Shown here: positions 1 to 64,000 of the stretch, piece after piece
Layout: every line of letters begins with the position of its first letter
How positions within the stretch are numbered: the first letter of the stretch is position 1
Assembly (NCBI RefSeq): GCF_001553565.1
Contig: NZ_CP014228.1
Span: forward strand, 2,294,001-2,358,000
DNA from: Actinomyces radicidentis
GTDB lineage: Bacteria > Actinomycetota > Actinomycetes > Actinomycetales > Actinomycetaceae
Reading direction: 5' to 3'
Length of the DNA: 64,000 nucleotides
Position numbers and translations under genes: made by a program
Notes under the pieces: model-generated
The model's input: only the letters and a program-made list of their open reading frames with translations
What the model was told of the DNA's origin: nothing
Databases searched by the model: none

Positions 1-2375
1 CGCAGCTCGGACCAGGAGGTCACGGACCACACGGAGGCTCGCACGCCCCACTCCTCGGACAGGAGGCGCTGAGCCTCGAGGACCCACGGGACACCGACGC
101 CGGAAGCCATGAGCTGGACCTCGGGGCCGTCGCCGGCGGGGGCGTCGGCGATCTTGTGGATGCCCTTGAGGATGCCCTCGACGTCGACGCCCTCCGGCTC
201 GGCCGGCTGGACCATCGGCTCGTTGTACACCGTGAGGTAGTACATCTTGTTGCGGTCGCGGCCCGAGTCGGGGCCGTACCAGCGCTCGAGGGCGTCGCGC
301 ACGATGTGCCGGATCTCGTAGGCGTAGCACGGGTCGTAGGACACGAAGGCGTCGTTCGTCCAGGCGATGAGCGGCGAGTGGCCGTCCATGTGCTGGGTGC
401 CCTCACCGGTGAGCGTCGTGCGGCCGGCGGTGGCCCCGATGACGAAGCCGCGCGCCAGCTGGTCGCCCGCGGCCCAGAACTGGTCGCCGGTGCGCTGGAA
501 GCCGAACATCGAGTAGAAGATGTAGACGGGGACCATCGGCACGCCGTGGGTCGCGTAGCTGGTGCCGACGACCTGGAACGCCGAGGCCGAGCCGGCCTCG
601 TTGATGCCGGTGTGCATGACCTGGCCGGAGGTGGACTCGCGGTAGGAGAGCATCATCTCGGCGTCGACCGGCGTGTAGTTCTGGCCGAGCGTGTTGAAGA
701 TCTTCTTCGTCGGGAAGAGGGACTCCAGGCCGAAGGTGCGCGACTCGTCGGGGACGATCGGCACGAAGCGACGGCCGATCTTCTTGTCCTTGATGAGCTC
801 CTTGAGGAGCTGGACGAAGGCCATCGTCGAGGCGACCTCGCGCTTGCCGGAGCCGCCCTTGAGGACGTCGTAGGTCTTGTCCCCGGGGAGCTCGAGCTCG
901 TTGCCGACGTCGCGGCGCTCGGGCAGGAAGCCACCGAGCTGCTTGCGGCGCTCGAGCATGTAGAGCAGGGCCGGGTCGTCGTCCGCCGGCTTGTAGTACG
1001 GCGGGTTGTACGGGTCGGCCTCGAGCTGCTCGTCCGTGAAGGGGATGTGCAGGCGGTCGCGCAGGCCCTTGAGGTCGTCCAGCTTGAGCTTCTTCATCTG
1101 GTGCGTGCCGTTGCGGCCGGCGAAGTGCGAGCCGAGCAGGTAGCCCTTGACGGTCTGCGCGAGGATGACCGTCGGCTGGCCCTTGTGCTCCATGGCGGCC
1201 TTGTAGGCGGCGTACATCTTGCGGTAGTCGTTGCCGCCGCGCTGGAGGGCCCAGATCTCCTCGTCGGTCCAGTCCTTGACGAGGGCGGCCGTGCGCGGGT
1301 CCTTGTTGAAGAAGTGCTCGCGGACGTAGGCGCCGTCGTTGGCCTTCATGGTCTGGTAGTCGCCGTCGAGCGTCTCCATCATGAGGTGCTCGAGGGCGTG
1401 GTCCTTGTCGGCGGCGAGGAGCCGGTCCCAGCCGCGGCCCCACATCACCTTGATGACGTTCCAGCCGGCGCCCTTGAACGAGGCCTCGAGCTCCTGGACG
1501 ATCTTGCCGTTGCCGCGGACCGGGCCGTCGAGGCGCTGCAGGTTGCAGTTGACGACGAAGGTCAGGTTGTCGAGCTGCTGGCTCGCGGCGAGCTGCAGCA
1601 TGCCGCGGGACTCGGGCTCGTCCATCTCGCCGTCGCCGAGGAAGGCCCAGGTGTGCTGCTGGGAGGTGTCCTTGAGGCCGGCGCCCTGGAGGTAGCGGTC
1701 GAACCAGGCCTGGTAGATGGCCTCCGAGGGGCCGAGACCCATGGAGACGGTGGGGTACTCCCAGAAGTCCTCCATGCGGCGCGGGTGCGGGTAGGAGGGC
1801 AGGCCGCGGCCGCCGGTGGCGGCGGGGTGGGAGTACTCCTGGCGGAAGCCGTCGAGGTCGTCCTCGGTGAGGCGGCCCTCGATGAAGGCGCGGGCGTAGT
1901 TGCCGGGGGAGGAGTGGCCCTGGAAGAAGACGTGGTCGCCGCCGCCCGGGTGGTCCTTGCCGCGGAAGAAGTGGTTGAGGCCGACCTCGTACATGGTCGC
2001 GGTGGACGCGTAGGAGGAGATGTGGCCGCCGACGCCGATGCCGGGGCGCTGGGCGCGGGTGACCATGACGGCGGCGTTCCAGCGGAGCCACCGGCGGTAG
2101 GTGCGCTCGATGTCCTCGTCACCGGGGAAGTAGGGCTCGTCCTCGACGTTGATCGTGTTGACGTACGGGGTGGTCGTCTGGGCCGGGAGCGTGACGTTCT
2201 TCTTGCGGGCCTCGGCGAGCATCGACAGGAGGATGAAGCGGGCGCGGGGGCCGCCCTTCTCCTGGATGAGCGCGTCGAGGGAGTCGTGCCACTCCTTGGT
2301 CTCCTCGGGGTCGTTGTCGTCGACCTTGGTCAGGAGGCCGTCGATGAGCGGCGCGGAGTCGCTGGTGGGGCTCAC
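1..2375 (-). CDS. aceE: pyruvate dehydrogenase E1 component, homodimeric type (3'-truncated)
   Basis: E1 of the pyruvate dehydrogenase complex: decarboxylates pyruvate on thiamine diphosphate and passes the acetyl group to lipoyl-E2. About 791 residues are visible; the family is usually about 890-920 residues, so the C-terminus lies beyond base 1. The reading frame is open to the window edge. Recognisable parts are the N-terminal segment with [11 protein letters not shown] near residue 110, the thiamine-diphosphate/Mg motif [10 protein letters not shown] near residue 240, and the transketolase-like central domain ([20 protein letters not shown]). The GTG start at 2375 is chosen because a GAAGAAGGAA Shine-Dalgarno-like stretch precedes it and the protein begins as AceE proteins do. 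It diverges from the DUF3052 gene, a common actinobacterial arrangement. A possible -10 (TAGATT, 2483-2488 on the minus strand) lies about 110 nt upstream. Confidence 0.97.
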
Positions 2376-2744
2376 GGATTCCTTCTTCCTCGCGTCTGTG
2401 CGGTGGTGGCCGGCGGTACCGTGACTCGTGGTCGGGCGCCGCGGCTGTGACGGGGCCGGGGCCACCGGGATCTGACCTCTCCAATCTACGGGCTCACGGG
2501 GGTCCGAGTCTCCCCCAGAGGGGCAGAAAGTCCCATTCGGCCTGTGAGGTGGGGCACCGGTCGAGGTCGGAGGTCGGCGCGCTCCGACGGCGCCCGAGGT
2601 GACGTTCGCGCGGCGGCGCGCGTGTTCGCTTGCGCTGGGAGCCCGCGGTGCGGTGGGCTAGGGTCAGCCGGTCCGCAGGGGACCGGCGCCCGCGCGGGCG
2701 CGCGGGCGGACCGGGGCGGTGCCCCCAGGGACGGAGTGGACACA
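2376..2744. promoter_or_regulatory. divergent aceE / DUF3052 intergenic region
   Basis: A 369-nt non-coding gap between divergent genes. On the plus strand TAGGGT (2659-2664) is a plausible -10 for the DUF3052 gene. On the minus strand TAGATT (2488-2483) is a plausible -10 for aceE. I see no clear -35 elements and no convincing operator. The open frames crossing it look like GC-driven shadows. Confidence 0.4.
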
Positions 2745-3149
2745 GTGACGAGCACACCGGGCGCGGCCTTCGGCTTCGCCTCCGGCCTCATCATCCAGGA
2801 GTTCGGCTACGACGACGACGTCGACGAGGCGCTGCGCTCCGCCGTGACCGCGGAGACGGGTACCGAGCTCGTCGACGAGGACTACGAGGACGTCGCGGAC
2901 TCCGCGATCGTGTGGTGGCGCGAGGACGACGGCGACGTCGACGCCCTGACCGATCTCCTCGTGGACGCCCAGGCCAACCTGGACGGCGACGGACTCATCT
3001 GGGTGCTCACCCCCAAGGCACGTACCGCCGGAGCCGTGGACGCCTTCGAGGTCGAGGAGGCGGCCCGGACCGCGGGCATGCACGCCACGTCGGCCGCCGC
3101 CATGGGCTCGTCCTGGGCGGGGACCCGCGTCGTCTCCAAGCGGCACTGA
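2745..3149 (+). CDS. DUF3052 family protein
   Basis: A 134-residue actinobacterial conserved protein of unknown function. It is acidic, with a glycine/phenylalanine-rich start (GAAFGFASGLIIQEFGYDDD), a central VWWREDDGD stretch and a C-terminal MGSSWAGTRVV, as in the DUF3052 family often found beside aceE. I start it at GTG 2745, which has a GGACGGAG ribosome-binding sequence about 8 nt away. An in-frame GTG at 2736 is too close to that site, and the longer upstream frame looks non-coding. The acidic N-terminal two-thirds suggest a soluble protein. tRNA-Val follows 39 nt downstream on the same strand. The function is unknown; a link to pyruvate dehydrogenase rests only on gene order. Confidence 0.88.
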   Translation: MTSTPGAAFGFASGLIIQEFGYDDDVDEALRSAVTAETGTELVDEDYEDVADSAIVWWREDDGDVDALTDLLVDAQANLDGDGLIWVLTPKARTAGAVDAFEVEEAARTAGMHATSAAAMGSSWAGTRVVSKRH

Positions 3150-3188
3150 CGCCACCGCGTCGCGCGCGGCGGCCGCGCGCGACGGACA

Positions 3189-3264
3189 GGACCTGTAGCT
3201 CAGCTGGTAGAGCAACGCGTTTACACCGCGTCGGTCGTCGGTTCGAACCCGGCCGGGTCCACCA
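3189..3264 (+). tRNA. tRNA-Val(TAC)
   Basis: A 76-nt cloverleaf. The acceptor stem pairs GGACCTG (3189-3195) with CGGGTCC, with one G-U pair. The D stem is GCTC/GAGC, the anticodon loop is TTTACAC between ACGCG and CGCGT, the T loop is TTCGAAC, and the 3' CCA is encoded. Anticodon TAC reads GUA and other valine codons. The gene lies just downstream of the DUF3052 gene. Confidence 0.96.
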
Positions 3265-3321
3265 CCGCTCCGCGCCCCCGGGGCCACCGATCACCCGTCG
3301 CGGCGCGCCCGCGCCGGGCGC

Positions 3322-4236
3322 TCAGGCGAGGGCCGTGCCGCGCAGGAGCGTGGTCGTAGGTCCGCCGACCCACACGGCGGGCACGCCGTCGGCACCGGCC
3401 TCGATGCCGACGCGGACGTCCCCGGAGCGGCCGAGCGCCGTCCCCTGACGGACCCGGTAGCCGCCGTCGACGATGCCCTCGCGCAGCAGCCACTGGCCCA
3501 CCGAGGCGTTCATCGACCCGCACACCGGGTCCTCCGCGACGCCGACGCCCGGGGCGAAGGTGCGCATCTCGAGATCCTGCTCTGAGCCCTCGGGGAGCGC
3601 GCCGATGACGCCGACCATGGCGTCGGGCACCGCGGTGAGGTCCGGCTCGACCGCGAGGACCTCCTCGGCGCTCGCCAGCCGCAGCACCGTCCAGCCGGGC
3701 CCGTTGTCGATCCACTGGTGGGCCAGGACCTGCTCGGGGCGCAGACCGAGCGCTGCCGTGAGGCGCTCGAGGAGCTCGGGCTCGAGCGGGCCGTCGTGGA
3801 CGGTCGGCGGGGCCTGGAAGGACAGGACGCCGTCGTCGGAGCGGCGGATCGAGATGACGCCCGCCGTCACCTCCTGGCGGATGAGCGAGGGGTCCGCGGG
3901 CGAGCCGCCGGCCTCGATCCAGGCGTGCGCGGATCCGAGGGTGGGGTGCCCGGCGAAGGGGAGCTCGCCACCGGGCGTCCAGATCCGCAGCCTGTAGTCG
4001 GCCTCGGGCGCCGTCGGCGGGAGGACGAAGGTCGTCTCCGACAGGTTCGTCCAGCGGGCGATCGCCTGCATCCGCTCGTCGGACAGGCCCTCGGCGTCGA
4101 GGACGACGGCGACCGGGTTGCCCGCGTAGGGCGCTGAGCCGAAGACGTCGACCTGGGCGAAGGGGCGCTCTCGGGGAGAGGGCGCAGCCGCGGCGCCGGA
4201 CGTGGAGGACGGTACGGTGCTCGGCGCGGTGATCAT
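3322..4236 (-). CDS. PhzF-family isomerase (phenazine biosynthesis-like)
   Basis: A 304-residue member of the PhzF / diaminopimelate-epimerase fold, with two pseudo-symmetric halves and a catalytic glutamate that moves a proton. WTNLSETTF places the expected glutamate at residue 67. AGHPTLGSAH closes the first half, and DPVCGSMNASVGQWLL is typical of the second half. No phenazine genes are nearby, so the substrate is unknown; many homologues are housekeeping enzymes. The start at 4236 (MITAPSTV) is supported by a -10-like TACCCT (4248-4243) exactly 6 nt before ATG with no Shine-Dalgarno sequence, which suggests a leaderless mRNA. The N-terminal 20 residues are low-complexity (Ala/Pro/Ser), so a slightly later start cannot be excluded. 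Confidence 0.9.
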   Translation of the reverse strand: MITAPSTVPSSTSGAAAAPSPRERPFAQVDVFGSAPYAGNPVAVVLDAEGLSDERMQAIARWTNLSETTFVLPPTAPEADYRLRIWTPGGELPFAGHPTLGSAHAWIEAGGSPADPSLIRQEVTAGVISIRRSDDGVLSFQAPPTVHDGPLEPELLERLTAALGLRPEQVLAHQWIDNGPGWTVLRLASAEEVLAVEPDLTAVPDAMVGVIGALPEGSEQDLEMRTFAPGVGVAEDPVCGSMNASVGQWLLREGIVDGGYRVRQGTALGRSGDVRVGIEAGADGVPAVWVGGPTTTLLRGTALA

Positions 4237-4406
4237 GGAGCGAGGGTAGAACGGCGAGCAGCGGGTGCTTGGGCCGCCGCGGGCGTCCCTGCGCGCGCCG
4301 GTCGGGGCGCGGCCCGGAGGTACTCCGGATGAGGGGATCGCGACGCCCGACGCGCCGCTGTGACCGGCCTCGCGCAGATGCACGGTGGCGGCATCACGCA
4401 CGCGGA

Positions 4407-4412
4407 TAGACT
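4407..4412 (+). promoter_or_regulatory. putative -10 element for the VKOR gene
   Basis: TAGACT matches the TAnnnT pattern of actinobacterial -10 elements, 65 nt upstream of the GTG start. No clear -35 element is visible. Confidence 0.35.
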
Positions 4413-4476
4413 CAGCCCGCCCTCGAACCGTCGCAGACGGCGCGAGGACGCACTCTCCACCCACTGAGGAGTCTCC

Positions 4477-5121
4477 GTGACCACCCAGGACACCACCGCA
4501 CGCGACGACGCGCCTGAGGTCGAGTCGAGCAACGCCCGCGACGTCGAGACCCTCAACCGGCGCTGGATGCTGCCCACGCTCATCGAGATGCTCGTGTGCG
4601 GCGCGATCGGCCTGACCGCCTCCTTCGTCCTGTCGATCGAGGCCTGGGAGGGCACGAGCAACGAGGCGGCCTCCTTCGCCTGTGACATCAACGCGAGCTT
4701 CTCCTGCTCGGCGGTGGCGCGCTCCTGGCAGGCGACCCTCCTCGGCTTCCCCAACGCCTTCTTCGGCATCCTCTTCGAGGCGGTCGTCCTCACCGTGACG
4801 GTGGCGCTGCTGCTCGGAGCGCGCATGCCGCGCTCCTTCATGCTCCTCATCAACGTCTTCTACACGGTGGCGATCATCTTCGCCCTGTGGCTGTTCAGCC
4901 AGTCCTTCTTCGTCATCCACGCGCTGTGCCCCTGGTGCCTCACGATCACCGTGACGACGACGCTCGTCTTCGCCGGGCTGACGCGCATCAACATCCGCAC
5001 CGGGGCCCTGCCCTCCTCCGACGGCCTGTGGGACTTCGTCTCCACCGGTCGCGACTGGTGGGTCTGGGGCGGGCTGCTCGTCCTCCTCGCGCTCGCGGTC
5101 ACCTTCAAGTACCTCGTCTGA
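4477..5121 (+). CDS. vitamin K epoxide reductase (VKOR) family membrane protein
   Basis: A 214-residue multi-pass membrane thiol oxidoreductase. In actinobacteria VKOR proteins reoxidise a DsbA-like partner that forms disulfides in exported proteins and pass the electrons to a quinone. The redox pair is Cys151-Pro-Trp-Cys154 at the end of a membrane helix. The second, loop cysteine pair is Cys69 and Cys77 (ACDINASFSC). Hydrophobic helices fall near residues 33-52, 86-113, 118-148, 155-168 and 195-213. The start is GTG 4477, preceded by GAGGAG. No DsbA-like partner gene is in the window. The gene ends facing the response regulator gene, with a hairpin between them. Confidence 0.93.
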   Translation: MTTQDTTARDDAPEVESSNARDVETLNRRWMLPTLIEMLVCGAIGLTASFVLSIEAWEGTSNEAASFACDINASFSCSAVARSWQATLLGFPNAFFGILFEAVVLTVTVALLLGARMPRSFMLLINVFYTVAIIFALWLFSQSFFVIHALCPWCLTITVTTTLVFAGLTRINIRTGALPSSDGLWDFVSTGRDWWVWGGLLVLLALAVTFKYLV

Positions 5122-5155
5122 GCCCGAGCCTGCACCGAGGCGCGATCGCCCGCTC

Positions 5156-5191
5156 GCGGCCCGTCACCCGGCCCCGCCGGTGGCGGGCCGC
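5156..5191. terminator. hairpin between convergent VKOR and response-regulator genes
   Basis: GCGGCCCG (5156-5163) pairs perfectly with CGGGCCGC (5184-5191), with a further ACC/GGT pairing inside. There is no T-run. The position between converging genes suits a bidirectional terminator. Confidence 0.5.
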
Positions 5192-5263
5192 ATCGCGTCC
5201 CGGCACGGCGACGCCCTCCGCCGGGCGGTACTTGGAGCGCGGGCGCTCGCGGCCGGACGCGTG

Positions 5264-5989
5264 TCAGCGGGCGGCCTCGGCGAGAACCTCGTCCATGGTG
5301 ACGACGCCGCTGCGCAGCGCCTCGAGGACCAGCTGGACGCGGTCACGGGCGCCGGTCTTGGCGAGCAGGTGCGAGACGTGCGTCTTGACCGTCGGCATCG
5401 AGAGCCACAGCCGGTCGCACAGCTCCTGGTTGGTCAGGCCCAGCGCGACGAGGCGGAGAACCTCCAGCTCGCGCTCGGTGAGCTCCGCCGGGGGAGCGGC
5501 CGGTCGGGAGGCGGTGTGCGAGCCGGCGGGCCGCGCCCCTGTCCCGGCCCCGGCGCCCGCCCCGGTCCTCACGGCGCTGAGAAGACGGCGCGTCGGCCCG
5601 GGCGAGATGACGGAGTCGCCCGCGCTCACGGCCCTGACCGCGGCGAGGAGCTCGGCCGGAGGCGTCGACTTCAGGAGGAAGCCCGCGGCCCCGGCCTCGA
5701 TCGCTCCGAGGACGTAACCGTCCGTGTCGAAGGTGGTGAGGATGACGACCCGGCACGTCGCGCCCGAGGCCACGAGGCGGCGCGTCACCTCGATCCCGTC
5801 CATGCCCGGCATCTGCACGTCGAGGAGGAGGACGTCGACGGGGTCGCTCGCGCAGCGCGCCAGGGCGGTCGGTCCGTCGGGCGCCTCCCAGACGACGTCG
5901 ACGTCCTCCTGCGCCCCGAGGAGCATCGACAGCCCCGCCGTGAGGAGGGGCTCGTCGTCGGTGAGTGCCACCCTGATCGTCGCGCTCAC
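5264..5989 (-). CDS. NarL/FixJ-type response regulator
   Basis: A 241-residue DNA-binding response regulator. The receiver domain (about 1-125) has the acidic pair Asp11-Asp12, phosphoacceptor Asp57 in LLLDVQMPGMDG, and the conserved Lys in GFLLKS. A GAGAGTGARPAG linker leads to a LuxR-type helix-turn-helix (ELTERELEVLRLVALGLTNQ, then MPTVKTHVSHLLAKTGARDR). The GTG start at 5989 overlaps the kinase stop codon by 4 nt (GTGA), so the pair is translationally coupled. The adjacent divergent ABC exporter is the most likely target, but this is inferred from position. Confidence 0.94.
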   Translation of the reverse strand: MSATIRVALTDDEPLLTAGLSMLLGAQEDVDVVWEAPDGPTALARCASDPVDVLLLDVQMPGMDGIEVTRRLVASGATCRVVILTTFDTDGYVLGAIEAGAAGFLLKSTPPAELLAAVRAVSAGDSVISPGPTRRLLSAVRTGAGAGAGTGARPAGSHTASRPAAPPAELTERELEVLRLVALGLTNQELCDRLWLSMPTVKTHVSHLLAKTGARDRVQLVLEALRSGVVTMDEVLAEAAR

Positions 5990-7413
5990 GCCGGATCCTC
6001 CCCAGGCGCTGCAGGAGCGGGGACGCACGCCAGGACGCGCCAGCCGCCGTCAACGGCCGGGCCGGCGTCGAGGGAGCCGCCCAGCGCCCCGACCCGCGCT
6101 CGGAGGCCCGCGAGGCCGCTGCCCTCGCGATGGGCTGAGGGCCGACCGTCCACTCCGCCGGCGCTGTTGGAGACCTCGAGGCACGCGCCGTCGCGGTTCA
6201 CGGTCAGTCGGAGGTGCAGCGCCGCGCCGGCGGCGTGGTGGAGGGCGTTCGTCGTGGCCTCGCGGGCGACCGCCACGAGGCACTCGCCGACCTGCGCGGA
6301 CGCGTCGGCGTCCTCGGCGAGCTCGAGGGCGAGGGCCACTCGGGCCCCGCCGGAGCGGAGGGCGCCGACGAGGTCGAGGAGCCCGGACACGAGGGCTCCC
6401 GGCACAGTTCCCTGGAGCGGCCCGGTGGGCTCGGTGGCGCGGGGCGCCGCGGGCTGCGTGGTGAGGGGCGCCGCGGGCCCGGTGGCGCGGGGCTCGGCCG
6501 CCCGGGGAGCCCGGGAGCCGGCGTCGTCGGTGCGCAGGACGTCGACGAGGGCGCGGACCTCGTCGACGGCGGCGCGGCTCGTCCCGCCGATGACGGCCAG
6601 CGCCGCGTCCGCCCGCTCGGGGTCGCGGGCGAGGACCGCTCGCGCACCCTCCGCCTGCATCGCGATGACGGCAAGGGAGTGCCCGACGACGTCGTGGACC
6701 TCCCGCGCGATCCGGCCGCGCTCCTCGGCCACGGCGAGCCGGGTCTCCATCTCCTGCTGCGCGCGCAGCATCGCGAGCCGCTCGGCCGCCTGCTCGCGGC
6801 GCTCGCGCGACCGACGGCGCAGCAGGCCCCCGAGCAGCGCGACCGTCATGAAGAGCCAGCTCAGCACCACCGCCTGCGCGACGACCTCCAGCGGCAGCGG
6901 CCCCGTCGCTGCCGCGGCGTCCACCGCGAGCACCGCCAGCGGACCGCCGACGTAGCCGGCGGCGAGGAGCACCCACGCCCAGGGGCGGGCCACGCGGCTG
7001 GCCGCCGTCTCGACCGCCACGAGGCAGGCGCCGAGCGCCATGATCGAGAGCGTCGTGAAGACGACTGCGTGGGCCGCGCAGACGAGCCCGAGGAGGACAA
7101 CGGCGGCACCGGGGCGCGCCCGTCGGGCGAGCACGGCCACGGCGGCCGCCAGGCCCAGGAACGCGAAGACGACGGCGTCGACGACGCCGTCCTGGCGCCC
7201 GAGGGCGATGATGCCTCCCATCGTCCCCGGAGCGCTCAGACCGCCCGCGACGAGGAGCAGGGCGGCCGTGATCGACTCGGCGCGACCCGGCAGTCCGGAC
7301 CCAGCGGTCCTGGCGGGCCCGGCCGGCCTGGCCGGTACCGCGAGCGCGGCGGGCGCGGCAGGCGCGGCTGCCGCCTCCGTTCCCGCCTCCGGGGCGCCCG
7401 CGCTCGATCTCAT
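5986..7413 (-). CDS. sensor histidine kinase (HisKA_3 / NarL-partner type)
   Basis: A 475-residue membrane sensor kinase. About five or six hydrophobic segments occupy residues 45-200. A coiled linker precedes the dimerisation/phosphotransfer helix EERGRIAREVHDVVGHS, with phospho-accepting His240. The ATPase part carries the N box (AREATTNALHHA) and G box (GSGLAGLRARV). Between them is a repetitive Ala/Pro/Thr/Arg insert (about residues 300-330) encoded by near-identical GC-rich DNA repeats; its length may vary between strains. It phosphorylates the coupled response regulator downstream. The ATG at 7413 sits 6 nt after TAGCCT (7425-7420), a likely leaderless promoter. The signal sensed is unknown; similar kinases beside ABC-2 exporters answer cell-envelope stress or peptides. 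Confidence 0.93.
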   Translation of the reverse strand: MRSSAGAPEAGTEAAAAPAAPAALAVPARPAGPARTAGSGLPGRAESITAALLLVAGGLSAPGTMGGIIALGRQDGVVDAVVFAFLGLAAAVAVLARRARPGAAVVLLGLVCAAHAVVFTTLSIMALGACLVAVETAASRVARPWAWVLLAAGYVGGPLAVLAVDAAAATGPLPLEVVAQAVVLSWLFMTVALLGGLLRRRSRERREQAAERLAMLRAQQEMETRLAVAEERGRIAREVHDVVGHSLAVIAMQAEGARAVLARDPERADAALAVIGGTSRAAVDEVRALVDVLRTDDAGSRAPRAAEPRATGPAAPLTTQPAAPRATEPTGPLQGTVPGALVSGLLDLVGALRSGGARVALALELAEDADASAQVGECLVAVAREATTNALHHAAGAALHLRLTVNRDGACLEVSNSAGGVDGRPSAHREGSGLAGLRARVGALGGSLDAGPAVDGGWRVLACVPAPAAPGEDPA

Positions 7414-7541
7414 GCCGTCAGGCTATCGACGGTCCGCGAGCGGCTCGTCATACCCCGGTATGAGCCCGCGCGGGCACGGCCCGCACCGAACCCGACCACG
7501 GGCTGACGCCCCGGCCGCGAGCGCCCGGCACCGTTGCCCCC

Positions 7542-8525
7542 ATGAACCAGCACGAACACCTCAGCGCACGGTCGGCCGCCCCCGGCGCCGGCCCGGCGGT
7601 CCGTACCCACGAGCTGACGCGGACCTTCGGGACCGGGGCACGGGTCCGCACCGTCGTCGACCGCCTCTCCCTCGACGTCCCGCGCGGCTGCGTCTACGGC
7701 TTCCTCGGACCCAACGGCGCCGGGAAGTCCACCACCATGAAGATGCTGCTCGGGCTCCTGGCCCCCACGAGCGGCGAGGTGAGCCTCCTCGGCACGCCGC
7801 TCACGCCCCGCACCCGCGGTCCCCTCATGGCTCGCACCGGCTCCATGATTGAGCAGCCGCCGGGCTACGGGCACCTCACCGGCGCCGAAAACATGCGGAT
7901 CATGCAGCGCATGCTCGGACTCTCCGACGCGCAGGTGGACCGGGCCCTCGCCCTCGTCCGCCTCACCGAGCACAAGGACAAGCTCGTCCGCGAGTACTCG
8001 CTCGGGATGAAGCAGCGCCTCGGCATCGCGCTCGCCCTGGCCCGCGACCCCGAGCTCCTCGTCCTCGACGAGCCCACCAACGGACTCGATCCCGCCGGCA
8101 TCGAGGAGGTCCGCCACCTCCTCGTCTCCCTGGCCGGCGAGGGCGTCACCGTCATGGTCTCCAGCCACCTCCTCGACGAGATCGACCGCACGGCCACCGT
8201 CCTGGGGATCCTCGCGGCCGGCCGCCTCGTCTTCCAGGGCAGCCGCGCCGAGCTCATGGCACGCTCCCTGCCCGCCGTCGAGCTCGTCACCCCGGCTCCG
8301 GAGCGCGTCGACGCCGACCTGCTCGCCGGCCTCGTGCTCCAGCCGGGGCCCGCCCCCGAGCGCATCGGCGACGGACTGCTGCTGCCCGGTCTCACGCCCG
8401 ACGCCGTCGCCGAGCTGTGCCGGCGGCTCGTCGCCGCCGACGTCCCCGTCCACGAGCTGCGCCGTCGGACGCAGAGCCTCGAGGACGTCTTCATGGACCT
8501 CACCGGCGGGGCGGGGGTGCTCTGA
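7542..8525 (+). CDS. ABC transporter ATP-binding protein (lantibiotic/antimicrobial export type)
   Basis: A 327-residue ATPase that powers the two membrane proteins encoded next. Walker A GPNGAGKS begins near residue 59. The signature is the variant YSLGMKQ near residue 158, typical of drug and lantibiotic-immunity ABC-2 exporters. Walker B is LLVLDEPTNGLDP, followed by the switch His in VSSHLLDEI. The C-terminal about 90 residues form the accessory domain seen in this subclass. It starts at ATG 7542 with no clear ribosome-binding site. The stop overlaps the next start by 1 nt (TGATG). No lantibiotic precursor or modification gene is nearby, so self-protection or resistance is more likely than production. 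Confidence 0.93.
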   Translation: MNQHEHLSARSAAPGAGPAVRTHELTRTFGTGARVRTVVDRLSLDVPRGCVYGFLGPNGAGKSTTMKMLLGLLAPTSGEVSLLGTPLTPRTRGPLMARTGSMIEQPPGYGHLTGAENMRIMQRMLGLSDAQVDRALALVRLTEHKDKLVREYSLGMKQRLGIALALARDPELLVLDEPTNGLDPAGIEEVRHLLVSLAGEGVTVMVSSHLLDEIDRTATVLGILAAGRLVFQGSRAELMARSLPAVELVTPAPERVDADLLAGLVLQPGPAPERIGDGLLLPGLTPDAVAELCRRLVAADVPVHELRRRTQSLEDVFMDLTGGAGVL

Positions 8526-9322
8526 TGACGACCGCACCCACCGCTCCCGGGCGCGCCGTCACCACGACGACGTCGGTCCGGCTCGAGCTCGCCAAGGCCC
8601 GACGCCTGCGCATCCCGCTCATCGCCGCCGCGCTGCTGCTCGTCGCCCTCGGGCTCTCCGCGCCGATCGGGACCTCGGCCCGCGCTGCGCTCACCGGCCC
8701 CGCCGACCCGTGGCCGCAGCTCCTCCTGGGGACCTCGATGGCCGCCGCCCTCGTCTCCCCGCTCCTCACCGCCGTCCTCGCCAGCCGACTCACCGACGTC
8801 GAGCACACCGGAGGGGGCTGGACCATGGCGGCCGCCTCCGGGCTGACCCCCGGCCGGCTCTGCCGGGCCAAGACCCTCGCCCTGTGCCTCCCCCTGGCGG
8901 CCGTCGTAGCCGTCCAGGTCGGAGGCGTCCTCCTCGCCTCCCGCGCGCTCGGCGCCACCGCCCCCATCAGCGCGGGTGACTGGGCCGGCTACGCCATCGC
9001 CCTCCTCGCGGTCGACGCCGTCTCCTGCGGCTGGCACGTGCTCCTCGCGGCCCGCGTGGAGAACCAGATCGTCACCGTCGGCGTCGGCTTCCTCGGCTCC
9101 TTCGCCTCCCTGTTCTGCCTCCTCATGCCGCCGTGGCTGTGCCGGCTCGTCCCGTGGGGCTACTGGGCGCTCATCGCGCCCGCCGCCCAGGACGGCGGCG
9201 CGGGCGGCGCCGCGAGCGTCGCCTACACGACCCCGCCGGTGGTCTGGGTCATGGGCTTCCTCATCATCGCGACCGCGGGCCTGCTCGCGCTCACAGCCCG
9301 ACTCGACCGGATCGAGAGGTGA
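8525..9322 (+). CDS. ABC-2 type permease (MutE/EpiE-like)
   Basis: A 265-residue integral membrane subunit with six predicted hydrophobic segments (near residues 21-42, 55-80, 100-125, 138-160, 170-195 and 228-250) and no ATPase motifs. Start ATG 8525 overlaps the ATPase stop, so the two are translationally coupled. Hydrophobicity, size and position in an ATPase-permease-permease operon fit the lantibiotic-immunity permeases (EpiE/MutE class). Sequence-level membership is an inference. The substrate is unknown. Confidence 0.85.
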   Translation: MTTAPTAPGRAVTTTTSVRLELAKARRLRIPLIAAALLLVALGLSAPIGTSARAALTGPADPWPQLLLGTSMAAALVSPLLTAVLASRLTDVEHTGGGWTMAAASGLTPGRLCRAKTLALCLPLAAVVAVQVGGVLLASRALGATAPISAGDWAGYAIALLAVDAVSCGWHVLLAARVENQIVTVGVGFLGSFASLFCLLMPPWLCRLVPWGYWALIAPAAQDGGAGGAASVAYTTPPVVWVMGFLIIATAGLLALTARLDRIER

Positions 9323-9327
9323 TCCCC

Positions 9328-10167
9328 GTGCCCTCCATTCAGCAGCACTCCGCCGCGCAGCCGGCCCGGCACCCCGTTCCGCACCGAGCCGACAGCTCGT
9401 CGCCCCGCCCCGCCTCCCTGCGGGCGCTCCTCGCCGCGGAGACGATCAAGCTGCGCCGCTCGATGGTCTGGGTCTTCGCGGTCCTCCTGCCCCTGCTCGC
9501 CGTCGTCACCGGCACCGTCAACTACAGCGCGAACCAGGGCGTCCTCTCCAGCGGCTGGGAGGCCTTCATGGGGCAGGTCACCGTGTTCTACGGCCTGTTC
9601 TTCTTCTCCGTCGGCGTCGCCCTCGTCTGCGCCGCCGTCTGGCGCCCCGAGCACCGTGGGAGCTCGTGGAACGCGATGCGCACGACGCCGGCCGGCGCCG
9701 TCCGCGTCGCCGTCGCCAAGACGCTCGTGAGCGTCCTCCCCGTGGCGGTCATGCAGCTGGTCCTCACGGCCCTGGCCTGGGCGAGCGGCGTCCTCGTCCT
9801 CCGTCTCGACGGCGCCCCGCCCGCGTCGGTCCTCATCGACGGAGTCCTCGGCGTCCTCGCCGCGCTGCCGCTCCTCGCGCTCCAGTCCCTCCTCGCGATG
9901 CTCCTCGCCTCCTTCGGCGCGCCGGTGGCGCTCGGCCTCCTGGGCACGATGGTCGGCCTCGGCCTGTCCTACGGGGGCGGCCCGCTGGTCACCGTATGGC
10001 CCTCCGCCCTCGTCACCCGTGCCCTGACCCTGGGGACCTCGGCACTTTCGAGCGCCGGGGCGCTCGGCTGGGGAGCCATCGGCGAGGTGCTGCGCGGCAC
10101 CGCTCTGTCCGGCCTCGTGTTCTGGACCCTGCTCGTCCTCGTCGCGAGGCGCAGGGAGCGCCGCTGA
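9328..10167 (+). CDS. ABC-2 type permease (MutG-like)
   Basis: The second membrane subunit of the exporter, 279 residues, beginning with a short basic/Ser-rich cytoplasmic tail and then RALLAAETIKLRRS, a conserved amphipathic entry helix of ABC-2 permeases, followed by six hydrophobic segments. I prefer GTG 9328 because GAGAGG lies 8 nt upstream; GTG 9319 overlaps the previous stop by 4 nt and is also possible. It ends 4 nt before a palindromic terminator. With its neighbours it forms a three-gene exporter diverging from the two-component system. Confidence 0.86.
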   Translation: MPSIQQHSAAQPARHPVPHRADSSSPRPASLRALLAAETIKLRRSMVWVFAVLLPLLAVVTGTVNYSANQGVLSSGWEAFMGQVTVFYGLFFFSVGVALVCAAVWRPEHRGSSWNAMRTTPAGAVRVAVAKTLVSVLPVAVMQLVLTALAWASGVLVLRLDGAPPASVLIDGVLGVLAALPLLALQSLLAMLLASFGAPVALGLLGTMVGLGLSYGGGPLVTVWPSALVTRALTLGTSALSSAGALGWGAIGEVLRGTALSGLVFWTLLVLVARRRERR

Positions 10168-10170
10168 GGG

Positions 10171-10190
10171 AGCGGGGCGCGCGCCCCGCT
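10171..10190. terminator. terminator of the ABC exporter operon
   Basis: A perfect 20-nt palindrome of GC pairs with A-T ends lies directly after the permease stop codon and would fold into a compact stem. No T-run, as is common in GC-rich actinobacteria. Confidence 0.55.
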
Positions 10191-10280
10191 GGGCTCACCG
10201 GTCACCGGTCACCGGGGCGAGGACGCTCCGGTGACCGGCGACGTCGTCGACCGGCCGGACGGCGAGTGGAGGAGCGGGCC

Positions 10281-10925
10281 GTGGCAGACATCCCGTGGTG
10301 GGAGATCATTGGGTGGACGGGCTCGGTGCTCGTCGTGCTCTCGCTCATGGTGCCGAGCGTGCGGCGCTTCCGGCGCCTCAACCTGGCCGGCAGCCTCATC
10401 GCCACCGTCTACAACGCCGTCTTCGGCATCTGGCCCTACGCCGCAGGGAACGCCGCGATCACGATCATCGACCTGTACTGGCCCCTGCGCCTGCGGCGGG
10501 CGGGGGAGCGGCGCTACAGCGTGTGCCCGGCGCGCCCCGACGACGCCGTCGTCGCCGGCTTCGTCGAGCGGCACCGGTCGGGGATCGAGCAGGCGTACCC
10601 GGGCGCGCTCGACCGGCTGGGCCGGAGCAGTGCGCGCACCTGCTTCCTCACCCTGTGCGACGACGAGGTCGTCGGGCTCTTCGCGATGGAGTCCGTCGAT
10701 GACGGCGCCGCCCAGGGCGCCCCTGCGACGGCCCGCGTGCTCGTCGACTGGGTGACCGACCGGTTCCGCGACCTCAAGCCCGGTCGGGCCCTCTACGCCC
10801 ACCCCGCGCTCGCGGCCACCGGCGTGAGCGCCCTCGTCGTCGACCCTGCCGCCGTCGCGGACCCGGGCTACTTCGCCAGGATGGGCTTCGTCCCCGGCGA
10901 CGGCGTGCTCAGCCGGGCGCTCTGA
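10281..10925 (+). CDS. YgjV-like membrane protein with C-terminal soluble domain
   Basis: A 214-residue protein. Residues 1-75 form three hydrophobic segments (WWEIIGWTGSVLVVLSLMVP, LNLAGSLIATVYNAVFGIWP, NAAITIIDLYWPL), the pattern of the YgjV-type inner membrane family. The remaining 130 residues are soluble, including a GIEQAYPGALDR stretch, a strand-rich middle and DPGYFARMGFV, which is reminiscent of a GNAT acetyltransferase end (YFxRMGF). The function is not known. The GTG start at 10281 has GGAGGA 7 nt upstream. The gene stands alone between the exporter and the hydrolase. The GNAT resemblance is weak and offered only as an idea. Confidence 0.7.
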   Translation: MADIPWWEIIGWTGSVLVVLSLMVPSVRRFRRLNLAGSLIATVYNAVFGIWPYAAGNAAITIIDLYWPLRLRRAGERRYSVCPARPDDAVVAGFVERHRSGIEQAYPGALDRLGRSSARTCFLTLCDDEVVGLFAMESVDDGAAQGAPATARVLVDWVTDRFRDLKPGRALYAHPALAATGVSALVVDPAAVADPGYFARMGFVPGDGVLSRAL

Positions 10926-11002
10926 ATGCTCGTGGAGCGGGCTGGTCGGGGGACGTCGGAGCGGACGCCGTTGGCTGGCTTCTCAGCGATCCGCCGGGCG
11001 CC

Positions 11003-11857
11003 TCAGGTGGCCGGCAGGCCTGTCCGCAGGACCGCCCACAGCCCGACCGGGTTCTCCTCGGGCGTGAAGTGACCGGCGTCGGGGACGACGGCGGTCCTCA
11101 CGCTCGTCAGGCCCGCCTCCCGGAACCCGGCCGCGTAGTCCGCGACGTCGCCGCCCTCGTGCTCGCCGCGCGCGTAGAGCACGGGCGTGCCCACGGGCGA
11201 GCGGTCGGCCTCGTTGGCCCTCGCGTCCTCCCACAGGGACCGGTAGAGCTCGAAGCCCGCCGTCAGCGCTCCGGGTGCGCGGTAGGCGTCGGCGTGGGCC
11301 CGCCTGCTCTCGCGGCCGATCCGCTCGGGGTGGTGGGCGATCGCCTCGTAGAAGTAGTCGAAGTAGGCCTCCTCCCGCCCTGAGACGAGCTCCTCGGGGA
11401 GGCCCGGGATGGTGTGGAAGGCGAAGTGCCAGAGCCACGGGTTGGCGAGGACCTCGTGCCAGGGCGCGACGCCGGGGACGACGGTGTCGAGGATCGCGAC
11501 GGCTCGCAGCCCTGGCACGTGCCGCAGGCAGGAGTACGCGACCATGCCTCCGACGTCGTGGCCCACGACGGCGGGCTGCACGAGCCCCAGTGCGGTGACG
11601 AGGTCGCCGACGACGTCCGCGACGTCATCGGTGGTCGAGCACGGCCGCTCGACGCGGGACCCTCCGATCCCGGGCAGGTCGGGCGCGATGAGCTGGACGT
11701 CGTCTCCTGCGGCCTCCATGAGCCCCGTCCAGGCCCGTGCGCTCTGCGGCCACCCGTGGAGCAGGACGATGGCGGGAGCGTCGCGGGGCCCGCAGCGCAG
11801 GACGTGAAGGCTGCCGTCGGCGCGCTCGATGGTGGTGTCCTCGATCGTGATAGACAT
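11003..11857 (-). CDS. alpha/beta hydrolase (epoxide hydrolase / haloalkane dehalogenase-like)
   Basis: A 284-residue alpha/beta-fold hydrolase. LLHGWPQSA (33-41) is the oxyanion-hole HGxP motif. GHDVGG puts an aspartate nucleophile at residue 101, as in epoxide hydrolases and dehalogenases rather than serine esterases. DAGHFTPEENP near the C-terminus holds the catalytic histidine. The cap domain lies between about 130 and 215. It is transcribed divergently from a marR gene whose start codon is 5 bp away. A perfect inverted repeat spans both starts, so MarR control is likely. No Shine-Dalgarno is possible for this ATG; a TAGACA hexamer sits 6 nt before it. The substrate is unknown. Confidence 0.9.
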   Translation of the reverse strand: MSITIEDTTIERADGSLHVLRCGPRDAPAIVLLHGWPQSARAWTGLMEAAGDDVQLIAPDLPGIGGSRVERPCSTTDDVADVVGDLVTALGLVQPAVVGHDVGGMVAYSCLRHVPGLRAVAILDTVVPGVAPWHEVLANPWLWHFAFHTIPGLPEELVSGREEAYFDYFYEAIAHHPERIGRESRRAHADAYRAPGALTAGFELYRSLWEDARANEADRSPVGTPVLYARGEHEGGDVADYAAGFREAGLTSVRTAVVPDAGHFTPEENPVGLWAVLRTGLPAT

Positions 11858-11875
11858 GAGGTATGTCTATCACGA
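11845..11875. promoter_or_regulatory. inverted-repeat operator spanning both start codons of the hydrolase and marR genes
   Basis: A perfect 13-bp inverted repeat: TCGTGATAGACAT (11845-11857) and its reverse complement (11863-11875), separated by GAGGT. Each arm contains the ATG of one divergent gene and the TAGACA hexamer that sits 6 nt before the opposite ATG. Both proteins therefore begin Met-Ser-Ile-Thr. It fits a MarR dimer site that would block both overlapping promoters. Confidence 0.75.
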
Positions 11876-12333
11876 CGGGGCGCACCCCCGACGACGTCCG
11901 GCGCGGGGCCTCCTACCTCCTCGGGGTCCTCGGCACGCGGATCCAGGGCGACTGGACCACGCTCCTGCGGCGCCACGGCCTCACCCAGAACGAGTACCTC
12001 CTCCTCATCGCGGCACCGACCGAGGACGGCGCCAGGCAGCGCGAGCTCGCCTCGGCCGCGGGGATCGACCCGCGCAACACCGGAGCCGTCGTCGCCGGGC
12101 TCGTGGAGAAGGGGCTGCTCGCGGCGAGCCGCGACCCCGGGGACGGGCGCGTCAAGCGCCTGCGCCGCACGGCCGCGGGCGGCCGGCTCCTCTCGGCCCT
12201 GGAGGCCGACCTCGCTCCGGAGCGACTGCGCTACTTCGGTGCGCTGAGCGAGACCGAGTACGTCACCCTGTGCGATCTTCTCGAGCGGGTCGCGGACGCC
12301 GGTGGGGTCGGGCACGACGAGCTCAAGGTGTGA
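11863..12333 (+). CDS. MarR-family transcriptional regulator
   Basis: A 156-residue winged-helix regulator. A helix 1 dimerisation segment leads to LTQNEYLLLIAAP, recognition helix region QRELASAAGIDPRNTGAVVAGLVEKGLL, and the wing DPGDGRVKRLRRTAAG. These match the usual MarR order and size. It is divergent from the alpha/beta hydrolase, with 5 bp between start codons inside a perfect inverted repeat, so it probably represses both genes. MarR proteins often release DNA on binding small phenolic or oxidised ligands, possibly the hydrolase substrate or product (inference). The ATG at 11863 sits 6 nt after TAGACA, without a usable ribosome-binding site. An 11-bp direct repeat (GTGTGACCGAG) overlaps its stop codon. 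Confidence 0.93.
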   Translation: MSITTGRTPDDVRRGASYLLGVLGTRIQGDWTTLLRRHGLTQNEYLLLIAAPTEDGARQRELASAAGIDPRNTGAVVAGLVEKGLLAASRDPGDGRVKRLRRTAAGGRLLSALEADLAPERLRYFGALSETEYVTLCDLLERVADAGGVGHDELKV

Positions 12334-12359
12334 CCGAGCGTGTGACCGAGGACGTCAGG

Positions 12360-12401
12360 CCGCGGTGGTCCGCCCGCGGTGGTCGGGCCGCGGCGGTCCG
12401 G
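12360..12401. repeat. three 14-bp tandem repeats between convergent genes
   Basis: Three copies of a CCGCGGYGGTCSGS-like unit at 12360-12373, 12374-12387 and 12388-12401, with a partial fourth. They fill the space between the marR stop and the DUF2268 gene end. No stem long enough to be an obvious terminator. Confidence 0.6.
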
Positions 12402-12420
12402 CCGCGCCCGTCACGCCGCG

Positions 12421-13326
12421 TCAGGGCCGGGGCGGCTCCACGCCCAGGGCGGACAGGCCGGTGGCGATGACCTCGTGGGACGGCGCCGCGACGGCCTCGG
12501 CGGCCGTGAGCCCGGTCGACGCCAGGGAGGCGGCGGCGATCCGCGCGCCGACGGCGTACCCGGCACCCGTCGGGACGCCGACCGGCTCGACGCCGACAGC
12601 CCGTGCCGTCGCGTCGCCGAGGACCCACGCGGGGAAGCGCATGGGGTCCGGCTCGGAGAGGCCGCTCACGACCCGCGCGAGCACCGCGTCGTCCTCGAGC
12701 AGCGCCGGGTCCACGAAGTGCGTCCGGCCGCGCTCGCCGTAGAGCTCGACGGCGAAGAGGTCGGCGAGCCCCTCGGCCACGACCTGCTCGCCCACCGTCA
12801 CGCTCCGCGGGTCCCAGACGACGCCGCCGGGGGAGTAGCGCACGTTGTGGTGGAGCTCGTGGGCGACGATCGCCTCGAGACGGTCCCGGACCGTCGGGGT
12901 GGGCCAGAGCGTGATCGTGACGTAGCCGCTCATGCCGCCGAAGGCGGAGAGCCCCTGGACCTCGTCCATGAAGTGGGGGTCCCCGGGGTCGCCGAGGAGC
13001 AGGAGGATCGTCGGGTCGGGCGCGCTCACTCCGGGCGCCGCCTCCCGCAGGCGTGCCAGTGCCTCGTCGGCGGCGTGTTCCACCCGGTTCCAGGCGTCGG
13101 CGTCGGCCAGGGCAGTGATCCCGGCGCGCAGGGCCGCGGGGTCGCCGTCGGGGTCGAAGCCGCTCGAGCGCCGGTGGACCTCAGGCCAGCTGGGTCCGCC
13201 CGGGATGAAGGCGTACATGCCGGCGACGGGCGCCCAGAGCTCGTCGAGGAGCCCGGGGCGGTCGGTGGGCGGGGCGGAGAGGATCTGCTCGGTCAGGGTG
13301 CGGGTGTCGATGATCGTGCTGCTCAT
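12421..13326 (-). CDS. DUF2268 domain putative zinc protease
   Basis: A 301-residue protein with the zinc-metallopeptidase signature HELHH (156-160) and a downstream EGLAD (185-189), whose glutamate would be the third metal ligand. This is the arrangement in the DUF2268 predicted Zn-dependent proteases. There is no signal peptide or membrane segment, so it is probably cytoplasmic. The natural substrate is unknown. I choose ATG 13326 (MSSTIIDTR) because GAGG lies 8 nt upstream; an in-frame GTG at 13347 would add seven residues. It is convergent with marR and divergent from the DUF952 gene. Confidence 0.85.
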   Translation of the reverse strand: MSSTIIDTRTLTEQILSAPPTDRPGLLDELWAPVAGMYAFIPGGPSWPEVHRRSSGFDPDGDPAALRAGITALADADAWNRVEHAADEALARLREAAPGVSAPDPTILLLLGDPGDPHFMDEVQGLSAFGGMSGYVTITLWPTPTVRDRLEAIVAHELHHNVRYSPGGVVWDPRSVTVGEQVVAEGLADLFAVELYGERGRTHFVDPALLEDDAVLARVVSGLSEPDPMRFPAWVLGDATARAVGVEPVGVPTGAGYAVGARIAAASLASTGLTAAEAVAAPSHEVIATGLSALGVEPPRP

Positions 13327-13386
13327 GGCGCCAGCCTCGGGGCTCACGTCGCGTGAGGGTCAAGACGGGGCCAGTAGGCTCCGCCC

Positions 13387-13776
13387 ATGACGACGATCCT
13401 GCACCTGGCCCTGCCCGAGGACTGGGAGGCCGCACGGGCCACCGGCACCTACACCGCCTCCACCCGCGGAGCCACCATCGCCCAGCAGGGCTTCATGCAC
13501 GCCTCCTACGACGCCGACCAGGCGCTGCGCGTGCACGCCTTCGCCTACGCCGGCCGCCCCGACGTCGTCATCACCGAGCTCGACGTCGGCGCGCTCGCCG
13601 CCGCCGGACTCACCGTCCGCGCCGAGCCCGGCGACCCGAGCGACCCCGAGTCCGAGCGCTTCCCCCACGTCTACGGCGGTGACGTGCCCATCGCGCTCAT
13701 GAGCGTGCGCCCCGGGGGCCTGGAGGCGCTGCGCGCCGGGCTCGTCCCCGGCCCGGACGCGGACCCGCTGCCGTGA
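13387..13776 (+). CDS. DUF952 domain protein
   Basis: A 129-residue small protein of the DUF952 family, with the typical start (TTILHLALPEDWEAA), GFMHASYDADQ in the first third and ERFPHVYGGDVPIALM near the end. The family function is unknown; the fold is related to ADP-ribosyltransferase-like proteins, and a nucleotide-related role is only a guess. The ATG is 6 nt after TAGGCT (13375-13380), a likely leaderless promoter. Its stop overlaps the GTG start of the Nudix gene by 4 nt, so the two are probably made together. Confidence 0.9.
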   Translation: MTTILHLALPEDWEAARATGTYTASTRGATIAQQGFMHASYDADQALRVHAFAYAGRPDVVITELDVGALAAAGLTVRAEPGDPSDPESERFPHVYGGDVPIALMSVRPGGLEALRAGLVPGPDADPLP

Positions 13777-14201
13777 GTGGGCCCCGGGCCACGACCTGCG
13801 CCGTCGACGTCGCGCACGCCTGCGCCTTCGTCATGGTCGTCACGACGCAGGGCGGCCGCCTGCTCCTCAGCCGCCACCGGGACCGGTGCACCTGGGAGAC
13901 TCAGGGTGGGCACGTTGAACCCGGAGAGGTCCCGGACGCCGCTGCGGCGCGCGAGCTCTACGAGGAGTCCGGCGTCGTTGTCCGCGACCTCGCCCCCGTC
14001 TGCGACGTGTGGGTCGACGGCGACCGGCCCGGCGCCTGGGGACGGCTCTACGCGGCCGCGCCCGAGCGCCAGGACGCCCTTCCCGCCTCCGAGATCGCGG
14101 AGGCTCGGTGGTTCAGGCAGCTGCCCGCACCCGAGGAGCTCACCTACCCGTGGCGGACTCCGCTGCTCGTCTCACGAGCGTCAGCGCATTCGTCGCACTG
14201 A
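13773..14201 (+). CDS. Nudix hydrolase
   Basis: A 142-residue hydrolase of nucleoside-diphosphate derivatives. The Nudix box is complete (residues 46-68): GHVEPGE, seven residues, then RELYEESGV, matching Gx5Ex7REUxEExGU with all metal-binding glutamates. It is short for the family and has no second domain. Start GTG 13773 overlaps the DUF952 stop (GTGA), so translation is coupled. The substrate cannot be told from sequence. The gene ends facing the methyltransferase gene. Confidence 0.93.
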   Translation: MSGPRATTCAVDVAHACAFVMVVTTQGGRLLLSRHRDRCTWETQGGHVEPGEVPDAAAARELYEESGVVVRDLAPVCDVWVDGDRPGAWGRLYAAAPERQDALPASEIAEARWFRQLPAPEELTYPWRTPLLVSRASAHSSH

Positions 14202-14229
14202 GACGCGGGACGGTGGCGCTGGGGCCGGC

Positions 14230-15348
14230 TCAGTCGCCCGTGCCTGCAGGTCCGGTGGGCGTCCTCGGTCCGAATCCGAGGCCCGTCCGGGCGAGAGCCT
14301 GACGGCTCGAGGCGAGGAGCCCCGCGTCGGCTCCTGCCTCCAGACGGGCCTCGAGCGCGAGCCTCAGCTCGCGGCGGGCAGCGTCGACCTCGCCGGCGGC
14401 GAGCAGCGCCTTGCCCAGGTGCTGCCGCAGCACGGGCTCCCAGCGGTCCTCCTCGTGCTCGGCGAGGAGTGACCGCAGCGCCGAGACGGCTGCCCCGGCG
14501 TCCCCCGAGCGGCGGTCGCAGTCGGCGAGGAGCGCTCGCGTTCGGACGGAGGGCTGCGCTGCTCCGTGCAGCAGGACGCGAGCCTCGGCGACGCGCCCCG
14601 TCCACAGCGCCTCGATCGCGCCCGCGAGCGGGTCCTCCTGGAGGCCCGCGCGGAAGGCCGGGAGATCCGTGATGGCAGGGGCGAGGCTCTCCCCACTCAG
14701 CACCCAGCCCGGGACGCCGATGACGTCGGTGACGCGGCGACCCACGGTGCCGCCGGATGGCAGGACCGCCCAGACCTCCCCGTGCTCGCGCGCACCCGGG
14801 TCCTGCCGCCGCCGCACCTGCTCGACGATGAGCCCCGCCTCCTCGAGCCGCTCGGTGATCCACTCGGGCGTCCACGTCCACGCCGTCGTCACCGCGTGGT
14901 CGAAGGGCGCGACCGCGTCGCCGGCGAAGAAGCCAGCGAGGAGGCGTCCGCCCGGCCGGAGGAGGCGGCGGACCGCGGCGAGCTCCTCGCCGAGGCGCTC
15001 CGGAGGGACGTGGATGAGGGAGTACCAGGCCAGGACGCCTGCGGCCCCACCAGGTGGGACGTCGGCGGCGGTGCCGACGGCGAAGCCGACGTTCGGGTGC
15101 TCGGCCCGGGCGATCCCGATGAGGGCCTGGCTCGGGTCCACCCCGGAGGCCTTCGCACCGAGTGCGTCCAGATACGCGGTCCAGTGCCCGGGGCCGCAGC
15201 CCAGATCGACGACGGGCCCGCCGCAGGCGAGGGCCCAGGCCGCGATCGTGTCCCGGTCGGCCGGTGCCGTCGCCGAGATCCGCCCGAGGGCCTCGGCGTA
15301 CTCGTGAGCGCGCCGGGAGTACGCGCCGCTCACCGCGTTCTCAGGCAT
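14230..15348 (-). CDS. SAM-dependent methyltransferase with C-terminal TPR-like region
   Basis: A 372-residue two-part protein. Residues 1-225 are a class I methyltransferase: VVDLGCGPGHW (46-56) binds S-adenosylmethionine, followed by SGVDPSQ and GVLAWYSLIHVPP. From about residue 255 a helical region resembles tetratricopeptide repeats (ALWTGRVAEARVLL, ADCDRRSGDAGAAVSAL, LGKALLAAGEVDAARRELRLAL). Class I methyltransferases of this kind usually stop near 220-270 residues, so the extension is unusual. It might bind the protein or complex to be methylated (inference). ATG 15348 sits 6 nt after TACGCT (15360-15355), suggesting a leaderless mRNA. Confidence 0.85.
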   Translation of the reverse strand: MPENAVSGAYSRRAHEYAEALGRISATAPADRDTIAAWALACGGPVVDLGCGPGHWTAYLDALGAKASGVDPSQALIGIARAEHPNVGFAVGTAADVPPGGAAGVLAWYSLIHVPPERLGEELAAVRRLLRPGGRLLAGFFAGDAVAPFDHAVTTAWTWTPEWITERLEEAGLIVEQVRRRQDPGAREHGEVWAVLPSGGTVGRRVTDVIGVPGWVLSGESLAPAITDLPAFRAGLQEDPLAGAIEALWTGRVAEARVLLHGAAQPSVRTRALLADCDRRSGDAGAAVSALRSLLAEHEEDRWEPVLRQHLGKALLAAGEVDAARRELRLALEARLEAGADAGLLASSRQALARTGLGFGPRTPTGPAGTGD

Positions 15349-15427
15349 GGACCGAGCGTAGCGAGCCTGAGCTCGTGACGACGGACTAGCCTCGCCACGA
15401 TCCCGGCAGCGTGAGGAAGGAGCCGGT

Positions 15428-16114
15428 ATGAGACCGACGCTCGCCGCCGCCTCGGTGCTGTGCGCCGTCGCAGGGACCGCGCTCGCGGCCGGCGTCGGGC
15501 TTCGCGTCATCGAGCACCGCGCCGCGACCTGGTACCTGCCGCGGGGCGGCGGCCAGGATCCGGCCGGCGCCTCCTCGACGAGCAGCTCCCGCGCCGTCCT
15601 CGTCCTCGGCCACGCCGACACCGGCACCACGGCGGGGGAGCAGAACCTCGCGCGGACGCGAGCCGCCCTCGCCGTCGCGCGGCCGGCCGACGTCCTCGTC
15701 GTCTCCGGCGGCGGCGTCGCCGGTCCCGTCCCCGAGGCCCGCCTCCTCGCCGACGCCGCCCGCGACCTCGGTTGGAGGGGCGTGGTCCGCGTCGAGGAGG
15801 CCTCGCGCTCCACCTGGGAGAACGTCGCCAACTGCGCGCCGCTGCTCGAGGGTGCAGGGCGGATCGTCGTCGTCTCCGAGCCGGTGCACGCCGCCAAGGC
15901 CCGCCGCTTCCTCGCCCTCCAACGCCCCGACCTGGCCGACCGGCTCGCCGCGGCGACGACGTCAGATGGTGCGGATCCGCTTCCGGGTGCGGGGACGTGG
16001 GGCGTCCTCATGGGGCTCGTCGACCTCTGGCTCTCGGAGCACGTCGACGGCTGGGCGCAGGACTCCGCCCAGGGCCTCGCCGGTGTGCGCCGTCTCCTCG
16101 CGTCCCGCGACTGA
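15428..16114 (+). CDS. YdcF/DUF218 family membrane-anchored protein
   Basis: A 228-residue protein with an N-terminal hydrophobic segment (residues 4-25), probably a membrane anchor or uncleaved signal. A DUF218 domain follows: AVLVLGHADT, then VVSGGGVAGPVPEARLLADAA, EEASRSTWENVANC and IVVVSEPVHAAKARRF. DUF218 proteins include SanA/ElyC of envelope integrity and vancomycin tolerance; the reaction is unknown. ATG 15428 has GGAAGGAG upstream. TAGCCT at 15387-15392 is a possible -10. It is divergent from the methyltransferase gene. Confidence 0.9.
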   Translation: MRPTLAAASVLCAVAGTALAAGVGLRVIEHRAATWYLPRGGGQDPAGASSTSSSRAVLVLGHADTGTTAGEQNLARTRAALAVARPADVLVVSGGGVAGPVPEARLLADAARDLGWRGVVRVEEASRSTWENVANCAPLLEGAGRIVVVSEPVHAAKARRFLALQRPDLADRLAAATTSDGADPLPGAGTWGVLMGLVDLWLSEHVDGWAQDSAQGLAGVRRLLASRD

Positions 16115-16196
16115 GCAGCCGCGGCAGGGCACTGACGACGGGGCGCCCGCACCCGGGCCGGGCTGCCCGCCCCCAGCGCCGGCTGCGCCCCGGGGC

Positions 16197-17375
16197 TCAG
16201 CCGCGCAGACCCGCCACGAAGACGCCGAGCCGCTCCAGTCCCTCGGCGAGCTCCTCGCGGCCCGCCGCGTAGGACAGCCGCACGTGCGTCTCACCGGTCG
16301 ACGGCCCGAAGTCCCGTCCCGGGGTCAGCGCCACGTGAGCCTCCTCCAGCGCCCGCTCGCAGAAGGTCCAGGCGTCCAGGCCCGTGCCCGAGACGTCGAA
16401 GTAGGCGTAGAAGGCACCGTCGGGCAGCACCGGTACCGGCAGCCCGATCCGCTCGAGCCCCTCCAGGACGATGCCGCGGCGAACGAGCAGCTCCTCGCGC
16501 CGCTCCTCGCACGCGGCCAGGGCCTCGGGCGTGAAGCAGGACAGGGCCGCCACCTGGGTCGGCGTCGAGGCGCACAGGAAGAAGTTCACCGCGAGGTTGT
16601 CGGCCGCCTCGAGCAGGGCCTCGGGCAGGATGAGCCAGCCGAGCCGCCAGCCCGTCATCCCGAAGTACTTCGAGAAGGACGACACGATGATCGCCTCCGG
16701 GTCGGCCTCGAGGGCCGTGCGCGCCGGCGAGCCATCGGGCGCCGGGTCCGCGAGCGACAGGTAGATCTCGTCGACGATGCGCCACGCCCCGCGCTCCCGG
16801 GCGCTCTCGCAGATCGCGGCCAGCTCCTCGAAGGGGATCGTCGTGCCCGTCGGGTTCGACGGCGTCGCGAGCTGGACGGCGACCGTCCGCTCCGTCCACG
16901 CCGCCTCCATCGTGGCGCGGTCGAGCTGGTAGTGCGTGGCCGGCGTCGTCGGGGCGAGGACGACGTCGCCGCCGAAGGCGCTCACGAGCTCGCGGTTGCA
17001 CGGGTAGCAGGGGTCCGCCATGACGACGTCGTCACCGGCCTCGGTGGTGAGCGCCGTCGCGAGGAGCAGGCCCGCCGACGCGCCCGCCGTGATGAGGACG
17101 CGGCGCGGGTCCACCTCGACCCCGTGGCGCTCCCGGTACAGGCCCGACACCGCCTCGCGCAGCGCCGGCAGCCCGGCCGCCGGCGTGTAGGGGAGCGGTC
17201 GGCCGTCCATGGCCTCGCGCATCGCCTCGTGGACGCCCGGGGGAGCGCCGAAGGAGGGCTCGCCGAGGCTGAGCTTGGCGACGTGCCCGCCCGCCGCCTC
17301 GATCTCGCGGGCCCGGGCCCCGATGCTCATGGCGTGGAAGGGCTGGGCGTCGAGCGCCCGCTGCGCGATCTTCAT
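16197..17375 (-). CDS. pyridoxal-phosphate aminotransferase, class I/II (AspC-like)
   Basis: A 392-residue fold-type I aminotransferase. The expected landmarks are present: LSLGEPSFGAPP at the N-terminus, ITAGASAGLLLA for phosphate binding, PSNPTGTTIP, the aspartate in IVDEIYLSL, and Lys236 in SSFSKYFGMTGWRLGW, which forms the Schiff base. The substrate-carboxylate arginine is in HVRLSYA near the end. Length and motifs fit aspartate/aromatic/alanine aminotransferases; the preferred amino acid cannot be read off. ATG 17375 is preceded by GAGGGGAG. It ends facing the YdcF gene. Confidence 0.93.
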   Translation of the reverse strand: MKIAQRALDAQPFHAMSIGARAREIEAAGGHVAKLSLGEPSFGAPPGVHEAMREAMDGRPLPYTPAAGLPALREAVSGLYRERHGVEVDPRRVLITAGASAGLLLATALTTEAGDDVVMADPCYPCNRELVSAFGGDVVLAPTTPATHYQLDRATMEAAWTERTVAVQLATPSNPTGTTIPFEELAAICESARERGAWRIVDEIYLSLADPAPDGSPARTALEADPEAIIVSSFSKYFGMTGWRLGWLILPEALLEAADNLAVNFFLCASTPTQVAALSCFTPEALAACEERREELLVRRGIVLEGLERIGLPVPVLPDGAFYAYFDVSGTGLDAWTFCERALEEAHVALTPGRDFGPSTGETHVRLSYAAGREELAEGLERLGVFVAGLRG

Positions 17376-17527
17376 GGCTGGCTCCCCTCGTGGCGGCGCC
17401 GCCGCGGGAGCGCGGACCGGCGCGGGGCCAGGCTAGGCGGGCGACGGCGGCGCCGCCGGGGCGTCCGGTGAGCGGCCCGCGCTGAGGTAGTGTCACGGCG
17501 TCGGAGCGGCCTCATCGCCGCCTCCGA

Positions 17528-17618
17528 GCCCCCGTAGCTCAGCGGTTAGAGCAGCGAGCTTATACCTCGTCCGTGCCTGATAAGCACATGGTCCTGGGTT
17601 CGAATCCCAGCGGGGGTA
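17528..17618 (+). tRNA. tRNA-Ile, unusual long form with UAU anticodon arm plus a GAU-like hairpin
   Basis: A 91-nt tRNA. The acceptor stem GCCCCCG/CGGGGGT (one G-U), D stem GCTC/GAGC and T arm CTGGG-TTCGAAT-CCCAG are clear. The arm at the standard position is GCGAG-CTTATAC-CTCGT, giving anticodon TAT (isoleucine AUA). The variable region is 23 nt and contains GTGC-CTGATAA-GCAC, whose 7-nt loop is the textbook tRNA-Ile(GAU) anticodon loop, followed by ATGGTC like a normal class I variable loop. Isoleucine tRNAs are normally class I with 4-5-nt variable loops. Omitting the TAT hairpin (17 nt) leaves a nearly normal 74-nt tRNA-Ile(GAT). CCA is not encoded. Identity as Ile is likely; which loop is read is uncertain. 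Confidence 0.75.
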
Positions 17619-17623
17619 CCGGG

Positions 17624-17752
17624 CCCCAGGTCTCCTGGGAGCACCCAGCCCCCAGGTCTCCTGGGAGCACCCAGCCCCCAGGTCTCCTGGGAGCACCCAG
17701 CCCCCAGCTCTCTGGGAGCACCCAGCCCCCGGACCATCCGGGAGCACCCAGC
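17624..17752. repeat. five tandem ~26-bp hairpin-forming repeats between two tRNA genes
   Basis: Units at 17624-17649, 17650-17675, 17676-17701, 17702-17726 and 17727-17752. Each is a short palindrome followed by a constant GAGCACCCAGC linker. The first three have CCCAGG-TCT-CCTGGG, the fourth CCCAG-CTCT-CTGGG and the fifth CCCGGA-CCA-TCCGGG. Changes in one arm are matched in the other, so the stems are kept. The last two bases of unit five form the start of tRNA-Leu. The array could terminate or process the tRNA transcript. Confidence 0.85.
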
Positions 17753-17832
17753 CCCCGTGGTGGAATCGGTAGACACAGCGGCCTTAAAAGCTGATGCCCT
17801 CGGGCGTACGGGTTCGAGTCCCGTCGGGGGCA
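17751..17832 (+). tRNA. tRNA-Leu(TAA)
   Basis: An 82-nt class II tRNA. The acceptor GCCCCCG/CGGGGGC is fully paired, the D region GTGG-AATCGGTAGAC is typical of leucine tRNAs, the anticodon loop CTTAAAA gives TAA, and the long variable arm is closed by GCCC/GGGC. The T loop is TTCGAGT and CCA is not encoded. It starts inside the last repeat unit, 132 nt after the unusual tRNA-Ile. Confidence 0.94.
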
Positions 17833-17884
17833 CCCGTCACGCCTCGAGCAGCAAGAGGCCGACGCCGCCCGATACCCTGCCCGC

Positions 17885-18763
17885 ATGACTGACGCGACCA
17901 CCACGCCGAGCAACGCGGGCACCGCGGGCGGCACCGAGCCCCTCACCGTCGGCGACGTCGTCGACGTCCTCCGCGAGGCAGCCCCGCCCGAGCTCGCCGA
18001 GGACTGGGACTCGAACACCCTCATCTGCGGCGACCCGGCCGACCCCGTCCGCACCGTCCTGCTCGCCATGGACCCCCTCACCGCCGTCGTCGACGAGGCC
18101 ATCGAGCGCGGCGTCGACATGGTCATCACCCACCACCCCCTGTTCCTGCGCGGCACCGACCACGTCGGCGCCGTCGACCCCAAGGGCCGCAGCGTCCACC
18201 GCCTCATCCGCGCCGGCATCGCGCTGGCCAACGCCCACACCACCTGGGACTCCGCCCTCGGGGGCAACGCCGACGCCCTCGCCGAGCTCCTCGGCCTCAC
18301 CGCCACGGTCCCCCTCGAGCCCTCCGACGCCGACCCCGCTCTCGGCATCGGCCGCGTCGGCATCCTTCCCGAGCCGACGACGCTGCGCGCCCTCGCCGAG
18401 CACGTCGCCCGCGCCCTGCCCGACACCGCCCCCGGGCTCCTCGTCGGCGGCGACCCCGAGGCCGCGGTCGAGCGCGTCGCCGTCTCCGGAGGGGCCGGGG
18501 ACTCGCTCCTCGTCGCCGCCCGCGACGCCGGCGCCGACGTCTTCCTCACCGCCGACCTGCGCCACCACCCCGCCTCCGACCACCTCGAGGGCGGCCGCCC
18601 CTACCTCCTGTGCGGCACCCACTGGGCCACCGAGTGGGTCGGCCTGCCGCCGCTCGCCCGCCGTCTCGAGCAGGGCGCCGCGCAGCGGGGACGTACACTG
18701 GCCGCGCACGTCTCGACGGTCGTCACCGACCCCTGGACGCTGCGCCTGAGCACCGGCTCCTGA
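17885..18763 (+). CDS. Nif3-like dinuclear metal center protein (YbgI/DUF34 family)
   Basis: A 292-residue member of the conserved Nif3/YbgI family, which binds two metal ions and forms toroidal hexamers. The exact reaction is unsettled, with a role related to GTP cyclohydrolase I/folate proposed for some members. Metal ligands are visible: His83-His84 in ITHHPLFLRG, the NAHTTWD segment near 121, and His246/Glu250 in CGTHWATE. An insert of about 100 residues between the two halves is short compared with long-form members. ATG 17885 lies 6 nt after TACCCT (17873-17878), a likely leaderless start. It is followed after 82 nt by the coiled-coil/zinc-ribbon family gene, the usual actinobacterial neighbour. 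Confidence 0.92.
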   Translation: MTDATTTPSNAGTAGGTEPLTVGDVVDVLREAAPPELAEDWDSNTLICGDPADPVRTVLLAMDPLTAVVDEAIERGVDMVITHHPLFLRGTDHVGAVDPKGRSVHRLIRAGIALANAHTTWDSALGGNADALAELLGLTATVPLEPSDADPALGIGRVGILPEPTTLRALAEHVARALPDTAPGLLVGGDPEAAVERVAVSGGAGDSLLVAARDAGADVFLTADLRHHPASDHLEGGRPYLLCGTHWATEWVGLPPLARRLEQGAAQRGRTLAAHVSTVVTDPWTLRLSTGS

Positions 18764-18845
18764 GCCCACCCCACGACGGCGCCCCGGCCGCCGGGCCCGG
18801 GCACCGCACAGAACTCGATACCCCGGCCAGCGAAGGACACCCGCA

Positions 18846-19580
18846 GTGACGAGCGCACCCCTTGCCCAGCAGCGTCTGCTCATCGACCTCCAGCAGCTCG
18901 ACTCCCGGCTCGCCCGGCTCGCCCACGAGCGCAAGAACCTCCCCGTCCTCGCCCGCATCGAGGCCACCATCGAGCGCCTGCGCACCAACAAGCGCGAGGC
19001 CGTCGTCGCCGCCGGCGCTCTCGCGGACGCCAAGGCCGCCGCCACCAAGAGCGAGGACGAGGTCGGCCAGGTGACCCGCCGCGCCGAGGTCCTGCGCGAG
19101 CGCCTGTCCTCCGGCGCCGCCGGCGCCCGCGACCTCACTGCCATCCAGGGCGAGATCGACCAGCTCGGCCGCCGCCAGTCCGTCCTCGAGGACGAGCAGC
19201 TCGCCGCCATCGAGGCCCTCGAGGCCGCCCAGGCGGAGGTCGACCGCCTCACCGCCGAGGAGGCTGAGATCCGCGCTGCCGGCCGCGAGCTCACCGCTGA
19301 GCGCGACTCCGAGTTCGCCCGCATCGACGCCGAGAGCGCCCAGACCGCCAAGGCCCGCGCGGACCTCGCCGCCACGATCAACGACGACCTCCTCGCCGAC
19401 TACGACGCCGTGCGCGAGGCCACCGGCGGCATCGGCGCCGCCGCCCTCTACGGACGCCGCCTCGAGGGCGCCGCCATCGAGATCAGCCCCCAGGAGCACG
19501 CCCGCATCGCCGCCGCCCCGGCCGACGCCGTCATCCACGCCGAGGAGGGCGACGTCATCCTCGTCCGCATGGAGGCCTGA
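18846..19580 (+). CDS. coiled-coil C4-type zinc ribbon family protein with all zinc cysteines lost
   Basis: A 244-residue protein, mostly a long heptad-rich antiparallel coiled coil (about 10-175), followed by the family's C-terminal segment (GGIGAAALYGRR onward). In relatives (DUF164/CdsZ family) this segment is a zinc ribbon with two CxxC knuckles. Here the first knuckle reads Leu206-Glu-Gly-Ala209 and the second Ala232-Glu-Glu-Gly235, so no cysteine remains although the surrounding residues are conserved. The protein therefore should not bind zinc there. The GTG start at 18846 has AAGGA about 9 nt upstream. It is probably in an operon with nif3. CdsZ-type proteins are linked to stalled secretion or ribosome functions; a role here is only inferred. 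Confidence 0.88.
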   Translation: MTSAPLAQQRLLIDLQQLDSRLARLAHERKNLPVLARIEATIERLRTNKREAVVAAGALADAKAAATKSEDEVGQVTRRAEVLRERLSSGAAGARDLTAIQGEIDQLGRRQSVLEDEQLAAIEALEAAQAEVDRLTAEEAEIRAAGRELTAERDSEFARIDAESAQTAKARADLAATINDDLLADYDAVREATGGIGAAALYGRRLEGAAIEISPQEHARIAAAPADAVIHAEEGDVILVRMEA

Positions 19581-19733
19581 CGACGACAGGCACCCTCGGG
19601 GACGGCCCGAGCCAGTCCCCGCCCGTCCCGCGCCACCCCGTCGGCGCGGCGCGCAGCCCACGACGCCCTCGAGCACCGCCCAGGTGCTCGAGGGCGTCGC
19701 CGTTGGAGCGCCAGGACGGGCGGAGCGCCCGGA

Positions 19734-20540
19734 TCAGGCGAGGCGGAGGACGAGGTCCCGGCGGCCCGCCCGGTCGGCCGGCCGCAGCTCGACGGCGCCG
19801 ACGGCGTCGAGCCCCGCGGCGAGCTCCGCGACGTCCTCGAGGCCGCGCAGCGACCTCGGCGCCCGAGCCCGACGGTCGACGATCGCGCCGGTGAGCAGCC
19901 CTCGCGTGTGCTTCGCCCAGTGGGAGACGCTCGTGAGCGAGCCGTCGGGCGCCTCCTGGACCACCTGGACGCGGGCGAGCGCCACGCCGTCGGCGGCGGC
20001 TGGCTGCCAGGCGGGGGAGTAGGAGCCGGAGCGGCAGTCGACGACGACGCCGTCGGCCGTCTCGGCGAGGCCGCTGAGGACCGGCGCGAGGGACGGCTTC
20101 CAGAAGGACGTGAGGCGCCCCGCGCCGGGCAGCGTCACCCCCATCGACAGGCGGTGGTCCGGGACGGCGTCGGTGGCCCGCAGCGCGCCCCACAGGCCCG
20201 AGAGGATGACAACTTCCTCGGTCAGGACCCGCTTGGCGGCCCTCCTGCGCGCGAGCGCGTGGAGACCGGCCGCCTCGTAGAGGACGCCGGTGTACAGGGC
20301 GTGGGCCGGCGCGGCGGGCGCCGTCCGCAGCGTGGTGTTGAGCGTCGCCTCCTCGGCGCTGCGCGGCCCGAGCCCCAGGACGCGGGCCGCCTCGGGGCCC
20401 GCGCCGAGCGCCGTCAGGTCCTCGATGAGCCGCTCGCGCGGACCGGTGAGAGCGGGCGCCCCGAGGAGGGAGTCGAGGTGGAGCGGGTCGCCGCGCCGCG
20501 GCGCTGTCTTGCCCTCGGAGGGCGGCAGGAGGAGGAGCAC
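19734..20540 (-). CDS. yaaA: YaaA family peroxide-stress protein (UPF0246)
   Basis: A 268-residue member of the YaaA/DUF328 family. In E. coli YaaA limits free iron during hydrogen peroxide stress, and the fold is related to DNA-binding helix-hairpin-helix proteins. The conserved opening LLPPSEGKT, GLYEAAGL-like YTGVLYEAAGL, ILSGLWGALRATDAVPDHRLSMG, FWKPSL and VVDCRSGSYSPAW are all present; the VSHWAKHTRG segment near residue 205 is also typical. The GTG start is used, 6 nt after TACGAT (20552-20547), so translation is probably leaderless. It is convergent with the coiled-coil protein gene. Confidence 0.92.
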   Translation of the reverse strand: MLLLLPPSEGKTAPRRGDPLHLDSLLGAPALTGPRERLIEDLTALGAGPEAARVLGLGPRSAEEATLNTTLRTAPAAPAHALYTGVLYEAAGLHALARRRAAKRVLTEEVVILSGLWGALRATDAVPDHRLSMGVTLPGAGRLTSFWKPSLAPVLSGLAETADGVVVDCRSGSYSPAWQPAAADGVALARVQVVQEAPDGSLTSVSHWAKHTRGLLTGAIVDRRARAPRSLRGLEDVAELAAGLDAVGAVELRPADRAGRRDLVLRLA

Positions 20541-20671
20541 GACCGCATCGTAGGGGAGCCGCCGCGCCCCTCCGCACGGCTCCCAGCCGCGGTCGTCGGA
20601 CCGGGGCGGTCTGTGCCCGGCGCCTCAGGCGGTGGGCTCCCGCCCGGCACGGCGGGGCGCGGTGCCCGGGG

Positions 20672-20677
20672 TAGAGT
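20672..20677 (+). promoter_or_regulatory. -10 element of rnpB
   Basis: TAGAGT ends 7 nt before the first paired base of RNase P RNA (20685), the distance expected between a -10 and the transcription start. Confidence 0.6.
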
Positions 20678-20684
20678 GCTCCGC

Positions 20685-21073
<389 letters not shown>

Positions 21074-21104
21074 CCACCACTCCGTCCGCCCCACGGGGCC
21101 GGGC

Positions 21105-21151
21105 ACGACGCGGCGGGCGCCCACCTCATCGGTGGACGCCCGCCGCGTCGT
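21105..21151. terminator. bidirectional terminator after rnpB
   Basis: Arms 21105-21125 and 21131-21151 pair at 20 of 21 positions (one C-A mismatch) around a TCATC loop. It separates rnpB from the convergent DUF2510-like gene and can serve both strands. Confidence 0.8.
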
Positions 21152-21190
21152 CGCCAGTCGGCCCACCGGGCCGACGGCCGAGACCGCCGG

Positions 21191-22366
21191 TCACTTGGCG
21201 GCCATGTACATCTCCTGGTCGTAGTTCGACAGGCCGGAGACCGCGAAGACACCGGACTTCTCGTCGGACTTCGGGATGACGTAGGTGAAGTACCCGGTCA
21301 CCGTGCCGCCGTCACGGGGCATGTCCTGGTCGTTGAACTCGTCGTCGAGGAGGTACGTGTCGGAGCTCGCCTCGACGGTGTTGCCCTTGTTGACGTAGTC
21401 GATCGTGATGTCGTACGGGTTCATCTGGCCCTTGCCGTGGTACGTCACGGTGACGGGGACGCGCATGTAGACCTTGTCCGAGCCGGGGTCCTTGAAGCCC
21501 TCGGAGTACTTGTTGTCGTCGTAGACCTTCTTGATCGCGTCCGTGGTGTCCCACTCGACGGCGCCGAACTGGATCTCGACGCTGGCGTCGGGGTCGCTGG
21601 CGTACTCGTTCGCCTGGATCTTGATCGTCTGCGTCGTCGGGTCGGCCGGGTTGTCCATGGACATGCCCTGCTCGTCCGAGGAGCTCGACGAGGAGTCGGA
21701 GGAACCGGAGTGCGAGGAGCCGGAGCCGGTCGTCGGGTCAGCGGCGGCGGCCGTGCCGACGCCGGAGCCCTTGGAGTCGTCGGAGGAGTCGCCGCCGCCG
21801 GCGAGCGCGGCGATGATCCCGATGAGGATGAGGAGGGCGACCAGGCCGATGATGAGCCAGAACCACCACTGCTTCGTCACGGGCTTCTTGCCGCCGTTGC
21901 CGGAGCCGCCGTTGACGTCGATCGGCTGCCAGCCGCTCTGCTGCTGCGGGACGCCGGCGCCGGCCTGGCCCTGGTTGTGGTAGGGCGTCGGGGACTGCGC
22001 GTAGCTCATGTTCGCGGCGTAGGGGCTGGCCGAGGCGGCGGAGGAGGCCACCGGGGCCGAGCCGGACTGCGGGCCCGCGTACTGGTTCCCGGCGGCGTAG
22101 TCGCCCGAGGGCGCCGAGGCCGACTGGCCGGTCGGGCTGGCGACGGGGGCGGACTGGCCGGTCGGGATCGCCTGGGTCGGGGCCCAGGCGGCGTCGTTGG
22201 CGGAGCCGGCGACGGGGGCGGACGCGGCCGAGGCGGAGTCGTCGACCCACAGCTCCCAGCCCTCGGGGGCGGGGCCCCAGGCCGGGTCCGGCTGCCATCC
22301 GGCCGGAGGGACGAAGCCCTCCGGCGGAGCGGGCCAGTTCGGGGGCGGGTTGAAGCGCAGAGCCAT
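21191..22366 (-). CDS. DUF2510-like N-terminal / single-pass membrane protein with extracellular domain
   Basis: A 391-residue protein. Residues 1-45 hold a Pro/Trp-rich repeat (PPPNWPAPPEGFVPPAGWQPDP) like the short cytoplasmic DUF2510 motif of actinobacteria. A long Ala/Ser/Gln/Pro linker leads to one membrane helix (WWFWLIIGLVALLILIGIIAAL, about 168-190). A Ser/Asp-rich stalk and an outside domain of about 150 residues follow, resembling the Ig-like DUF4352 domains (IQFGAVEWD, PVTVTYHGKGQ, GTVTGYFTYVIPKSDEKSG). The role is unknown; these proteins are thought to sense or stabilise the envelope. ATG 22366 has GGAGGAT upstream. The gene is convergent with rnpB. Confidence 0.85.
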   Translation of the reverse strand: MALRFNPPPNWPAPPEGFVPPAGWQPDPAWGPAPEGWELWVDDSASAASAPVAGSANDAAWAPTQAIPTGQSAPVASPTGQSASAPSGDYAAGNQYAGPQSGSAPVASSAASASPYAANMSYAQSPTPYHNQGQAGAGVPQQQSGWQPIDVNGGSGNGGKKPVTKQWWFWLIIGLVALLILIGIIAALAGGGDSSDDSKGSGVGTAAAADPTTGSGSSHSGSSDSSSSSSDEQGMSMDNPADPTTQTIKIQANEYASDPDASVEIQFGAVEWDTTDAIKKVYDDNKYSEGFKDPGSDKVYMRVPVTVTYHGKGQMNPYDITIDYVNKGNTVEASSDTYLLDDEFNDQDMPRDGGTVTGYFTYVIPKSDEKSGVFAVSGLSNYDQEMYMAAK

Positions 22367-22588
22367 GGGAGATCCTCCGGGACGTGTCGTGCTGGGGTCG
22401 CATGAAGGGGGCTGCGGGACGAAGGCCTCATCACCGCGTCGACCTGTGTCCGAATGTACACGGCGAACAGCGCGGAACCGCCGCCGTTACCGAGGTGCGG
22501 CCTGGGGAGCGCTCCCCAGGACCCGCCCGGAGACAGCGGCGGTCGGTCCCGTCCGAGGCGCGCGGGGGCGGGCTTCCGACGCGTCGGT

Positions 22589-23476
22589 TCAGGGCAGGGT
22601 GAGGATGTCCGCCCCGTCCTCGGTGACGACCGTCGTGTGCTCGAACTGCGCGGTGCGCGAGCGGTCCTTCGTGACGACCGTCCAGTCGTCGTCCCACTGC
22701 TCCCAGTCCTCAGTGCCCAGCGTGAGCATCGGCTCGATGGTGAAGACCATGCCCACCTCCATGACGGTGTCGTACATGGGCGCGGCGTCGTAGTGCGGGA
22801 CGATGAGGCCCGAGTGGAAGGCCTCGCCGACGCCGTGGCCCGTGTAGTCGCGCACGACGCCGTACTCGAAGCGCTTGGCGTACTTCTCGATGACGCGGCC
22901 GATCACGTTGATCTCGCGGCCCGGGCGGACGGCCTTGATGCCGCGCTCCATGGCCAGGCGGGTGCGCTCGATGAGGAGGGCGGACTCCTCGTCGATCTCG
23001 CCGACGCCGTAGGTGGCGTTCGTGTCCCCGTGGACGCCGTTCTTGTAGGCGGTCACGTCGAGGTTGATGATGTCGCCCTCGTTGAGGACGGTGGAGTCCG
23101 GGATGCCGTGGCAGATGACCTCGTTGATCGAGGTGCAGATCGACTTCGTGAAGCCCATGTAGCCGAGCGTCGAGGGATAGGCGCCGTGGTCGCACATGTA
23201 CTCGTGGGCGATCCGGTCCAGCTCGTCGGTCGTGACGCCGGGGGCGATCGCCTTGGCGGCCTCGGCCATGGCGCGCGCGGCGATCCGGCCGGACTCGCGG
23301 ATGCGCTCGATGGTCTCCGCGTCCTTGACGTCCGAGGCGGTCACGACCTCCGGGCCGTCGTGGAACATGTACTCGGGGCGGGCGATGGAGTCGGGAACGT
23401 GGCGCATCGGGCCCACGACGCCCTTCGTGAGGGTGCCCCGGGGCGCGCGGTCGGCGAGTGAGGAGGAGTTCGTCAT
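22589..23476 (-). CDS. map: methionine aminopeptidase, type I
   Basis: Removes the N-terminal methionine from new proteins. 295 residues with the pita-bread fold ligands: Asp in [10 protein letters not shown], Asp in HGDTNATY, His in [10 protein letters not shown], Glu in FTIEPML and Glu in the C-terminal VVTEDG region, plus the substrate-contacting His in EVICHGIPD. An N-terminal extension of about 45 residues ([17 protein letters not shown]) resembles the MapB type of actinobacteria, which may dock on the ribosome through a proline-rich tail. ATG 23476 is 6 nt after TATGCT (23488-23483), so it is probably leaderless. Confidence 0.95.
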
Positions 23477-23615
23477 GCCCTCAGCATAGGAGGGGCGGCC
23501 GGAGGGATCAGTCGGGCCCGGGACCGCCCGGCGCGGGCGCACCGGCCGACACGGCACCGCGCCGCCCCGCGGGGGCCTGCCCCCGGACCGGCCCGCTCCG
23601 CATAGCATGCGGGCC

Positions 23616-24458
23616 ATGGCCAAGATCCACCTCGTGCGCCACGGCCGCACGGTCCTCAACGAGCAGCGACGCACCCAGGGCTCGGCGGACTCGCCGCTCA
23701 CCCCCGAGGGACGCGCGGGCGCCCGAGCCGCCCGCGACCACATGGCGTCCTGGCCGCTCACCCGCGCCTACCTCAGCCCACAGGGCCGAGTCCAGCAGAC
23801 CGCCTCGATCCTCCTCGACGGCCACCCGGACGTCACCCCCGTCTACCTCGAGGGCCTGCGCGAGTACGACTACGGCGTCTACGACGGCGGCCCCGACGAG
23901 GAGATGATCGCCGCGCTGCCCACGGAGCAGCTCCTCCCGCCCGTCATCGCCGGCACCCACCCGGGCGCCCCCGGCGGCATCGCCGCGGCCGACTACCTCG
24001 CCGACATCGACGGCGCCCTCGCCCGCATCCTCGCCGACCTGCGCGACGCGATCGAGGCCGGCGGCGCCGACGAGGAGGAGGTCCTCGTCGTCTCCCACGG
24101 CATGACCATCATGACGATCATGAGCCGCTGGACCGACTTCTCCGTCTACGGCATGGCCCCCATGGCCAACTGCTCCGTCACCACCGTCGAGGTCGACCCG
24201 ACCGTCCCCGGCGGCGACCCGCGCATCGTCAGCTGGGCCGTCGACCCCGGTGGCCAGGGCATCACGTGGGAGACCAAGGACATCACGAGCGCCTTCGACG
24301 GCGTCACCGCCGTCCCGATCAACTGGTCCGTCCTGGCGCAGGACGGCGCGCCCTACGCCACCGACTACCCCATCGACCCCGACGAGGTCGCGGACGCCGT
24401 CGCCGACGCCGCCCAGGACGCCGAGCCGCAGGACGGCCCCGGGAGCGCACGGGCGTGA
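23616..24458 (+). CDS. histidine phosphatase family protein
   Basis: A 280-residue phosphoglycerate mutase-like phosphatase. LVRHGRT at residues 6-12 has the phospho-accepting histidine. The second histidine is in [11 protein letters not shown] near residue 167. [13 protein letters not shown] and [12 protein letters not shown] complete the pocket. A C-terminal extension of about 70 residues follows the domain. ATG 23616 is preferred to ATG 23607 because TAGCAT (23603-23608) lies 7 nt before it, as in the other leaderless starts here. The substrate is unknown. The stop overlaps the LysE-family start by 4 nt. Confidence 0.9.
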
Positions 24459-25147
24459 CGCTCCTGCACGCGCTCGTCGGCTTCGCGCTCGTCGTCGGGG
24501 TCCTCACCCTCGTCCCCGGCATCGACACGGCGCTCGTCCTGCGCAGCGCCCTCACGCGTTCGCGCGGCAACGCGCTCGCCACCGTTCTCGGCGTCTCCAC
24601 GGGCATCGTCGTGTGGGGCGCCGCCGCCGGCGTCGGAGCCACGGCCGTCCTGGCTGCCTCGCGCACCGCGTACCGGCTCCTCACCCTCGCCGGCGCCCTC
24701 TACCTCATGGGCATGGGCGCCACGATGCTCTGGCGCTCGTGGCCGGGGCGCGCCCAGGCGGCTGAGCCGGAGCGGGCCGGCGGGACCTCGCACGACGCCG
24801 TCGTGGAGGCCGGGGCGCTCGCGGCCGAGGGCGCGCCGGCGGACTCCGCGTGGCGCGGCTGGTGGACCGGGGCCCTCACCAACCTCCTCAACCCCAAGGT
24901 CTGCGTCTTCTTCCTCGCCACCATCCCGCAGTTCATGGTGACCGGCGTGCCCCCGCTCGCCATGGGCGTCCTCCTCGCCCTCGTCCACGCCGCCCTGTGC
25001 ACCGCGTGGCTCGGGCTCATCGCCCTCGGGGCGGGCTGGGCCGGTCCCCGGCCGGGCTCGAGCGCCGTCGTGCGCTGGACCGACCGCGTCACGGGCGGCG
25101 TGCTCCTCGCCTTCGGCGGGCGCCTCGCGCTCCAGGCCCGCGCCTGA
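24455..25147 (+). CDS. LysE family amino-acid exporter
   Basis: A 230-residue inner membrane exporter of the LysE/RhtB family. Six hydrophobic segments are visible with the family signature near the N-terminus (LVPGIDTALVLRSALTRSRGNALATVLGVSTG) and a second conserved block GWWTGALTNLLNPKVCVFFLATIPQF. The loop between helices 3 and 4 is longer than usual and acidic. The start is GTG 24455, overlapping the previous stop (GTGA). The exported amino acid is not predictable. Confidence 0.92.
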   Translation: MTLLHALVGFALVVGVLTLVPGIDTALVLRSALTRSRGNALATVLGVSTGIVVWGAAAGVGATAVLAASRTAYRLLTLAGALYLMGMGATMLWRSWPGRAQAAEPERAGGTSHDAVVEAGALAAEGAPADSAWRGWWTGALTNLLNPKVCVFFLATIPQFMVTGVPPLAMGVLLALVHAALCTAWLGLIALGAGWAGPRPGSSAVVRWTDRVTGGVLLAFGGRLALQARA

Positions 25148-25269
25148 CCGGGGCGCGGGCGCCGCGACCGGCGCAGTCCGTCGCACCGTCGTCGGTCACC
25201 GCGCCGGCGGCGACTCAGCGGAGGACCTGAGCGGCAGCGTCGTCGTCCCGGGGACGACGACGCGAGCCG

Positions 25270-26181
25270 TCACTTCTCGAACCAGTGCTCCTCGGCCGGG
25301 AAGCTGCCCTCGCGCACGGCCCGCCCGTAGTCCTCGGCGGCCTCCTGGAGCAGGCGCCCGACCTCGGCGAAGCGGCGGGCGAAGCGCGGCGCCCAGTCCG
25401 TCATCCCGGCCATGTCCGACCACACGAGCACCTGCCCGTCGCAGCGGGCCCCGGCGCCGATGCCGATGGTCGGGACCGGGCACACCTCGGTGACGCGGGC
25501 GGCGAGGGGCTCGGGCACCATCTCGAGCACGATCGCGACGGCGCCCGCCTCCGCCAGCGCCAGCGCGTCGGCGACGAGCGTCTCGGCGCCCTCCTCGTCC
25601 CGGCCCTGGACCCGGAAGCCGCCGAGCGCGTTGACCGACTGCGGCGTGAAGCCGAGGTGCCCGACGACGGGGATCCCCGCCTCCGCGAGCGCCCGGACCG
25701 TCGCGACCCGCGGGCGGCCGCCCTCGAGCTTGACGGCGTTGGCGCCCACCCGCACGAGCCGGACGGCGGAGGTGAGGGCCTGCTCGGGGCCGGCCTCGTA
25801 GGTGCCGAAGGGCAGGTCCGCGACGACGAGGGCGCGGGTGGTCGCCGAGGCGACGGAGCGGGTCGCCACGACCATCTCGTCGAGGGCGACGGGCAGCGTC
25901 GAGTCGTAGCCCAGGGCGACGTTCCCGATGGAGTCGCCCACGAGCAGCATGTCCGTCCCGGCGGCGTCGAGGATCCGGGCGGTCAGGGCGTCGTAGGCGG
26001 TGAGCATGACGAGGCGCTCACCGGACGCCTTCGCCTGCGCGAGGCGCGTGACCCGCATCGGTCGACGGGAGGCCGCAGACGGGGCGGGCCGGGCCGACTG
26101 GGCGGACGGCGTCGACGCGCCGTCGGACGCGGTGGCAGGGGAGGAGGACGAGGGGCCGTAGGGCGTCTCGGATCGCGACAT
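25270..26181 (-). CDS. panB: 3-methyl-2-oxobutanoate hydroxymethyltransferase
   Basis: The first step of pantothenate synthesis: transfers a hydroxymethyl group from methylene-tetrahydrofolate to 2-oxoisovalerate. 303 residues. An N-terminal tail of about 40 Ser/Ala/Pro residues is unlike most PanB proteins. The barrel has MLTAYDALTARILD, LLVGDSIGNVALGYDST, DLPFGTYE, VKLEGG, HLGFTPQSVN, IVLEMVP and TIGIGAGARCDGQVLVWSDMAGM, all canonical. ATG 26181 lies 6 nt after TACGCT (26193-26188). No panC or panD is adjacent. It is divergent from the glnA at 26307. Confidence 0.95.
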   Translation of the reverse strand: MSRSETPYGPSSSSPATASDGASTPSAQSARPAPSAASRRPMRVTRLAQAKASGERLVMLTAYDALTARILDAAGTDMLLVGDSIGNVALGYDSTLPVALDEMVVATRSVASATTRALVVADLPFGTYEAGPEQALTSAVRLVRVGANAVKLEGGRPRVATVRALAEAGIPVVGHLGFTPQSVNALGGFRVQGRDEEGAETLVADALALAEAGAVAIVLEMVPEPLAARVTEVCPVPTIGIGAGARCDGQVLVWSDMAGMTDWAPRFARRFAEVGRLLQEAAEDYGRAVREGSFPAEEHWFEK

Positions 26182-26306
26182 GGGAGCAGCGTATGCGGCG
26201 GAGCCCGGCGCTGCGCAACGCGCCGGACACGTGTGGGCGGCATGATGCGCCTCGTGTACCCGCGCGCCCGCGCGGGCGATCCGCTCACGCGGTGAAGGGA
26301 GAGAGC

Positions 26307-27638
26307 ATGGACAAGCAGCAGGAGTACGTCCTCCGGGCCATCGAGGAGCGGGACATCCGCTTCATCCGGCTGTGGTTCACGGACGTGCTCGGGCAGCTCA
26401 AGTCCGTCGCCATCGCACCCGCCGAGGTCGAGGGCGCCTTCGAGGAGGGCATCGGCTTCGACGGCTCCGCCATCGAGGGCCTCACCCGCGTCTACGAGTC
26501 GGACATGATCCTCTCGCCGGACCCCTCCACCTTCCAGATGCTGCCGTGGCGTGACTCCTCCAACGGCGTCGCCCGCATGTTCTGCGACGTCCTCACACCC
26601 GACGGCGAGCCTGCGCGCACGGACCCCCGCGCCGTCCTCGAGCGCCAGATCGCGCGCGTCGCCGACGCCGGCTTCACCTGCTACGTCCACCCCGAGATCG
26701 AGTTCTACCTCGTCAACAAGACGGAGGACGGTCGCATCGTCCCCACGGACACCGCCGGCTACTTCGACCACGTCCCCGGCGGCACCGCCCACGAGTTCCG
26801 CCGCCGCGCCATCCTCATGCTCGAGCAGATGGGGATCTCCGTCGAGTTCTCCCACCACGAGGGCGGCCCCGGCCAGAACGAGATCGACCTGCGCTTCGCC
26901 GACGCCCTGTCCATGGCGGACAACGTCCAGACCTTCCGCGCCGTCGTCGAGGAGGTGGCCCTCCAGGAGGGATGCATCGCCACCTTCATGCCGAAGCCCT
27001 TCGTGGGCAAGCCCGGGTCCGGCATGCACACGCACTTCTCCCTCTTCGAGGGGGACCGCAACGCCCTCTTCGACCCGACCGGCGAGTACCAGCTCTCCCA
27101 GACCGGCCGCTCCTTCATCGCGGGCATCCTGCGCCACTCGCGCGAGATCTCCGCGATCACGAGCCAGTACGTCAACTCCTACAAGCGCCTCTGGGGCGGG
27201 GACGAGGCGCCGAGCTACGTGTGCTGGGGCCACAACAACCGCTCCGCGCTCGTGCGCGTCCCGCTGCACAAGCCGGGCAAGGCGCAGTCCGCCCGGGTCG
27301 AGTACCGCGGCATCGACGCCTCGGCGAACCCCTACCTCGCCTACGCCGTCATCCTGGCGGCCGGTCTCAAGGGCATCGAGGAGGGCTACGAGCTCCCGCC
27401 CGAGGCCGAGGACGACGTCTGGGCCCTCACCGAGCAGGAGCGCAAGGCCCTCGACATCGCGGCGCTGCCCTCCTCCCTCAAGCGCGCCGTCGCCGCCATG
27501 GACGAGTCCGACCTCGTGGCGGAGACCCTCGGCGAGGACGCCTTCGAGTTCTTCGTGCGCAACAAGCGGCGCGAGTACGAGGCCTACGACGCCCAGGTCA
27601 CCGACTTCGAGCTCGACCAGTTCTTCCCCCGCTCCTGA
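26307..27638 (+). CDS. glnA: glutamine synthetase type I (GlnA2-like)
   Basis: 443 residues, ATP-dependent joining of ammonia to glutamate or a related substrate. Conserved blocks: GFDGSAIEG, EIEFYLV (metal glutamates), SHHEGGPGQNEIDLRF, FMPKPFVGKPGSGMHTHFSL, and the arginine-rich RVEYRGIDASANPYL. It is about 30 residues shorter than the second glnA (37137-38558) and lacks its adenylylation context; the corresponding stretch is EEGYELPPEAEDD. This matches the GlnA2-type paralogue of actinobacteria. In Streptomyces some such paralogues act on other amines, so the physiological substrate is uncertain. Start ATG 26307 has GGGAGAG. glnE follows after 106 nt. Confidence 0.94.
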   Translation: MDKQQEYVLRAIEERDIRFIRLWFTDVLGQLKSVAIAPAEVEGAFEEGIGFDGSAIEGLTRVYESDMILSPDPSTFQMLPWRDSSNGVARMFCDVLTPDGEPARTDPRAVLERQIARVADAGFTCYVHPEIEFYLVNKTEDGRIVPTDTAGYFDHVPGGTAHEFRRRAILMLEQMGISVEFSHHEGGPGQNEIDLRFADALSMADNVQTFRAVVEEVALQEGCIATFMPKPFVGKPGSGMHTHFSLFEGDRNALFDPTGEYQLSQTGRSFIAGILRHSREISAITSQYVNSYKRLWGGDEAPSYVCWGHNNRSALVRVPLHKPGKAQSARVEYRGIDASANPYLAYAVILAAGLKGIEEGYELPPEAEDDVWALTEQERKALDIAALPSSLKRAVAAMDESDLVAETLGEDAFEFFVRNKRREYEAYDAQVTDFELDQFFPRS

Positions 27639-27744
27639 TGCGCACAGGGGAGCGCGGCTCCCCGAGACGGCGGCCCGGCTCCGGGCCGCGGGCCGGTGAG
27701 CAGCCACCGGCCCGGCCCACGACGAGGCGAGCAGGAGGACGGCG

Positions 27745-30700
27745 ATGGCGGAGCGCAGCGGGGCGACGGGACCGGTCCTGGGAGGGCCGCGGCGCGAGAC
27801 GCCCCGCGCCCGCCTCATCCGCGCCGGCTTCGACGAGCTGAGCCGGGCCGCCGGCTGCCTCACCGACCCGGCGCTCACGGCCCTCCTGCCCGACGCGCCG
27901 GGCACCGCCCCGGCCGGGGAGGACCCCACGGACCCGACGTCGCCCGGAGGGCCCCTGGGACGCAGCGGACTGTCCTCCCTCGTCCTCGGCCCCGCCCAGG
28001 AGGCGCTCGTCACCGAGGTCGGGCGGACCGCTGACCCCGATCTCGCCCTCCTCGCCCTCGTTCGCCTCGCCGAAGCCTGCGCCGGCTGCGAGGCCGAGGC
28101 CCTGCTGCGCCGTCTTCTCGAGGGGCTCGTCGCGCTCCCCACCCACGACGGGCCCGGTGCGGAGGCCGACGCCGGTACCCCTCGCGCCGCGGAGGCCTCC
28201 GACACCGCCGAGCACCGCGCCCGGCTCCTCGCCGTCCTCGGCTCCTCCAGCGCGCTGGGCGACTTCCTCGTCGCCCACCCCCGCCACCTCGCGGCCCTCG
28301 CTCCCGACCAGGCCTTCCGCGCCCCCGACCGACCGAGCGCCCTCGAGACCCTCACCGGCGCCGTCCGCGACGCGCTCGCCGGGACCGGCACGGGGCAGGA
28401 CGCGGGCGCCGACGCCGGAGCCGACGGCCCCGTGCCTGAGGAGCGCGTCACCGCCGCCACCTCCGCCATGCGCGTCGCCTACCGCGACCGCCTCCTCGCC
28501 ATCGTCGCGGACGACCTGCGCGCTGAGGAGCCGGTCGCGCACCTCCCCGTCGTCGGGCAGGACATGGCCGAGCTCGCCGACGCCTCCCTCGAGTCCGCTC
28601 TCCTCATCGCCCGCGCCGCCGTCGGCCCCGAGGCCGAGGACGTCGCCCTCACCGTCATCGCCATGGGCAAGACGGGCGCCCGCGAGCTCAACTACATCTC
28701 TGACGTCGACGTCGTCCACGTCGTCGGCCCCGCCGGGGACCCGACCGCCGCCCCTGAGGACGAGGCAGCCCTCGTCGCGACCGGGACGGCCATCGCCACC
28801 GAGCTCGCTCGCGCCACCTCCGCCACCGGCGAGGAGCCGCCGCTGTGGCCGCTGGACACCGCCCTTCGCCCGGAGGGCAAGGACGGCGCCCTCGTGCGCA
28901 CCCTCGCCTCCCACGTCGCCTACTACGAGCGCTGGGCCTCCTCCTGGGAGTTCCAGGCCCTCCTCAAGGCCCGCGCCGCCGCCGGCGACGCCGAGCTCGG
29001 GGCCGCCTACGAGGCCTCCGTCGCGCCCTTCATCTGGGCGGCCTCGGGCCGCGAGAACTTCGTCGACGACGCCCGCGCCATGCGCCGCCGCGTCGAGCGC
29101 GAGTCCGAGCGCAAGGGCCAGGAGGACATGCGCATCAAGCTCGGCCCCGGCGGCCTGCGGGACGTCGAGTTCACCGTCCAGCTCCTCCAGCTCGTCCACG
29201 GCCGCGCGGACGAGTCCCTCCACGTGCGCCCCACCCTCGGGGCGCTCGACGCCCTGTCCGCCGGCGGCTACGTCTCCCGCGCCGACGCCGCCGCCCTCGG
29301 CGACTGCTACAAGGCCCTGCGCCTCCTCGAGCACCGCTCCCAGCTCCACCGCCTGCGCCGCACCCACGAGCTGCCCGCACGTCCCGAGGACCTGCGCCGC
29401 ATCGGCCGCGGCATTGAGCGGCGCTCCCTCGCCGACCCCGAGGCGCTCCTCACCGTCTTCCGCGCCCTGCGCCGCCAGGTCCGCGCCCTCCACGAGGCCA
29501 TCTACTACCGGCCCCTGCTCTCTGTCGCGGCGGGCCTGTCCGACGCCGAGATGTCGCTGAGCCCACGCGCCGCGCGCGAGCGCCTCACCGCCATCGGCTA
29601 CCTCGACCCCGATGGGGCCCTGCGCCACATCCAGGCCCTCACCGAGGGCGTCACCCGCCGCGCCGCTATCCAGCGCCAGCTCCTCCCCGTCATCATCGGC
29701 TGGATCGGAGAGGGCCCGGACCCCGACCAGGGCCTCCTCGCCTTCCGGCTGCTCTCGGAGTCCATCGGCTCCTCCCACTGGTACCTCGCGCTCCTGCGCG
29801 ACTCGCCGGCCGCCGCCCGCCGCCTGTGCCAGGTCCTCTCCGGCGCCCGGTGGACCACCGAGCGCCTGGCCGAGCGGCCCGAGTCCATCGCCTGGCTCGA
29901 CGACGCCGACGACCTCGCGCCGCGGCCCGACGGCGCCCTCGCCGAGGAGGTCCGCTCCACCCTGCGCCGACGCTCCTTCACCGCGTCCGACGCCGCGGGC
30001 CTGGAGAAGCAGGCCGCCGAGGCCGTCCGCGCCCTCATGGGCGTGCGCACCCGCGAGCTCGTCCGCGCTGCCCTCGCCGACTCCCTCGACGGCGTCGACC
30101 CCGCCCGCGCCGCCCACGTGCTCACGGACGCCACCGACGCCGTCCTCGCCGGCGTCCTGTCGGTGGCCACCGGTCTCACGGTCGCCCTGCGCGACGGCGC
30201 CGACGCCGTGTCCGGGGGACCGGCCCAGGACGGCACCTGGCCCGCGGCCCTCGCCGAGCACGCCGTCATCGCCATGGGACGCCTCGGCGGGCGCGAGATC
30301 ACCTACGCCTCCGACGCCGACGTCCTCTTCGTCCACGAGGCCCGCTCCGGCGTTGACGAGGAGACCGCCGCCACCGAGGCCGACGCCGTCGCCCGCTGGA
30401 CCGTCCGCCTCATGGCCGGCGCCCGGCCGCACCCCCTCGAGGTCGACGCCGACCTGCGCCCCGAGGGCCGCCAGGGCCCGATGAGCCGGTCGCTGAGCTC
30501 CTACGCCGAGTACTACCAGCGCTGGGCCTCCGTGTGGGAGCGGCAGGCCCTCCTGCGCGCCCGCGCCTGCGCCGGCTCGGCCGCCCTCGGCACCCGCTTC
30601 GAGGAGCTCGTCGCGCCCCTGCGCTGGTCCGAGGACGGGCTCGACGCGGCGGGCCTGCGAGAGATCCGCCGCCTCAAGGCCCGGATGGAGGCCGAGCGCC

Positions 30701-31425
30701 TCCCTCGCGGCACCAACCCCTCGCGCCACCTCAAGCTCGGTCCCGGCGGGCTCTCCGACGTCGAGTGGACCGCTCAGGTCCTCCAGCTCGCCCACGCCGC
30801 CGAGGAGCCCGGCCTGCGCACCACCTCGACGACGGAGGCCCTCGCGGCCGCCGTCGACGCCGGCCTCCTCGCCGTCGACGAGGGCGAGGACCTCATCGGT
30901 GCGTGGCGCCTCGCCTCACGGGTCCGCGCCGCCAACGTCATCGGCACCGGGCGCGACGCCGGCGCCAAGGTCGACGTCCTGCCCTCCGACACGCGCGACC
31001 TGCGCCTCGTCGGGCGCCTCCTCGGGCAGGAGCCCGGGCACGAGCGCGAGGTCGTCGAGGACTACCGCCGCTCAGCCCGCCACGCGCGCACGGTCGTCGA
31101 GCGGGTCGTCTTCGGAGACGCCCTCCACGACGAGGACGACGCCGCCGCAGCCCGTGCCCGCGGGGACCAGCGCGCAGCGCCCGGGGAGCGCCGTGGGGCG
31201 CCCTCGGGCCGCACCGACGGCGCGCGAGGTTCCGCGACCCGGACCTCACCCTCCACCGGGACCGCGACGTCCGCGCCCGGACGCCCCGAGCAGCCCCGGA
31301 CCGACGGCGCGCAGAGCGGCGCGCCGCGCCCCGAGCGCGCCGCGGGCGCCCGGCGGCCCACTAGGGCCGAGCAGCGCCGCGGTCCGCGGCGCGGAGGGGG
31401 GACCGGCCCCTTCCCCTGGTCCTGA
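27745..31425 (+). CDS. glnE: bifunctional glutamine synthetase adenylyltransferase / adenylyl-removing enzyme
   Basis: A 1226-residue two-headed nucleotidyltransferase that switches glutamine synthetase off by AMP attachment and on by phosphorolysis. Each half has a catalytic metal motif: ELNYISDVDVVHV near residue 315 and EITYASDADVLFV near 853. Each is followed by the family segments (LRPEGKDG, then YEYW-like YYERWASSWEFQALLKARA; in the second half LRPEGRQGPMSRS, YYQRWASVWERQALLRARA). The last about 95 residues are a Gly/Arg/Pro/Ala-rich tail that is not part of the enzyme fold. It lies directly after a glnA; the likely target is the Tyr401 enzyme encoded at 37137-38558. Start ATG 27745. 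Confidence 0.95.
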   Translation: MAERSGATGPVLGGPRRETPRARLIRAGFDELSRAAGCLTDPALTALLPDAPGTAPAGEDPTDPTSPGGPLGRSGLSSLVLGPAQEALVTEVGRTADPDLALLALVRLAEACAGCEAEALLRRLLEGLVALPTHDGPGAEADAGTPRAAEASDTAEHRARLLAVLGSSSALGDFLVAHPRHLAALAPDQAFRAPDRPSALETLTGAVRDALAGTGTGQDAGADAGADGPVPEERVTAATSAMRVAYRDRLLAIVADDLRAEEPVAHLPVVGQDMAELADASLESALLIARAAVGPEAEDVALTVIAMGKTGARELNYISDVDVVHVVGPAGDPTAAPEDEAALVATGTAIATELARATSATGEEPPLWPLDTALRPEGKDGALVRTLASHVAYYERWASSWEFQALLKARAAAGDAELGAAYEASVAPFIWAASGRENFVDDARAMRRRVERESERKGQEDMRIKLGPGGLRDVEFTVQLLQLVHGRADESLHVRPTLGALDALSAGGYVSRADAAALGDCYKALRLLEHRSQLHRLRRTHELPARPEDLRRIGRGIERRSLADPEALLTVFRALRRQVRALHEAIYYRPLLSVAAGLSDAEMSLSPRAARERLTAIGYLDPDGALRHIQALTEGVTRRAAIQRQLLPVIIGWIGEGPDPDQGLLAFRLLSESIGSSHWYLALLRDSPAAARRLCQVLSGARWTTERLAERPESIAWLDDADDLAPRPDGALAEEVRSTLRRRSFTASDAAGLEKQAAEAVRALMGVRTRELVRAALADSLDGVDPARAAHVLTDATDAVLAGVLSVATGLTVALRDGADAVSGGPAQDGTWPAALAEHAVIAMGRLGGREITYASDADVLFVHEARSGVDEETAATEADAVARWTVRLMAGARPHPLEVDADLRPEGRQGPMSRSLSSYAEYYQRWASVWERQALLRARACAGSAALGTRFEELVAPLRWSEDGLDAAGLREIRRLKARMEAERLPRGTNPSRHLKLGPGGLSDVEWTAQVLQLAHAAEEPGLRTTSTTEALAAAVDAGLLAVDEGEDLIGAWRLASRVRAANVIGTGRDAGAKVDVLPSDTRDLRLVGRLLGQEPGHEREVVEDYRRSARHARTVVERVVFGDALHDEDDAAAARARGDQRAAPGERRGAPSGRTDGARGSATRTSPSTGTATSAPGRPEQPRTDGAQSGAPRPERAAGARRPTRAEQRRGPRRGGGTGPFPWS

Positions 31426-31491
31426 GCGCCCGCCCGCTGAGGGGACGGAGTCCACGCGGTGACGGTCCTCCCTGGCAGGATGGGGGGCGTG

Positions 31492-32196
31492 ATGCTCCTC
31501 CTCGTCCGCCACGGCCGCACCATCGCCAACGTCATGGGAGCGCTCGACACCGCGTTCCCCGGCAACCCCCTCGACGAGACCGGTCTCGCCCAGGCCGGGA
31601 CGCTGCCCGAGCGCCTCGCCGCCGCGGGCCACCTCGAGGGCCTGTCCTCGCTGTGGGTCTCCCCGATCCTCCGCGCCCGCCAGACCATCGCGCCCATCGA
31701 GGCCGCCACCGGGATCACCGCCACGATCCGCTCCGGCCTGCGCGAGGTCGTCGCCGGGGACCTCGAGATGAACACCGACGCCGGCTCCGTCGCCGTCTAC
31801 GCGGACACCACCCGGTCCTGGATGGTGGGCCGCACCGCCTGCCGTCTGCCGGGGTCTCCCGAGGACGGCGCCCAGACCTTCGCCCGCTTCGACGGCGTCG
31901 TCGACGAGATCGCCGCTGCCACGCTCGAGTCCCAGGGACCCGGCGGGAGCGCCCTCCTCGTCGCCCACGGCACCGTCCTGCGCCTGTGGACCGCGCTCGC
32001 CGCCGCCCGTGCCGGCGGCGCGGACCCCACCTGGATCGCCGAGCACCCCATGACGAATACGGCGATCACCGTCGTCGAGGGCGATCCCGAGGCCGGCTGG
32101 CGGCTCCTCGACTGGTGCGAGGGCGCCTGGACGGCCTCCCCGACCGAGCAGCCCGAGGCCCCCGAGCCCGCGGACCCGACCGAGCAGCCCGCGTGA
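31492..32196 (+). CDS. histidine phosphatase family protein
   Basis: 234 residues. LLLVRHGRT carries the phospho-histidine, LWVSPILRARQT the arginine loop, and LLVAHGTVLRLWTAL the second histidine. It belongs to the same superfamily as the protein at 23616 but they are not close copies. The start is uncertain: ATG 31492 places the motif at the usual distance from the N-terminus; ATG 31480 and GTG 31459 are in frame. The tail is Pro/Glu/Ala rich (EQPEAPEPADPTEQP). Its stop overlaps the next gene by 4 nt. Substrate unknown. Confidence 0.88.
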   Translation: MLLLVRHGRTIANVMGALDTAFPGNPLDETGLAQAGTLPERLAAAGHLEGLSSLWVSPILRARQTIAPIEAATGITATIRSGLREVVAGDLEMNTDAGSVAVYADTTRSWMVGRTACRLPGSPEDGAQTFARFDGVVDEIAAATLESQGPGGSALLVAHGTVLRLWTALAAARAGGADPTWIAEHPMTNTAITVVEGDPEAGWRLLDWCEGAWTASPTEQPEAPEPADPTEQPA

Positions 32197-33053
32197 GCGC
32201 CGCCCAGAGCGGCACCGGCGACCGCGGCGACCGGGACCGCCGAGCCGCCTCCTTCCAGGAGGGGGCCGAGGACTACGACCGTCTCCGCCCCGGCTACCCG
32301 GCCGAGCTCTGGAGCCTCCTCATCGAGGACGTCCGCACCGCGGCGGGGCCGGGGACGGGGGAGCGCCCGCTCCGCGCCGTCGACGTCGGCGCCGGCACCG
32401 GGCGCGCGACGCTCCCCCTCGCCGCAGCCGGCCTCGAGGTCCTCGCCGTCGACCCCAGCGCCGCCATGCTCGAGCGGCTGCGCGCCAACGCCGAGCACGC
32501 CGGCGTCAGCGCGCGCGTCGCCCCGCGCGAGTCAGCCCTCGAGGACCTCGACCCCGCGGTCGACGGCGGCGCGGACCTCATCGTCCTCGCCCAGTCGCTC
32601 CACTGGACCGACCCCGCCACGCGGTGGCGCCGCCTCCACGGCCTGCTCGCGCCGACGGGCGTCGTCGCGATGCTCTGGAACGGCTGGCACCTCGCCCCCG
32701 CCCGCCACGACGTCGACGCCGTGGCCGACCTCTTCGAGCGCGTCAACGCCGGTCTGGAGCGCCCCATGACCCCCGACGTCGAGCGCCGCGAGCCGGACGG
32801 CTCCGCGTGGACCACCGGCGTCGTCGTCGAGGGCCCCGGGGCCGGGCTGCTCCGCGAGTCGCGCCGCGAGGTCGCCGAGTGGACCTGGGAGCTGCCGACC
32901 CCGACCTACATCGAGCTCCTCGGCACGACCTCCCAGTACCGCGTCGCCCAGCCCGCCGTCCGCGCCGAGCTCGAGACCGGCCTCGCGAGGATCCTCGGGG
33001 AGACGGTCCTCCTGGACGCGCAGACGCTCCTCGTCGAGGCCGTGCGCGCCTGA
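32193..33053 (+). CDS. class I SAM-dependent methyltransferase
   Basis: A 286-residue methyltransferase. An Asp/Arg-rich start precedes ASFQEGAEDYDRLRPGYP, a common opening of this subfamily. The SAM-binding loop is VDVGAGTGRATLPLAAAG with the acidic ribose ligand in LAVDPSAAML. LAQSLHWTDP is the family's motif IV-like stretch (it replaces the D/N-PPY of N-methylases), suggesting a small-molecule substrate. GTG start 32193 overlaps the phosphatase stop (GTGA). The target molecule is not known. It ends facing the ABC transporter genes. Confidence 0.9.
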   Translation: MSAAQSGTGDRGDRDRRAASFQEGAEDYDRLRPGYPAELWSLLIEDVRTAAGPGTGERPLRAVDVGAGTGRATLPLAAAGLEVLAVDPSAAMLERLRANAEHAGVSARVAPRESALEDLDPAVDGGADLIVLAQSLHWTDPATRWRRLHGLLAPTGVVAMLWNGWHLAPARHDVDAVADLFERVNAGLERPMTPDVERREPDGSAWTTGVVVEGPGAGLLRESRREVAEWTWELPTPTYIELLGTTSQYRVAQPAVRAELETGLARILGETVLLDAQTLLVEAVRA

Positions 33054-33140
33054 AGCCCGGTCGGTCGGGTCCCGGCCCGCCCGGTCGCCGGTCCTGAACG
33101 GATCCGGCACGCGCCCGGTCCCGGTCCGAGCACGACGCGA

Positions 33141-33166
33141 CCCGGCGCACCGCGCGGTGCACCGGG
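33141..33166. terminator. hairpin between convergent methyltransferase and ABC ATPase genes
   Basis: CCCGG-c-GCACCGC pairs with GCGGTGC-a-CCGGG: 12 pairs with one mismatch. It lies in a 178-nt gap between converging genes, so it can act on both strands. Confidence 0.6.
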
Positions 33167-33231
33167 CCGGACCGCGCCGCCTGGGGGAGCGGCGTCGGGA
33201 CGGGGCGGGGAGCCCCCGACCAGGGCCTCCG

Positions 33232-34029
33232 TCAGAGGACGGAGGACAGGAAGGCCCTCGTTCGCTCCTGGGTCGGGTGGTCGAGGACCTCGACCGGGGC
33301 GCCGGCCTCGCAGATGACGCCGCCGTCCATGAAGACGAGCTGGTCGCCGACCTCGCGGGCGAAGCCCATCTCGTGGGTGACGACGACCATCGTCATGCCG
33401 GAGGCCGCCAGGTCCTTCATGACCTGGAGGACCTCGCCGACGAGCTCGGGGTCGAGGGCGCTCGTCGGCTCGTCGAAGAGCATGAGCTCAGGGTCCATCG
33501 CGAGGGCTCGAGCGATGGCGACGCGCTGCTGCTGGCCGCCGGAGAGCTGCGAGGGGTAGTGGTCGAGACGGTCGGCCAGGCCCACGCGCTCGAGCAGCTC
33601 GACGCCTCGCTTGCTGGCCTCGGCCCTGCTCACGCCCTTGACCTGGACCGGGGCCTCCATGACGTTCTGGAGGGCGGTCATGTGGGGGAAGAGGTTGAAG
33701 CGCTGGAAGACCATGCCGATGCGGGCGCGCTGGGCGGCGCGCGCCTTGTCCGACAGGGCGTGCAGCTCGACGCTGCCGTCGGGCCTCGTCACCTCGCGCA
33801 TGCCGATGAGGTCGCCGTCGACGTGGACGCGGCCGGCGTCGATCGACTCGAGCTCGTTGATGCAGCGCAGGAGGGTCGACTTGCCGGAGCCCGAGGGGCC
33901 GATGAGGACGGTGACGGAGCCGGAGGGGACCGTCATGTCGATGCCCTTGAGGACGTGGAGGTCCCCGAAGAACTTGTGCAGGCCGCTGACCTGGACCTTC
34001 GGCGTCGTCGTGCCGTTCGTGGTGCTCAT
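33232..34029 (-). CDS. polar amino-acid ABC transporter ATP-binding protein
   Basis: A 265-residue ATPase of the GlnQ/HisP type. Walker [10 protein letters not shown] near residue 43, Q-loop [17 protein letters not shown], signature [15 protein letters not shown], Walker [15 protein letters not shown], and the switch histidine in VVTHEMGFA are all present. These place it in the polar amino-acid uptake family, not the exporters seen at 7.5 kb. ATG 34029 overlaps the permease stop by 4 nt. It is the last gene of the operon that starts with a solute-binding lipoprotein. Confidence 0.95.
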
Positions 34030-35003
34030 GGGGTGACCTCCAGGAAGGGATCGTCGGTCGTGGTGCGGGCGTCGAGGATGGCCTGCTGCCTGGCGGACAG
34101 ACCGCGCTTCGAGCCGGTCGAGGCGGACCGGCCGTCGAAGCCGCGCCCGTAGTAGCGCTCGATGTAGTGCTGACCGACCATGAGGATCGAGGTGATGATG
34201 ATGTACCACAGGGCCGCGACGATGAGCAGCGGGATCGTCTGGTACGTGCTCGACGCGTAGGAGTTGGTGACGAAGGTGAGGTCCAGCGTGTAGGGCACGG
34301 CCAGGACCAGCGAGGTCGTCTTGAGCATGGAGATCGTCTCGTTGCCCGTCGGGGGCACGATGACGCGCATGGCCTGCGGCAGGACGATCCGGCGCAGGAT
34401 CTTGCCCTTGGACATGCCGAGCGCGCCGGCGGCCTCGGACTGTCCGGGGTCGACGCTCGCCAGGCCGGAGCGGACGATCTCGGAGAGGTAGGCGCCCTCG
34501 TTGATGCCGAGTCCGAGGACGGCCGCGATGAAGGGGCTGAAGACCGTCTTCGTCTCGAAGGTGAGCATCTCGGGGCCGAAGGGCACGCCGAGGCTGAGGT
34601 GCTGGTAGAGGGCGGAGAGCGCGCCCCAGAAGACCAGCTGGGTGTAGATCGGGGTGCCGCGGAAGAACCAGAGGTAGGCCAGGGCCACCCACCGGAGCAC
34701 GGGGTTCGAGGACTGGCGCATGACCGCCGTCGTCACCGCCAGGATGATGCCGATGAGCATCGCGAGGAACGTGAGGACGAGGGTGATGCCGACGGCGCGG
34801 ACCACGTGCACCTCGCGGAAGAAGAACCAGACGGTGTCCCAGTGGAACTTCTCGTTCGTGAGGAGGGCGTGGACGAACATCGCGCCCAGGACGGCGACGA
34901 TCGCCGCGCTGATCCAGGTGCCGGGCTTGGGGACCGGCTTGGGGTTGTTGAGCTTGACGGGCGCGTCCGACGACGTCCCCGCGCTCGTGGGCTGGGTGCT
35001 CAT
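34026..35003 (-). CDS. polar amino-acid ABC transporter permease
   Basis: A 325-residue HisM/GlnP-type permease. There are five to six membrane helices between residues 35 and 275. The EAA loop that docks the ATPase reads [29 protein letters not shown]. An unusually long hydrophilic N-terminus (about 30 residues) and C-terminus (about 40 residues) flank the core. The single permease presumably forms a homodimer. It is translationally coupled to the ATPase (ATGA), with a 3-nt gap from the binding-protein gene. Substrate: a polar amino acid, not further defined. Confidence 0.94.
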
Positions 35004-35006
35004 GGG

Positions 35007-35951
35007 TCACTCCTCCACGTTCGGGTTGATCTCGGCCTTGTCCAGGGCGCCGTCCTCGATGCCCCAGGCCCCGAGGATCTTCTGCCACGTGCCGTCGTCC
35101 ATGAGCTTCTGGACGGCGGCCTGAACGGCCTTGGTGAGGGTGGGGTCGTCCTTCGAGACGAGGATGCCCTGCGGGAGGGCGTCCTCGACCTCGCCGACCG
35201 TCTCGAGCTGGCCGCCGGTCTGCTCGGCGGCGTAGCCGGCGACGGTCGAGTCGGCGTACATCGCGTCGATGGTGCCGCCCGCCAGGGCCGTCGAGGCCTC
35301 GGACTGGGTGTTGTACGAACGGACCTGGAGGGTCGCCTCGCCGGCCGCCGAGCACTTCTCGGCGTCCTGCTTCATCGTGTCCTCCTGCGAGGTGCCCACC
35401 TGGACGCCGACGGACAGCCCGCACAGCTTGAGGTGGTCGGAGGTGTCGATGCCCTTCGGGTTGCCGGCCTGGACGTCGAAGGAGGAGCCGACGTTGATGT
35501 AGGAGATCATGTCGACGCTCTGCTCGCGCTCCGTCGTGATGGTGAAGGAGGAGACGCCGAGGTCGTACTTCGAGCCCATCGCCGCGATGATCGAGTCGAA
35601 CTCGGCGGTGTGGGTCGTGGAGGGGACGCCGAGGACCTTGCCGATCGCGGTCGTGAGGTCGACGTCGTAGCCGATGGCCTTGCCCGAGGAGCTGAGGAAC
35701 TCGGCGGGGGCGTAGTCGGTCGAGGCCCCGATGTCGAGGCTGCCGTCGCTGAGGTCGTCCGAGGAGAGCATCGCGGCGATCGTGTCGTCCTTCTGGATGC
35801 CGCTCGTGTCGTAGCCCTGGGTGCTGGTGCTCGCGGTCGACGAGCCCGAGGCGTGCCAGTCGGCGGCGTCGGTGCAGGCGGACAGCCCGGCGGCCAGGGC
35901 GAGGGCGGAGGCCATTGCCGCGCCGCGGCGCAGGACCCTGGTGTTCCTCAT
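35007..35951 (-). CDS. amino-acid ABC transporter substrate-binding lipoprotein (copy A)
   Basis: A 314-residue lipoprotein: basic start, hydrophobic stretch and the lipobox LSAC with Cys26 as the lipid-anchored residue. The mature part is a type II periplasmic-binding-protein fold of the amino-acid class ([24 protein letters not shown], then [19 protein letters not shown]). Two further cysteines (CGLSV, KCSAAG) could form a disulfide, consistent with the VKOR oxidant system. It begins the ABC operon. A very similar gene (copy B) lies just upstream. ATG 35951 has AGGAG; a 12-bp palindrome lies 50 nt upstream. Confidence 0.94.
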
Positions 35952-36000
35952 GGGTGCTCCTAGCGGGAGGGGATGATGCGAGAAAGTGTATCTGTATAAC

Positions 36001-36012
36001 GCATAAGTATGC
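36001..36012. promoter_or_regulatory. palindromic operator candidate upstream of binding protein copy A
   Basis: GCATA-AG-TATGC, 50-61 nt upstream of the start. A related GTATA-GA-TATAC is at the same distance upstream of copy B (37050-37061), the two AT-rich spots in a GC-rich region. Confidence 0.45.
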
Positions 36013-36051
36013 AGTCGGTGCGGGAGTGGCGGCGGCGACGCGCGGGGAGGA

Positions 36052-36996
36052 TCAGCCGTCGACCGAGGGATTGAGCTCCGCCTTGGTCAGCGCCGCGTCC
36101 TTGACGCCCCACGAGGCGAGGATGTCGGTCCAGATCCCCTCGTCCATGAGGTACTGGACGGCGGCCTGAACGGCCTTGGTGAGCTGAGGGTCGTCCTTCG
36201 AGACCGCGATGCCCTGGGGGAGGGCGTCGACGACCTCGCCGACGGTCTCCACCTGGCCGTCGGTGAGCTGGGCGGCGTAGCCCGCGACGGTGGAGTCCGA
36301 GTAGGTCGCGTCGATCGTGCCGCCGACGAGCGCCGTCGCCGCCTCGGACTGCTTGGAGTAGGACCGCACCTGGATGGCGGCCCTCCCCGCGTCCTGGCAC
36401 TTCTGGGAGTCCGTGCCGAGCTCCGTCTCCTGGCCCGTGCCGGTCTGGACGCCGATCGTGAGCCCGCACAGGTTCATGGTGTCGGAGGGGTCGATGCTCT
36501 TCGGGTTCCCGGTCTGGACGTTGAACTGGGAGCCGACGTTGATGTACGAGATCATGTCGACGGCGCTCTCGCGCGCGGTCGTGATCGTCATGGCGGCGAC
36601 GCCGAGGTCGTACTTCGAGCCGATCGACGAGATGATCGAGTCGAAGGCGGCCGAGTGGGTCGTCGTCTTGACGCCCAGGACCCGGGCGATCGCGTGGGTG
36701 AGATCGACCTCGTAGCCGATCGGGGTCCCGTCGGAGTCGAGGAACTCGCCCGGTGGGTACGCCGTGGACGTGCCGATGTCGAGGACGCCGTCGGACAGGG
36801 CGTCCTCCGGCAGGAGCGCGGCGATGTCCGCCTGCTCCTCGACCGTGCTCGTGTCGTAGCCCTGGTCTGCGCTCGAGCTCGAGGAGGCGCTGCCCGAGGC
36901 GTGCCAGTCGGCGGCGTTGGTGCAGCCGGCGAGACCGACCGCCAGGGTCAGGCCCGTGGCGACGACGATCGCGCGGCGTGCGGTGGGGACTCGCAT
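36052..36996 (-). CDS. amino-acid ABC transporter substrate-binding lipoprotein (copy B)
   Basis: A 314-residue paralogue of the downstream binding protein, the same length and aligned without large gaps. The lipobox is LAGC with Cys25. Both share [11 protein letters not shown]-like starts ([11 protein letters not shown] here), IGYEVDLTHAIARVLGV and the CGLTIGVQTGT cysteine pair, with many pocket-region changes between copies. It has its own upstream region, including a palindrome like that of copy A, so it may be expressed separately yet feed the same permease with a different or wider substrate range (inference). ATG 36996 has GAGGAG. No permease or ATPase gene of its own is present. Confidence 0.92.
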   Translation of the reverse strand: MRVPTARRAIVVATGLTLAVGLAGCTNAADWHASGSASSSSSADQGYDTSTVEEQADIAALLPEDALSDGVLDIGTSTAYPPGEFLDSDGTPIGYEVDLTHAIARVLGVKTTTHSAAFDSIISSIGSKYDLGVAAMTITTARESAVDMISYINVGSQFNVQTGNPKSIDPSDTMNLCGLTIGVQTGTGQETELGTDSQKCQDAGRAAIQVRSYSKQSEAATALVGGTIDATYSDSTVAGYAAQLTDGQVETVGEVVDALPQGIAVSKDDPQLTKAVQAAVQYLMDEGIWTDILASWGVKDAALTKAELNPSVDG

Positions 36997-37049
36997 GAGG
37001 GCTCCTCGGTGGGGACGGGAATGACGCCATGGTAGGTATCGTGTGTTGC

Positions 37050-37061
37050 GTATAGATATAC
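37050..37061. promoter_or_regulatory. palindromic operator candidate upstream of binding protein copy B
   Basis: GTATA-GA-TATAC, 54-65 nt upstream of the start, the counterpart of 36001-36012. A shared GTATC lies nearer each gene, showing that the promoter regions are related by duplication. Confidence 0.45.
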
Positions 37062-37136
37062 GGGTCGGCCCCGTCCTCCGAGGGGGACGGGGCCGACCCG
37101 TGTCCGATCGCCGACGCGCGGGCGCCGGTGAGCCGG

Positions 37137-38558
37137 TCAGATGTTGTAGTACATCTCGAACTCGTAGGGGTGCGGACGGAGGCGCATCGGGGCGATCTCC
37201 TTCTCGCGCTTGTACTCGATCCACGTCTCGATGAGGTCCGGCGTGAAGACGTCGCCCTCGGTGAGGTAGTCGTGGTCGGCCTCGAGGGCGTCGAGCGCCT
37301 GGTCGAGGGAGTAGGGGAGCTTGTCGATGTCGAAGTACTCCTCCGGAGCGAGCTCGTAGAGGTCCTTGTCGATGGGCTCGCGGGGCTCGATGCGGTTGCG
37401 GATGCCGTCCAGGCCGGCCATGAGGACCGCGGAGAAGCACAGGTACGGGTTGCTCGACGGGTCGGGCACGCGGTACTCGATGCGCTTGGCCTTCGGGGAG
37501 GAGCCGGTGACGGGGATGCGGATGCAGGCGGAGCGGTTGCGGGCCGAGTAGACCAGGTTGACCGGGGCCTCGAAGCCCGGGACCAGGCGGCGGAAGGAGT
37601 TCACCGAGGGGTTCGTGAAGGCCAGGAGGCTCGGGGCGTGCTTGAGGATGCCGCCGACGTACCAGCGGGCGAGGTCGGAGAGCTGGCCGTAACCGCGCTC
37701 GTCGAAGAACAGCGGCTTGCCGTCCTTCCACAGGGAGTGGTGGCAGTGCATGCCGGAGCCGTTGTCGCCGAAGATCGGCTTGGGCATGAAGGTCGCGGTC
37801 TTGCCGGACTGCCAGGCCTGGTTCTTGATGATGTACTTGAACTTCATCATGTCGTCGCCGGCGGCGAGGAGCGAGTTGAATCGGTAGTTGATCTCCTGCT
37901 GGCCGGCGGTGCCGACCTCGTGGTGGGCGCGCTCGATGGCGAGGCCCGCGTCGATGCAGTCGGAGACCATGCGGTCGCGGACGTCGGCCATCTGGTCGTT
38001 GGGGGAGACCGGGAAGTAGCCGCCCTTGAAGGGGGTCTTGTAGCCCTTGTTGCCGCCCTCCTCCTCGCGGCCGGAGTTCCAGGCGGCCTCGTTGGAGTCG
38101 ACCTCGTAGTGGGTCGAGCCGGGAGTGGTCTCGTAGGAGACGGAGTCGAAGAGGTAGAACTCCGCCTCGGCGCCGATGAAGCAGGTGTCGGCGATGCCGG
38201 TGGACTTGAGGTACTCCTCGGCCTTGGCGGCGACGGACCGCGGGTCGCGGGAGTAGACCTCGTCGGTGAAGGGATCGACGATCGAGAAGTTGACGATGAG
38301 GATCTTCTGCTCGCGGTACGGGTCGAGGAAGGCCGTGGTGACGTCCGGGATGAGCTTCATGTCGGACTCGTTGATGGCCTGGAAGCCGCGGATCGAGGAC
38401 CCGTCGAACATGAGGCCGTTCTCGAGGGCGTCGTCGAGCTCGCCGGCGGGAATCGTGAAGTGCTGCATGATGCCGGGCAGGTCGCAGAAGCGGACGTCGA
38501 CGAACTTGACGCCCTCCTTCTCGATGAAGGCCTGCGCCTCGGAAGCGTCCTTGAACAT
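37137..38558 (-). CDS. glnA: glutamine synthetase type I-beta, adenylylatable
   Basis: 473 residues, the main ammonia-assimilating glutamine synthetase. Conserved blocks: [73 protein letters not shown] and [13 protein letters not shown]. The adenylylation loop reads DLYELAPEE with Tyr401, so GlnE in this window can modify it. The additional residues compared with the 26307 copy are typical of GSI-beta. ATG 38558 has GGAGGAA. A 140-nt gap follows at its 3' side before the binding-protein promoters. Confidence 0.96.
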
Positions 38559-38867
38559 GTGGTGTTCCTCCAGATGATTCTCCGCACCGGATACCGGTAC
38601 GCCCAGGTCGTTCCCGCGGGTGCCGAGCCAGGGGTTGCTGTGCGGTTGCCCCGACAGTATGGGCGCGCCGTGACACCGGGGTGCCGCGAGTGTGTCCTCG
38701 ATGTTTCACGAACGGGGCCCCTCACGGCCCGGAACGTGAGACGGGAGACGCGATGACGCCGCCCGGGACCAAGGTCCGAGGGAGCCGTCCTCCGGCCCGG
38801 CGTCACGGGTGCGGGCGCGCGGGCGCTCCTTCCGACCGGTCCGCGGCCCGTCTCGGCCCGGGGACGA
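38559..38867. other. non-coding region upstream of glnA
   Basis: A 309-nt stretch between glnA and the terminator of the DUF4191 gene. It should contain the glnA promoter on the minus strand. I see no convincing operator or riboswitch fold. Confidence 0.4.
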
Positions 38868-38900
38868 CGGACGCCGCCACGCGGTGCGTGGCGGCGTCCG
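38868..38900. terminator. terminator after the DUF4191 gene
   Basis: A perfect 15-bp stem, CGGACGCCGCCACGC paired with its complement, loop GGT, 21 nt after the DUF4191 stop. Confidence 0.75.
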
Positions 38901-38920
38901 GCCAGGAGCGGCGGTGCGGC

Positions 38921-39643
38921 TCAGCGGCCGCGCATGGCGCGGCGGTCGGGCCGCGCGCGCATCGGGTCGACGCCCTTGGGGATCGGCAGCCCCTTGGAGC
39001 CGAGCGACGCGAGGCGCTTGGAGACCTGGGCGATCTCGGCGTCGGTGAGCCTGGTCGGCTTGGTCGGGAGCCGGCGCAGCGTCTTGCTGAGGTCGATGAG
39101 CCGGGTCTGGTCCTCGCCGGTGCCGACGTGCACGACGTGCAGCGGGACCGTGGAGAGGATGCGCTTGATCTTCTTCGACTCGTCCTGGACGAGGCGCTGG
39201 GTGCGGCCGGTGGGGCCCTCGGCGACGAGGACGATGCCGGGACGGCCCACGAGGCGCCAGACGACGTCCTGGGTCTTGGGGTTGACGGCGGCGGGCTCGG
39301 GCTCGACGAACCAGCCGCGGCCCTGCTGGTCGAGGACGGCCTTGGCGGCGCCGGGCATGCCCTCGATCTGCGTGTAGGAGGCGCGGCGCACCGTCCAGGA
39401 CAGCAGGATCATGTCGAGCATGCCCGCGAGGAGCACGCCCATGAGGACCCAGTACCACAGGGCCTGGTGCGTCGCGGAGGCGAGGACGACCGAGAGGACG
39501 ACGATGACGACGAGGACGCCGAGGAGCGCCCACCCGATCCACGGGTAGGTCCGCCGCGAGATCGTGTAGGAGTCCTTGAGGTTCTGGAAGTACTGCCCGA
39601 CGCGGCCCCGCTTCCGGGGACTCGGGCTCGTCGCTGTGCTCAC
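38921..39643 (-). CDS. DUF4191 family membrane protein
   Basis: A 240-residue actinobacterial protein of unknown function. After a basic N-terminus, two membrane helices (about 36-56 and 62-83) are followed by a soluble domain with EGMPGAAKAVLDQQGRGWFVEPEP and VVWRLVGRPGIVLVAEGP, the family hallmark. It is commonly encoded beside lipA and lipB, as here. The GTG start at 39643 has TATGGT 8 nt before it, so translation may be leaderless. No enzymatic motif can be identified. Confidence 0.9.
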   Translation of the reverse strand: MSTATSPSPRKRGRVGQYFQNLKDSYTISRRTYPWIGWALLGVLVVIVVLSVVLASATHQALWYWVLMGVLLAGMLDMILLSWTVRRASYTQIEGMPGAAKAVLDQQGRGWFVEPEPAAVNPKTQDVVWRLVGRPGIVLVAEGPTGRTQRLVQDESKKIKRILSTVPLHVVHVGTGEDQTRLIDLSKTLRRLPTKPTRLTDAEIAQVSKRLASLGSKGLPIPKGVDPMRARPDRRAMRGR

Positions 39644-39660
39644 GGTGCCCCACCATAGCG

Positions 39661-39706
39661 GACGCCGCCCCCTGGGCCGGAACCGGGTTCCGGGAGGGGC
39701 GGCGTC
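39661..39706. terminator. terminator after lipA
   Basis: An outer stem of 11 bp (39661-39671 with 39696-39706) and an inner CCGGAACC/GGTTCCGG stem form one long hairpin downstream of lipA, just upstream of the DUF4191 gene. Confidence 0.7.
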
Positions 39707-39755
39707 GTCGTCGGGGTCGCGCGGCCGGCGCCGCCGCGGCGGCGCCTGGCGGCGC

Positions 39756-40781
39756 TCACCGGGCGTTGATGACCTGGCGCGCGAGGATGGAGGAGGCCTC
39801 CTGGCGCGCCGTCTTCGGGGCGGCGATGTCCTGCATCTGCTCGGGGATCTCCCAGCCCTTGGCGCGCATGGCGCGACCCCAGAGCATGCCGGAGCGGTAG
39901 GAGGAGCGCACCATCGGGCCGGACATGACGGCGGAGATGCCGAGCTCCTCGGCCATCCGCCCGAGCTCGACGAACTCCTCGGGCTTGACCCACCGGTCGA
40001 TGGGGTGGTGCAGCTTGGAGGGGCGCATGTACTGCGTGATCGTCAGGATGTCGACGTGGTTGGCGACGAGGTCCTTGATGGCCTCCTCGATCTCCTCACG
40101 GGTCTCGCCCATGCCCAGGATGAGGTTCGACTTGGTGAGCAGGCCGGCCTCGGAGGCCTGGTTGAGGACGGACAGCGAGTTCTCGTAGGAGAAGGCCGGG
40201 CGGATGCGGCGGAAGATGCGCGGCACCGTCTCGAGGTTGTGGGCGAAGACCTCGGGGCGCGAGGAGAAGACCTCCTCGAGGGACTCGCGGCGGTTCTTGA
40301 AGTCCGGGACGAGGAGCTCGACGCCGCAGCCGGGCAGCATCTGGTGGATCTGGCGGGCGACCTCGGCGTAGAGCCAGGCACCGCCGTCGGGGAGGTCGTC
40401 GCGGGAGACGCCGGTGACGGTGGCGTAGCGCAGGTCCATCTCCTTGACGGACTGGGCGACGCGGCGCGGCTCGTCCTCGTCGTACTCGGTGGGGCGGCCG
40501 GTGGCGATGTCGCAGAAGTCGCAGCGGCGGGTGCACAGCTCGCCGCCGATGAGGAAGGAGGCCTCGCGGTCGTTCCAGCACTCGTAGATGTTGGGGCAGT
40601 TCGCCTCGGCGCAGACGGTGTGGAGGCCCTTCTCGCGCACCATCCCGCGGACCTCCTGGTAGGTCTCGGAGATGACGGCCTTGGTGCGCAGCCACTTGGG
40701 CTTCTGCTCGATCGGCACCTCCGCGTTGCGCGCCTCGACGCGCAGCAGCCGGCGGCCCTCAGGGGCGATCGTGTCCGTCAT
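39756..40781 (-). CDS. lipA: lipoyl synthase
   Basis: A 341-residue radical-SAM enzyme that inserts two sulfurs into octanoylated E2 to make lipoyl groups. The auxiliary cluster cysteines are in [13 protein letters not shown], the radical-SAM CxxxCxxC in [10 protein letters not shown], and the C-terminal serine ligand in RSSYR. It is full length for the family. ATG 40781 has GGAGGAG. It lies downstream of lipB and the two act in sequence: LipB provides the octanoyl group. Targets in this window are the two lipoyl domains of E2 (43467-45224). Confidence 0.97.
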
Positions 40782-40874
40782 GGCTCTCCTCCGTTGACGC
40801 GATGATGAGCGGTCCTCAGCCTATCGTCGAAGGCACCGCGGGTGGGACCTCGGACCCAGCCGACGGCGAAAGGG

Positions 40875-41567
40875 TCACGTGGTCTGCGCCACGAGCGGGG
40901 CGAGGTGCTCCTCGAGCGCCGCGGCGACGGCGTCGGCGGGCTCGGTGACGGGCACCGTGCGGCCCGTCTCAGCCGACAGGGAGGTGACCCCGGCGTCGTC
41001 GATGCCGCACGGGATGATGCGGTCCAGGCCGAAGGCCGCCAGGTCCGCGCAGACGTTGAGGCCGATGCCGTGCATCGTCGTGCCGCGCGCCACGCGCACA
41101 CCGAGCGCGCAGACCTTGCGCTCCTGGCGGCGCCGCGGCTCCGGCGAGTCCGGGACGGCGGGGACCCACACGCCCGAGCGGTCCTCGACCCGGATCGTGT
41201 CCACCCCGTAGCCGGCGCAGACCTCCATGACGGCGCCCTCGAGGGCGCGGACGTACTTGATGACGTCGATGGGGGAGGCGAGGCGCACGATCGGGTAGAC
41301 CGTGAGCTGTCCCGGGCCGTGCCACGTGGTCTTGCCGCCGCGGTCGACGTCGACGACGGGGACGTGCCCGGGCTCCACGAAGTCTCCCTCGGGGCGCTCC
41401 CAGGAGTGCGCCCGGCGGCCCACCGTGTACACGGGCTCGTGCTCGAGGAGCAGGAGCGTCGACTCGCGGCGCCCGGCGACGACCTCGTCGTGGATCTCCT
41501 GCTGGAGCGCGCGGCCCTCCGCGTAGGGGACGGGGCGGGTGCCGAGGTCGAGGTCGATGCGCTGCAC
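40875..41567 (-). CDS. lipB: octanoyltransferase
   Basis: 230 residues; moves octanoate from acyl carrier protein to the lipoyl-domain lysine. The motifs YTVGRRAHSWERP, DRGGKTTWHGPGQLTVYPIV, MHGIGLNVCADL and IIPCGIDDAGVTSL include the conserved lysine/cysteine pair (the Cys in IIPCGI). The GTG start at 41567 is 6 nt after TAGGGT (41579-41574), so it is probably leaderless. lipA follows 93 nt downstream. Confidence 0.96.
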   Translation of the reverse strand: MQRIDLDLGTRPVPYAEGRALQQEIHDEVVAGRRESTLLLLEHEPVYTVGRRAHSWERPEGDFVEPGHVPVVDVDRGGKTTWHGPGQLTVYPIVRLASPIDVIKYVRALEGAVMEVCAGYGVDTIRVEDRSGVWVPAVPDSPEPRRRQERKVCALGVRVARGTTMHGIGLNVCADLAAFGLDRIIPCGIDDAGVTSLSAETGRTVPVTEPADAVAAALEEHLAPLVAQTT

Positions 41568-41670
41568 GGGCCCACCCTAGGCCCGGTGCGCCGCGGCGGC
41601 CCGGCCGGGTTTTCCACAGGTGGCCGCCGGGGCGTGGCGCGACGGGCGACGCCCTCGCGACGATGGCGCC

Positions 41671-43344
41671 ATGAGGACACGAGCAGGCGGCGCTCGCCGC
41701 GACCGGTCTCAGGCGAGCCGCCCCGGACGGGCCGCTGAGCACGCGGATGACGCGACGTGCGTGGACGTCGCGACGCGGGAGGCGCTCGAGGCGGCCGGGC
41801 TCACCGTGGGCGAGCCGCTCGCACGCGGACGCCGTGGGCGCCCGGCCGTCCACCGCGGCCTGGACCGCGACGACCGGCACGTCGCCGTGCGCCTCGTCGA
41901 CCTCCCCGAGGGGCCCGCCGGCGCCGCGCTCCTGCGCCGCCTCGCCGCTCTCAGGGGCCTGCGCCACGAGGGGATCGCGCGGGTGCGCGAGGTCATCGCG
42001 GTGCCCGGTGGCCGCGCCGCCGTCACCGCGGACCTCGTCGCCGGCGCCGACCTCGCGGTCGTGCTGGGCGCCCGCGGCGGCCTCACCCGGTCGGAGGCGG
42101 CGCGGCTCCTCGACGACCTCGGCTCGGCCCTCGCGCACCTCCACGCAGCCGGGCTCGTGCACGGCGACGTCGCGCCCGGCAACGTCGTCGTGACGACGCA
42201 GGGCGGCGCGGTCCTCGTCGACGTCGTGAGCGGCGTCATGGAGACCGGCACGGTCGGCTGCGCCGCCCCGGAGGTCGAGGCGGGCACCCCGCCCACCGCG
42301 GCCTCGGACGTCTACGGCCTGGCCCGGCTGCTCGAGCTGTGCGCGGAGGGCTCGGCATCGCTGCGCGAGCGCCTCGGGCCGATCCTGGCCGACGCCCTGA
42401 GCGAGGACCCGGCGTCGCGGCCCACGGCCCGTGCCCTGGCGGCGCGGGCCCCCGGGATCGCCCGCCCCGGGGCCATCGAGCTCCCCGACGGCGCACGGCT
42501 GGCGGCAGGGGCGCTGAGGGCCGCGGCCCACGCCCCGACGCGCCAGGTGCCGTCGCGCCGCGAAGGCCGCGGTGGGGTCGCCGGGCCCCGCCCGTGGACG
42601 CCACGCCGGGCGCCCCGTAGGGCGGGACTGTCGCGGAGGCCGGGTGGGCGCTTCCTGGCCTGCCTCCTGGCGGCCACTGTCCTCCTGGGAGCGGGGGCCG
42701 CCCTGACCGACCGTCTTCCGGGTCTCGACCGGGCCGCGAGCCTCGTCGCGGAGCTCCGTGACGACGGCGGGGACGCCACCACTGAACCGGGCGCCACGGA
42801 ACCACCGCGCTCCGCGGGCGAGGACGCCCGAGCCGCGGCGAGCCCCGCACCGGCGCGCACCGACGCGAGTGAGGACCCGACGGGCGCCTCGCGGCCCCGG
42901 CCGTCGGGCGCGGCGCCCGGCACCACCGGGCGCGACGCGGTCCTCCGCGGGACGGACCCGCTCGAGGCCGCCGTCGCCCTCGCCGCCCTACGCGACGAGG
43001 CGCTCGCCGGCGGGGACGCCGTGGCGCTCGCCTCGACGACGGTGGCGGGAGGCCCCGCCGCACAGGCCGACGCCGAGCTGCTCGCGGCGCTCACGGGGGC
43101 AGGCGAGGAGGTCCGCGGGCTGAGCACGGCGCTCACCGGGGCCCGCGCCGTCGCGGCTCCGGACGCCGCCCTGAAGGAATGGCCGGAGGCGGTGGCGGTC
43201 GCGGTCACGCTCTCGCAGTCGGCGTCGACGCGGACGAGCGCCTCGGGGGAGGAGCGCCGGGTGCCCGCGCAGCCCGCCCGCGACGTCCTCCTCGTCCTTG
43301 TGCCCGGGCCGTGGCGGGTCGCCGACGTCCTGCCCGCCGCCTGA
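41671..43344 (+). CDS. degenerate Ser/Thr kinase-like membrane protein (probable pseudokinase)
   Basis: 557 residues. The first about 260 resemble a eukaryotic-like kinase: HVAVRLVD at the VAIK position has Arg74 instead of the ATP-anchoring lysine; LVHGDVAPGNVVV keeps Asp166 and Asn171 but lacks HRD's arginine; DVV (184-186) replaces DFG; the glycine-rich loop is poor (ARGRRGRPAV). The kinase-like part probably lacks phosphotransfer activity. A basic linker, one membrane helix (about 325-345), a Thr/Ala/Pro stalk and an outside domain of about 150 residues follow. It may transmit a wall signal or scaffold peptidoglycan proteins (inference). ATG 41671 has no good ribosome-binding site, so the start is uncertain. 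Confidence 0.75.
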   Translation: MRTRAGGARRDRSQASRPGRAAEHADDATCVDVATREALEAAGLTVGEPLARGRRGRPAVHRGLDRDDRHVAVRLVDLPEGPAGAALLRRLAALRGLRHEGIARVREVIAVPGGRAAVTADLVAGADLAVVLGARGGLTRSEAARLLDDLGSALAHLHAAGLVHGDVAPGNVVVTTQGGAVLVDVVSGVMETGTVGCAAPEVEAGTPPTAASDVYGLARLLELCAEGSASLRERLGPILADALSEDPASRPTARALAARAPGIARPGAIELPDGARLAAGALRAAAHAPTRQVPSRREGRGGVAGPRPWTPRRAPRRAGLSRRPGGRFLACLLAATVLLGAGAALTDRLPGLDRAASLVAELRDDGGDATTEPGATEPPRSAGEDARAAASPAPARTDASEDPTGASRPRPSGAAPGTTGRDAVLRGTDPLEAAVALAALRDEALAGGDAVALASTTVAGGPAAQADAELLAALTGAGEEVRGLSTALTGARAVAAPDAALKEWPEAVAVAVTLSQSASTRTSASGEERRVPAQPARDVLLVLVPGPWRVADVLPAA

Positions 43345-43379
43345 CCCGGGGACGCGACCACGAGCCGGTCAGGTGCGCG

Positions 43380-43414
43380 AGGAGGCCCCGCACCCATCGG
43401 GTGCGGGGCCTCCT
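43380..43414. terminator. bidirectional terminator between convergent genes
   Basis: A perfect 16-bp stem (43380-43395 with 43399-43414), loop ATC, between the kinase-like and E2 genes. It is one of the strongest in the window. Confidence 0.85.
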
Positions 43415-43466
43415 GCCTGACGGACGGCTCGGCGCTCAGGCGCCGTGCCGGGTGCCGGCTAGCGGG

Positions 43467-45224
43467 TCACAGACCGAGCTCGCCGCCGAAGTCGCCCTCC
43501 TCGAGGCGCTTCTTGACCGTCATGAGGTAGCGGGCCGCGTCGCCGCCGTCGACCAGGCGGTGGTCGTAGGACAGCGCGAGGTAGCAGACGGAACGGATCG
43601 CGATGACCTCGTTGCCGTCGCCGTCCTTGATGACGCGGGGCTGCTTCTGGATGGCGCCCAGGCCGAGGATCGCGACCTCGGGCTGGTTGATGATCGGCGT
43701 GTCGAAGAGGGCGCCGCCGGAGCCCGTGTTCGTGATGGTGAAGGTCGAGCCGGACAGCTCGTCCGGGTTGACCTTGTTGTCACGGGTGCGGGCCGCCAGG
43801 TCGTTGATCTTCTTGGCCAGGCCCGGGATGTTGAGGTCGCCGGCGTTCTTGACGACGGGCACGAGGAGGCCGCGCGGCGTGTCGACCGCGATGCCGACGT
43901 GCTCGACGTCGTGGTAGGTGACCTGCTTGCCGTCGATCGAGGCGTTGATCTTCGGGTGGGCCTTGAGGGCCTCCGTGGCGGCCTGGACGAAGAAGGGCAG
44001 GAAGGTGAGCTTCGTGCCGTTCTTGGCGAGGAACTCGTTCTTCGCACGGGCGCGCAGTGCGGCGATGCGGGTGACATCCACCTCGACGACCGTCGTGAGC
44101 TGGGCCGAGGTCTCGAGGGACTCGACCATGCGGGTCGCGATGACCTGGCGCAGGCGGCTCATCTTCTGGGTCGTGCCGCGCAGCTCGGTGTCGACCGCCG
44201 GCTTGGAGGCGGGCTTCGAGGCGGGGGCGGCGGCCGGGGCGGCGGCGGGGGCCGGAGCGGCGGCGGCCTTGGCGGCCTCCGCCTTCTTCGCGGCCTCCTC
44301 GACGTCCTGCTTGCGGATGCGACCGCCGACGCCGGTGCCGGTGACCGTCGTCAGGTCGACGCCCTTGTCGCGGGCGAGCTTGCGCACGATCGGGGTGACG
44401 TAGGCGGCGGAGGCGACGGCGGCGGCCGAGGGGGCCTCCTCCTTCGGCTCGGCGGCCTTGGGTGCCTCGGCCTTCGGGGCCTCCGCCTTGGGGGCGGGCT
44501 CCTCGGCCTTCTTCTCCTCGGCCTCGGGGGCCTCGGGGGCGGGGGCGGCGGACTGCGCCGACGGGTCGCCGATGACGGCGAGCACGGTGCCGACCTCGAC
44601 GGTCTCGTCCTCCTCGACGCGGATCTCGAGCAGCGTGCCGGAGACGGGCGCGGGGACCTCGGTGTCGACCTTGTCGGTGGCGACCTCGAGCAGCGGCTCG
44701 TCGGCCTCGACCTCGTCGCCCACGGCCTTGAGCCAGGAGGAGACGGTGCCCTCGGTGACGGACTCGCCCAGGGCGGGCATCTTGATCTCGGTGCCGGTCG
44801 CGGAGCCGGAGCCCGCGGCGGACTCGGCGGCCTCGGGCGCGGTGGCGTTGGAGCCCTCGGAGGCGGCTGCGGCGTCGCCGTCCTCGGACAACTGGGTGCC
44901 GTCGGACTCGGGCGCGTCGGCAGCCTGCTCCAGCGGGGTGGAGCCCTCGTCGGAGGAGGCGGAGGAGCTCGACGAGCCGGCCTCGGAGGGGTCGCCGATG
45001 ATGGCGAGGACGGTGCCGACCTCGACGGTGTCGTCCTCCTCGACGAGGATCTCGAGGACGGTGCCGGAGACCGGGGAGGGGACCTCGGTGTCGACCTTGT
45101 CGGTGGCGACCTCGAGCAGCGGCTCGTCGGCCTCGACGGTGTCGCCCACGGCCTTGAGCCAGGAGGAGACGGTTCCCTCGGTGACGGACTCGCCCAGTGC
45201 GGGCATCTTGATGGACTCGGACAT
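43467..45224 (-). CDS. sucB: dihydrolipoamide acyltransferase (E2) with two lipoyl domains
   Basis: 585 residues, the core of the 2-oxoacid dehydrogenase complexes. Two nearly identical lipoyl domains (about 1-80 and 146-225) carry lipoyl lysines Lys43 and Lys185 in DKVDTEVP. Ser/Glu- and Ala/Pro/Lys-rich linkers connect them to a peripheral-subunit-binding domain ([18 protein letters not shown]) and the catalytic domain with His555 in YDHRLVDGG. In actinobacteria such proteins may serve pyruvate and 2-oxoglutarate dehydrogenase alike. ATG 45224 is followed downstream by no other gene on this strand; lpd lies immediately upstream in the same operon (31-nt gap). Confidence 0.95.
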
Positions 45225-45255
45225 TGCTGTCTTCCCTCTGTCTTCCTGGTTCTGG

Positions 45256-46629
45256 TCAGCCGTGGTTGTGCAGCGGCTTGCCGGCGAGGACCATGGCGGC
45301 CTCACCGAGGGTCTCGTTCTGGGTCGGGTGGGCGTGGACCAGGGCGGCGACGTCGTCGGCGTCGGCCTCCCAGTTCACGATGAGCTGGCCCTCGCCGACC
45401 TGCTCGCCCATGCGGGCGCCGATGGCGTGGAAGCCGACGATGGGGCCGTCCTTGAGGGCGACGTACTTGACGAAGCCCTGGGTGCCCAGGATCTGGCTCT
45501 TGGCGTTGCCGGCCACGTTGAACTCGGCGGTCGTGACGGCGTCGGCGCCGTACTGCTCCTCGGCCTTGGCCTCGGACAGGCCGACGGAGGCGATCTCCGG
45601 CTCGCAGAAGGTGACCTTGGGGACCTTGACGTCGTCAACCGGCGTCGGGTCGAGACCGGCGATCTTCTCGGCGACGACGATGCCCTGGGCGAAGCCGCGG
45701 TGGGCGAGCTGGACGCCGGGGACGATGTCGCCCACGGCCCACACGCCGTCGACGTTGGTGCGGCCGAACTCGTCGGCGAGGACGAAGCCGCGGTCCATCT
45801 CGACGCCGACCTGCTCGTAGCCGACGTCCTTCGTGGCGGGGCCGCGGCCGACGGCGATGAGCATGACCTCGGCGTCGTAGGACTTGCCGTCCTCCGTGTG
45901 GACCGTGACGCCCTTGTCGGTGCGGTCGACCGACTTGAACATGGTCTTGGTCTTGAAGGCGATCTTGCGCTTGCGGAAGGAGCGCTCGAGCATCTTGGAG
46001 ACGGCCTCGTCCTCGTTCGGGACGAGGTGGGGCAGGCCCTCGATGATGGTGACGGCGGAGCCGAGGGAGGCCCAGGCGGAGGCGAACTCGACGCCGATGA
46101 CGCCGCCGCCGAGGATGACGGCGGAGGAGGGGACGTGATCGAGCTTGAGGGCGCCCTCGGAGGTGAGGACCTTGTCGTCGATCTCCTGACCGATGGTCTT
46201 GGAGAAGGAGCCGGAGGCGAGGACGACGTTCCTGCCCTTGTACTGCTTGCCGTCGACCTCGACGGTGTCGGCCGCGACGAGCTTGCCCCAGCCCTCGATG
46301 AGGTCGATCCCGCGGGAGCCGACCAGGCCCTGGAGGCCCTTGTACATCTTGGTGATGACGCCGTCCTTGTACTCGTTGACGGCGGCCATGTCGATCCCGT
46401 TGAGGGTCGCGTCGATGCCGATCGAACCGGCCTCGCGGATGGCGTCGGCGGTCTCGGCGGCGTGCAGGATGGCCTTCGTGGGGACGCAACCGCGGTGGAG
46501 GCAGGTGCCACCGAGCTTGTCGGCCTCGACGAGCGCGACCTTGAGACCGAGCTGGGCTCCACGCAGGGCGGCGGCGTAGCCACCCGAGCCGGCGCCCAGG
46601 ATGACCATGTCGTAGACGGTGTCTGTCAC
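45256..46629 (-). CDS. lpdA: dihydrolipoyl dehydrogenase (E3)
   Basis: A 457-residue flavoprotein that reoxidises dihydrolipoamide on E2 with NAD. The FAD Rossmann motif is [10 protein letters not shown] (12-21), the redox pair is Cys43/Cys48 in [13 protein letters not shown], the NAD motif is [13 protein letters not shown], and the catalytic His-Glu pair lies in HAHPTQNE near the C-terminus. The GTG start at 46629 has GAGGAG. It is co-transcribed with the E2 gene, serving the aceE product and possibly other 2-oxoacid dehydrogenases. Confidence 0.96.
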
Positions 46630-46829
46630 GGAATAACTCCTCGTTGATGTCCTTCGCCCTCGTGGGGCGGTTCGGCACGGTGGTCATTGTTCCACCCGCG
46701 GGTGCCCGTCGCGTGACGATCCGGGGTGCTGAGGGGGACCAGAGTCCCCCGTGGGACGTGATTGCCCTCACGCTACCGGCTGGAGCGCTGGGGCGCCCGT
46801 CGGGACCGTCAGGCGGTCCGAGGCGTGCC

Positions 46830-46868
46830 GCGGGGCACCGGCCGCGCTCGTCGCGACCGGTGCCCCGC
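46830..46868. terminator. terminator after pepA
   Basis: A 12-bp stem GCGGGGCACCGG with its complement, 15-nt loop, 31 nt after the pepA stop. Confidence 0.65.
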
Positions 46869-46899
46869 AGGACCGGGGTCCTCGCCCCGGCGCGCGATC

Positions 46900-48423
46900 T
46901 CAGGCGCGACGCCGGATGAGCTCGAGGAGGGTGGCGACGCCCGCACCGGTGCCGCCGGTGGGGGTCCCGCCCCAGGGCGAGTGCTCGTTGTAGGCCGGGC
47001 CGGCGACGTCGAGGTGCGCCCACGCCGTGCTCCCGACGAACTCGCGCAGGAAGAGGCCGGCGACGAGCATCCCGCCGGCGCGATTGCCAACGGCGGCGTT
47101 GCGCAAGTCGGCGAAGGGGCTGTCGAGGCTCGCGCGCAGGTGCCGCGGCAGCGGCATGGGCCAGAAGGCCTCGCCGGCGGCGACGGCGCTCGCGACGACC
47201 TGGTCGCGCAGGGCGGGGGTGCCCATGACACCGGAGACGCGCTCGCCCAGCGCCACGATCTGGGCGCCGGTGAGCGTGGCGACGTCGAGGACGGCGTCCG
47301 GCTCCTCCTCGACGGCCCGCGCGAGGGCGTCGGCCATGACGAGGCGGCCCTCGGCGTCGGTGTTCGTGATCTCGACGGTCGTGCCGCCGTACATGGTGAC
47401 GACGTCGCTCGGGCGCTGGGCGTCGGCCCCCGGCATGTTCTCGGCGAGGGCCAGCCAGCCGGTGACGCGGACGGGGACTCGCTCGAGGGCCGCGGCCAGG
47501 ACCGTGGCGAGGACGGTCGCGGCGCCCGCCATGTCCGACTTCATCTCGGGCATCGAGGCCGGGGGCTTGAGTGAGAGGCCGCCGGAGTCGAAGGTGATGC
47601 CCTTGCCGATGAGGGCGACGCTCGGCGCGTCGGGGGCCTCGGGCGCCCACTCGACGCGCACGAGGCGGGGCGGGTGGGCCGAGCCCTGGCCGACGCCGAC
47701 GATGCCGCCGAAGCCCTGCTCGGCGAGGGCCTTCTCGTCGAGGACCTCGTAGGCGATGCCGGCCCCCTGCGCGACCTCGCGGGCGCGCTCGGCGAGGAGC
47801 TCGGGCGTGAGCAGGTTCGGCGGGTCGTTGACGAGGTCGCGGGTGAGGGCGGTGGCGGTGGCGAGGGCGCGGGCGCGGGTGACGGCGGCCTCGCCCTCCT
47901 CGGTGCCCGCCAGCGGCGTGAGGACCGTGATCGAGCCGACCGGCGCGGTGCCGGCCGGGACGCGGCCGGACCAGGCGTAGGCGGCGGTGAGGGCGCCCTC
48001 GGCCACGGCGGTGAGCTCCTCGGCGGTGCCCGCGGGAAGTCCGAGGACGACCGCGCCGGTCCCGGCCAGGCCGCGGACGGCACGGCCGGCGAGACGGGCG
48101 AGGACGCCGGCGCGGGTGCCGCCGAGCGCCTCCTCGTCGTCGTGCTGCGCGTCCGTGTCCAGGGCTGCGCCGGCGCCGACGACGGCGACGACGGGCGCGT
48201 CCGCGCCCCCGACCGCCGTGGCCGGGACGCGGATGAGCTCGTCGAGCGCGCCCTTCGCGCCCAGGGACGGCAGGAGCGCGGCGAGGGCGTCGGAGTCGGC
48301 GACGCCGCTCTGCCCGTCGAGGAGGACGGGGCCCTTCGCGGCTCCGAGGACGAGGACCTCGGCCTCGGGCGCGGAGCCGGACGCGAGGAGGGTGATGTCT
48401 GCGGGTACGGGAGTTCGAGTCAC
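46900..48423 (-). CDS. pepA: leucyl aminopeptidase (M17)
   Basis: A 507-residue cytosolic dizinc exopeptidase with broad N-terminal specificity. The N-terminal domain has the TPELLAERAREVA region. The catalytic domain has ALIGKGITFDSGGLSLKP, MKSDMAGAA, and NTDAEGRLVMADAL, which together hold the metal ligands (Lys, Asp, Asp, Glu) and the catalytic arginine. The GTG start at 48423 is 7 nt after TACCAT (48436-48431), suggesting a leaderless transcript. It is divergent from the small membrane protein gene. Confidence 0.95.
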   Translation of the reverse strand: MTRTPVPADITLLASGSAPEAEVLVLGAAKGPVLLDGQSGVADSDALAALLPSLGAKGALDELIRVPATAVGGADAPVVAVVGAGAALDTDAQHDDEEALGGTRAGVLARLAGRAVRGLAGTGAVVLGLPAGTAEELTAVAEGALTAAYAWSGRVPAGTAPVGSITVLTPLAGTEEGEAAVTRARALATATALTRDLVNDPPNLLTPELLAERAREVAQGAGIAYEVLDEKALAEQGFGGIVGVGQGSAHPPRLVRVEWAPEAPDAPSVALIGKGITFDSGGLSLKPPASMPEMKSDMAGAATVLATVLAAALERVPVRVTGWLALAENMPGADAQRPSDVVTMYGGTTVEITNTDAEGRLVMADALARAVEEEPDAVLDVATLTGAQIVALGERVSGVMGTPALRDQVVASAVAAGEAFWPMPLPRHLRASLDSPFADLRNAAVGNRAGGMLVAGLFLREFVGSTAWAHLDVAGPAYNEHSPWGGTPTGGTGAGVATLLELIRRRA

Positions 48424-48603
48424 GGCGCTGATGGTAGTGTCCGGAGTCGCCCCCGGGACGAGTGGGCCGCGGCTGGTGCGCGCTGAGCGCACGGGCCGTC
48501 GGCCCCGGTAGGCCGGGGAGCGCGCGCCCCGGGCGCGCGAGGCCGCCCGGGCTCCCGCCCGACGGCGCACCGGACCACGACAGGCCAGGAGAGCGCGAGC
48601 CGC

Positions 48604-49119
48604 ATGACGCCCACGGAGCACGGGGACGACCGGATCGTCGTCCGCACGGTCGAGGACCGTCGGCGCCCCGCCCACGGTCTCAGCCGCGTCCTCGTCGTCG
48701 TCCTCCTCGCCCTCGGCGCGGTCATCCTCCTGCCCGCCCTCGTGGCCCTGGTCCGCGAGCCCTCCTCCGACACCGTCGTCGAGTCCATCAACGTCGTCGC
48801 CGGTGCGCTGAGCGTCATGCTCGGCGTCTGCGTCGCCCACAACGGCCGACGGATGCGGATGATCGGCTGGATGAGTGACACCGCCCTCGTCACGGGGGCC
48901 GTGCTCGTCTCGGTGCTCACGCACACGGGGACGGCCCCGCTGCTCGAGGGCTGCGTCTGGGCCGGCGGCGGGCGCTCCCTCCTCTACCTCCCGCTCCTCG
49001 TCCCCCTCATCACGGCCTGGTGGCTGTGGATGAGCGACCCGAGGCGCATCGTCGTCGCGGCGGAGCGGATGGACGGGCTCGGCGCCTCCTGGAACGAGCG
49101 GCACCGGCCCGAGCGCTGA
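48604..49119 (+). CDS. conserved four-helix membrane protein, unknown function
   Basis: 171 residues. After about 25 charged cytoplasmic residues, four hydrophobic segments follow (near 27-50, 64-82, 95-110 and 123-142), with a basic C-terminus. No motif or family is recognisable. The ATG has AGGAGAG 11 nt upstream. It lies between divergent pepA and convergent ClC genes. GC codon pattern and predicted topology support a real gene. Confidence 0.7.
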   Translation: MTPTEHGDDRIVVRTVEDRRRPAHGLSRVLVVVLLALGAVILLPALVALVREPSSDTVVESINVVAGALSVMLGVCVAHNGRRMRMIGWMSDTALVTGAVLVSVLTHTGTAPLLEGCVWAGGGRSLLYLPLLVPLITAWWLWMSDPRRIVVAAERMDGLGASWNERHRPER

Positions 49120-49144
49120 CCGTCGTCCGCCGGCGCGGCCCGAC

Positions 49145-49162
49145 GGGACCGGTGCCGGTCCC
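49145..49162. terminator. hairpin between convergent membrane-protein and ClC genes
   Basis: GGGACCGG-TG-CCGGTCCC, a perfect 8-bp stem about 25 nt after the plus-strand stop. Confidence 0.5.
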
Positions 49163-49200
49163 TGCGGGCGTGCGGTCGACGGGGTGCGAGGCCCTGCCTC

Positions 49201-51279
49201 TCAGCGGCGCGGCCGCCGCCTGCTCGTGCGCGGCCGTGGTCCGGCGGGCCGCTGCGGGGCCGTCGCCCTGCGGCGTCGCCACCGCGCCTGCGCGCGCGCC
49301 CCGAAGGAGGTCCGCGCCTGCGCCGCCTCGAGCGCCCGGCGCTGGTGGCGGTAGAGCCGCCTCACCATCTCCTCCTGCCCGACCCAGCCGACCAGGACGT
49401 CCGGGGGCGCCTGCGGGCCCCCGCTCGGCGACTCGTCGAGGCCGGGGGCGGAGGCGACCGCGGCGTCACCGTCGGACCGGGAGGCCTCGTCCCACAGGTC
49501 CAGCGGCGGGGCGACGACCGGGAGGCCGTCCGCGCGGGAGTCGACGAGCGCCCCGAGGACGGTGGTCGCGCCGTCACCCACGCCGACGTGCTCGTGCGTG
49601 AGGGGCAGACCGCCCACCGTGGTCGGCCCGTCCTCGGCGAGACCCGCCTCGGCGACCGCGACCGCGCTCACGCACCCGAGCAGGCGCCCGAGCGACGGGG
49701 TCCCGTCAGCGGCGCGGGGCGCGGGGTCCTCGACCGCGACCACGGGGAGGACGGCGCTCCCGGACGCGCGCAGGACCGAGGCCGCCCGCCGCAGCGTCAT
49801 GTCCGCCGTGAGGACGGCGGGCGGCTCGCCCATGAGGGCGCGGGCGGTCGTCCGGCCCACGATCGTGGAGCGGACCGGGTCGTCGACGTCCTCGCCGCGG
49901 CGGCGCAGCTCCTCGGTGTAGATCGTCGTGCGCGTGAGGAAGCGGCTGGCGAAGGTGGCGAGCACGGTCGCCAGCATGAGGGGCATGAGGAGGGAGTACT
50001 GGCCGGTCATCTCGATGATGAGGATGACGCCGGTGATCGGCGCGCGCGCCGACCCGGAGAAGACGGCGCACATGCCGATGACGCCGAAGACGGCCGCGGC
50101 GTCCGGGTGCTCCGGGACCGCGAGCTCGCCGAAGAGGGCGCCGAGCGTCCCGCCGATGAAGAGGGACGGGGCGAAGACGCCGCCGGTGAAGCCCAGGCCG
50201 AGCGTCACCGAGGTGGCGACGATCTTCGCGACCGTGAGGACGAGCAGCGCGAGGACCGTGTAGCGGCCGTCGAGCGCCCGGTTGAGGACGGCGTCGGACT
50301 CGCCGTAGGTCTCGGGGACGACGAGGAGCATCGCCCCGACGACGAGACCGCCGACCCCCGGCAGCGCCCAGGAGGGCAGGTGGAGGAGGCCCCGCACCGC
50401 CTGGGCGGCGTCCGTGGCGAGGAAGCGCAGCCGCGAGAAGGCCACGCCCACGATCCCGCCCAGGAGGCCCAGCGCCGCGACCCAGCCGAGCGCCGCGTCG
50501 CCGGCGAGGTTGAGGGACGGGAGCTGCACCGACAGCGTCGTGCCGAGCAGGTGGTGCGAGAGCACCGTCGAGGAGACCGAGGCGAGGACGACGAAGGTGA
50601 AGGCGTCCATCGAGAAGTCGAGGAGGACGACCTCCATGGCGAAGAAGGCGCCCGCGAGCGGCGCGTTGAAGGCCGCCGCGATGCCGGCCGCCGTCCCGGC
50701 CGCGGCGAGCATGCGCACCGAGCGCGTCGGCAGGCCCAGGCGCCGGCCGAAGACCGTCGCCGCGCTCGCGCCGACCTCGGCGATGGGTCCCTCGGGGCCG
50801 ACGGAGCCGCCGCCCCCGATGGTGAGGGCGGAGGCGATCATCGAGGCGGTGGCGGGCACGGGCGCCATGGCGCCGTCGGAACGGCGCGCGGACCAGATGA
50901 CGCCGCCGACGCCGTGACCGGTGGGGGTCCGTCCGAGCCGGGTCATGAGGGGCCCGACGAGCAGACCGGACAGGACCGGCGCGAGAAGGACGAACCAGCG
51001 GCCCGCGAAGGCCAGGACCCCCGTCGAGGGCCCGTAGTCGATCGTGTAGTCCTCCGCCCCCGTGAGGACCCGGGTCCACGCGTCGATCCCGAGGCGGAAG
51101 ACGACCGAGGCCAGTCCGGAGAGCACCCCGACGACGACCGCGAGGGAGAAGAGCCCGGTGCGGTGGTGCCGCAGGAGGGCGAGGACGTCGTCGTGCGCAC
51201 GCGCGCGCAGCGCCGGCGCGTGCCAGGGGCGCGCCGGCGCTGCGCTCCGTGAGGAGCGTCCTGAGTCCCCGCCGGTCAC
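49201..51279 (-). CDS. ClC-type chloride channel/transporter with long cytoplasmic tail
   Basis: A 692-residue ClC protein. Motif GGGSVGPEGPIAEVG keeps the glutamate that gates transport; GFTGGVFAPSLFIGG is the third anion-selectivity loop (GxFxP); SARAPITGVILIIEMTG is also conserved. Ten or more membrane helices occupy about residues 30-450. The about 240-residue C-terminus has a CBS-like region (LMGEPPAVLTADMTLRRAASVL, then VLGALVDSRADGLPVV) and a basic Arg-rich end. GTG start 51279 overlaps the S9 peptidase stop (GTGA), so it is co-translated. Whether it is a channel or proton-coupled exchanger is unknown. Confidence 0.92.
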   Translation of the reverse strand: MTGGDSGRSSRSAAPARPWHAPALRARAHDDVLALLRHHRTGLFSLAVVVGVLSGLASVVFRLGIDAWTRVLTGAEDYTIDYGPSTGVLAFAGRWFVLLAPVLSGLLVGPLMTRLGRTPTGHGVGGVIWSARRSDGAMAPVPATASMIASALTIGGGGSVGPEGPIAEVGASAATVFGRRLGLPTRSVRMLAAAGTAAGIAAAFNAPLAGAFFAMEVVLLDFSMDAFTFVVLASVSSTVLSHHLLGTTLSVQLPSLNLAGDAALGWVAALGLLGGIVGVAFSRLRFLATDAAQAVRGLLHLPSWALPGVGGLVVGAMLLVVPETYGESDAVLNRALDGRYTVLALLVLTVAKIVATSVTLGLGFTGGVFAPSLFIGGTLGALFGELAVPEHPDAAAVFGVIGMCAVFSGSARAPITGVILIIEMTGQYSLLMPLMLATVLATFASRFLTRTTIYTEELRRRGEDVDDPVRSTIVGRTTARALMGEPPAVLTADMTLRRAASVLRASGSAVLPVVAVEDPAPRAADGTPSLGRLLGCVSAVAVAEAGLAEDGPTTVGGLPLTHEHVGVGDGATTVLGALVDSRADGLPVVAPPLDLWDEASRSDGDAAVASAPGLDESPSGGPQAPPDVLVGWVGQEEMVRRLYRHQRRALEAAQARTSFGARAQARWRRRRATAPQRPAGPRPRTSRRRPRR

Positions 51280-53279
51280 CGGGCGAGGTTCTCCACGGTC
51301 AGCTCGTAGCCCTCCTCGTCGGCCTCCAGGCCCCAGACCTGGCGGTAGAAGGAGAGCTCGGACTCGAGGGCGCGCCGGATGTTGGCGGCGATGCGGAAGC
51401 CGTGCCCCTCGCCGTGGAAGACCTCGAGCGCGACCGGGAGGCCCTGGGCCCGGACCGCCTCGTAGAGCTCGGTCGCCTGGTCGGCGGGGACGATCGGGTC
51501 CTCGGAGCCCTGCAGGAGGAGGAGCGGGGCGTGGATGTCGCTGATCGCGTTGATGGGGGAGCGCTCGGCCATGAGCGGGTCGTCGACCCCGTCGGCCCCG
51601 ACGAGGGTCTCGATGTACCGGGACTCGAACTTGTGGGTCGTGCGCGCCATCTGCGCGAGGTCGGTGACGCCGTAGGAGGAGGTCGCGGCGCTGAACACGT
51701 CCGAGCGCTCGAGGGCGCGCAGGACGGTGAAGCCTCCGGCGCTGGCGCCGCGGACCGCGACGCGCCCGGGGTCGACCTTGCCGGCGTCGATGAGGCTCTG
51801 GGCGCCGGTGACGACGTCGTCGGGGTCGGAGACGCCCCAGTGCCCGTTGAGGAGGCGGCGGTAGCGGGTGCCGTAGCCGAAGGAGCCGCGGTAGTTGACG
51901 TCGAGGACGGCGAAGCCGCGGCTCGTCCAGTACTGGGTCGACAGGTTGTAGCCGGGCAGGCTCAGCGAGGTGGGGCCGCCGTGGACGTTGACGATGAGCG
52001 GCGGGAGCTCGCCGTCGGGCCCGGTGCAGGCGGCGGAGGCCGGCGGGTAGAAGAAGCCGTGCGCCGTCTCCCCGTCGGTGGTCTCCCAGGAGACCGGGTC
52101 CGGGAACGAGACGCCGATGGCCTCGGGCTCGAACTCGCCGGAGCCGCGCAGGACCTCGACCCTGCCGGCGCGCACCTCGATGATGCTGGGGAGCTCGAGC
52201 TCGTTGCCGGCGAGCATGACGACGCGCCCGGAGGCGGCGGCGACGTTCCCGATGGGCTGCCAGCCGACGTTCCACTCCTCGAGCTCGCCGTTGGACAGGC
52301 GGACGGTGCCCAGGTGCCAGACGCCGTTGCGGGCCCAGGAGGCGATGAGGTGCTCGTTGTCGAGGACGTCGAAGTGGTGCGGGCCGAGCTGCCAGGACGG
52401 GTAGGTGAAGGTGGCGTCGGCGGGGTGGAGGGCGCGGGTGCGCAGGTGCTCGGTCCAGCCGGCGCGGTTGGTGCCGCGGGCCGGGAAGCCCTCGGTGCGG
52501 TAGAGGTTCCAGAAGCCGGTCTCGTTGGAGACGTGGATGAGGTCGCACTCCTCGGTCCAGCGGGGCTCGGCGACGGAGTGGCCCTGGCCGCCGTCGACGA
52601 CGGTCTGCTCCCCGATGGTGCCGTCGGGGTTGAGGTCGCCGACGTGGAGGGAGGCGTTGTCCCACGGCATCGAGGGGTGGTCCCAGGTGATCCAGGCGAG
52701 GTGCTCGCCGTCGGGGGAGAGCGTGGGGGAGGAGACGAAGTCCGTGCCGGAGACGATGGTGCGCACGGGGGCGTCGTCGCGGGCGGCGGAGCCGTCCAGG
52801 GGGATGGCGACGAGGGAGCTGACCGGCTCGCCCTCGCCGCGGTGGTCCTCGCGGACGGCGTAGACGAGGCCGCGGGCGGTGTCGATCTCGAGGTCGCCGT
52901 GGCGGACGTCGCCGTAGATGGTGAGCGGGACGAGGCCGCGCATGCGGTGGGCGACCTCGTACCGGTAGAGGCGGCCGTCCCCGGCGTGGGAGACGACGAT
53001 GACGCCGGAGTCGACGGCGTAGGCGCGGCCGCCGTACTCGTGGACGCGGGTGCGGGCGTCGACGAGCTCGTCGGAGGGGGTGAGGGGGAGGACCTCGCCG
53101 GTCTGGCCCGCGGCGTCCCGCCGGAGGAGGACCTGGCGGCCGGCCTGGGAGGCGCGCTGCTCGACCCAGTAGGTGTCCCCGCCGTCGACCCGGACCTGCG
53201 AGAGGCGCACGGTGCGCGTCGTGATCGTGCCCGGGGTGATGGGCGAGGGCCAGGTGCCGAAGGGGGCGGTGGTGCTCAT
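51276..53279 (-). CDS. S9 family prolyl oligopeptidase-like peptidase
   Basis: 667 residues: an N-terminal beta-propeller (about 1-400), then an alpha/beta hydrolase domain. Ser513 in RGASAGGFT is the nucleophile, the aspartate lies in GSEDPIVP and the histidine in HGEGHGFR. VNVHGGPTSL forms the oxyanion loop, and YWTSRGFAVLDVNYRGSFGYG is the family hallmark. There is no signal peptide, so it is cytoplasmic: acylaminoacyl or dipeptidyl-type peptidase. ATG 53279 has AGGAGGAT. Upstream TAGGGT (53367-53362) is a likely -10. It is the first gene of an operon with ClC. Confidence 0.93.
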   Translation of the reverse strand: MSTTAPFGTWPSPITPGTITTRTVRLSQVRVDGGDTYWVEQRASQAGRQVLLRRDAAGQTGEVLPLTPSDELVDARTRVHEYGGRAYAVDSGVIVVSHAGDGRLYRYEVAHRMRGLVPLTIYGDVRHGDLEIDTARGLVYAVREDHRGEGEPVSSLVAIPLDGSAARDDAPVRTIVSGTDFVSSPTLSPDGEHLAWITWDHPSMPWDNASLHVGDLNPDGTIGEQTVVDGGQGHSVAEPRWTEECDLIHVSNETGFWNLYRTEGFPARGTNRAGWTEHLRTRALHPADATFTYPSWQLGPHHFDVLDNEHLIASWARNGVWHLGTVRLSNGELEEWNVGWQPIGNVAAASGRVVMLAGNELELPSIIEVRAGRVEVLRGSGEFEPEAIGVSFPDPVSWETTDGETAHGFFYPPASAACTGPDGELPPLIVNVHGGPTSLSLPGYNLSTQYWTSRGFAVLDVNYRGSFGYGTRYRRLLNGHWGVSDPDDVVTGAQSLIDAGKVDPGRVAVRGASAGGFTVLRALERSDVFSAATSSYGVTDLAQMARTTHKFESRYIETLVGADGVDDPLMAERSPINAISDIHAPLLLLQGSEDPIVPADQATELYEAVRAQGLPVALEVFHGEGHGFRIAANIRRALESELSFYRQVWGLEADEEGYELTVENLAR

Positions 53280-53600
53280 GGATCCTCCTGAGACGTCGTC
53301 GTCGGTCGGCCGCGCCTCCGGAGACGGTTCCGGCGGTGCCGCGCGGGCGACCCTGGTCACACCCTATCCCGCTCGGAGTGACCCCCGTGACACGCGCCGG
53401 GGCGCCCTGGGACGCCGGCCCGCGGGCCGCGCTCGGGGGTCCGCGGCGCAGGGGGCGCCGGCGCCGCCCGGGCCGGCCGTCGGGCGCTCCGGACGAGTGG
53501 CCCGAGGCATAGGACGCCGGTCCCACTCCCGGGCAGCCCCCGGCGCGGTCGGGGCGGCGCGCGAGGACGGACCTGGCCGGATCGGGTCCGTGGATGTTCG
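53280..53600. promoter_or_regulatory. divergent region, S9 peptidase side
   Basis: The peptidase-proximal part of a 537-nt gap. TAGGGT on the minus strand at 53367-53362 is a probable -10 for the peptidase gene. The rest is GC-rich without recognisable signals; an open frame crossing it is not supported. Confidence 0.4.
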
Positions 53601-53816
53601 ACGTCTGCCCTTCCGGCCGGGGACTTACGTCCCTGAGGCGATCCCGATATGGTCGTCGTGTGAGTCAGAACACCGGGTCCTTCGGGGCCCGTCCCCCGCT
53701 GGGCTGAGCGAGCCGCCTACGCTTATTTCGACGGCGCAAGGAAGTACCGCCACGTCCCCACGAGGGACTTCCCCAACAGGGTGACCTGATCGGCACCCAC
53801 ACACAGGAGGGCACGG
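53601..53816 (+). promoter_or_regulatory. promoter and structured leader of the pyruvate formate-lyase operon
   Basis: TTACGT (53625-53630), 17 nt, then TATGGT (53648-53653) form a promoter candidate. TACGCT (53718-53723) is another -10 candidate. TGTGA at 53659-53663 is followed by imperfect ACACC after six bases, a weak CRP/GlxR-like site. The leader can form nested hairpins: GGAAGT (53740-53745) with ACTTCC (53767-53772), and GTCCC (53754-53758) with GGGAC (53764-53768), alternative to each other at the base. AGGAGGG lies 6 nt before ATG. Confidence 0.4.
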
Positions 53817-55937
53817 ATGACCACCGAGGTCACAGCAACCGCCACGGCGGAGGAGTCCAACAGCCGCAACGCCTGGGAGGGCTTCGTCCAGGGCCCGTGG
53901 ACCGAGGGCATCGACGTTCGCGACTTCATCCAGCGCAACTACACCCCCTACGAGGGCGACGCCTCGTTCCTCGCCGGCGCCACCGACAAGACGCTGCGAC
54001 TGTGGGACACCCTCGAGGAGAAGTTCCTCAAGGAGGAGCGCAAGGTCCGCATCCTCGACGTCGACACGCACATCCCGTCGGACATCGACGCCTTCCCGGC
54101 CGGCTACATCTCCGAGGACGACGACGTCGTCGTCGGCCTCCAGACCGACTCCCCGCTCAAGCGCGCCATGATGCCGAACGGCGGCTGGCGCATGGTCGCC
54201 CAGGCGATCAAGGAGGCCGGCAAGGAGGTCGACCCCGAGGTCCAGAAGATCTTCACCAAGTACCGCAAGACCCACAACGACGCGGTCTTCGACATCTACA
54301 CGCCGCGCATCCGCGCCGCGCGCTCCAGCCACATCATCACCGGTCTGCCGGACGCCTACGGCCGCGGTCGCATCATCGGCGACTACCGCCGCGTCGCCCT
54401 CTACGGCGTCGACCGCCTCATCGAGCTCAAGCAGGTCGCGAAGGACGCCGTCGCGGACAAGCCCTTCTCCGAGCACTGGGCCCGCTACCGCGAGGAGCAC
54501 TCCGAGCAGATCAAGGCGCTCAAGAAGCTCAAGAACATGGCCGCCTCGTACGGCTTCGACATCTCCGGCCCGGCCACGAACGCCCACGAGGCCGTCCAGT
54601 GGACGTACTTCGCCTACCTGGCCTCCGTGAAGTCCCAGGACGGCGCCGCCATGTCGATCGGCCGCCTCTCGGCCTTCCTCGACGTCTTCTTCACCCGCGA
54701 CCTTGCCAACGGCACGATCACGGAGACGGACGCGCAGGAGATCATCGACAGCTTCGTGATGAAGCTGCGCATCACCCGCTTCCTGCGCACCACCGACTAC
54801 GACCAGATCTTCTCCGGCGACCCGTACTGGGCCACCTGGTCCGACGCCGGCTTCGGCGAGGACGGCCGCCCGCTCGTCACGAAGACCTCGTTCCGCCTCC
54901 TGCAGACCCTGCGCAACCTGGGGCCCGCCCCGGAGCCGAACATCACGATCTTCTGGGACGAGAAGCTCCCGCAGGGCTACAAGGACTTCTGCGCCCTCAT
55001 CTCCATCACGACCTCCTCCATCCAGTACGAGGCCGACGAGCAGATCCGCGAGCACTGGGGCGACGACGCGGCCATCGCGTGCTGCGTCTCCCCGATGCGC
55101 GTGGGCAAGCAGATGCAGTTCTTCGGCGCCCGCGTCAACTCCGCCAAGGCGCTCCTGTACGCCATCAACGGCGGCCGCGACGAGATGACCGGCAAGCAGA
55201 TCGTCAACGGCCTGCCCGGCGTCGAGGGTGACGGCCCGCTCGACTTCGACGACGTCTGGGCCCGCTACGAGAAGATGCTGGACTGGGTCGTCGGCACCTA
55301 CGTCGAGGCCCTCAACATCATCCACTACTGCCACGACCGCTACGCCTACGAGGCCATCGAGATGGCGCTCCACGACTCCGACATCGTCCGCACCATGGGC
55401 TGCGGCATCGCCGGCCTGTCGATCGTCGCCGACTCCCTGAGCGCCATCAAGTACGCGAAGGTGACCCCCGTCCGCGACGAGACCGGCCTCGTGGTCGACT
55501 ACGTCACCGAGGGCGACTTCCCGATCTACGGCAACGACGACGACCGCGCCGACGACATCGCCGCCACCGTGGTCCACACGATCATGTCGAAGATCAAGGA
55601 GCAGCCCTTCTACCGCGACGCGATCCCGACCCAGTCGGTCCTCACGATCACGTCCAACGTGGTCTACGGCAAGGCCACCGGCTCGTTCCCGTCCGGCCAC
55701 CAGAAGGGCACGCCCTTCGCCCCCGGCGCCAACCCGGAGAACGGCATGGACACGCACGGCATGGTCGCCTCCATGATGAGCGTCGGCAAGCTCGACTACA
55801 ACGACGCCCTCGACGGCATCTCGCTCACCAACACCATCACCCCGCAGGGCCTCGGACGCACGCTCGACGAGCGCGTCGAGAACCTCGTGGGCATCCTCGA
55901 CGCCGGCTTCGTCCCGGACGACTGCGCCGAGGTCTGA
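53817..55937 (+). CDS. pflB: formate C-acetyltransferase catalytic part, lacking the glycyl-radical domain
   Basis: 706 residues. Converts pyruvate and CoA to acetyl-CoA and formate. The pyruvate-binding region and the catalytic Cys422-Cys423 in [23 protein letters not shown] are intact, as is [27 protein letters not shown]. The protein ends at [16 protein letters not shown], where ordinary enzymes (about 760-790 residues) continue into the radical domain with RVSGYAVRF. That missing domain is encoded by the next gene. It is not a frameshift: a stop codon, 103 nt, a hairpin and a new ribosome-binding site intervene, and the next gene is in another frame. A GLxDGYF-like end shows that the split is at a domain boundary. 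Confidence 0.95.
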
Positions 55938-55951
55938 TCCCCCTCGCGTCC

Positions 55952-55982
55952 CCGGCCGGCCGCCCCACCGGCGGCCGGCCGG
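55952..55982 (+). other. intercistronic hairpin between the two halves of pyruvate formate-lyase
   Basis: A perfect 13-bp stem, CCGGCCGGCCGCC (55952-55964) with 55970-55982, loop CCACC. A second 6-bp hairpin (TCGGCC/GGCCGA, 55995-56010) follows. There is no T-run. It could attenuate, terminate in part, or protect the downstream mRNA end. Confidence 0.65.
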
Positions 55983-56040
55983 AGGGACACCCATTCGGCC
56001 TCACGGCCGACCACAACACACCACACCGAAAGGGGCCATC

Positions 56041-56286
56041 ATGGCCACGTACGAAGAGCGCCTTGAGTCGATGAAGGCTCAGCGTCAGGACAACGGCGGC
56101 GTCAAGGGCCTGTACCACGCCAACATCAACGTCCTCGACCGCTCCACCCTCGAGGACGCCATGGAGCACCCGGAGAACTACCCGAACCTCACGGTCCGCG
56201 TCTCCGGCTACGCCGTCAACTTCGTCAAGCTGACCCGCGAGCAGCAGCTCGACGTCCTCAACCGCACCTTCCACGCGGGCGCCTGA
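56041..56286 (+). CDS. stand-alone glycyl-radical domain of pyruvate formate-lyase (GrcA/YfiD-like)
   Basis: 81 residues. [22 protein letters not shown] matches the end of normal pyruvate formate-lyases, and [10 protein letters not shown] has the radical glycine at residue 56, followed by [17 protein letters not shown]. The first about 20 residues ([19 protein letters not shown]) replace the linker. E. coli GrcA (YfiD) is similar but repairs a PflB that already has its own glycine. Here the preceding gene has no glycine, so this protein must supply it for activity. ATG 56041 has AAAGGGG 6 nt upstream. pflA follows 40 nt later. Confidence 0.93.
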
Positions 56287-56326
56287 GCGCCTCGGGTGAG
56301 GGACTCACGACTGGCATCATCCACGT

Positions 56327-57211
56327 ATGACAGACACTGACACCATCACCCCCGCGACTGAGGGCGGCCGGGACCAGGACTTCCTGGCCCCGGCCGCCCG
56401 CTTGCGCGGTGCGGGCATCGGCGGCATCGAGGAGCTGAGCGACCTCCAGCGCTCGGAGCGCCTCGCGCGCATGCGCGACGGCTCCCTTGGCTCCATCCAC
56501 TCCTGGGAGCTCGTGACGGCCGTCGACGGACCGGGCACCCGCATGACCGTCTTCCTCAACGGCTGCCCGCTCCGCTGCCTCTACTGCCACAACCCCGACA
56601 CCTTCCTCATGAAGGACGGCGAGCCCGTCGAGGCCGACGAGCTCCTGCGCCGCATGAAGCGCTACCGCAACGTCTTCCGAGCCTCCAAGGGCGGCATCAC
56701 GCTCTCCGGCGGCGAGGTCCTCATGCAGCCGGCCTTCGCCGGGCGGATCCTCGCGGGCGCCAAGTCCATGGGCATCCACACCTGCATCGACACCTCCGGA
56801 TACCTCGGCCGCAACGCGAGCGACAAGATGCTCGAGAACGTCGACCTCGTCCTCCTCGACGTCAAGAGCGGCGACGAGGAGACCTACAAGAAGGTCACCG
56901 GGCGCGAGCTCGCCCCGACCATCGCCTTCGGCGACCGCCTCGCCGCCAAGGGCATCGAGATCTGGGCCCGCTTCGTCCTCGTCCCCGGGCTCACCGACGA
57001 CCCTGAGAACGTCGAGAACGTCGCGCGCATCATCGAGCGCTGGGGCTCCTCGGTCTCCCGCGTCGAGGTCCTGCCCTTCCACCAGATGGGCACCGACAAG
57101 TGGGACGCCCTCAAGCTCGAGTACAAGCTCCGCGACGCGCTTCCGCCGGAGCCCGAGCTCGTCGAGTCGACCCGCGCGATCTTCCGCTCCCACGGCTTCA
57201 CCGTGCACTGA
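56327..57211 (+). CDS. pflA: pyruvate formate-lyase activating enzyme
   Basis: A 294-residue radical-SAM enzyme that takes a hydrogen from the radical glycine. The cluster cysteines are Cys80, Cys84 and Cys87 in NGCPLRCLYCHNPDT, and the SAM contact GGITLSGGEVLMQP follows. An N-terminal extension of about 55 residues before GSIHSWELVTAVDGPGTR is longer than in E. coli. Its substrate here would be Gly56 in the separate 81-residue protein (inference). It is co-directional with the two enzyme genes and is followed by a terminator hairpin. Confidence 0.96.
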   Translation: MTDTDTITPATEGGRDQDFLAPAARLRGAGIGGIEELSDLQRSERLARMRDGSLGSIHSWELVTAVDGPGTRMTVFLNGCPLRCLYCHNPDTFLMKDGEPVEADELLRRMKRYRNVFRASKGGITLSGGEVLMQPAFAGRILAGAKSMGIHTCIDTSGYLGRNASDKMLENVDLVLLDVKSGDEETYKKVTGRELAPTIAFGDRLAAKGIEIWARFVLVPGLTDDPENVENVARIIERWGSSVSRVEVLPFHQMGTDKWDALKLEYKLRDALPPEPELVESTRAIFRSHGFTVH

Positions 57212-57256
57212 GTCGGAGGGCGCGCTCGCGTCGTCGGGCCGCCGCAGCGTGAGGAC

Positions 57257-57282
57257 GGCCCGTCCGCTCCGCGGGACGGGCC
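57257..57282. terminator. terminator of the pyruvate formate-lyase operon
   Basis: GGCCCGTCC (57257-57265) with GGACGGGCC (57274-57282), a 9-bp stem, about 45 nt after the pflA stop. Confidence 0.65.
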
Positions 57283-57356
57283 CTCCTGCTGCCTCGGGCG
57301 TGCCGGCGGCGCTCCTGGCCGGCCCGGAACTGGCGGGGTCCCGGCCAGCAGGCGAG

Positions 57357-58670
57357 TCAGAACCGTGCCGTGAGCGCGTCGGCGAGGGCCGGCGCCGCCT
57401 GCTCGACCTGCCAGGCGCGGGCGTCCAGGTCCTCCAGACGACGGGCCACGGACGTGGCGTCCGTCGTCGGCCGGCGACCGGAGGCGCGCTCCTCACCGAG
57501 GTTCCAGGCCAGGTGGCGCTGGGAGTCGGGGCTGAGGAGGAGCTCCTGGGGGACGCGGATCTCCTCGGCGCGGTCCCGCACGGCCGGGCGGACGACCTCG
57601 AGGGCCTCCGCGGCGTCTCGGTGGTGCCGGGCCCAGGAGCGCGGCTGCGGCAGCTCGCCCGGCGGCAGCGGCGCGTGGGGCGGCGGGAGCTGGTCCTCGG
57701 GAAGCGCCAGGGCGCGCTCGACGGCCTCCCACCACAGCTCGTGGTGCTGGCGCGCCTGACGCGACGAGAACTCGCGCAGCGCCGCGAGCTTGCGCCGCGA
57801 CGTCGGGCGCGCGACGGCGGCGGCGACGAGCGCGTGGTGCGAGAGGATCTTCGAGGGCGTGCGGTCCAGCTCGGCGGCGAGCTCCTCGCGCGCCGTCCAC
57901 AGCTCGCGCAGGATCGCGAGCGAGCGCGGCGAGCGCACGGCGCGCCCGGCCCGCGGAGTCTTGCGCCACGGGTCGACCTTGGCCGGACGCGGCGGGCGCG
58001 TGCGCACGTACTCGAACTCCTGAGCGGCCCACTCGGCCTTCCCGGCGGAGGCGAGCTCGGCGGCCAGCGCCTCGCGCAGCGGGGCGAGCAGCTCGACGTC
58101 GAGGGCCGCGTAGACGAGCCAGGACTCGGGCAGCGGGCGAGTCGACCAGTCGGCTGCGGCGTGGTCCTTGGCGAGGCGCAGCCCGAGGGTCTCCTCGACG
58201 ACGGCGCCGAGGCCGACGTGCTCACGACCGAGGAGACGGGCCGCGAGCTCGGTGTCGAAGAGGGAGCGCGGGGCGAGACCGAGGTCTCGCAGGCAGGGGA
58301 GGTCCTGGTCGGCGGCGTGGAGGATCCACTCGGGCCCGTCCAGGACGTCGGCGAGGGAGGTGAGGTCGCCCGCGTCGACCGGGTCGACGAGCACGGTGCC
58401 CGCGCCCTCTCGACGCAGCTGGACGAGGTAGGCGTCCTGCCCGTAGCGGAAGCCGGAGGCGCGCTCGGCGTCCACGGCCACCGGTCCCGTGCCGCCCGCG
58501 AGGGCCTCGACGGCGGCGCGCAGGGCCTCGGGCGAGTCGGTGACCGGCGGGAGGCCGTCGACCGGCGCAGGGTAGTCGAGGAGCTCCTCGGCGGGGACGG
58601 GCTCGTCCGTCGTGCCGGGGACCGGGACCGGACGGGGCGCGCGGGCCGGGCCCCGCGAGGCGGCGATCAC
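57357..58670 (-). CDS. rnd: ribonuclease D-like 3'-5' exonuclease with HRDC domain
   Basis: A 437-residue DEDD exonuclease for structured RNA 3' ends. Exo I is VAVDAERASG (Asp and Glu), Exo II is ILHAADQDLPCL, and Exo III is YAALDVELLAPL with Tyr and Asp. HRDC follows near residue 245 (RSPRSLAILRELWTAREELAAELDRTPSKIL), and a second HRDC-like helical region lies near the end. The GTG start at 58670 overlaps the DUF3000 stop by 4 nt, an actinobacterial neighbourhood. The name is by family; precise substrates are unknown. Confidence 0.93.
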   Translation of the reverse strand: MIAASRGPARAPRPVPVPGTTDEPVPAEELLDYPAPVDGLPPVTDSPEALRAAVEALAGGTGPVAVDAERASGFRYGQDAYLVQLRREGAGTVLVDPVDAGDLTSLADVLDGPEWILHAADQDLPCLRDLGLAPRSLFDTELAARLLGREHVGLGAVVEETLGLRLAKDHAAADWSTRPLPESWLVYAALDVELLAPLREALAAELASAGKAEWAAQEFEYVRTRPPRPAKVDPWRKTPRAGRAVRSPRSLAILRELWTAREELAAELDRTPSKILSHHALVAAAVARPTSRRKLAALREFSSRQARQHHELWWEAVERALALPEDQLPPPHAPLPPGELPQPRSWARHHRDAAEALEVVRPAVRDRAEEIRVPQELLLSPDSQRHLAWNLGEERASGRRPTTDATSVARRLEDLDARAWQVEQAAPALADALTARF

Positions 58671-59275
58671 CGGGCGGCGCCCGCGCCGGCGACGGAGAGC
58701 GCGGCCGCCTGCTCGGGCTCGTGCCCGGCGGCGACGTGGAGGAGCTCGTACCAGGCCGCGAGGTGCGGGGCCAGGTCCGGTGTCGTCGGCGACCACGAGG
58801 CGCGGATCTCGACGTGGCCGCAGGAGTCCGTGAGCTCGAGGCCGCCGAAGGTCTCCGACAGGACCCGCGTCACGGTCCCGACGAGCGCCCGGTGACCGGC
58901 GCCCGCGGAGTCGAGGGACTCCTGGAGCCAGGACCAGGCGGCGGAGCCGAGGAGCGGGTCCGTGCCGACCTCGTCGTCGAGGCGCGCACGGGCCTGGACG
59001 ACAACGCGGAAGTCGCCGTCCCAGGCGTCCTGGCCCTCGGGGTCGTGGAGGACGACGAAGCGCCCCGACGCGATCGGCGTGCCCATCTCGGTCTCGACGG
59101 TCTCCGCGGAGAGAGCGGCGGTGAAGGGCGCGAGCCGCCGCGGGGCGGGCACCTCCTCGAGGACGAGGCCGCGGGGACGGGCGGCGTCGCGCATGCTCAG
59201 GAGCGCCTCGTGGAAGCGCTCGGGGACGGCGGCCCCCGTGTCCTGGTTCGAGCTCGAGGTGGAGGTGGTGGTCAC
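58667..59275 (-). CDS. DUF3000 family protein
   Basis: A 202-residue actinobacterial conserved protein of unknown function. PERFHEALLSMRDAARPRGLVLEEVPAPRRLAPFTAALSAET-type opening, FVVLHDPEGQDAWDGDFRVV and VEIRASWSP are family features. There is no membrane segment or known catalytic motif. The GTG start at 59275 has TAGCCT 7 nt before it (59288-59283), so it is probably leaderless. It is translationally coupled to the RNase D-like gene. Confidence 0.92.
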   Translation of the reverse strand: MTTTSTSSSNQDTGAAVPERFHEALLSMRDAARPRGLVLEEVPAPRRLAPFTAALSAETVETEMGTPIASGRFVVLHDPEGQDAWDGDFRVVVQARARLDDEVGTDPLLGSAAWSWLQESLDSAGAGHRALVGTVTRVLSETFGGLELTDSCGHVEIRASWSPTTPDLAPHLAAWYELLHVAAGHEPEQAAALSVAGAGAAR

Positions 59276-59355
59276 GTCCGCGAGGCTACCGGCGCTGCGG
59301 CCGTACAAGCGCTGCCACGCCGCGGACGAGGGGCAGACCCTGCCGTGACCTGGGC

Positions 59356-59361
59356 TAACCT
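59356..59361 (+). promoter_or_regulatory. putative -10 element for the Fem-type gene
   Basis: TAACCT, 47 nt upstream of the ATG; the only good TAnnnT candidate on this strand in the divergent gap. Confidence 0.4.
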
Positions 59362-59407
59362 GGCGAGCGCGCCCCGATGACCGGCGGGGTGGCAGCAAGG
59401 AGCAGCA

Positions 59408-60595
59408 ATGACCGACACCCAGCACGGGACCGCCCCCTCCGCAGGAGCTCCGCACGGCTCCATGAGGCAGGTCGACTGGGAGACCTTCCGTCGGATCGCC
59501 GCGGCCGCGGGGACGACGCTGCCGATCGAGCAGACCTCCGCGTGGGACTCCTTCGACGCCGCCATGGAGGGCCGCGAGCCCTGGGGACGCGTCGTCTACG
59601 ACGGTCCCGACGGCGAGCCCCGCGCGCTCGTCTCCCTCACCCGCATGGAAGTGCGCGGCTTCCCCTACCTCTGGGCCCGCCACGCGCCCGTCTGGCTCGG
59701 TTCCGAGCCGACCGCCGAGGAGGAGGCCGACCTGCGCCGCCTCGTCGTCGCCGGCGTCCGCTTCCACGAGCCGAGCGTCGTCTTCGTCCGCCTCCACTTC
59801 ACCCACGAGGCCCCCGAGCTCCACGAGCTCCTCCAGACGATGACCTACGACCGCACGGTCATCCTCGACCTGGACCGTGAGGACGACGACGCGATCCTCG
59901 CCTCCTTCAAGTCGCGCGGGCGCCGCGACGTCCGCAAGGCCCTGCGCAACGAGTCGCTCACCTTCCACGACGAGACCGCCGAGGCCGACGAGGTCTTCGG
60001 CGAGCTCTACGAGATCCTCACCGAGACCGGTGAACGCGACGGCTTCCGCGCCGCCTCCGAGGACACCTACCGCGCGATGCTGCGCGCCCTCGGCCCGGAG
60101 CACGCCCGCCTCTACGTCGTGCGCCGCGAGGGCCAGGAGGCCCTCGTGTGGTCCCTCGTCACCGTGTGGGGCGACGACGCGCTGCGCTACTACGCCGGCT
60201 CCTCGGCCGAGGGCCGCCGCATGCGCGCCGCCGACGCCCTCGTCTACAAGGAGGCCTGCTGGCTGCGCGCCGAGGGCGTGCGCCGCTACGACCTCATGGG
60301 CGTCGACTCCGAGCGCGTCCCCGAGCTCGCCGGCGTGCGCGAGTTCAAGAACAAGTTCGTCACGGACGGCCCGGTCGACATCCCGGGCGCCTGGGACGTG
60401 CCGGTCCGCCCCCGCGTCTACGAGGGCCTCGTCCAGGTCCTCGAGCTCAAGCACCGCGCCCACGGCGCACTCGACTCCGTGCGCGAGCGCGCCGGCGAGA
60501 TCCGCGGCTCGCTCCGCGAGGCGCGCCCGCACGGCGCCCCGAGCGACGCCGCCGCCGAGGGGGCCGGCTCGGAGGACCCGGTCGCGAAGGGCTGA
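59408..60595 (+). CDS. FemAB-type peptidoglycan interpeptide-bridge ligase (lipid II:glycine transferase family)
   Basis: A 395-residue Fem/GNAT-fold protein. FemX-like enzymes add amino acids from aminoacyl-tRNA to the lipid II stem peptide. FPYLWARHAPVWLGSEPT, FVRLHFTHEAPELHE, TVILDLDREDDDAILASFKSRGRRDVRKALRN and the C-terminal YKEACWLRAEGVRRYDLMGVD match this family. Actinomyces cross-bridges would need such transfer, but which residue is added is not shown. ATG 59408 has AAGGAG. The stop is followed by two strong terminators. The Asp/Lys-rich ligand path is intact by eye. Confidence 0.88.
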   Translation: MTDTQHGTAPSAGAPHGSMRQVDWETFRRIAAAAGTTLPIEQTSAWDSFDAAMEGREPWGRVVYDGPDGEPRALVSLTRMEVRGFPYLWARHAPVWLGSEPTAEEEADLRRLVVAGVRFHEPSVVFVRLHFTHEAPELHELLQTMTYDRTVILDLDREDDDAILASFKSRGRRDVRKALRNESLTFHDETAEADEVFGELYEILTETGERDGFRAASEDTYRAMLRALGPEHARLYVVRREGQEALVWSLVTVWGDDALRYYAGSSAEGRRMRAADALVYKEACWLRAEGVRRYDLMGVDSERVPELAGVREFKNKFVTDGPVDIPGAWDVPVRPRVYEGLVQVLELKHRAHGALDSVRERAGEIRGSLREARPHGAPSDAAAEGAGSEDPVAKG

Positions 60596-60637
60596 GCCGT
60601 CCGCGGGTGGGCGATGCCTCCGCCCTCGACGTGAGGA

Positions 60638-60673
60638 GCCGCCCGGCCGACGCGTCAGCGTCGGCCGGGCGGC
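60638..60673. terminator. first of two tandem terminators
   Basis: A perfect 16-bp stem (60638-60653 with 60658-60673), loop GTCA, 42 nt after the Fem-type gene stop. Confidence 0.8.
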
Positions 60674-60722
60674 CCCGTCGTCGCGGTGCGGTCCTCGCCG
60701 GGCACCTCCGACCCGTCCGGCC

Positions 60723-60764
60723 CCGGCGAGCCCCGCGCGGTCCGGCCGGCGCGGGGCTCGCCGG
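60723..60764. terminator. second tandem terminator, on the treZ side
   Basis: A perfect 16-bp stem (60723-60738 with 60749-60764) with a 10-nt loop, 13 nt after the treZ stop on the minus strand. Confidence 0.75.
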
Positions 60765-60776
60765 CTCCGCCCGGGC

Positions 60777-62750
60777 TCAGTGGCGGCGCAGGAGCACGAG
60801 CACGTCCTCGCCCTCGAGGCTCTCCGGCGCGGAGCCCGGTCCGGCGGACCATGACGCCACCGGGAGCAGCTCGCCGACGGCGCCCTCGTCGCCGACGGCT
60901 CCCCCGGGAGCGGCGTCGTGGACCAGGGCCCGTTCGAGGACGGCGTCGAGGGTCGTCGTCCTCGAGCGCCCGGGCGCCACCGGGCCGAGCCCGACGACGA
61001 GGACGAGCTCGTCGCCCCTGCGCGCGCCCGCCAGCGCCGCGTCGGGCGCGTCGAGGACGATGCGACTCACGATCGCGTCACCGAGGTCCGCCACGCGCGC
61101 CCACCGGCGCTGCTCCTCGAGGCCGGCGAGCCGTCGGACGCGCAGGAGCTCCTCGTACCAGGCCAGCACACGCGCCCGCTCGGGGATCCGGGCCTCCGCG
61201 CGGTCGAGCGTCGAGGCGGCCACCGTCGAGGCGGCCTGCGGGTCGGGCACCTCGGCCGCGTCCCAGCCGAAGGAGGCGAACTCGCGGCGGCGTCCCTCGG
61301 TCACGGCGGCGGCGAGCTCGGGCTCGGAGTGGTCGGTGAAGAACTGGAAGGGCGTGCGGGTGCCCCACTCCTCGCCCTGGAAGAGCATCGGCGTGTACGG
61401 CGAGAGCAGGACGAGCGCCGCCTCCGCGGCGAGCCTCGCGTCGCTCAGGCTCGCCGAGGGGCGGTCGCCCGTGGCGCGGTTGCCCACCTGGTCGTGGTCC
61501 GAGGCGAAGACGACGAGGCGGCGCGGGTCCGTGCCCTCCGGCACCGGCGCCCCCCAGTCCGAGCCCCGGAAGGAGGACCAGGTGCCCGCGTGCAGGAAGC
61601 CGTGGCCGTAGGCCGTCTCGAAGGCGCCGGGCTCGGCGAAGTCCGCGTAGTAGCCCTGCGCCTCGCCCGTGAGCCGGACGTGGATGGCGTGGTGGACGTC
61701 GTCGGCCCACTGCGCGGTCATGCCGAGGCTCGGCATGAGCGCGGGAGGCTCCTCGTCCGTGCCGGTGATGACGCCGACGTCGTTGAGGTCGGACTCCGCG
61801 ATGAGGGACAGCGGCCGCCCGAGCTCGCCGGAGAGGTCCTCGACGGCGTCGGCGAGCCGGGCCAGGAGGTGACGGTGCGGGGCGACGGCCGTCGACCAGG
61901 CGTGGTCGTCGCGGATGGCGTGGATCGCGTCCAGGCGCAGGGCGTCGACGTGGAAGTCGCGCAGCCAGCGCAGCGCCGAGTCGATGACGAAGGCGCGCAC
62001 CTGCTCGCTGCCGGGCCGGTCGTAGTTGACGGCGGGGCCCCAGGGCGTGTCGTGGGCGCTCGTGAAGTACGGCCCGAAGACGCCCAGGTAGTTCCCGCTG
62101 GGACCCAGGTGGTTGTAGACGACGTCGAGGCAGACCGCGAGGCCCTCCCGGTGGGCGGTGTCGACGAAGCGCGCGAGGGCCTCGGGCCCGCCGTAGGGCT
62201 CGTGGACGGACCACAGGGCGACGCCGTCGTAGCCCCAGCCCGCCCGACCGGGGAAGGAGGCGAGCGGCATGAGCTCGACGACCTCGACGCCGAGGCGCGC
62301 CAGCTCGGGCAGGTGCTCGGCGGCGGCGTCGAGGGTGCCCTCGGAGGTGAAGGTGCCGACGTGCAGCTCGTAGACGACGGCGCCGCGGGCGTCGCGCCCC
62401 GCCCATCCCTCGTCGGTCCACAGGCCCTGTGCCCAGGCGGCCGTGTCGACGGTGCGCGAGGGGCCGTGGACGCCGTGGGGCTGGCGGGGACTGCGCGGGT
62501 CGGGACGGTCCGCGGAGCCGTCGACGCGGTAGGCGTAGTCGGTGCCGTCGGGCAGGTCGCGGGGGCTCACCCACCAGCCGCCCTCGGCGCGCTCCATGAC
62601 GAGCGCCTCGTCGGTGGCGGGGAGGTGCAGGAGGACCTCGCGGGCCTCCGGAGCCCAGACGGGCACGCGGGGCCCGAGGGGGAGCGCGGGGGAGACCCAG
62701 GCCTCGCGGGGCGGCACGGGGTGCTCGCGCTGCTGCTCGTCCTCACGCAT
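60777..62750 (-). CDS. treZ: malto-oligosyltrehalose trehalohydrolase
   Basis: A 657-residue GH13 enzyme that releases trehalose from maltooligosyl-trehalose. An N-terminal beta-sandwich (RVPVWAPEAREVLLHLP) precedes the barrel: VVYELHVGTFT, DVVYNHLGPSGNYLG, the nucleophile region DALRLDAIHAI, the acid/base LIAESDLND, and VVFASDHDQVGNR. ATG 62750 overlaps the treY stop (TGATG), so the two enzymes are co-translated. Trehalose from glycogen serves as compatible solute and reserve. Confidence 0.95.
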   Translation of the reverse strand: MREDEQQREHPVPPREAWVSPALPLGPRVPVWAPEAREVLLHLPATDEALVMERAEGGWWVSPRDLPDGTDYAYRVDGSADRPDPRSPRQPHGVHGPSRTVDTAAWAQGLWTDEGWAGRDARGAVVYELHVGTFTSEGTLDAAAEHLPELARLGVEVVELMPLASFPGRAGWGYDGVALWSVHEPYGGPEALARFVDTAHREGLAVCLDVVYNHLGPSGNYLGVFGPYFTSAHDTPWGPAVNYDRPGSEQVRAFVIDSALRWLRDFHVDALRLDAIHAIRDDHAWSTAVAPHRHLLARLADAVEDLSGELGRPLSLIAESDLNDVGVITGTDEEPPALMPSLGMTAQWADDVHHAIHVRLTGEAQGYYADFAEPGAFETAYGHGFLHAGTWSSFRGSDWGAPVPEGTDPRRLVVFASDHDQVGNRATGDRPSASLSDARLAAEAALVLLSPYTPMLFQGEEWGTRTPFQFFTDHSEPELAAAVTEGRRREFASFGWDAAEVPDPQAASTVAASTLDRAEARIPERARVLAWYEELLRVRRLAGLEEQRRWARVADLGDAIVSRIVLDAPDAALAGARRGDELVLVVGLGPVAPGRSRTTTLDAVLERALVHDAAPGGAVGDEGAVGELLPVASWSAGPGSAPESLEGEDVLVLLRRH

Positions 62751-64000
62751 CAGGCGTCCTCCTCCCCGTCGTGGACACGCACCAGGACGGCGACGGGGGC
62801 GTCGCCGAGGACCTCGGACAGGGGCTGCGCGCCGCCGCCGAGCGCCGCGTCGTCGAGGACGCCGGCCCAGCGGCCCTCGGGCAGGACGACGGAGTCCTCG
62901 CGCCACCCGCCGAGCTGGGCGAGCCGGCGGCCCAGGCGCCGGACGATGACGACGACCTCGGCCTCCTCGTCCGTGAGGCGGGCGAAGGCGAAGGCGTGAC
63001 CGGTGGTCACCGGCAGGGCGCGGTAGCCGGAGCGCGGGCCGACGAAGGCCTCGGGATGCTCGCCCCGCATCCGCAGGAGGGCGCTGGTGAGGGCGAGCTT
63101 TTCCTCGTCGAGCGTGCGCGGGGCGGCGCCGTCGTCGAGGGAGGCGAGGACCGCCTCGAGGCCGGCCGGCGAGGCGTAGTCGACGGCGCGGCGGTTGTCG
63201 GGGTCGACGAGGCTCGTGCGGGTGGTCTCGGAGCCCTGGTAGACGTCGGCGACGCCGAGCCAGGTGAGGGCCAGGGCCTTGTTCGCCAGGGTGACGTCAT
63301 GGACCTCTCGACGAGTCGTCTCCGCGAAGGCGGTCAGCTCCTCGGCGACGCCGGGGTCGGCGAGCAGGAAGGCGGCGTAGTCGGTGAGGCCCTTCTCGCG
63401 GCCCTCGTCGGCGCCGGTCCAGGTGGTCCAGACCTTCTGCTCGCGGGAGGCCTTGATGAGGTAGGCGCCCAGGCGCTCGGCGTCGATCGGGTCGTCGGAG
63501 TCCGGCGCCCACGTGCCCCACAGCGTCTGCCACAGGAGGTTCTCGCTGCGGCCGTCCAGGTCGACGGGGCGCTGCTCGGCGGTGGCGACGCGGAGGCGGT
63601 GGACGAGCTCGCTCCACTCGTCGGGGTAGGAGGCGAGGACGTCGAGGCGGGCGCGGACGTCCTCGCCGCGCTTCGTGTCGTGGGTCGTCGTCGTCACCAT
63701 CGTGTCCGGCCAGGCGTCCTGGACGCGGTCGGCCCAGGCGTGCGCCTCGTCGGTGCCGAGGGCGAAGCCGGAGGGGTTGCCGCCGACCTCGGTGAGGCTG
63801 GTGAGGTGCGTCCACCGGTAGAAGGCGGTGTCCTCGACGCCCTTGGCCGTGACGGCGCCGCAGACCTGCTGGAAGCGGATGACGGCCTCGGCCCGCTCGG
63901 GGGAGTCGGCCAGTCCCTCGGACCCGACCGGCTCGCCGAGGAGGAGGCCGACGACGAGGTCGAGGGTCTCGGCGCTGTCCTCGTCGAGGCGGCGGCGGGC
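62750..64000 (-). CDS. treY: malto-oligosyltrehalose synthase (5'-truncated)
   Basis: The C-terminal 416 residues of TreY, which isomerises the reducing end of maltodextrins to a trehalose linkage. The frame is open to base 64000, so the N-terminus is beyond the window. VTAKGVEDTAFYRW, LTEVGGNPSGF and TTTTHDTKRGEDVRARLDVL are the TreY landmarks; DVYQGSE and the LDEEKLALTSALLRMR end follow. The full protein is usually 750-850 residues. The stop overlaps treZ by 1 nt. treX may lie upstream but is not visible. Confidence 0.95.
   Translation of the reverse strand, partial: ARRRLDEDSAETLDLVVGLLLGEPVGSEGLADSPERAEAVIRFQQVCGAVTAKGVEDTAFYRWTHLTSLTEVGGNPSGFALGTDEAHAWADRVQDAWPDTMVTTTTHDTKRGEDVRARLDVLASYPDEWSELVHRLRVATAEQRPVDLDGRSENLLWQTLWGTWAPDSDDPIDAERLGAYLIKASREQKVWTTWTGADEGREKGLTDYAAFLLADPGVAEELTAFAETTRREVHDVTLANKALALTWLGVADVYQGSETTRTSLVDPDNRRAVDYASPAGLEAVLASLDDGAAPRTLDEEKLALTSALLRMRGEHPEAFVGPRSGYRALPVTTGHAFAFARLTDEEAEVVVIVRRLGRRLAQLGGWREDSVVLPEGRWAGVLDDAALGGGAQPLSEVLGDAPVAVLVRVHDGEEDA

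Follow-up and report, generated by a model that had tools for sequence, protein, structure and literature searches.

A tRNA-Ile(UAU) with a second, GAU-bearing hairpin in Actinomyces and in phages: a proposed division of the anticodon's tasks between two hairpins

The tRNA gene at 17528–17618 of the window (the whole stretch of 64,000 nucleotides that was analysed, from the complete, 3.05-Mb genome of Actinomyces radicidentis) specifies a tRNA-Ile(UAU) that carries, next to its anticodon arm, a second hairpin whose loop contains the other isoleucine anticodon, GAU. Our preferred reading, which we regard as fairly probable from the comparison of sequences, is that the jobs of the anticodon are divided within this molecule: the UAU arm would decode AUA and the GAU hairpin would be read by isoleucyl-tRNA synthetase (IleRS), the gene being phage-borne and captured by an ancestor of Actinomyces. 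In its broader form this describes a class of tRNA whose two anticodons serve different readers, the synthetase at one hairpin and the ribosome at the other, a class that would have arisen or spread in phages as a way of avoiding host lysidine modification and have become the only AUA decoder of one genus; this too we hold to be probable on balance.

Bacterial AUA codons are normally read only after the essential enzyme TilS has turned C34 of a tRNA into lysidine, because IleRS and the ribosome read the same anticodon. The bacterial synthetase normally wants G34 or lysidine-34 and accepts U34 poorly, and that of Escherichia coli charges tRNA-Ile with U34 poorly. Because IleRS reads the anticodon and performs poorly on U34, a UAU tRNA has a charging problem in most bacteria. 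A tRNA with unmodified C34 is left uncharged by IleRS while its L34 form is charged (PMC11938285), the anticodon and the discriminator are strong isoleucine determinants, and t6A37 is a strong determinant for IleRS of the bacterial type (PMC9976931). Replacement of TilS by a UAU tRNA-Ile has been reported for Mycoplasma mobile, some Bifidobacterium and Neorickettsia (PMC8450103; PMC4013482). Actinomyces resembles these TilS-less bacteria in having UAU for AUA and in the absence of both TilS and tRNA-Ile2(CAU). However, the M. mobile tRNA-Ile(UAU) was reportedly found by Taniguchi in 2013 to be a class I molecule charged by an adapted IleRS, and the Actinomyces tRNA departs from that type in possessing a second hairpin with GAU. 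As proposed here, it would perform the same task as tRNA-Ile2(CAU) and TilS, offering AUA as isoleucine in a state acceptable to IleRS, but with a second RNA hairpin in place of a modified base.

In the open-access literature we found no published description of a tRNA-Ile(UAU) whose variable arm has a GAU loop. The split function, if shown, would be a new principle. It would provide a second, RNA-only solution to AUA reading beside the lysidine of TilS, imply that an arm other than the usual one can take over anticodon identity, which bears on codon reassignment, make phages independent of host modification, and supply a chassis for genetic-code engineering. The prediction is testable in a common genus of mouth bacteria and in cultured phages of Vibrio, Synechococcus and Acinetobacter.

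Structure of the tRNA and its conservation in Actinomyces

A preliminary description of the locus reported a 91-nt tRNA with two isoleucine anticodon loops, and its account of the sequence and of the two hairpins is exactly right, ARAGORN and Rfam agreeing on a tRNA. ARAGORN returned a tRNA-Ile(UAU) at 17528–17620, and the Rfam tRNA model matched 17528–17618, placing the UAU arm at the anticodon position and treating the GAU hairpin as an insert. The features, in window coordinates, are as follows.

17528–17618, forward strand: the whole gene, a tRNA-Ile(UAU) that also bears a GAU hairpin; length of 91 nt as far as discriminator A73; ARAGORN, and Rfam RF00005 at 60.7 bits
17528–17534, forward strand: 5' strand of the acceptor stem, GCCCCCG, paired with 17611–17617 (CGGGGGU); includes a G1.U72 wobble pair
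17537–17552, forward strand: D arm, GCUC-AGCGGUUA-GAGC
17554–17570, forward strand: anticodon arm, GCGAG-CUUAUAC-CUCGU; anticodon UAU at 17561–17563; identical in 49 of 49 Actinomyces copies
17571–17572, forward strand: linker between the hairpins, CC in the window gene; 2–3 nt and variable in sequence across the genus
17573–17587, forward strand: second hairpin, GUGC-CUGAUAA-GCAC; GAU at 17579–17581, equivalent to loop positions 34–36; proposed IleRS recognition element
17588–17593, forward strand: 3' linker, A-UGGUC, corresponding to positions 44–48, the variable loop of a class I tRNA
17594–17610, forward strand: T arm, CUGGG-UUCGAAU-CCCAG

The discriminator is followed by CC at 17619–17620, so that CCA is only partly encoded in the genome. 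UAU occupies the standard position of a complete cloverleaf. The loop of the second hairpin, CUGAUAA, had been claimed to be identical to the anticodon loop of tRNA-Ile(GAU), and it does match that of the genome's own tRNA-Ile(GAU); likewise, the class I-type variable loop said to follow the second hairpin is borne out by the 3' linker, which has the appropriate length (6 nt in the window). Two alternatives had been offered for the molecule, either a class II tRNA-Ile(UAU) or a tRNA-Ile(GAU) with an inserted hairpin. Both fit, but they describe one topology and not two, namely a pair of tandem hairpins placed after the D arm and before the variable loop.

The variable region as a whole measures 23–24 nt in Actinomyces copies and is therefore not the short loop of class I. 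Like the class II tRNAs for Ser, Leu and Tyr, the Actinomyces tRNA has a long variable region with a hairpin, but their build involves a loop of 3–4 nt and a 3' linker of 0–3 nt, unlike the 7-nt loop and 6-nt linker seen here. The nematode nev-tRNA-Ile(UAU), which has a tRNA-Leu-like variable arm and is charged with Leu in vitro (PMC4300185), also combines UAU with a variable arm; the window tRNA differs in bearing the isoleucine anticodon loop CUGAUAA and in its bacterial and phage carriers. Allo-tRNAs have acceptor/T stems of 8/4 or 9/3 bp, a long variable arm and a non-Ser anticodon, UAU being among the commonest (PMC7609411). The window tRNA shares the long arm and the UAU with them, but has stems of 7 and 5 bp and a GAU loop as its hallmark. 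The group in which we place it, the double-hairpin class, is defined by a UAU arm, a second loop of 7 nt with the form NNGAUNN, a 3' linker of 5–6 nt and A73, all of which it possesses.

The gene is present in all 49 Actinomyces genomes searched, with 92–100% identity, which disposes of the decayed copy that the preliminary description had named as the result that would count against it. A DNA search of 12 other genera of the family did not find it, and an order-wide pattern search for UAU tRNAs, in which a strict T arm was required, produced none besides those of Actinomyces. Among the 49 copies the second hairpin takes just two forms, GUGC-CUGAUAA-GCAC and GUGU-CUGAUAA-ACAC, which differ by one compensated pair and leave the loop invariant; the linker on its 5' side varies in both length and sequence. 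For comparison, 15 different variable regions occur among 33 copies of tRNA-Leu(UAA), the neighbouring gene. Such near-invariance of the second hairpin across 49 genomes, with a single and compensated stem change, is not what a relic would be expected to show.

A consensus fold of 23 distinct Actinomyces sequences contains the 5-bp UAU arm and the GAU hairpin, with a stem of 4 bp and a loop of 7 nt. When the tRNA sequence of the window is folded by itself, a different pairing for the second hairpin comes out 0.4 kcal/mol better (-36.0 against -35.6 kcal/mol). The second hairpin of the window tRNA is accordingly a comparative prediction, decided by conservation and the genus consensus and not by single-sequence folding.

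Between the window tRNA and tRNA-Leu(UAA), at 17624–17756, there is a tandem array comprising 5.2 copies of a GC-rich palindromic unit of 26 bp (CCCCAGGTCTCCTGGGAGCACCCAGC).

TilS, tRNA-Ile2(CAU) and the reading of AUA

The preliminary description raised the question of whether tRNA-Ile(CAU) and tilS are missing, and both proved to be absent across Actinomyces. When the tRNAs of the source genome were typed, they included one tRNA-Ile(GAU) and the window tRNA, and the only tRNAs with CAU were the initiator and elongator tRNA-Met; there was no third CAU tRNA, that is, no tRNA-Ile2(CAU), among the genome's tRNA matches. A sequence pattern for CAU tRNAs found two per genome in 10 of 10 Actinomyces, and an extra, Ile2-like one in 12 of 12 genomes from the rest of the family, although it missed one tRNA-Met in one family genome (G351).

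TilS is absent from the source genome, and none of 49 Actinomyces genomes has a match over the curated cut-off. Weak matches to the TilS model do occur in Actinomyces, at about 25 bits and over the first 46–63 positions only, and these are probably other PP-loop enzymes. By comparison, a TilS match was present in 35 of 35 other genera of the family sampled, exceeding the cut-off in all but one genus, in which the matches were truncated; TilS was likewise matched in 25 of 25 genomes of the order and in all 14 control genomes.

Judged by its anticodon, the window tRNA is the only tRNA left in Actinomyces predicted to be able to read AUA, and it is because no other reader of this codon is left that we assign AUA decoding to the UAU arm. 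The codon is rare, contributing one of 507 isoleucine codons in window open reading frames that were picked by composition. The most economical reading is that tRNA-Ile2(CAU) and TilS were replaced once by the window tRNA, at the base of the genus, and that it has been the sole AUA reader since.

Two further tRNA genes of the source genome are unusual. At 2629829–2629902 of the genome lies its only tRNA-Leu(CAA), which stands apart from the remaining leucine tRNA genes in having a variable loop of the short, class I kind; it is either an unusual leucine tRNA or a tRNA with a different identity. A third copy of tRNA-Glu(CUC) (L025, complement 169–243) accompanies two intact copies; ARAGORN does not read its anticodon cleanly ('ctca'), and it is likely to be a decaying duplicate.

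A viral family of double-hairpin tRNAs and the origin of the Actinomyces gene

In IMG/VR, a scan for UAU followed by CUGAUAA brought to light, among the matches listed, about 20 contigs with real tRNA-Ile(UAU) genes of the double-hairpin build. Three further viral scans left the variable region unspecified, and so did not demand the GAU loop; in these, ARAGORN identified at least 131 distinct UAU tRNAs with long variable regions. All of the viral scans required particular T-arm sequences, and the proportions given here refer to the matches listed. Among these, 122 of the 131 distinct class II UAU tRNAs have a 7-nt NNGAUNN loop closed by a stem in which at least three of four base pairs form, and the same hairpin test applied to other class II tRNAs on the same contigs was positive in 3 of 367. 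The hairpin's retention in 49 of 49 Actinomyces genomes and in 122 of 131 viral tRNAs, against 3 of 367 controls, argues that it is not a product of chance.

The stem of the viral hairpin covaries. It occurs in 31 combinations, 96.4% paired, and all four pairs have changed on both sides; the covariation score is 0.995, compared with 0.204 after shuffling. Entry to the alignment required at least three of four pairs to be formed, or was by selection on the loop, which raises the share of paired cells without enlarging the difference from the controls. Among the matches listed, the 3' linker measures 5–6 nt in 120 of the 122 double-hairpin tRNAs (Ser, Leu and Tyr tRNAs mostly have 1 nt) and the discriminator is A73 in 120 of 122. 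With a linker as long as a class I variable loop, the molecule is best seen as a class I tRNA furnished with a second anticodon-like arm.

The GAU loop itself, with G34, A35 and U36 present in every case by selection, has C32 in 96 of 122 and A38 in 100 of 122, but position 33 is A in 118 and position 37 is U in 84 (among the matches listed). Loops of the CAGAUUA type are commoner in the class than CUGAUAA, the Actinomyces subtype, which retains U33 and A37. A decoding anticodon needs U33 and A37, and the failure of most viral loops to keep them points to a reader other than the ribosome, the hairpin having the look of a recognition site rather than a decoding site.

The cultured carriers are the Vibrio phages henriette 12B8, Achelous and V6Aob, Synechococcus phage SynMITS9220M01 and Acinetobacter phage vB_AbaS_qsb1, in which the double-hairpin tRNAs are annotated plainly as tRNA-Ile or not at all. 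Many viral examples sit in phage tRNA arrays, and in phage Achelous a normal tRNA-Ile(GAU) directly precedes the double-hairpin tRNA. Two matches (L072 and L073) turned out to be tRNA-Ser, and a match in Streptomyces phage Alone3 to be tRNA-Ile(GAU). In one scan admitting both short and long variable regions, 27 of 50 viral UAU tRNAs had the long form (among the matches listed). In at least about 30 tRNA-Ile(UAU) genes of viruses the variable loop is short and ordinary, for example in L307, L324 and L236.

With the variable region removed, the seven viral tRNAs nearest to that of the window, of 2217 compared, are all UAU tRNAs with the GAU hairpin, the closest (L216) having 89% identity among the matches listed; the closest tRNA of the source genome is tRNA-Lys, at 78%. 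An origin from tRNA-Val(UAC), which has a similar anticodon arm, was considered and set aside, its identity being 75% and the phage tRNAs nearer at 89%. By these comparisons the window tRNA is assigned to a phage-borne class of tRNAs. The gene is likely to have passed from a phage to the bacterium and less likely to have gone the other way, as judged from a short tree, because the viral class is diverse and, in a scan of genomes for the CUGAUAA loop, the bacterial genus is single.

That scan, of genome contigs for UAU followed by CUGAUAA, gave only one UAU tRNA recognized by ARAGORN outside Actinomyces, the other matches being due to chance and lacking a tRNA. The exception lies on contig JARGGA010000127.1 (L164, complement 1058–1155) and has a long variable region with CTGATAA. 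The contig is binned with Thorarchaeota and carries an array of nine tRNAs including the UAU tRNA; it is probably a phage contig inside an archaeal bin.

The reader of the second hairpin

Under the reading that we prefer, the first arm would read AUA on the ribosome through UAU, and the second hairpin would present the GAU loop of ordinary tRNA-Ile to IleRS and so bring about charging. Phages carrying such a tRNA would be independent of host TilS, and the ancestor of Actinomyces, having captured a phage gene, would then have lost tilS and tRNA-Ile2(CAU). The geometry that would bring IleRS into contact with a hairpin so placed is hypothetical. Since the two hairpins follow the D arm and precede the variable loop, it is conceivable that they exchange: each could perhaps stack beneath the D arm, and the exchange would put the GAU hairpin in the place of the anticodon arm for IleRS. 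The preliminary description had suggested that the loop in the variable arm mimics tRNA-Ile(GAU) for IleRS. The loss of TilS and tRNA-Ile2, the conserved GAU core of the viral loops and their disregard of U33 and A37 speak for recognition of this kind, but charging is a step that we infer, and an altered host IleRS would be a rival route to it. Furthermore, mimicry in its simple form is weakened, since the U37 of most viral GAU loops precludes t6A37.

The IleRS of Actinomyces is of the eukaryote-like type. Among the columns of the enzyme conserved in the family, only four are fixed and different in the three Actinomyces examined, and the only radical change is that of Trp817, which lies inside the anticodon-binding domain (PF08264, 767–911). 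Position 817 is T, A, M, S or V in 30 of 30 Actinomyces, and W in 27 of 27 other genera of the family and 25 of 25 genomes of the order, all or nearly all of which have TilS. The residue is W in Thermus thermophilus and K in the human and yeast enzymes, and the human and yeast cytosol has a UAU tRNA-Ile. From this comes the foremost of the rival explanations: that the altered synthetase of Actinomyces reads UAU directly, as in M. mobile, and that the GAU hairpin is left over from the phage gene or has only a structural role. The distribution of Trp817 suits this and is the strongest reason to doubt the hairpin's share in Actinomyces. However, a relic should drift, and the near-invariance of the hairpin, down to its one compensated change, is not the behaviour of a relic; moreover, loss of the tryptophan might reflect either tolerance of U34 or release from lysidine reading followed by free drift, both of which would fit the loss of TilS. 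Nor does the doubt extend to the phages, whose hosts, where known, keep TilS, so that an adapted IleRS would leave the viral class unexplained; Vibrio cholerae, for instance, has tilS (PMC11938285). We consider this rival unlikely.

Alternatively, the hairpin could be kept for another protein, whether a tRNA-modifying enzyme, a synthetase against which it acts as an antideterminant (MetRS, LeuRS or SerRS), or the anticodon nucleases of phage defence, for which it would be a decoy. Decoys could pay in the phage tRNA arrays that house many of the viral examples, but they need not be confined to UAU tRNAs or retain the exact isoleucine triplet, and nearly all of the 367 other class II tRNAs listed from the same contigs lack a GAU hairpin (all but 3). 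Given also that the copy on the chromosome stands in for decoding machinery that is essential, we think this quite unlikely.

There is a small chance that one tRNA serves all three isoleucine codons, the hairpins swapping so that the GAU loop reads AUC and AUU on the ribosome. The Actinomyces loop, with its U33 and A37 and its identity to the normal GAU anticodon loop, would be suited to such a role, but most viral members lack both residues, and a separate, normal tRNA-Ile(GAU) exists in Actinomyces and in phages such as Achelous. Charging with Leu or Ser, as in other class II tRNAs, would leave AUA ambiguous or reassigned, and is suggested by the long variable region together with A73 and by the in vitro leucylation of the nematode nev-tRNA-Ile(UAU) (PMC4300185); it is very improbable, given an anatomy unlike that of Ser, Leu and Tyr arms (a linker of 5–6 against about 1 nt, a loop of 7 against 3–4 nt), a GAU triplet that it leaves unexplained, and the want of another AUA reader in Actinomyces. 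Finally, although the design may plausibly have arisen when part of an anticodon arm was duplicated, a decayed or hybrid tRNA-Ile pseudogene produced in that way is scarcely credible for a gene that is intact and conserved in 49 of 49 genomes, is the only AUA reader there, and belongs to a wide viral family with a covarying stem.

The first base pair of the acceptor stem deserves separate mention. The G1.U72 wobble pair of the Actinomyces gene recurs in 66 of the 122 viral members (for example L339, L342 and L240; among the matches listed), and it is possibly another identity or antideterminant element.
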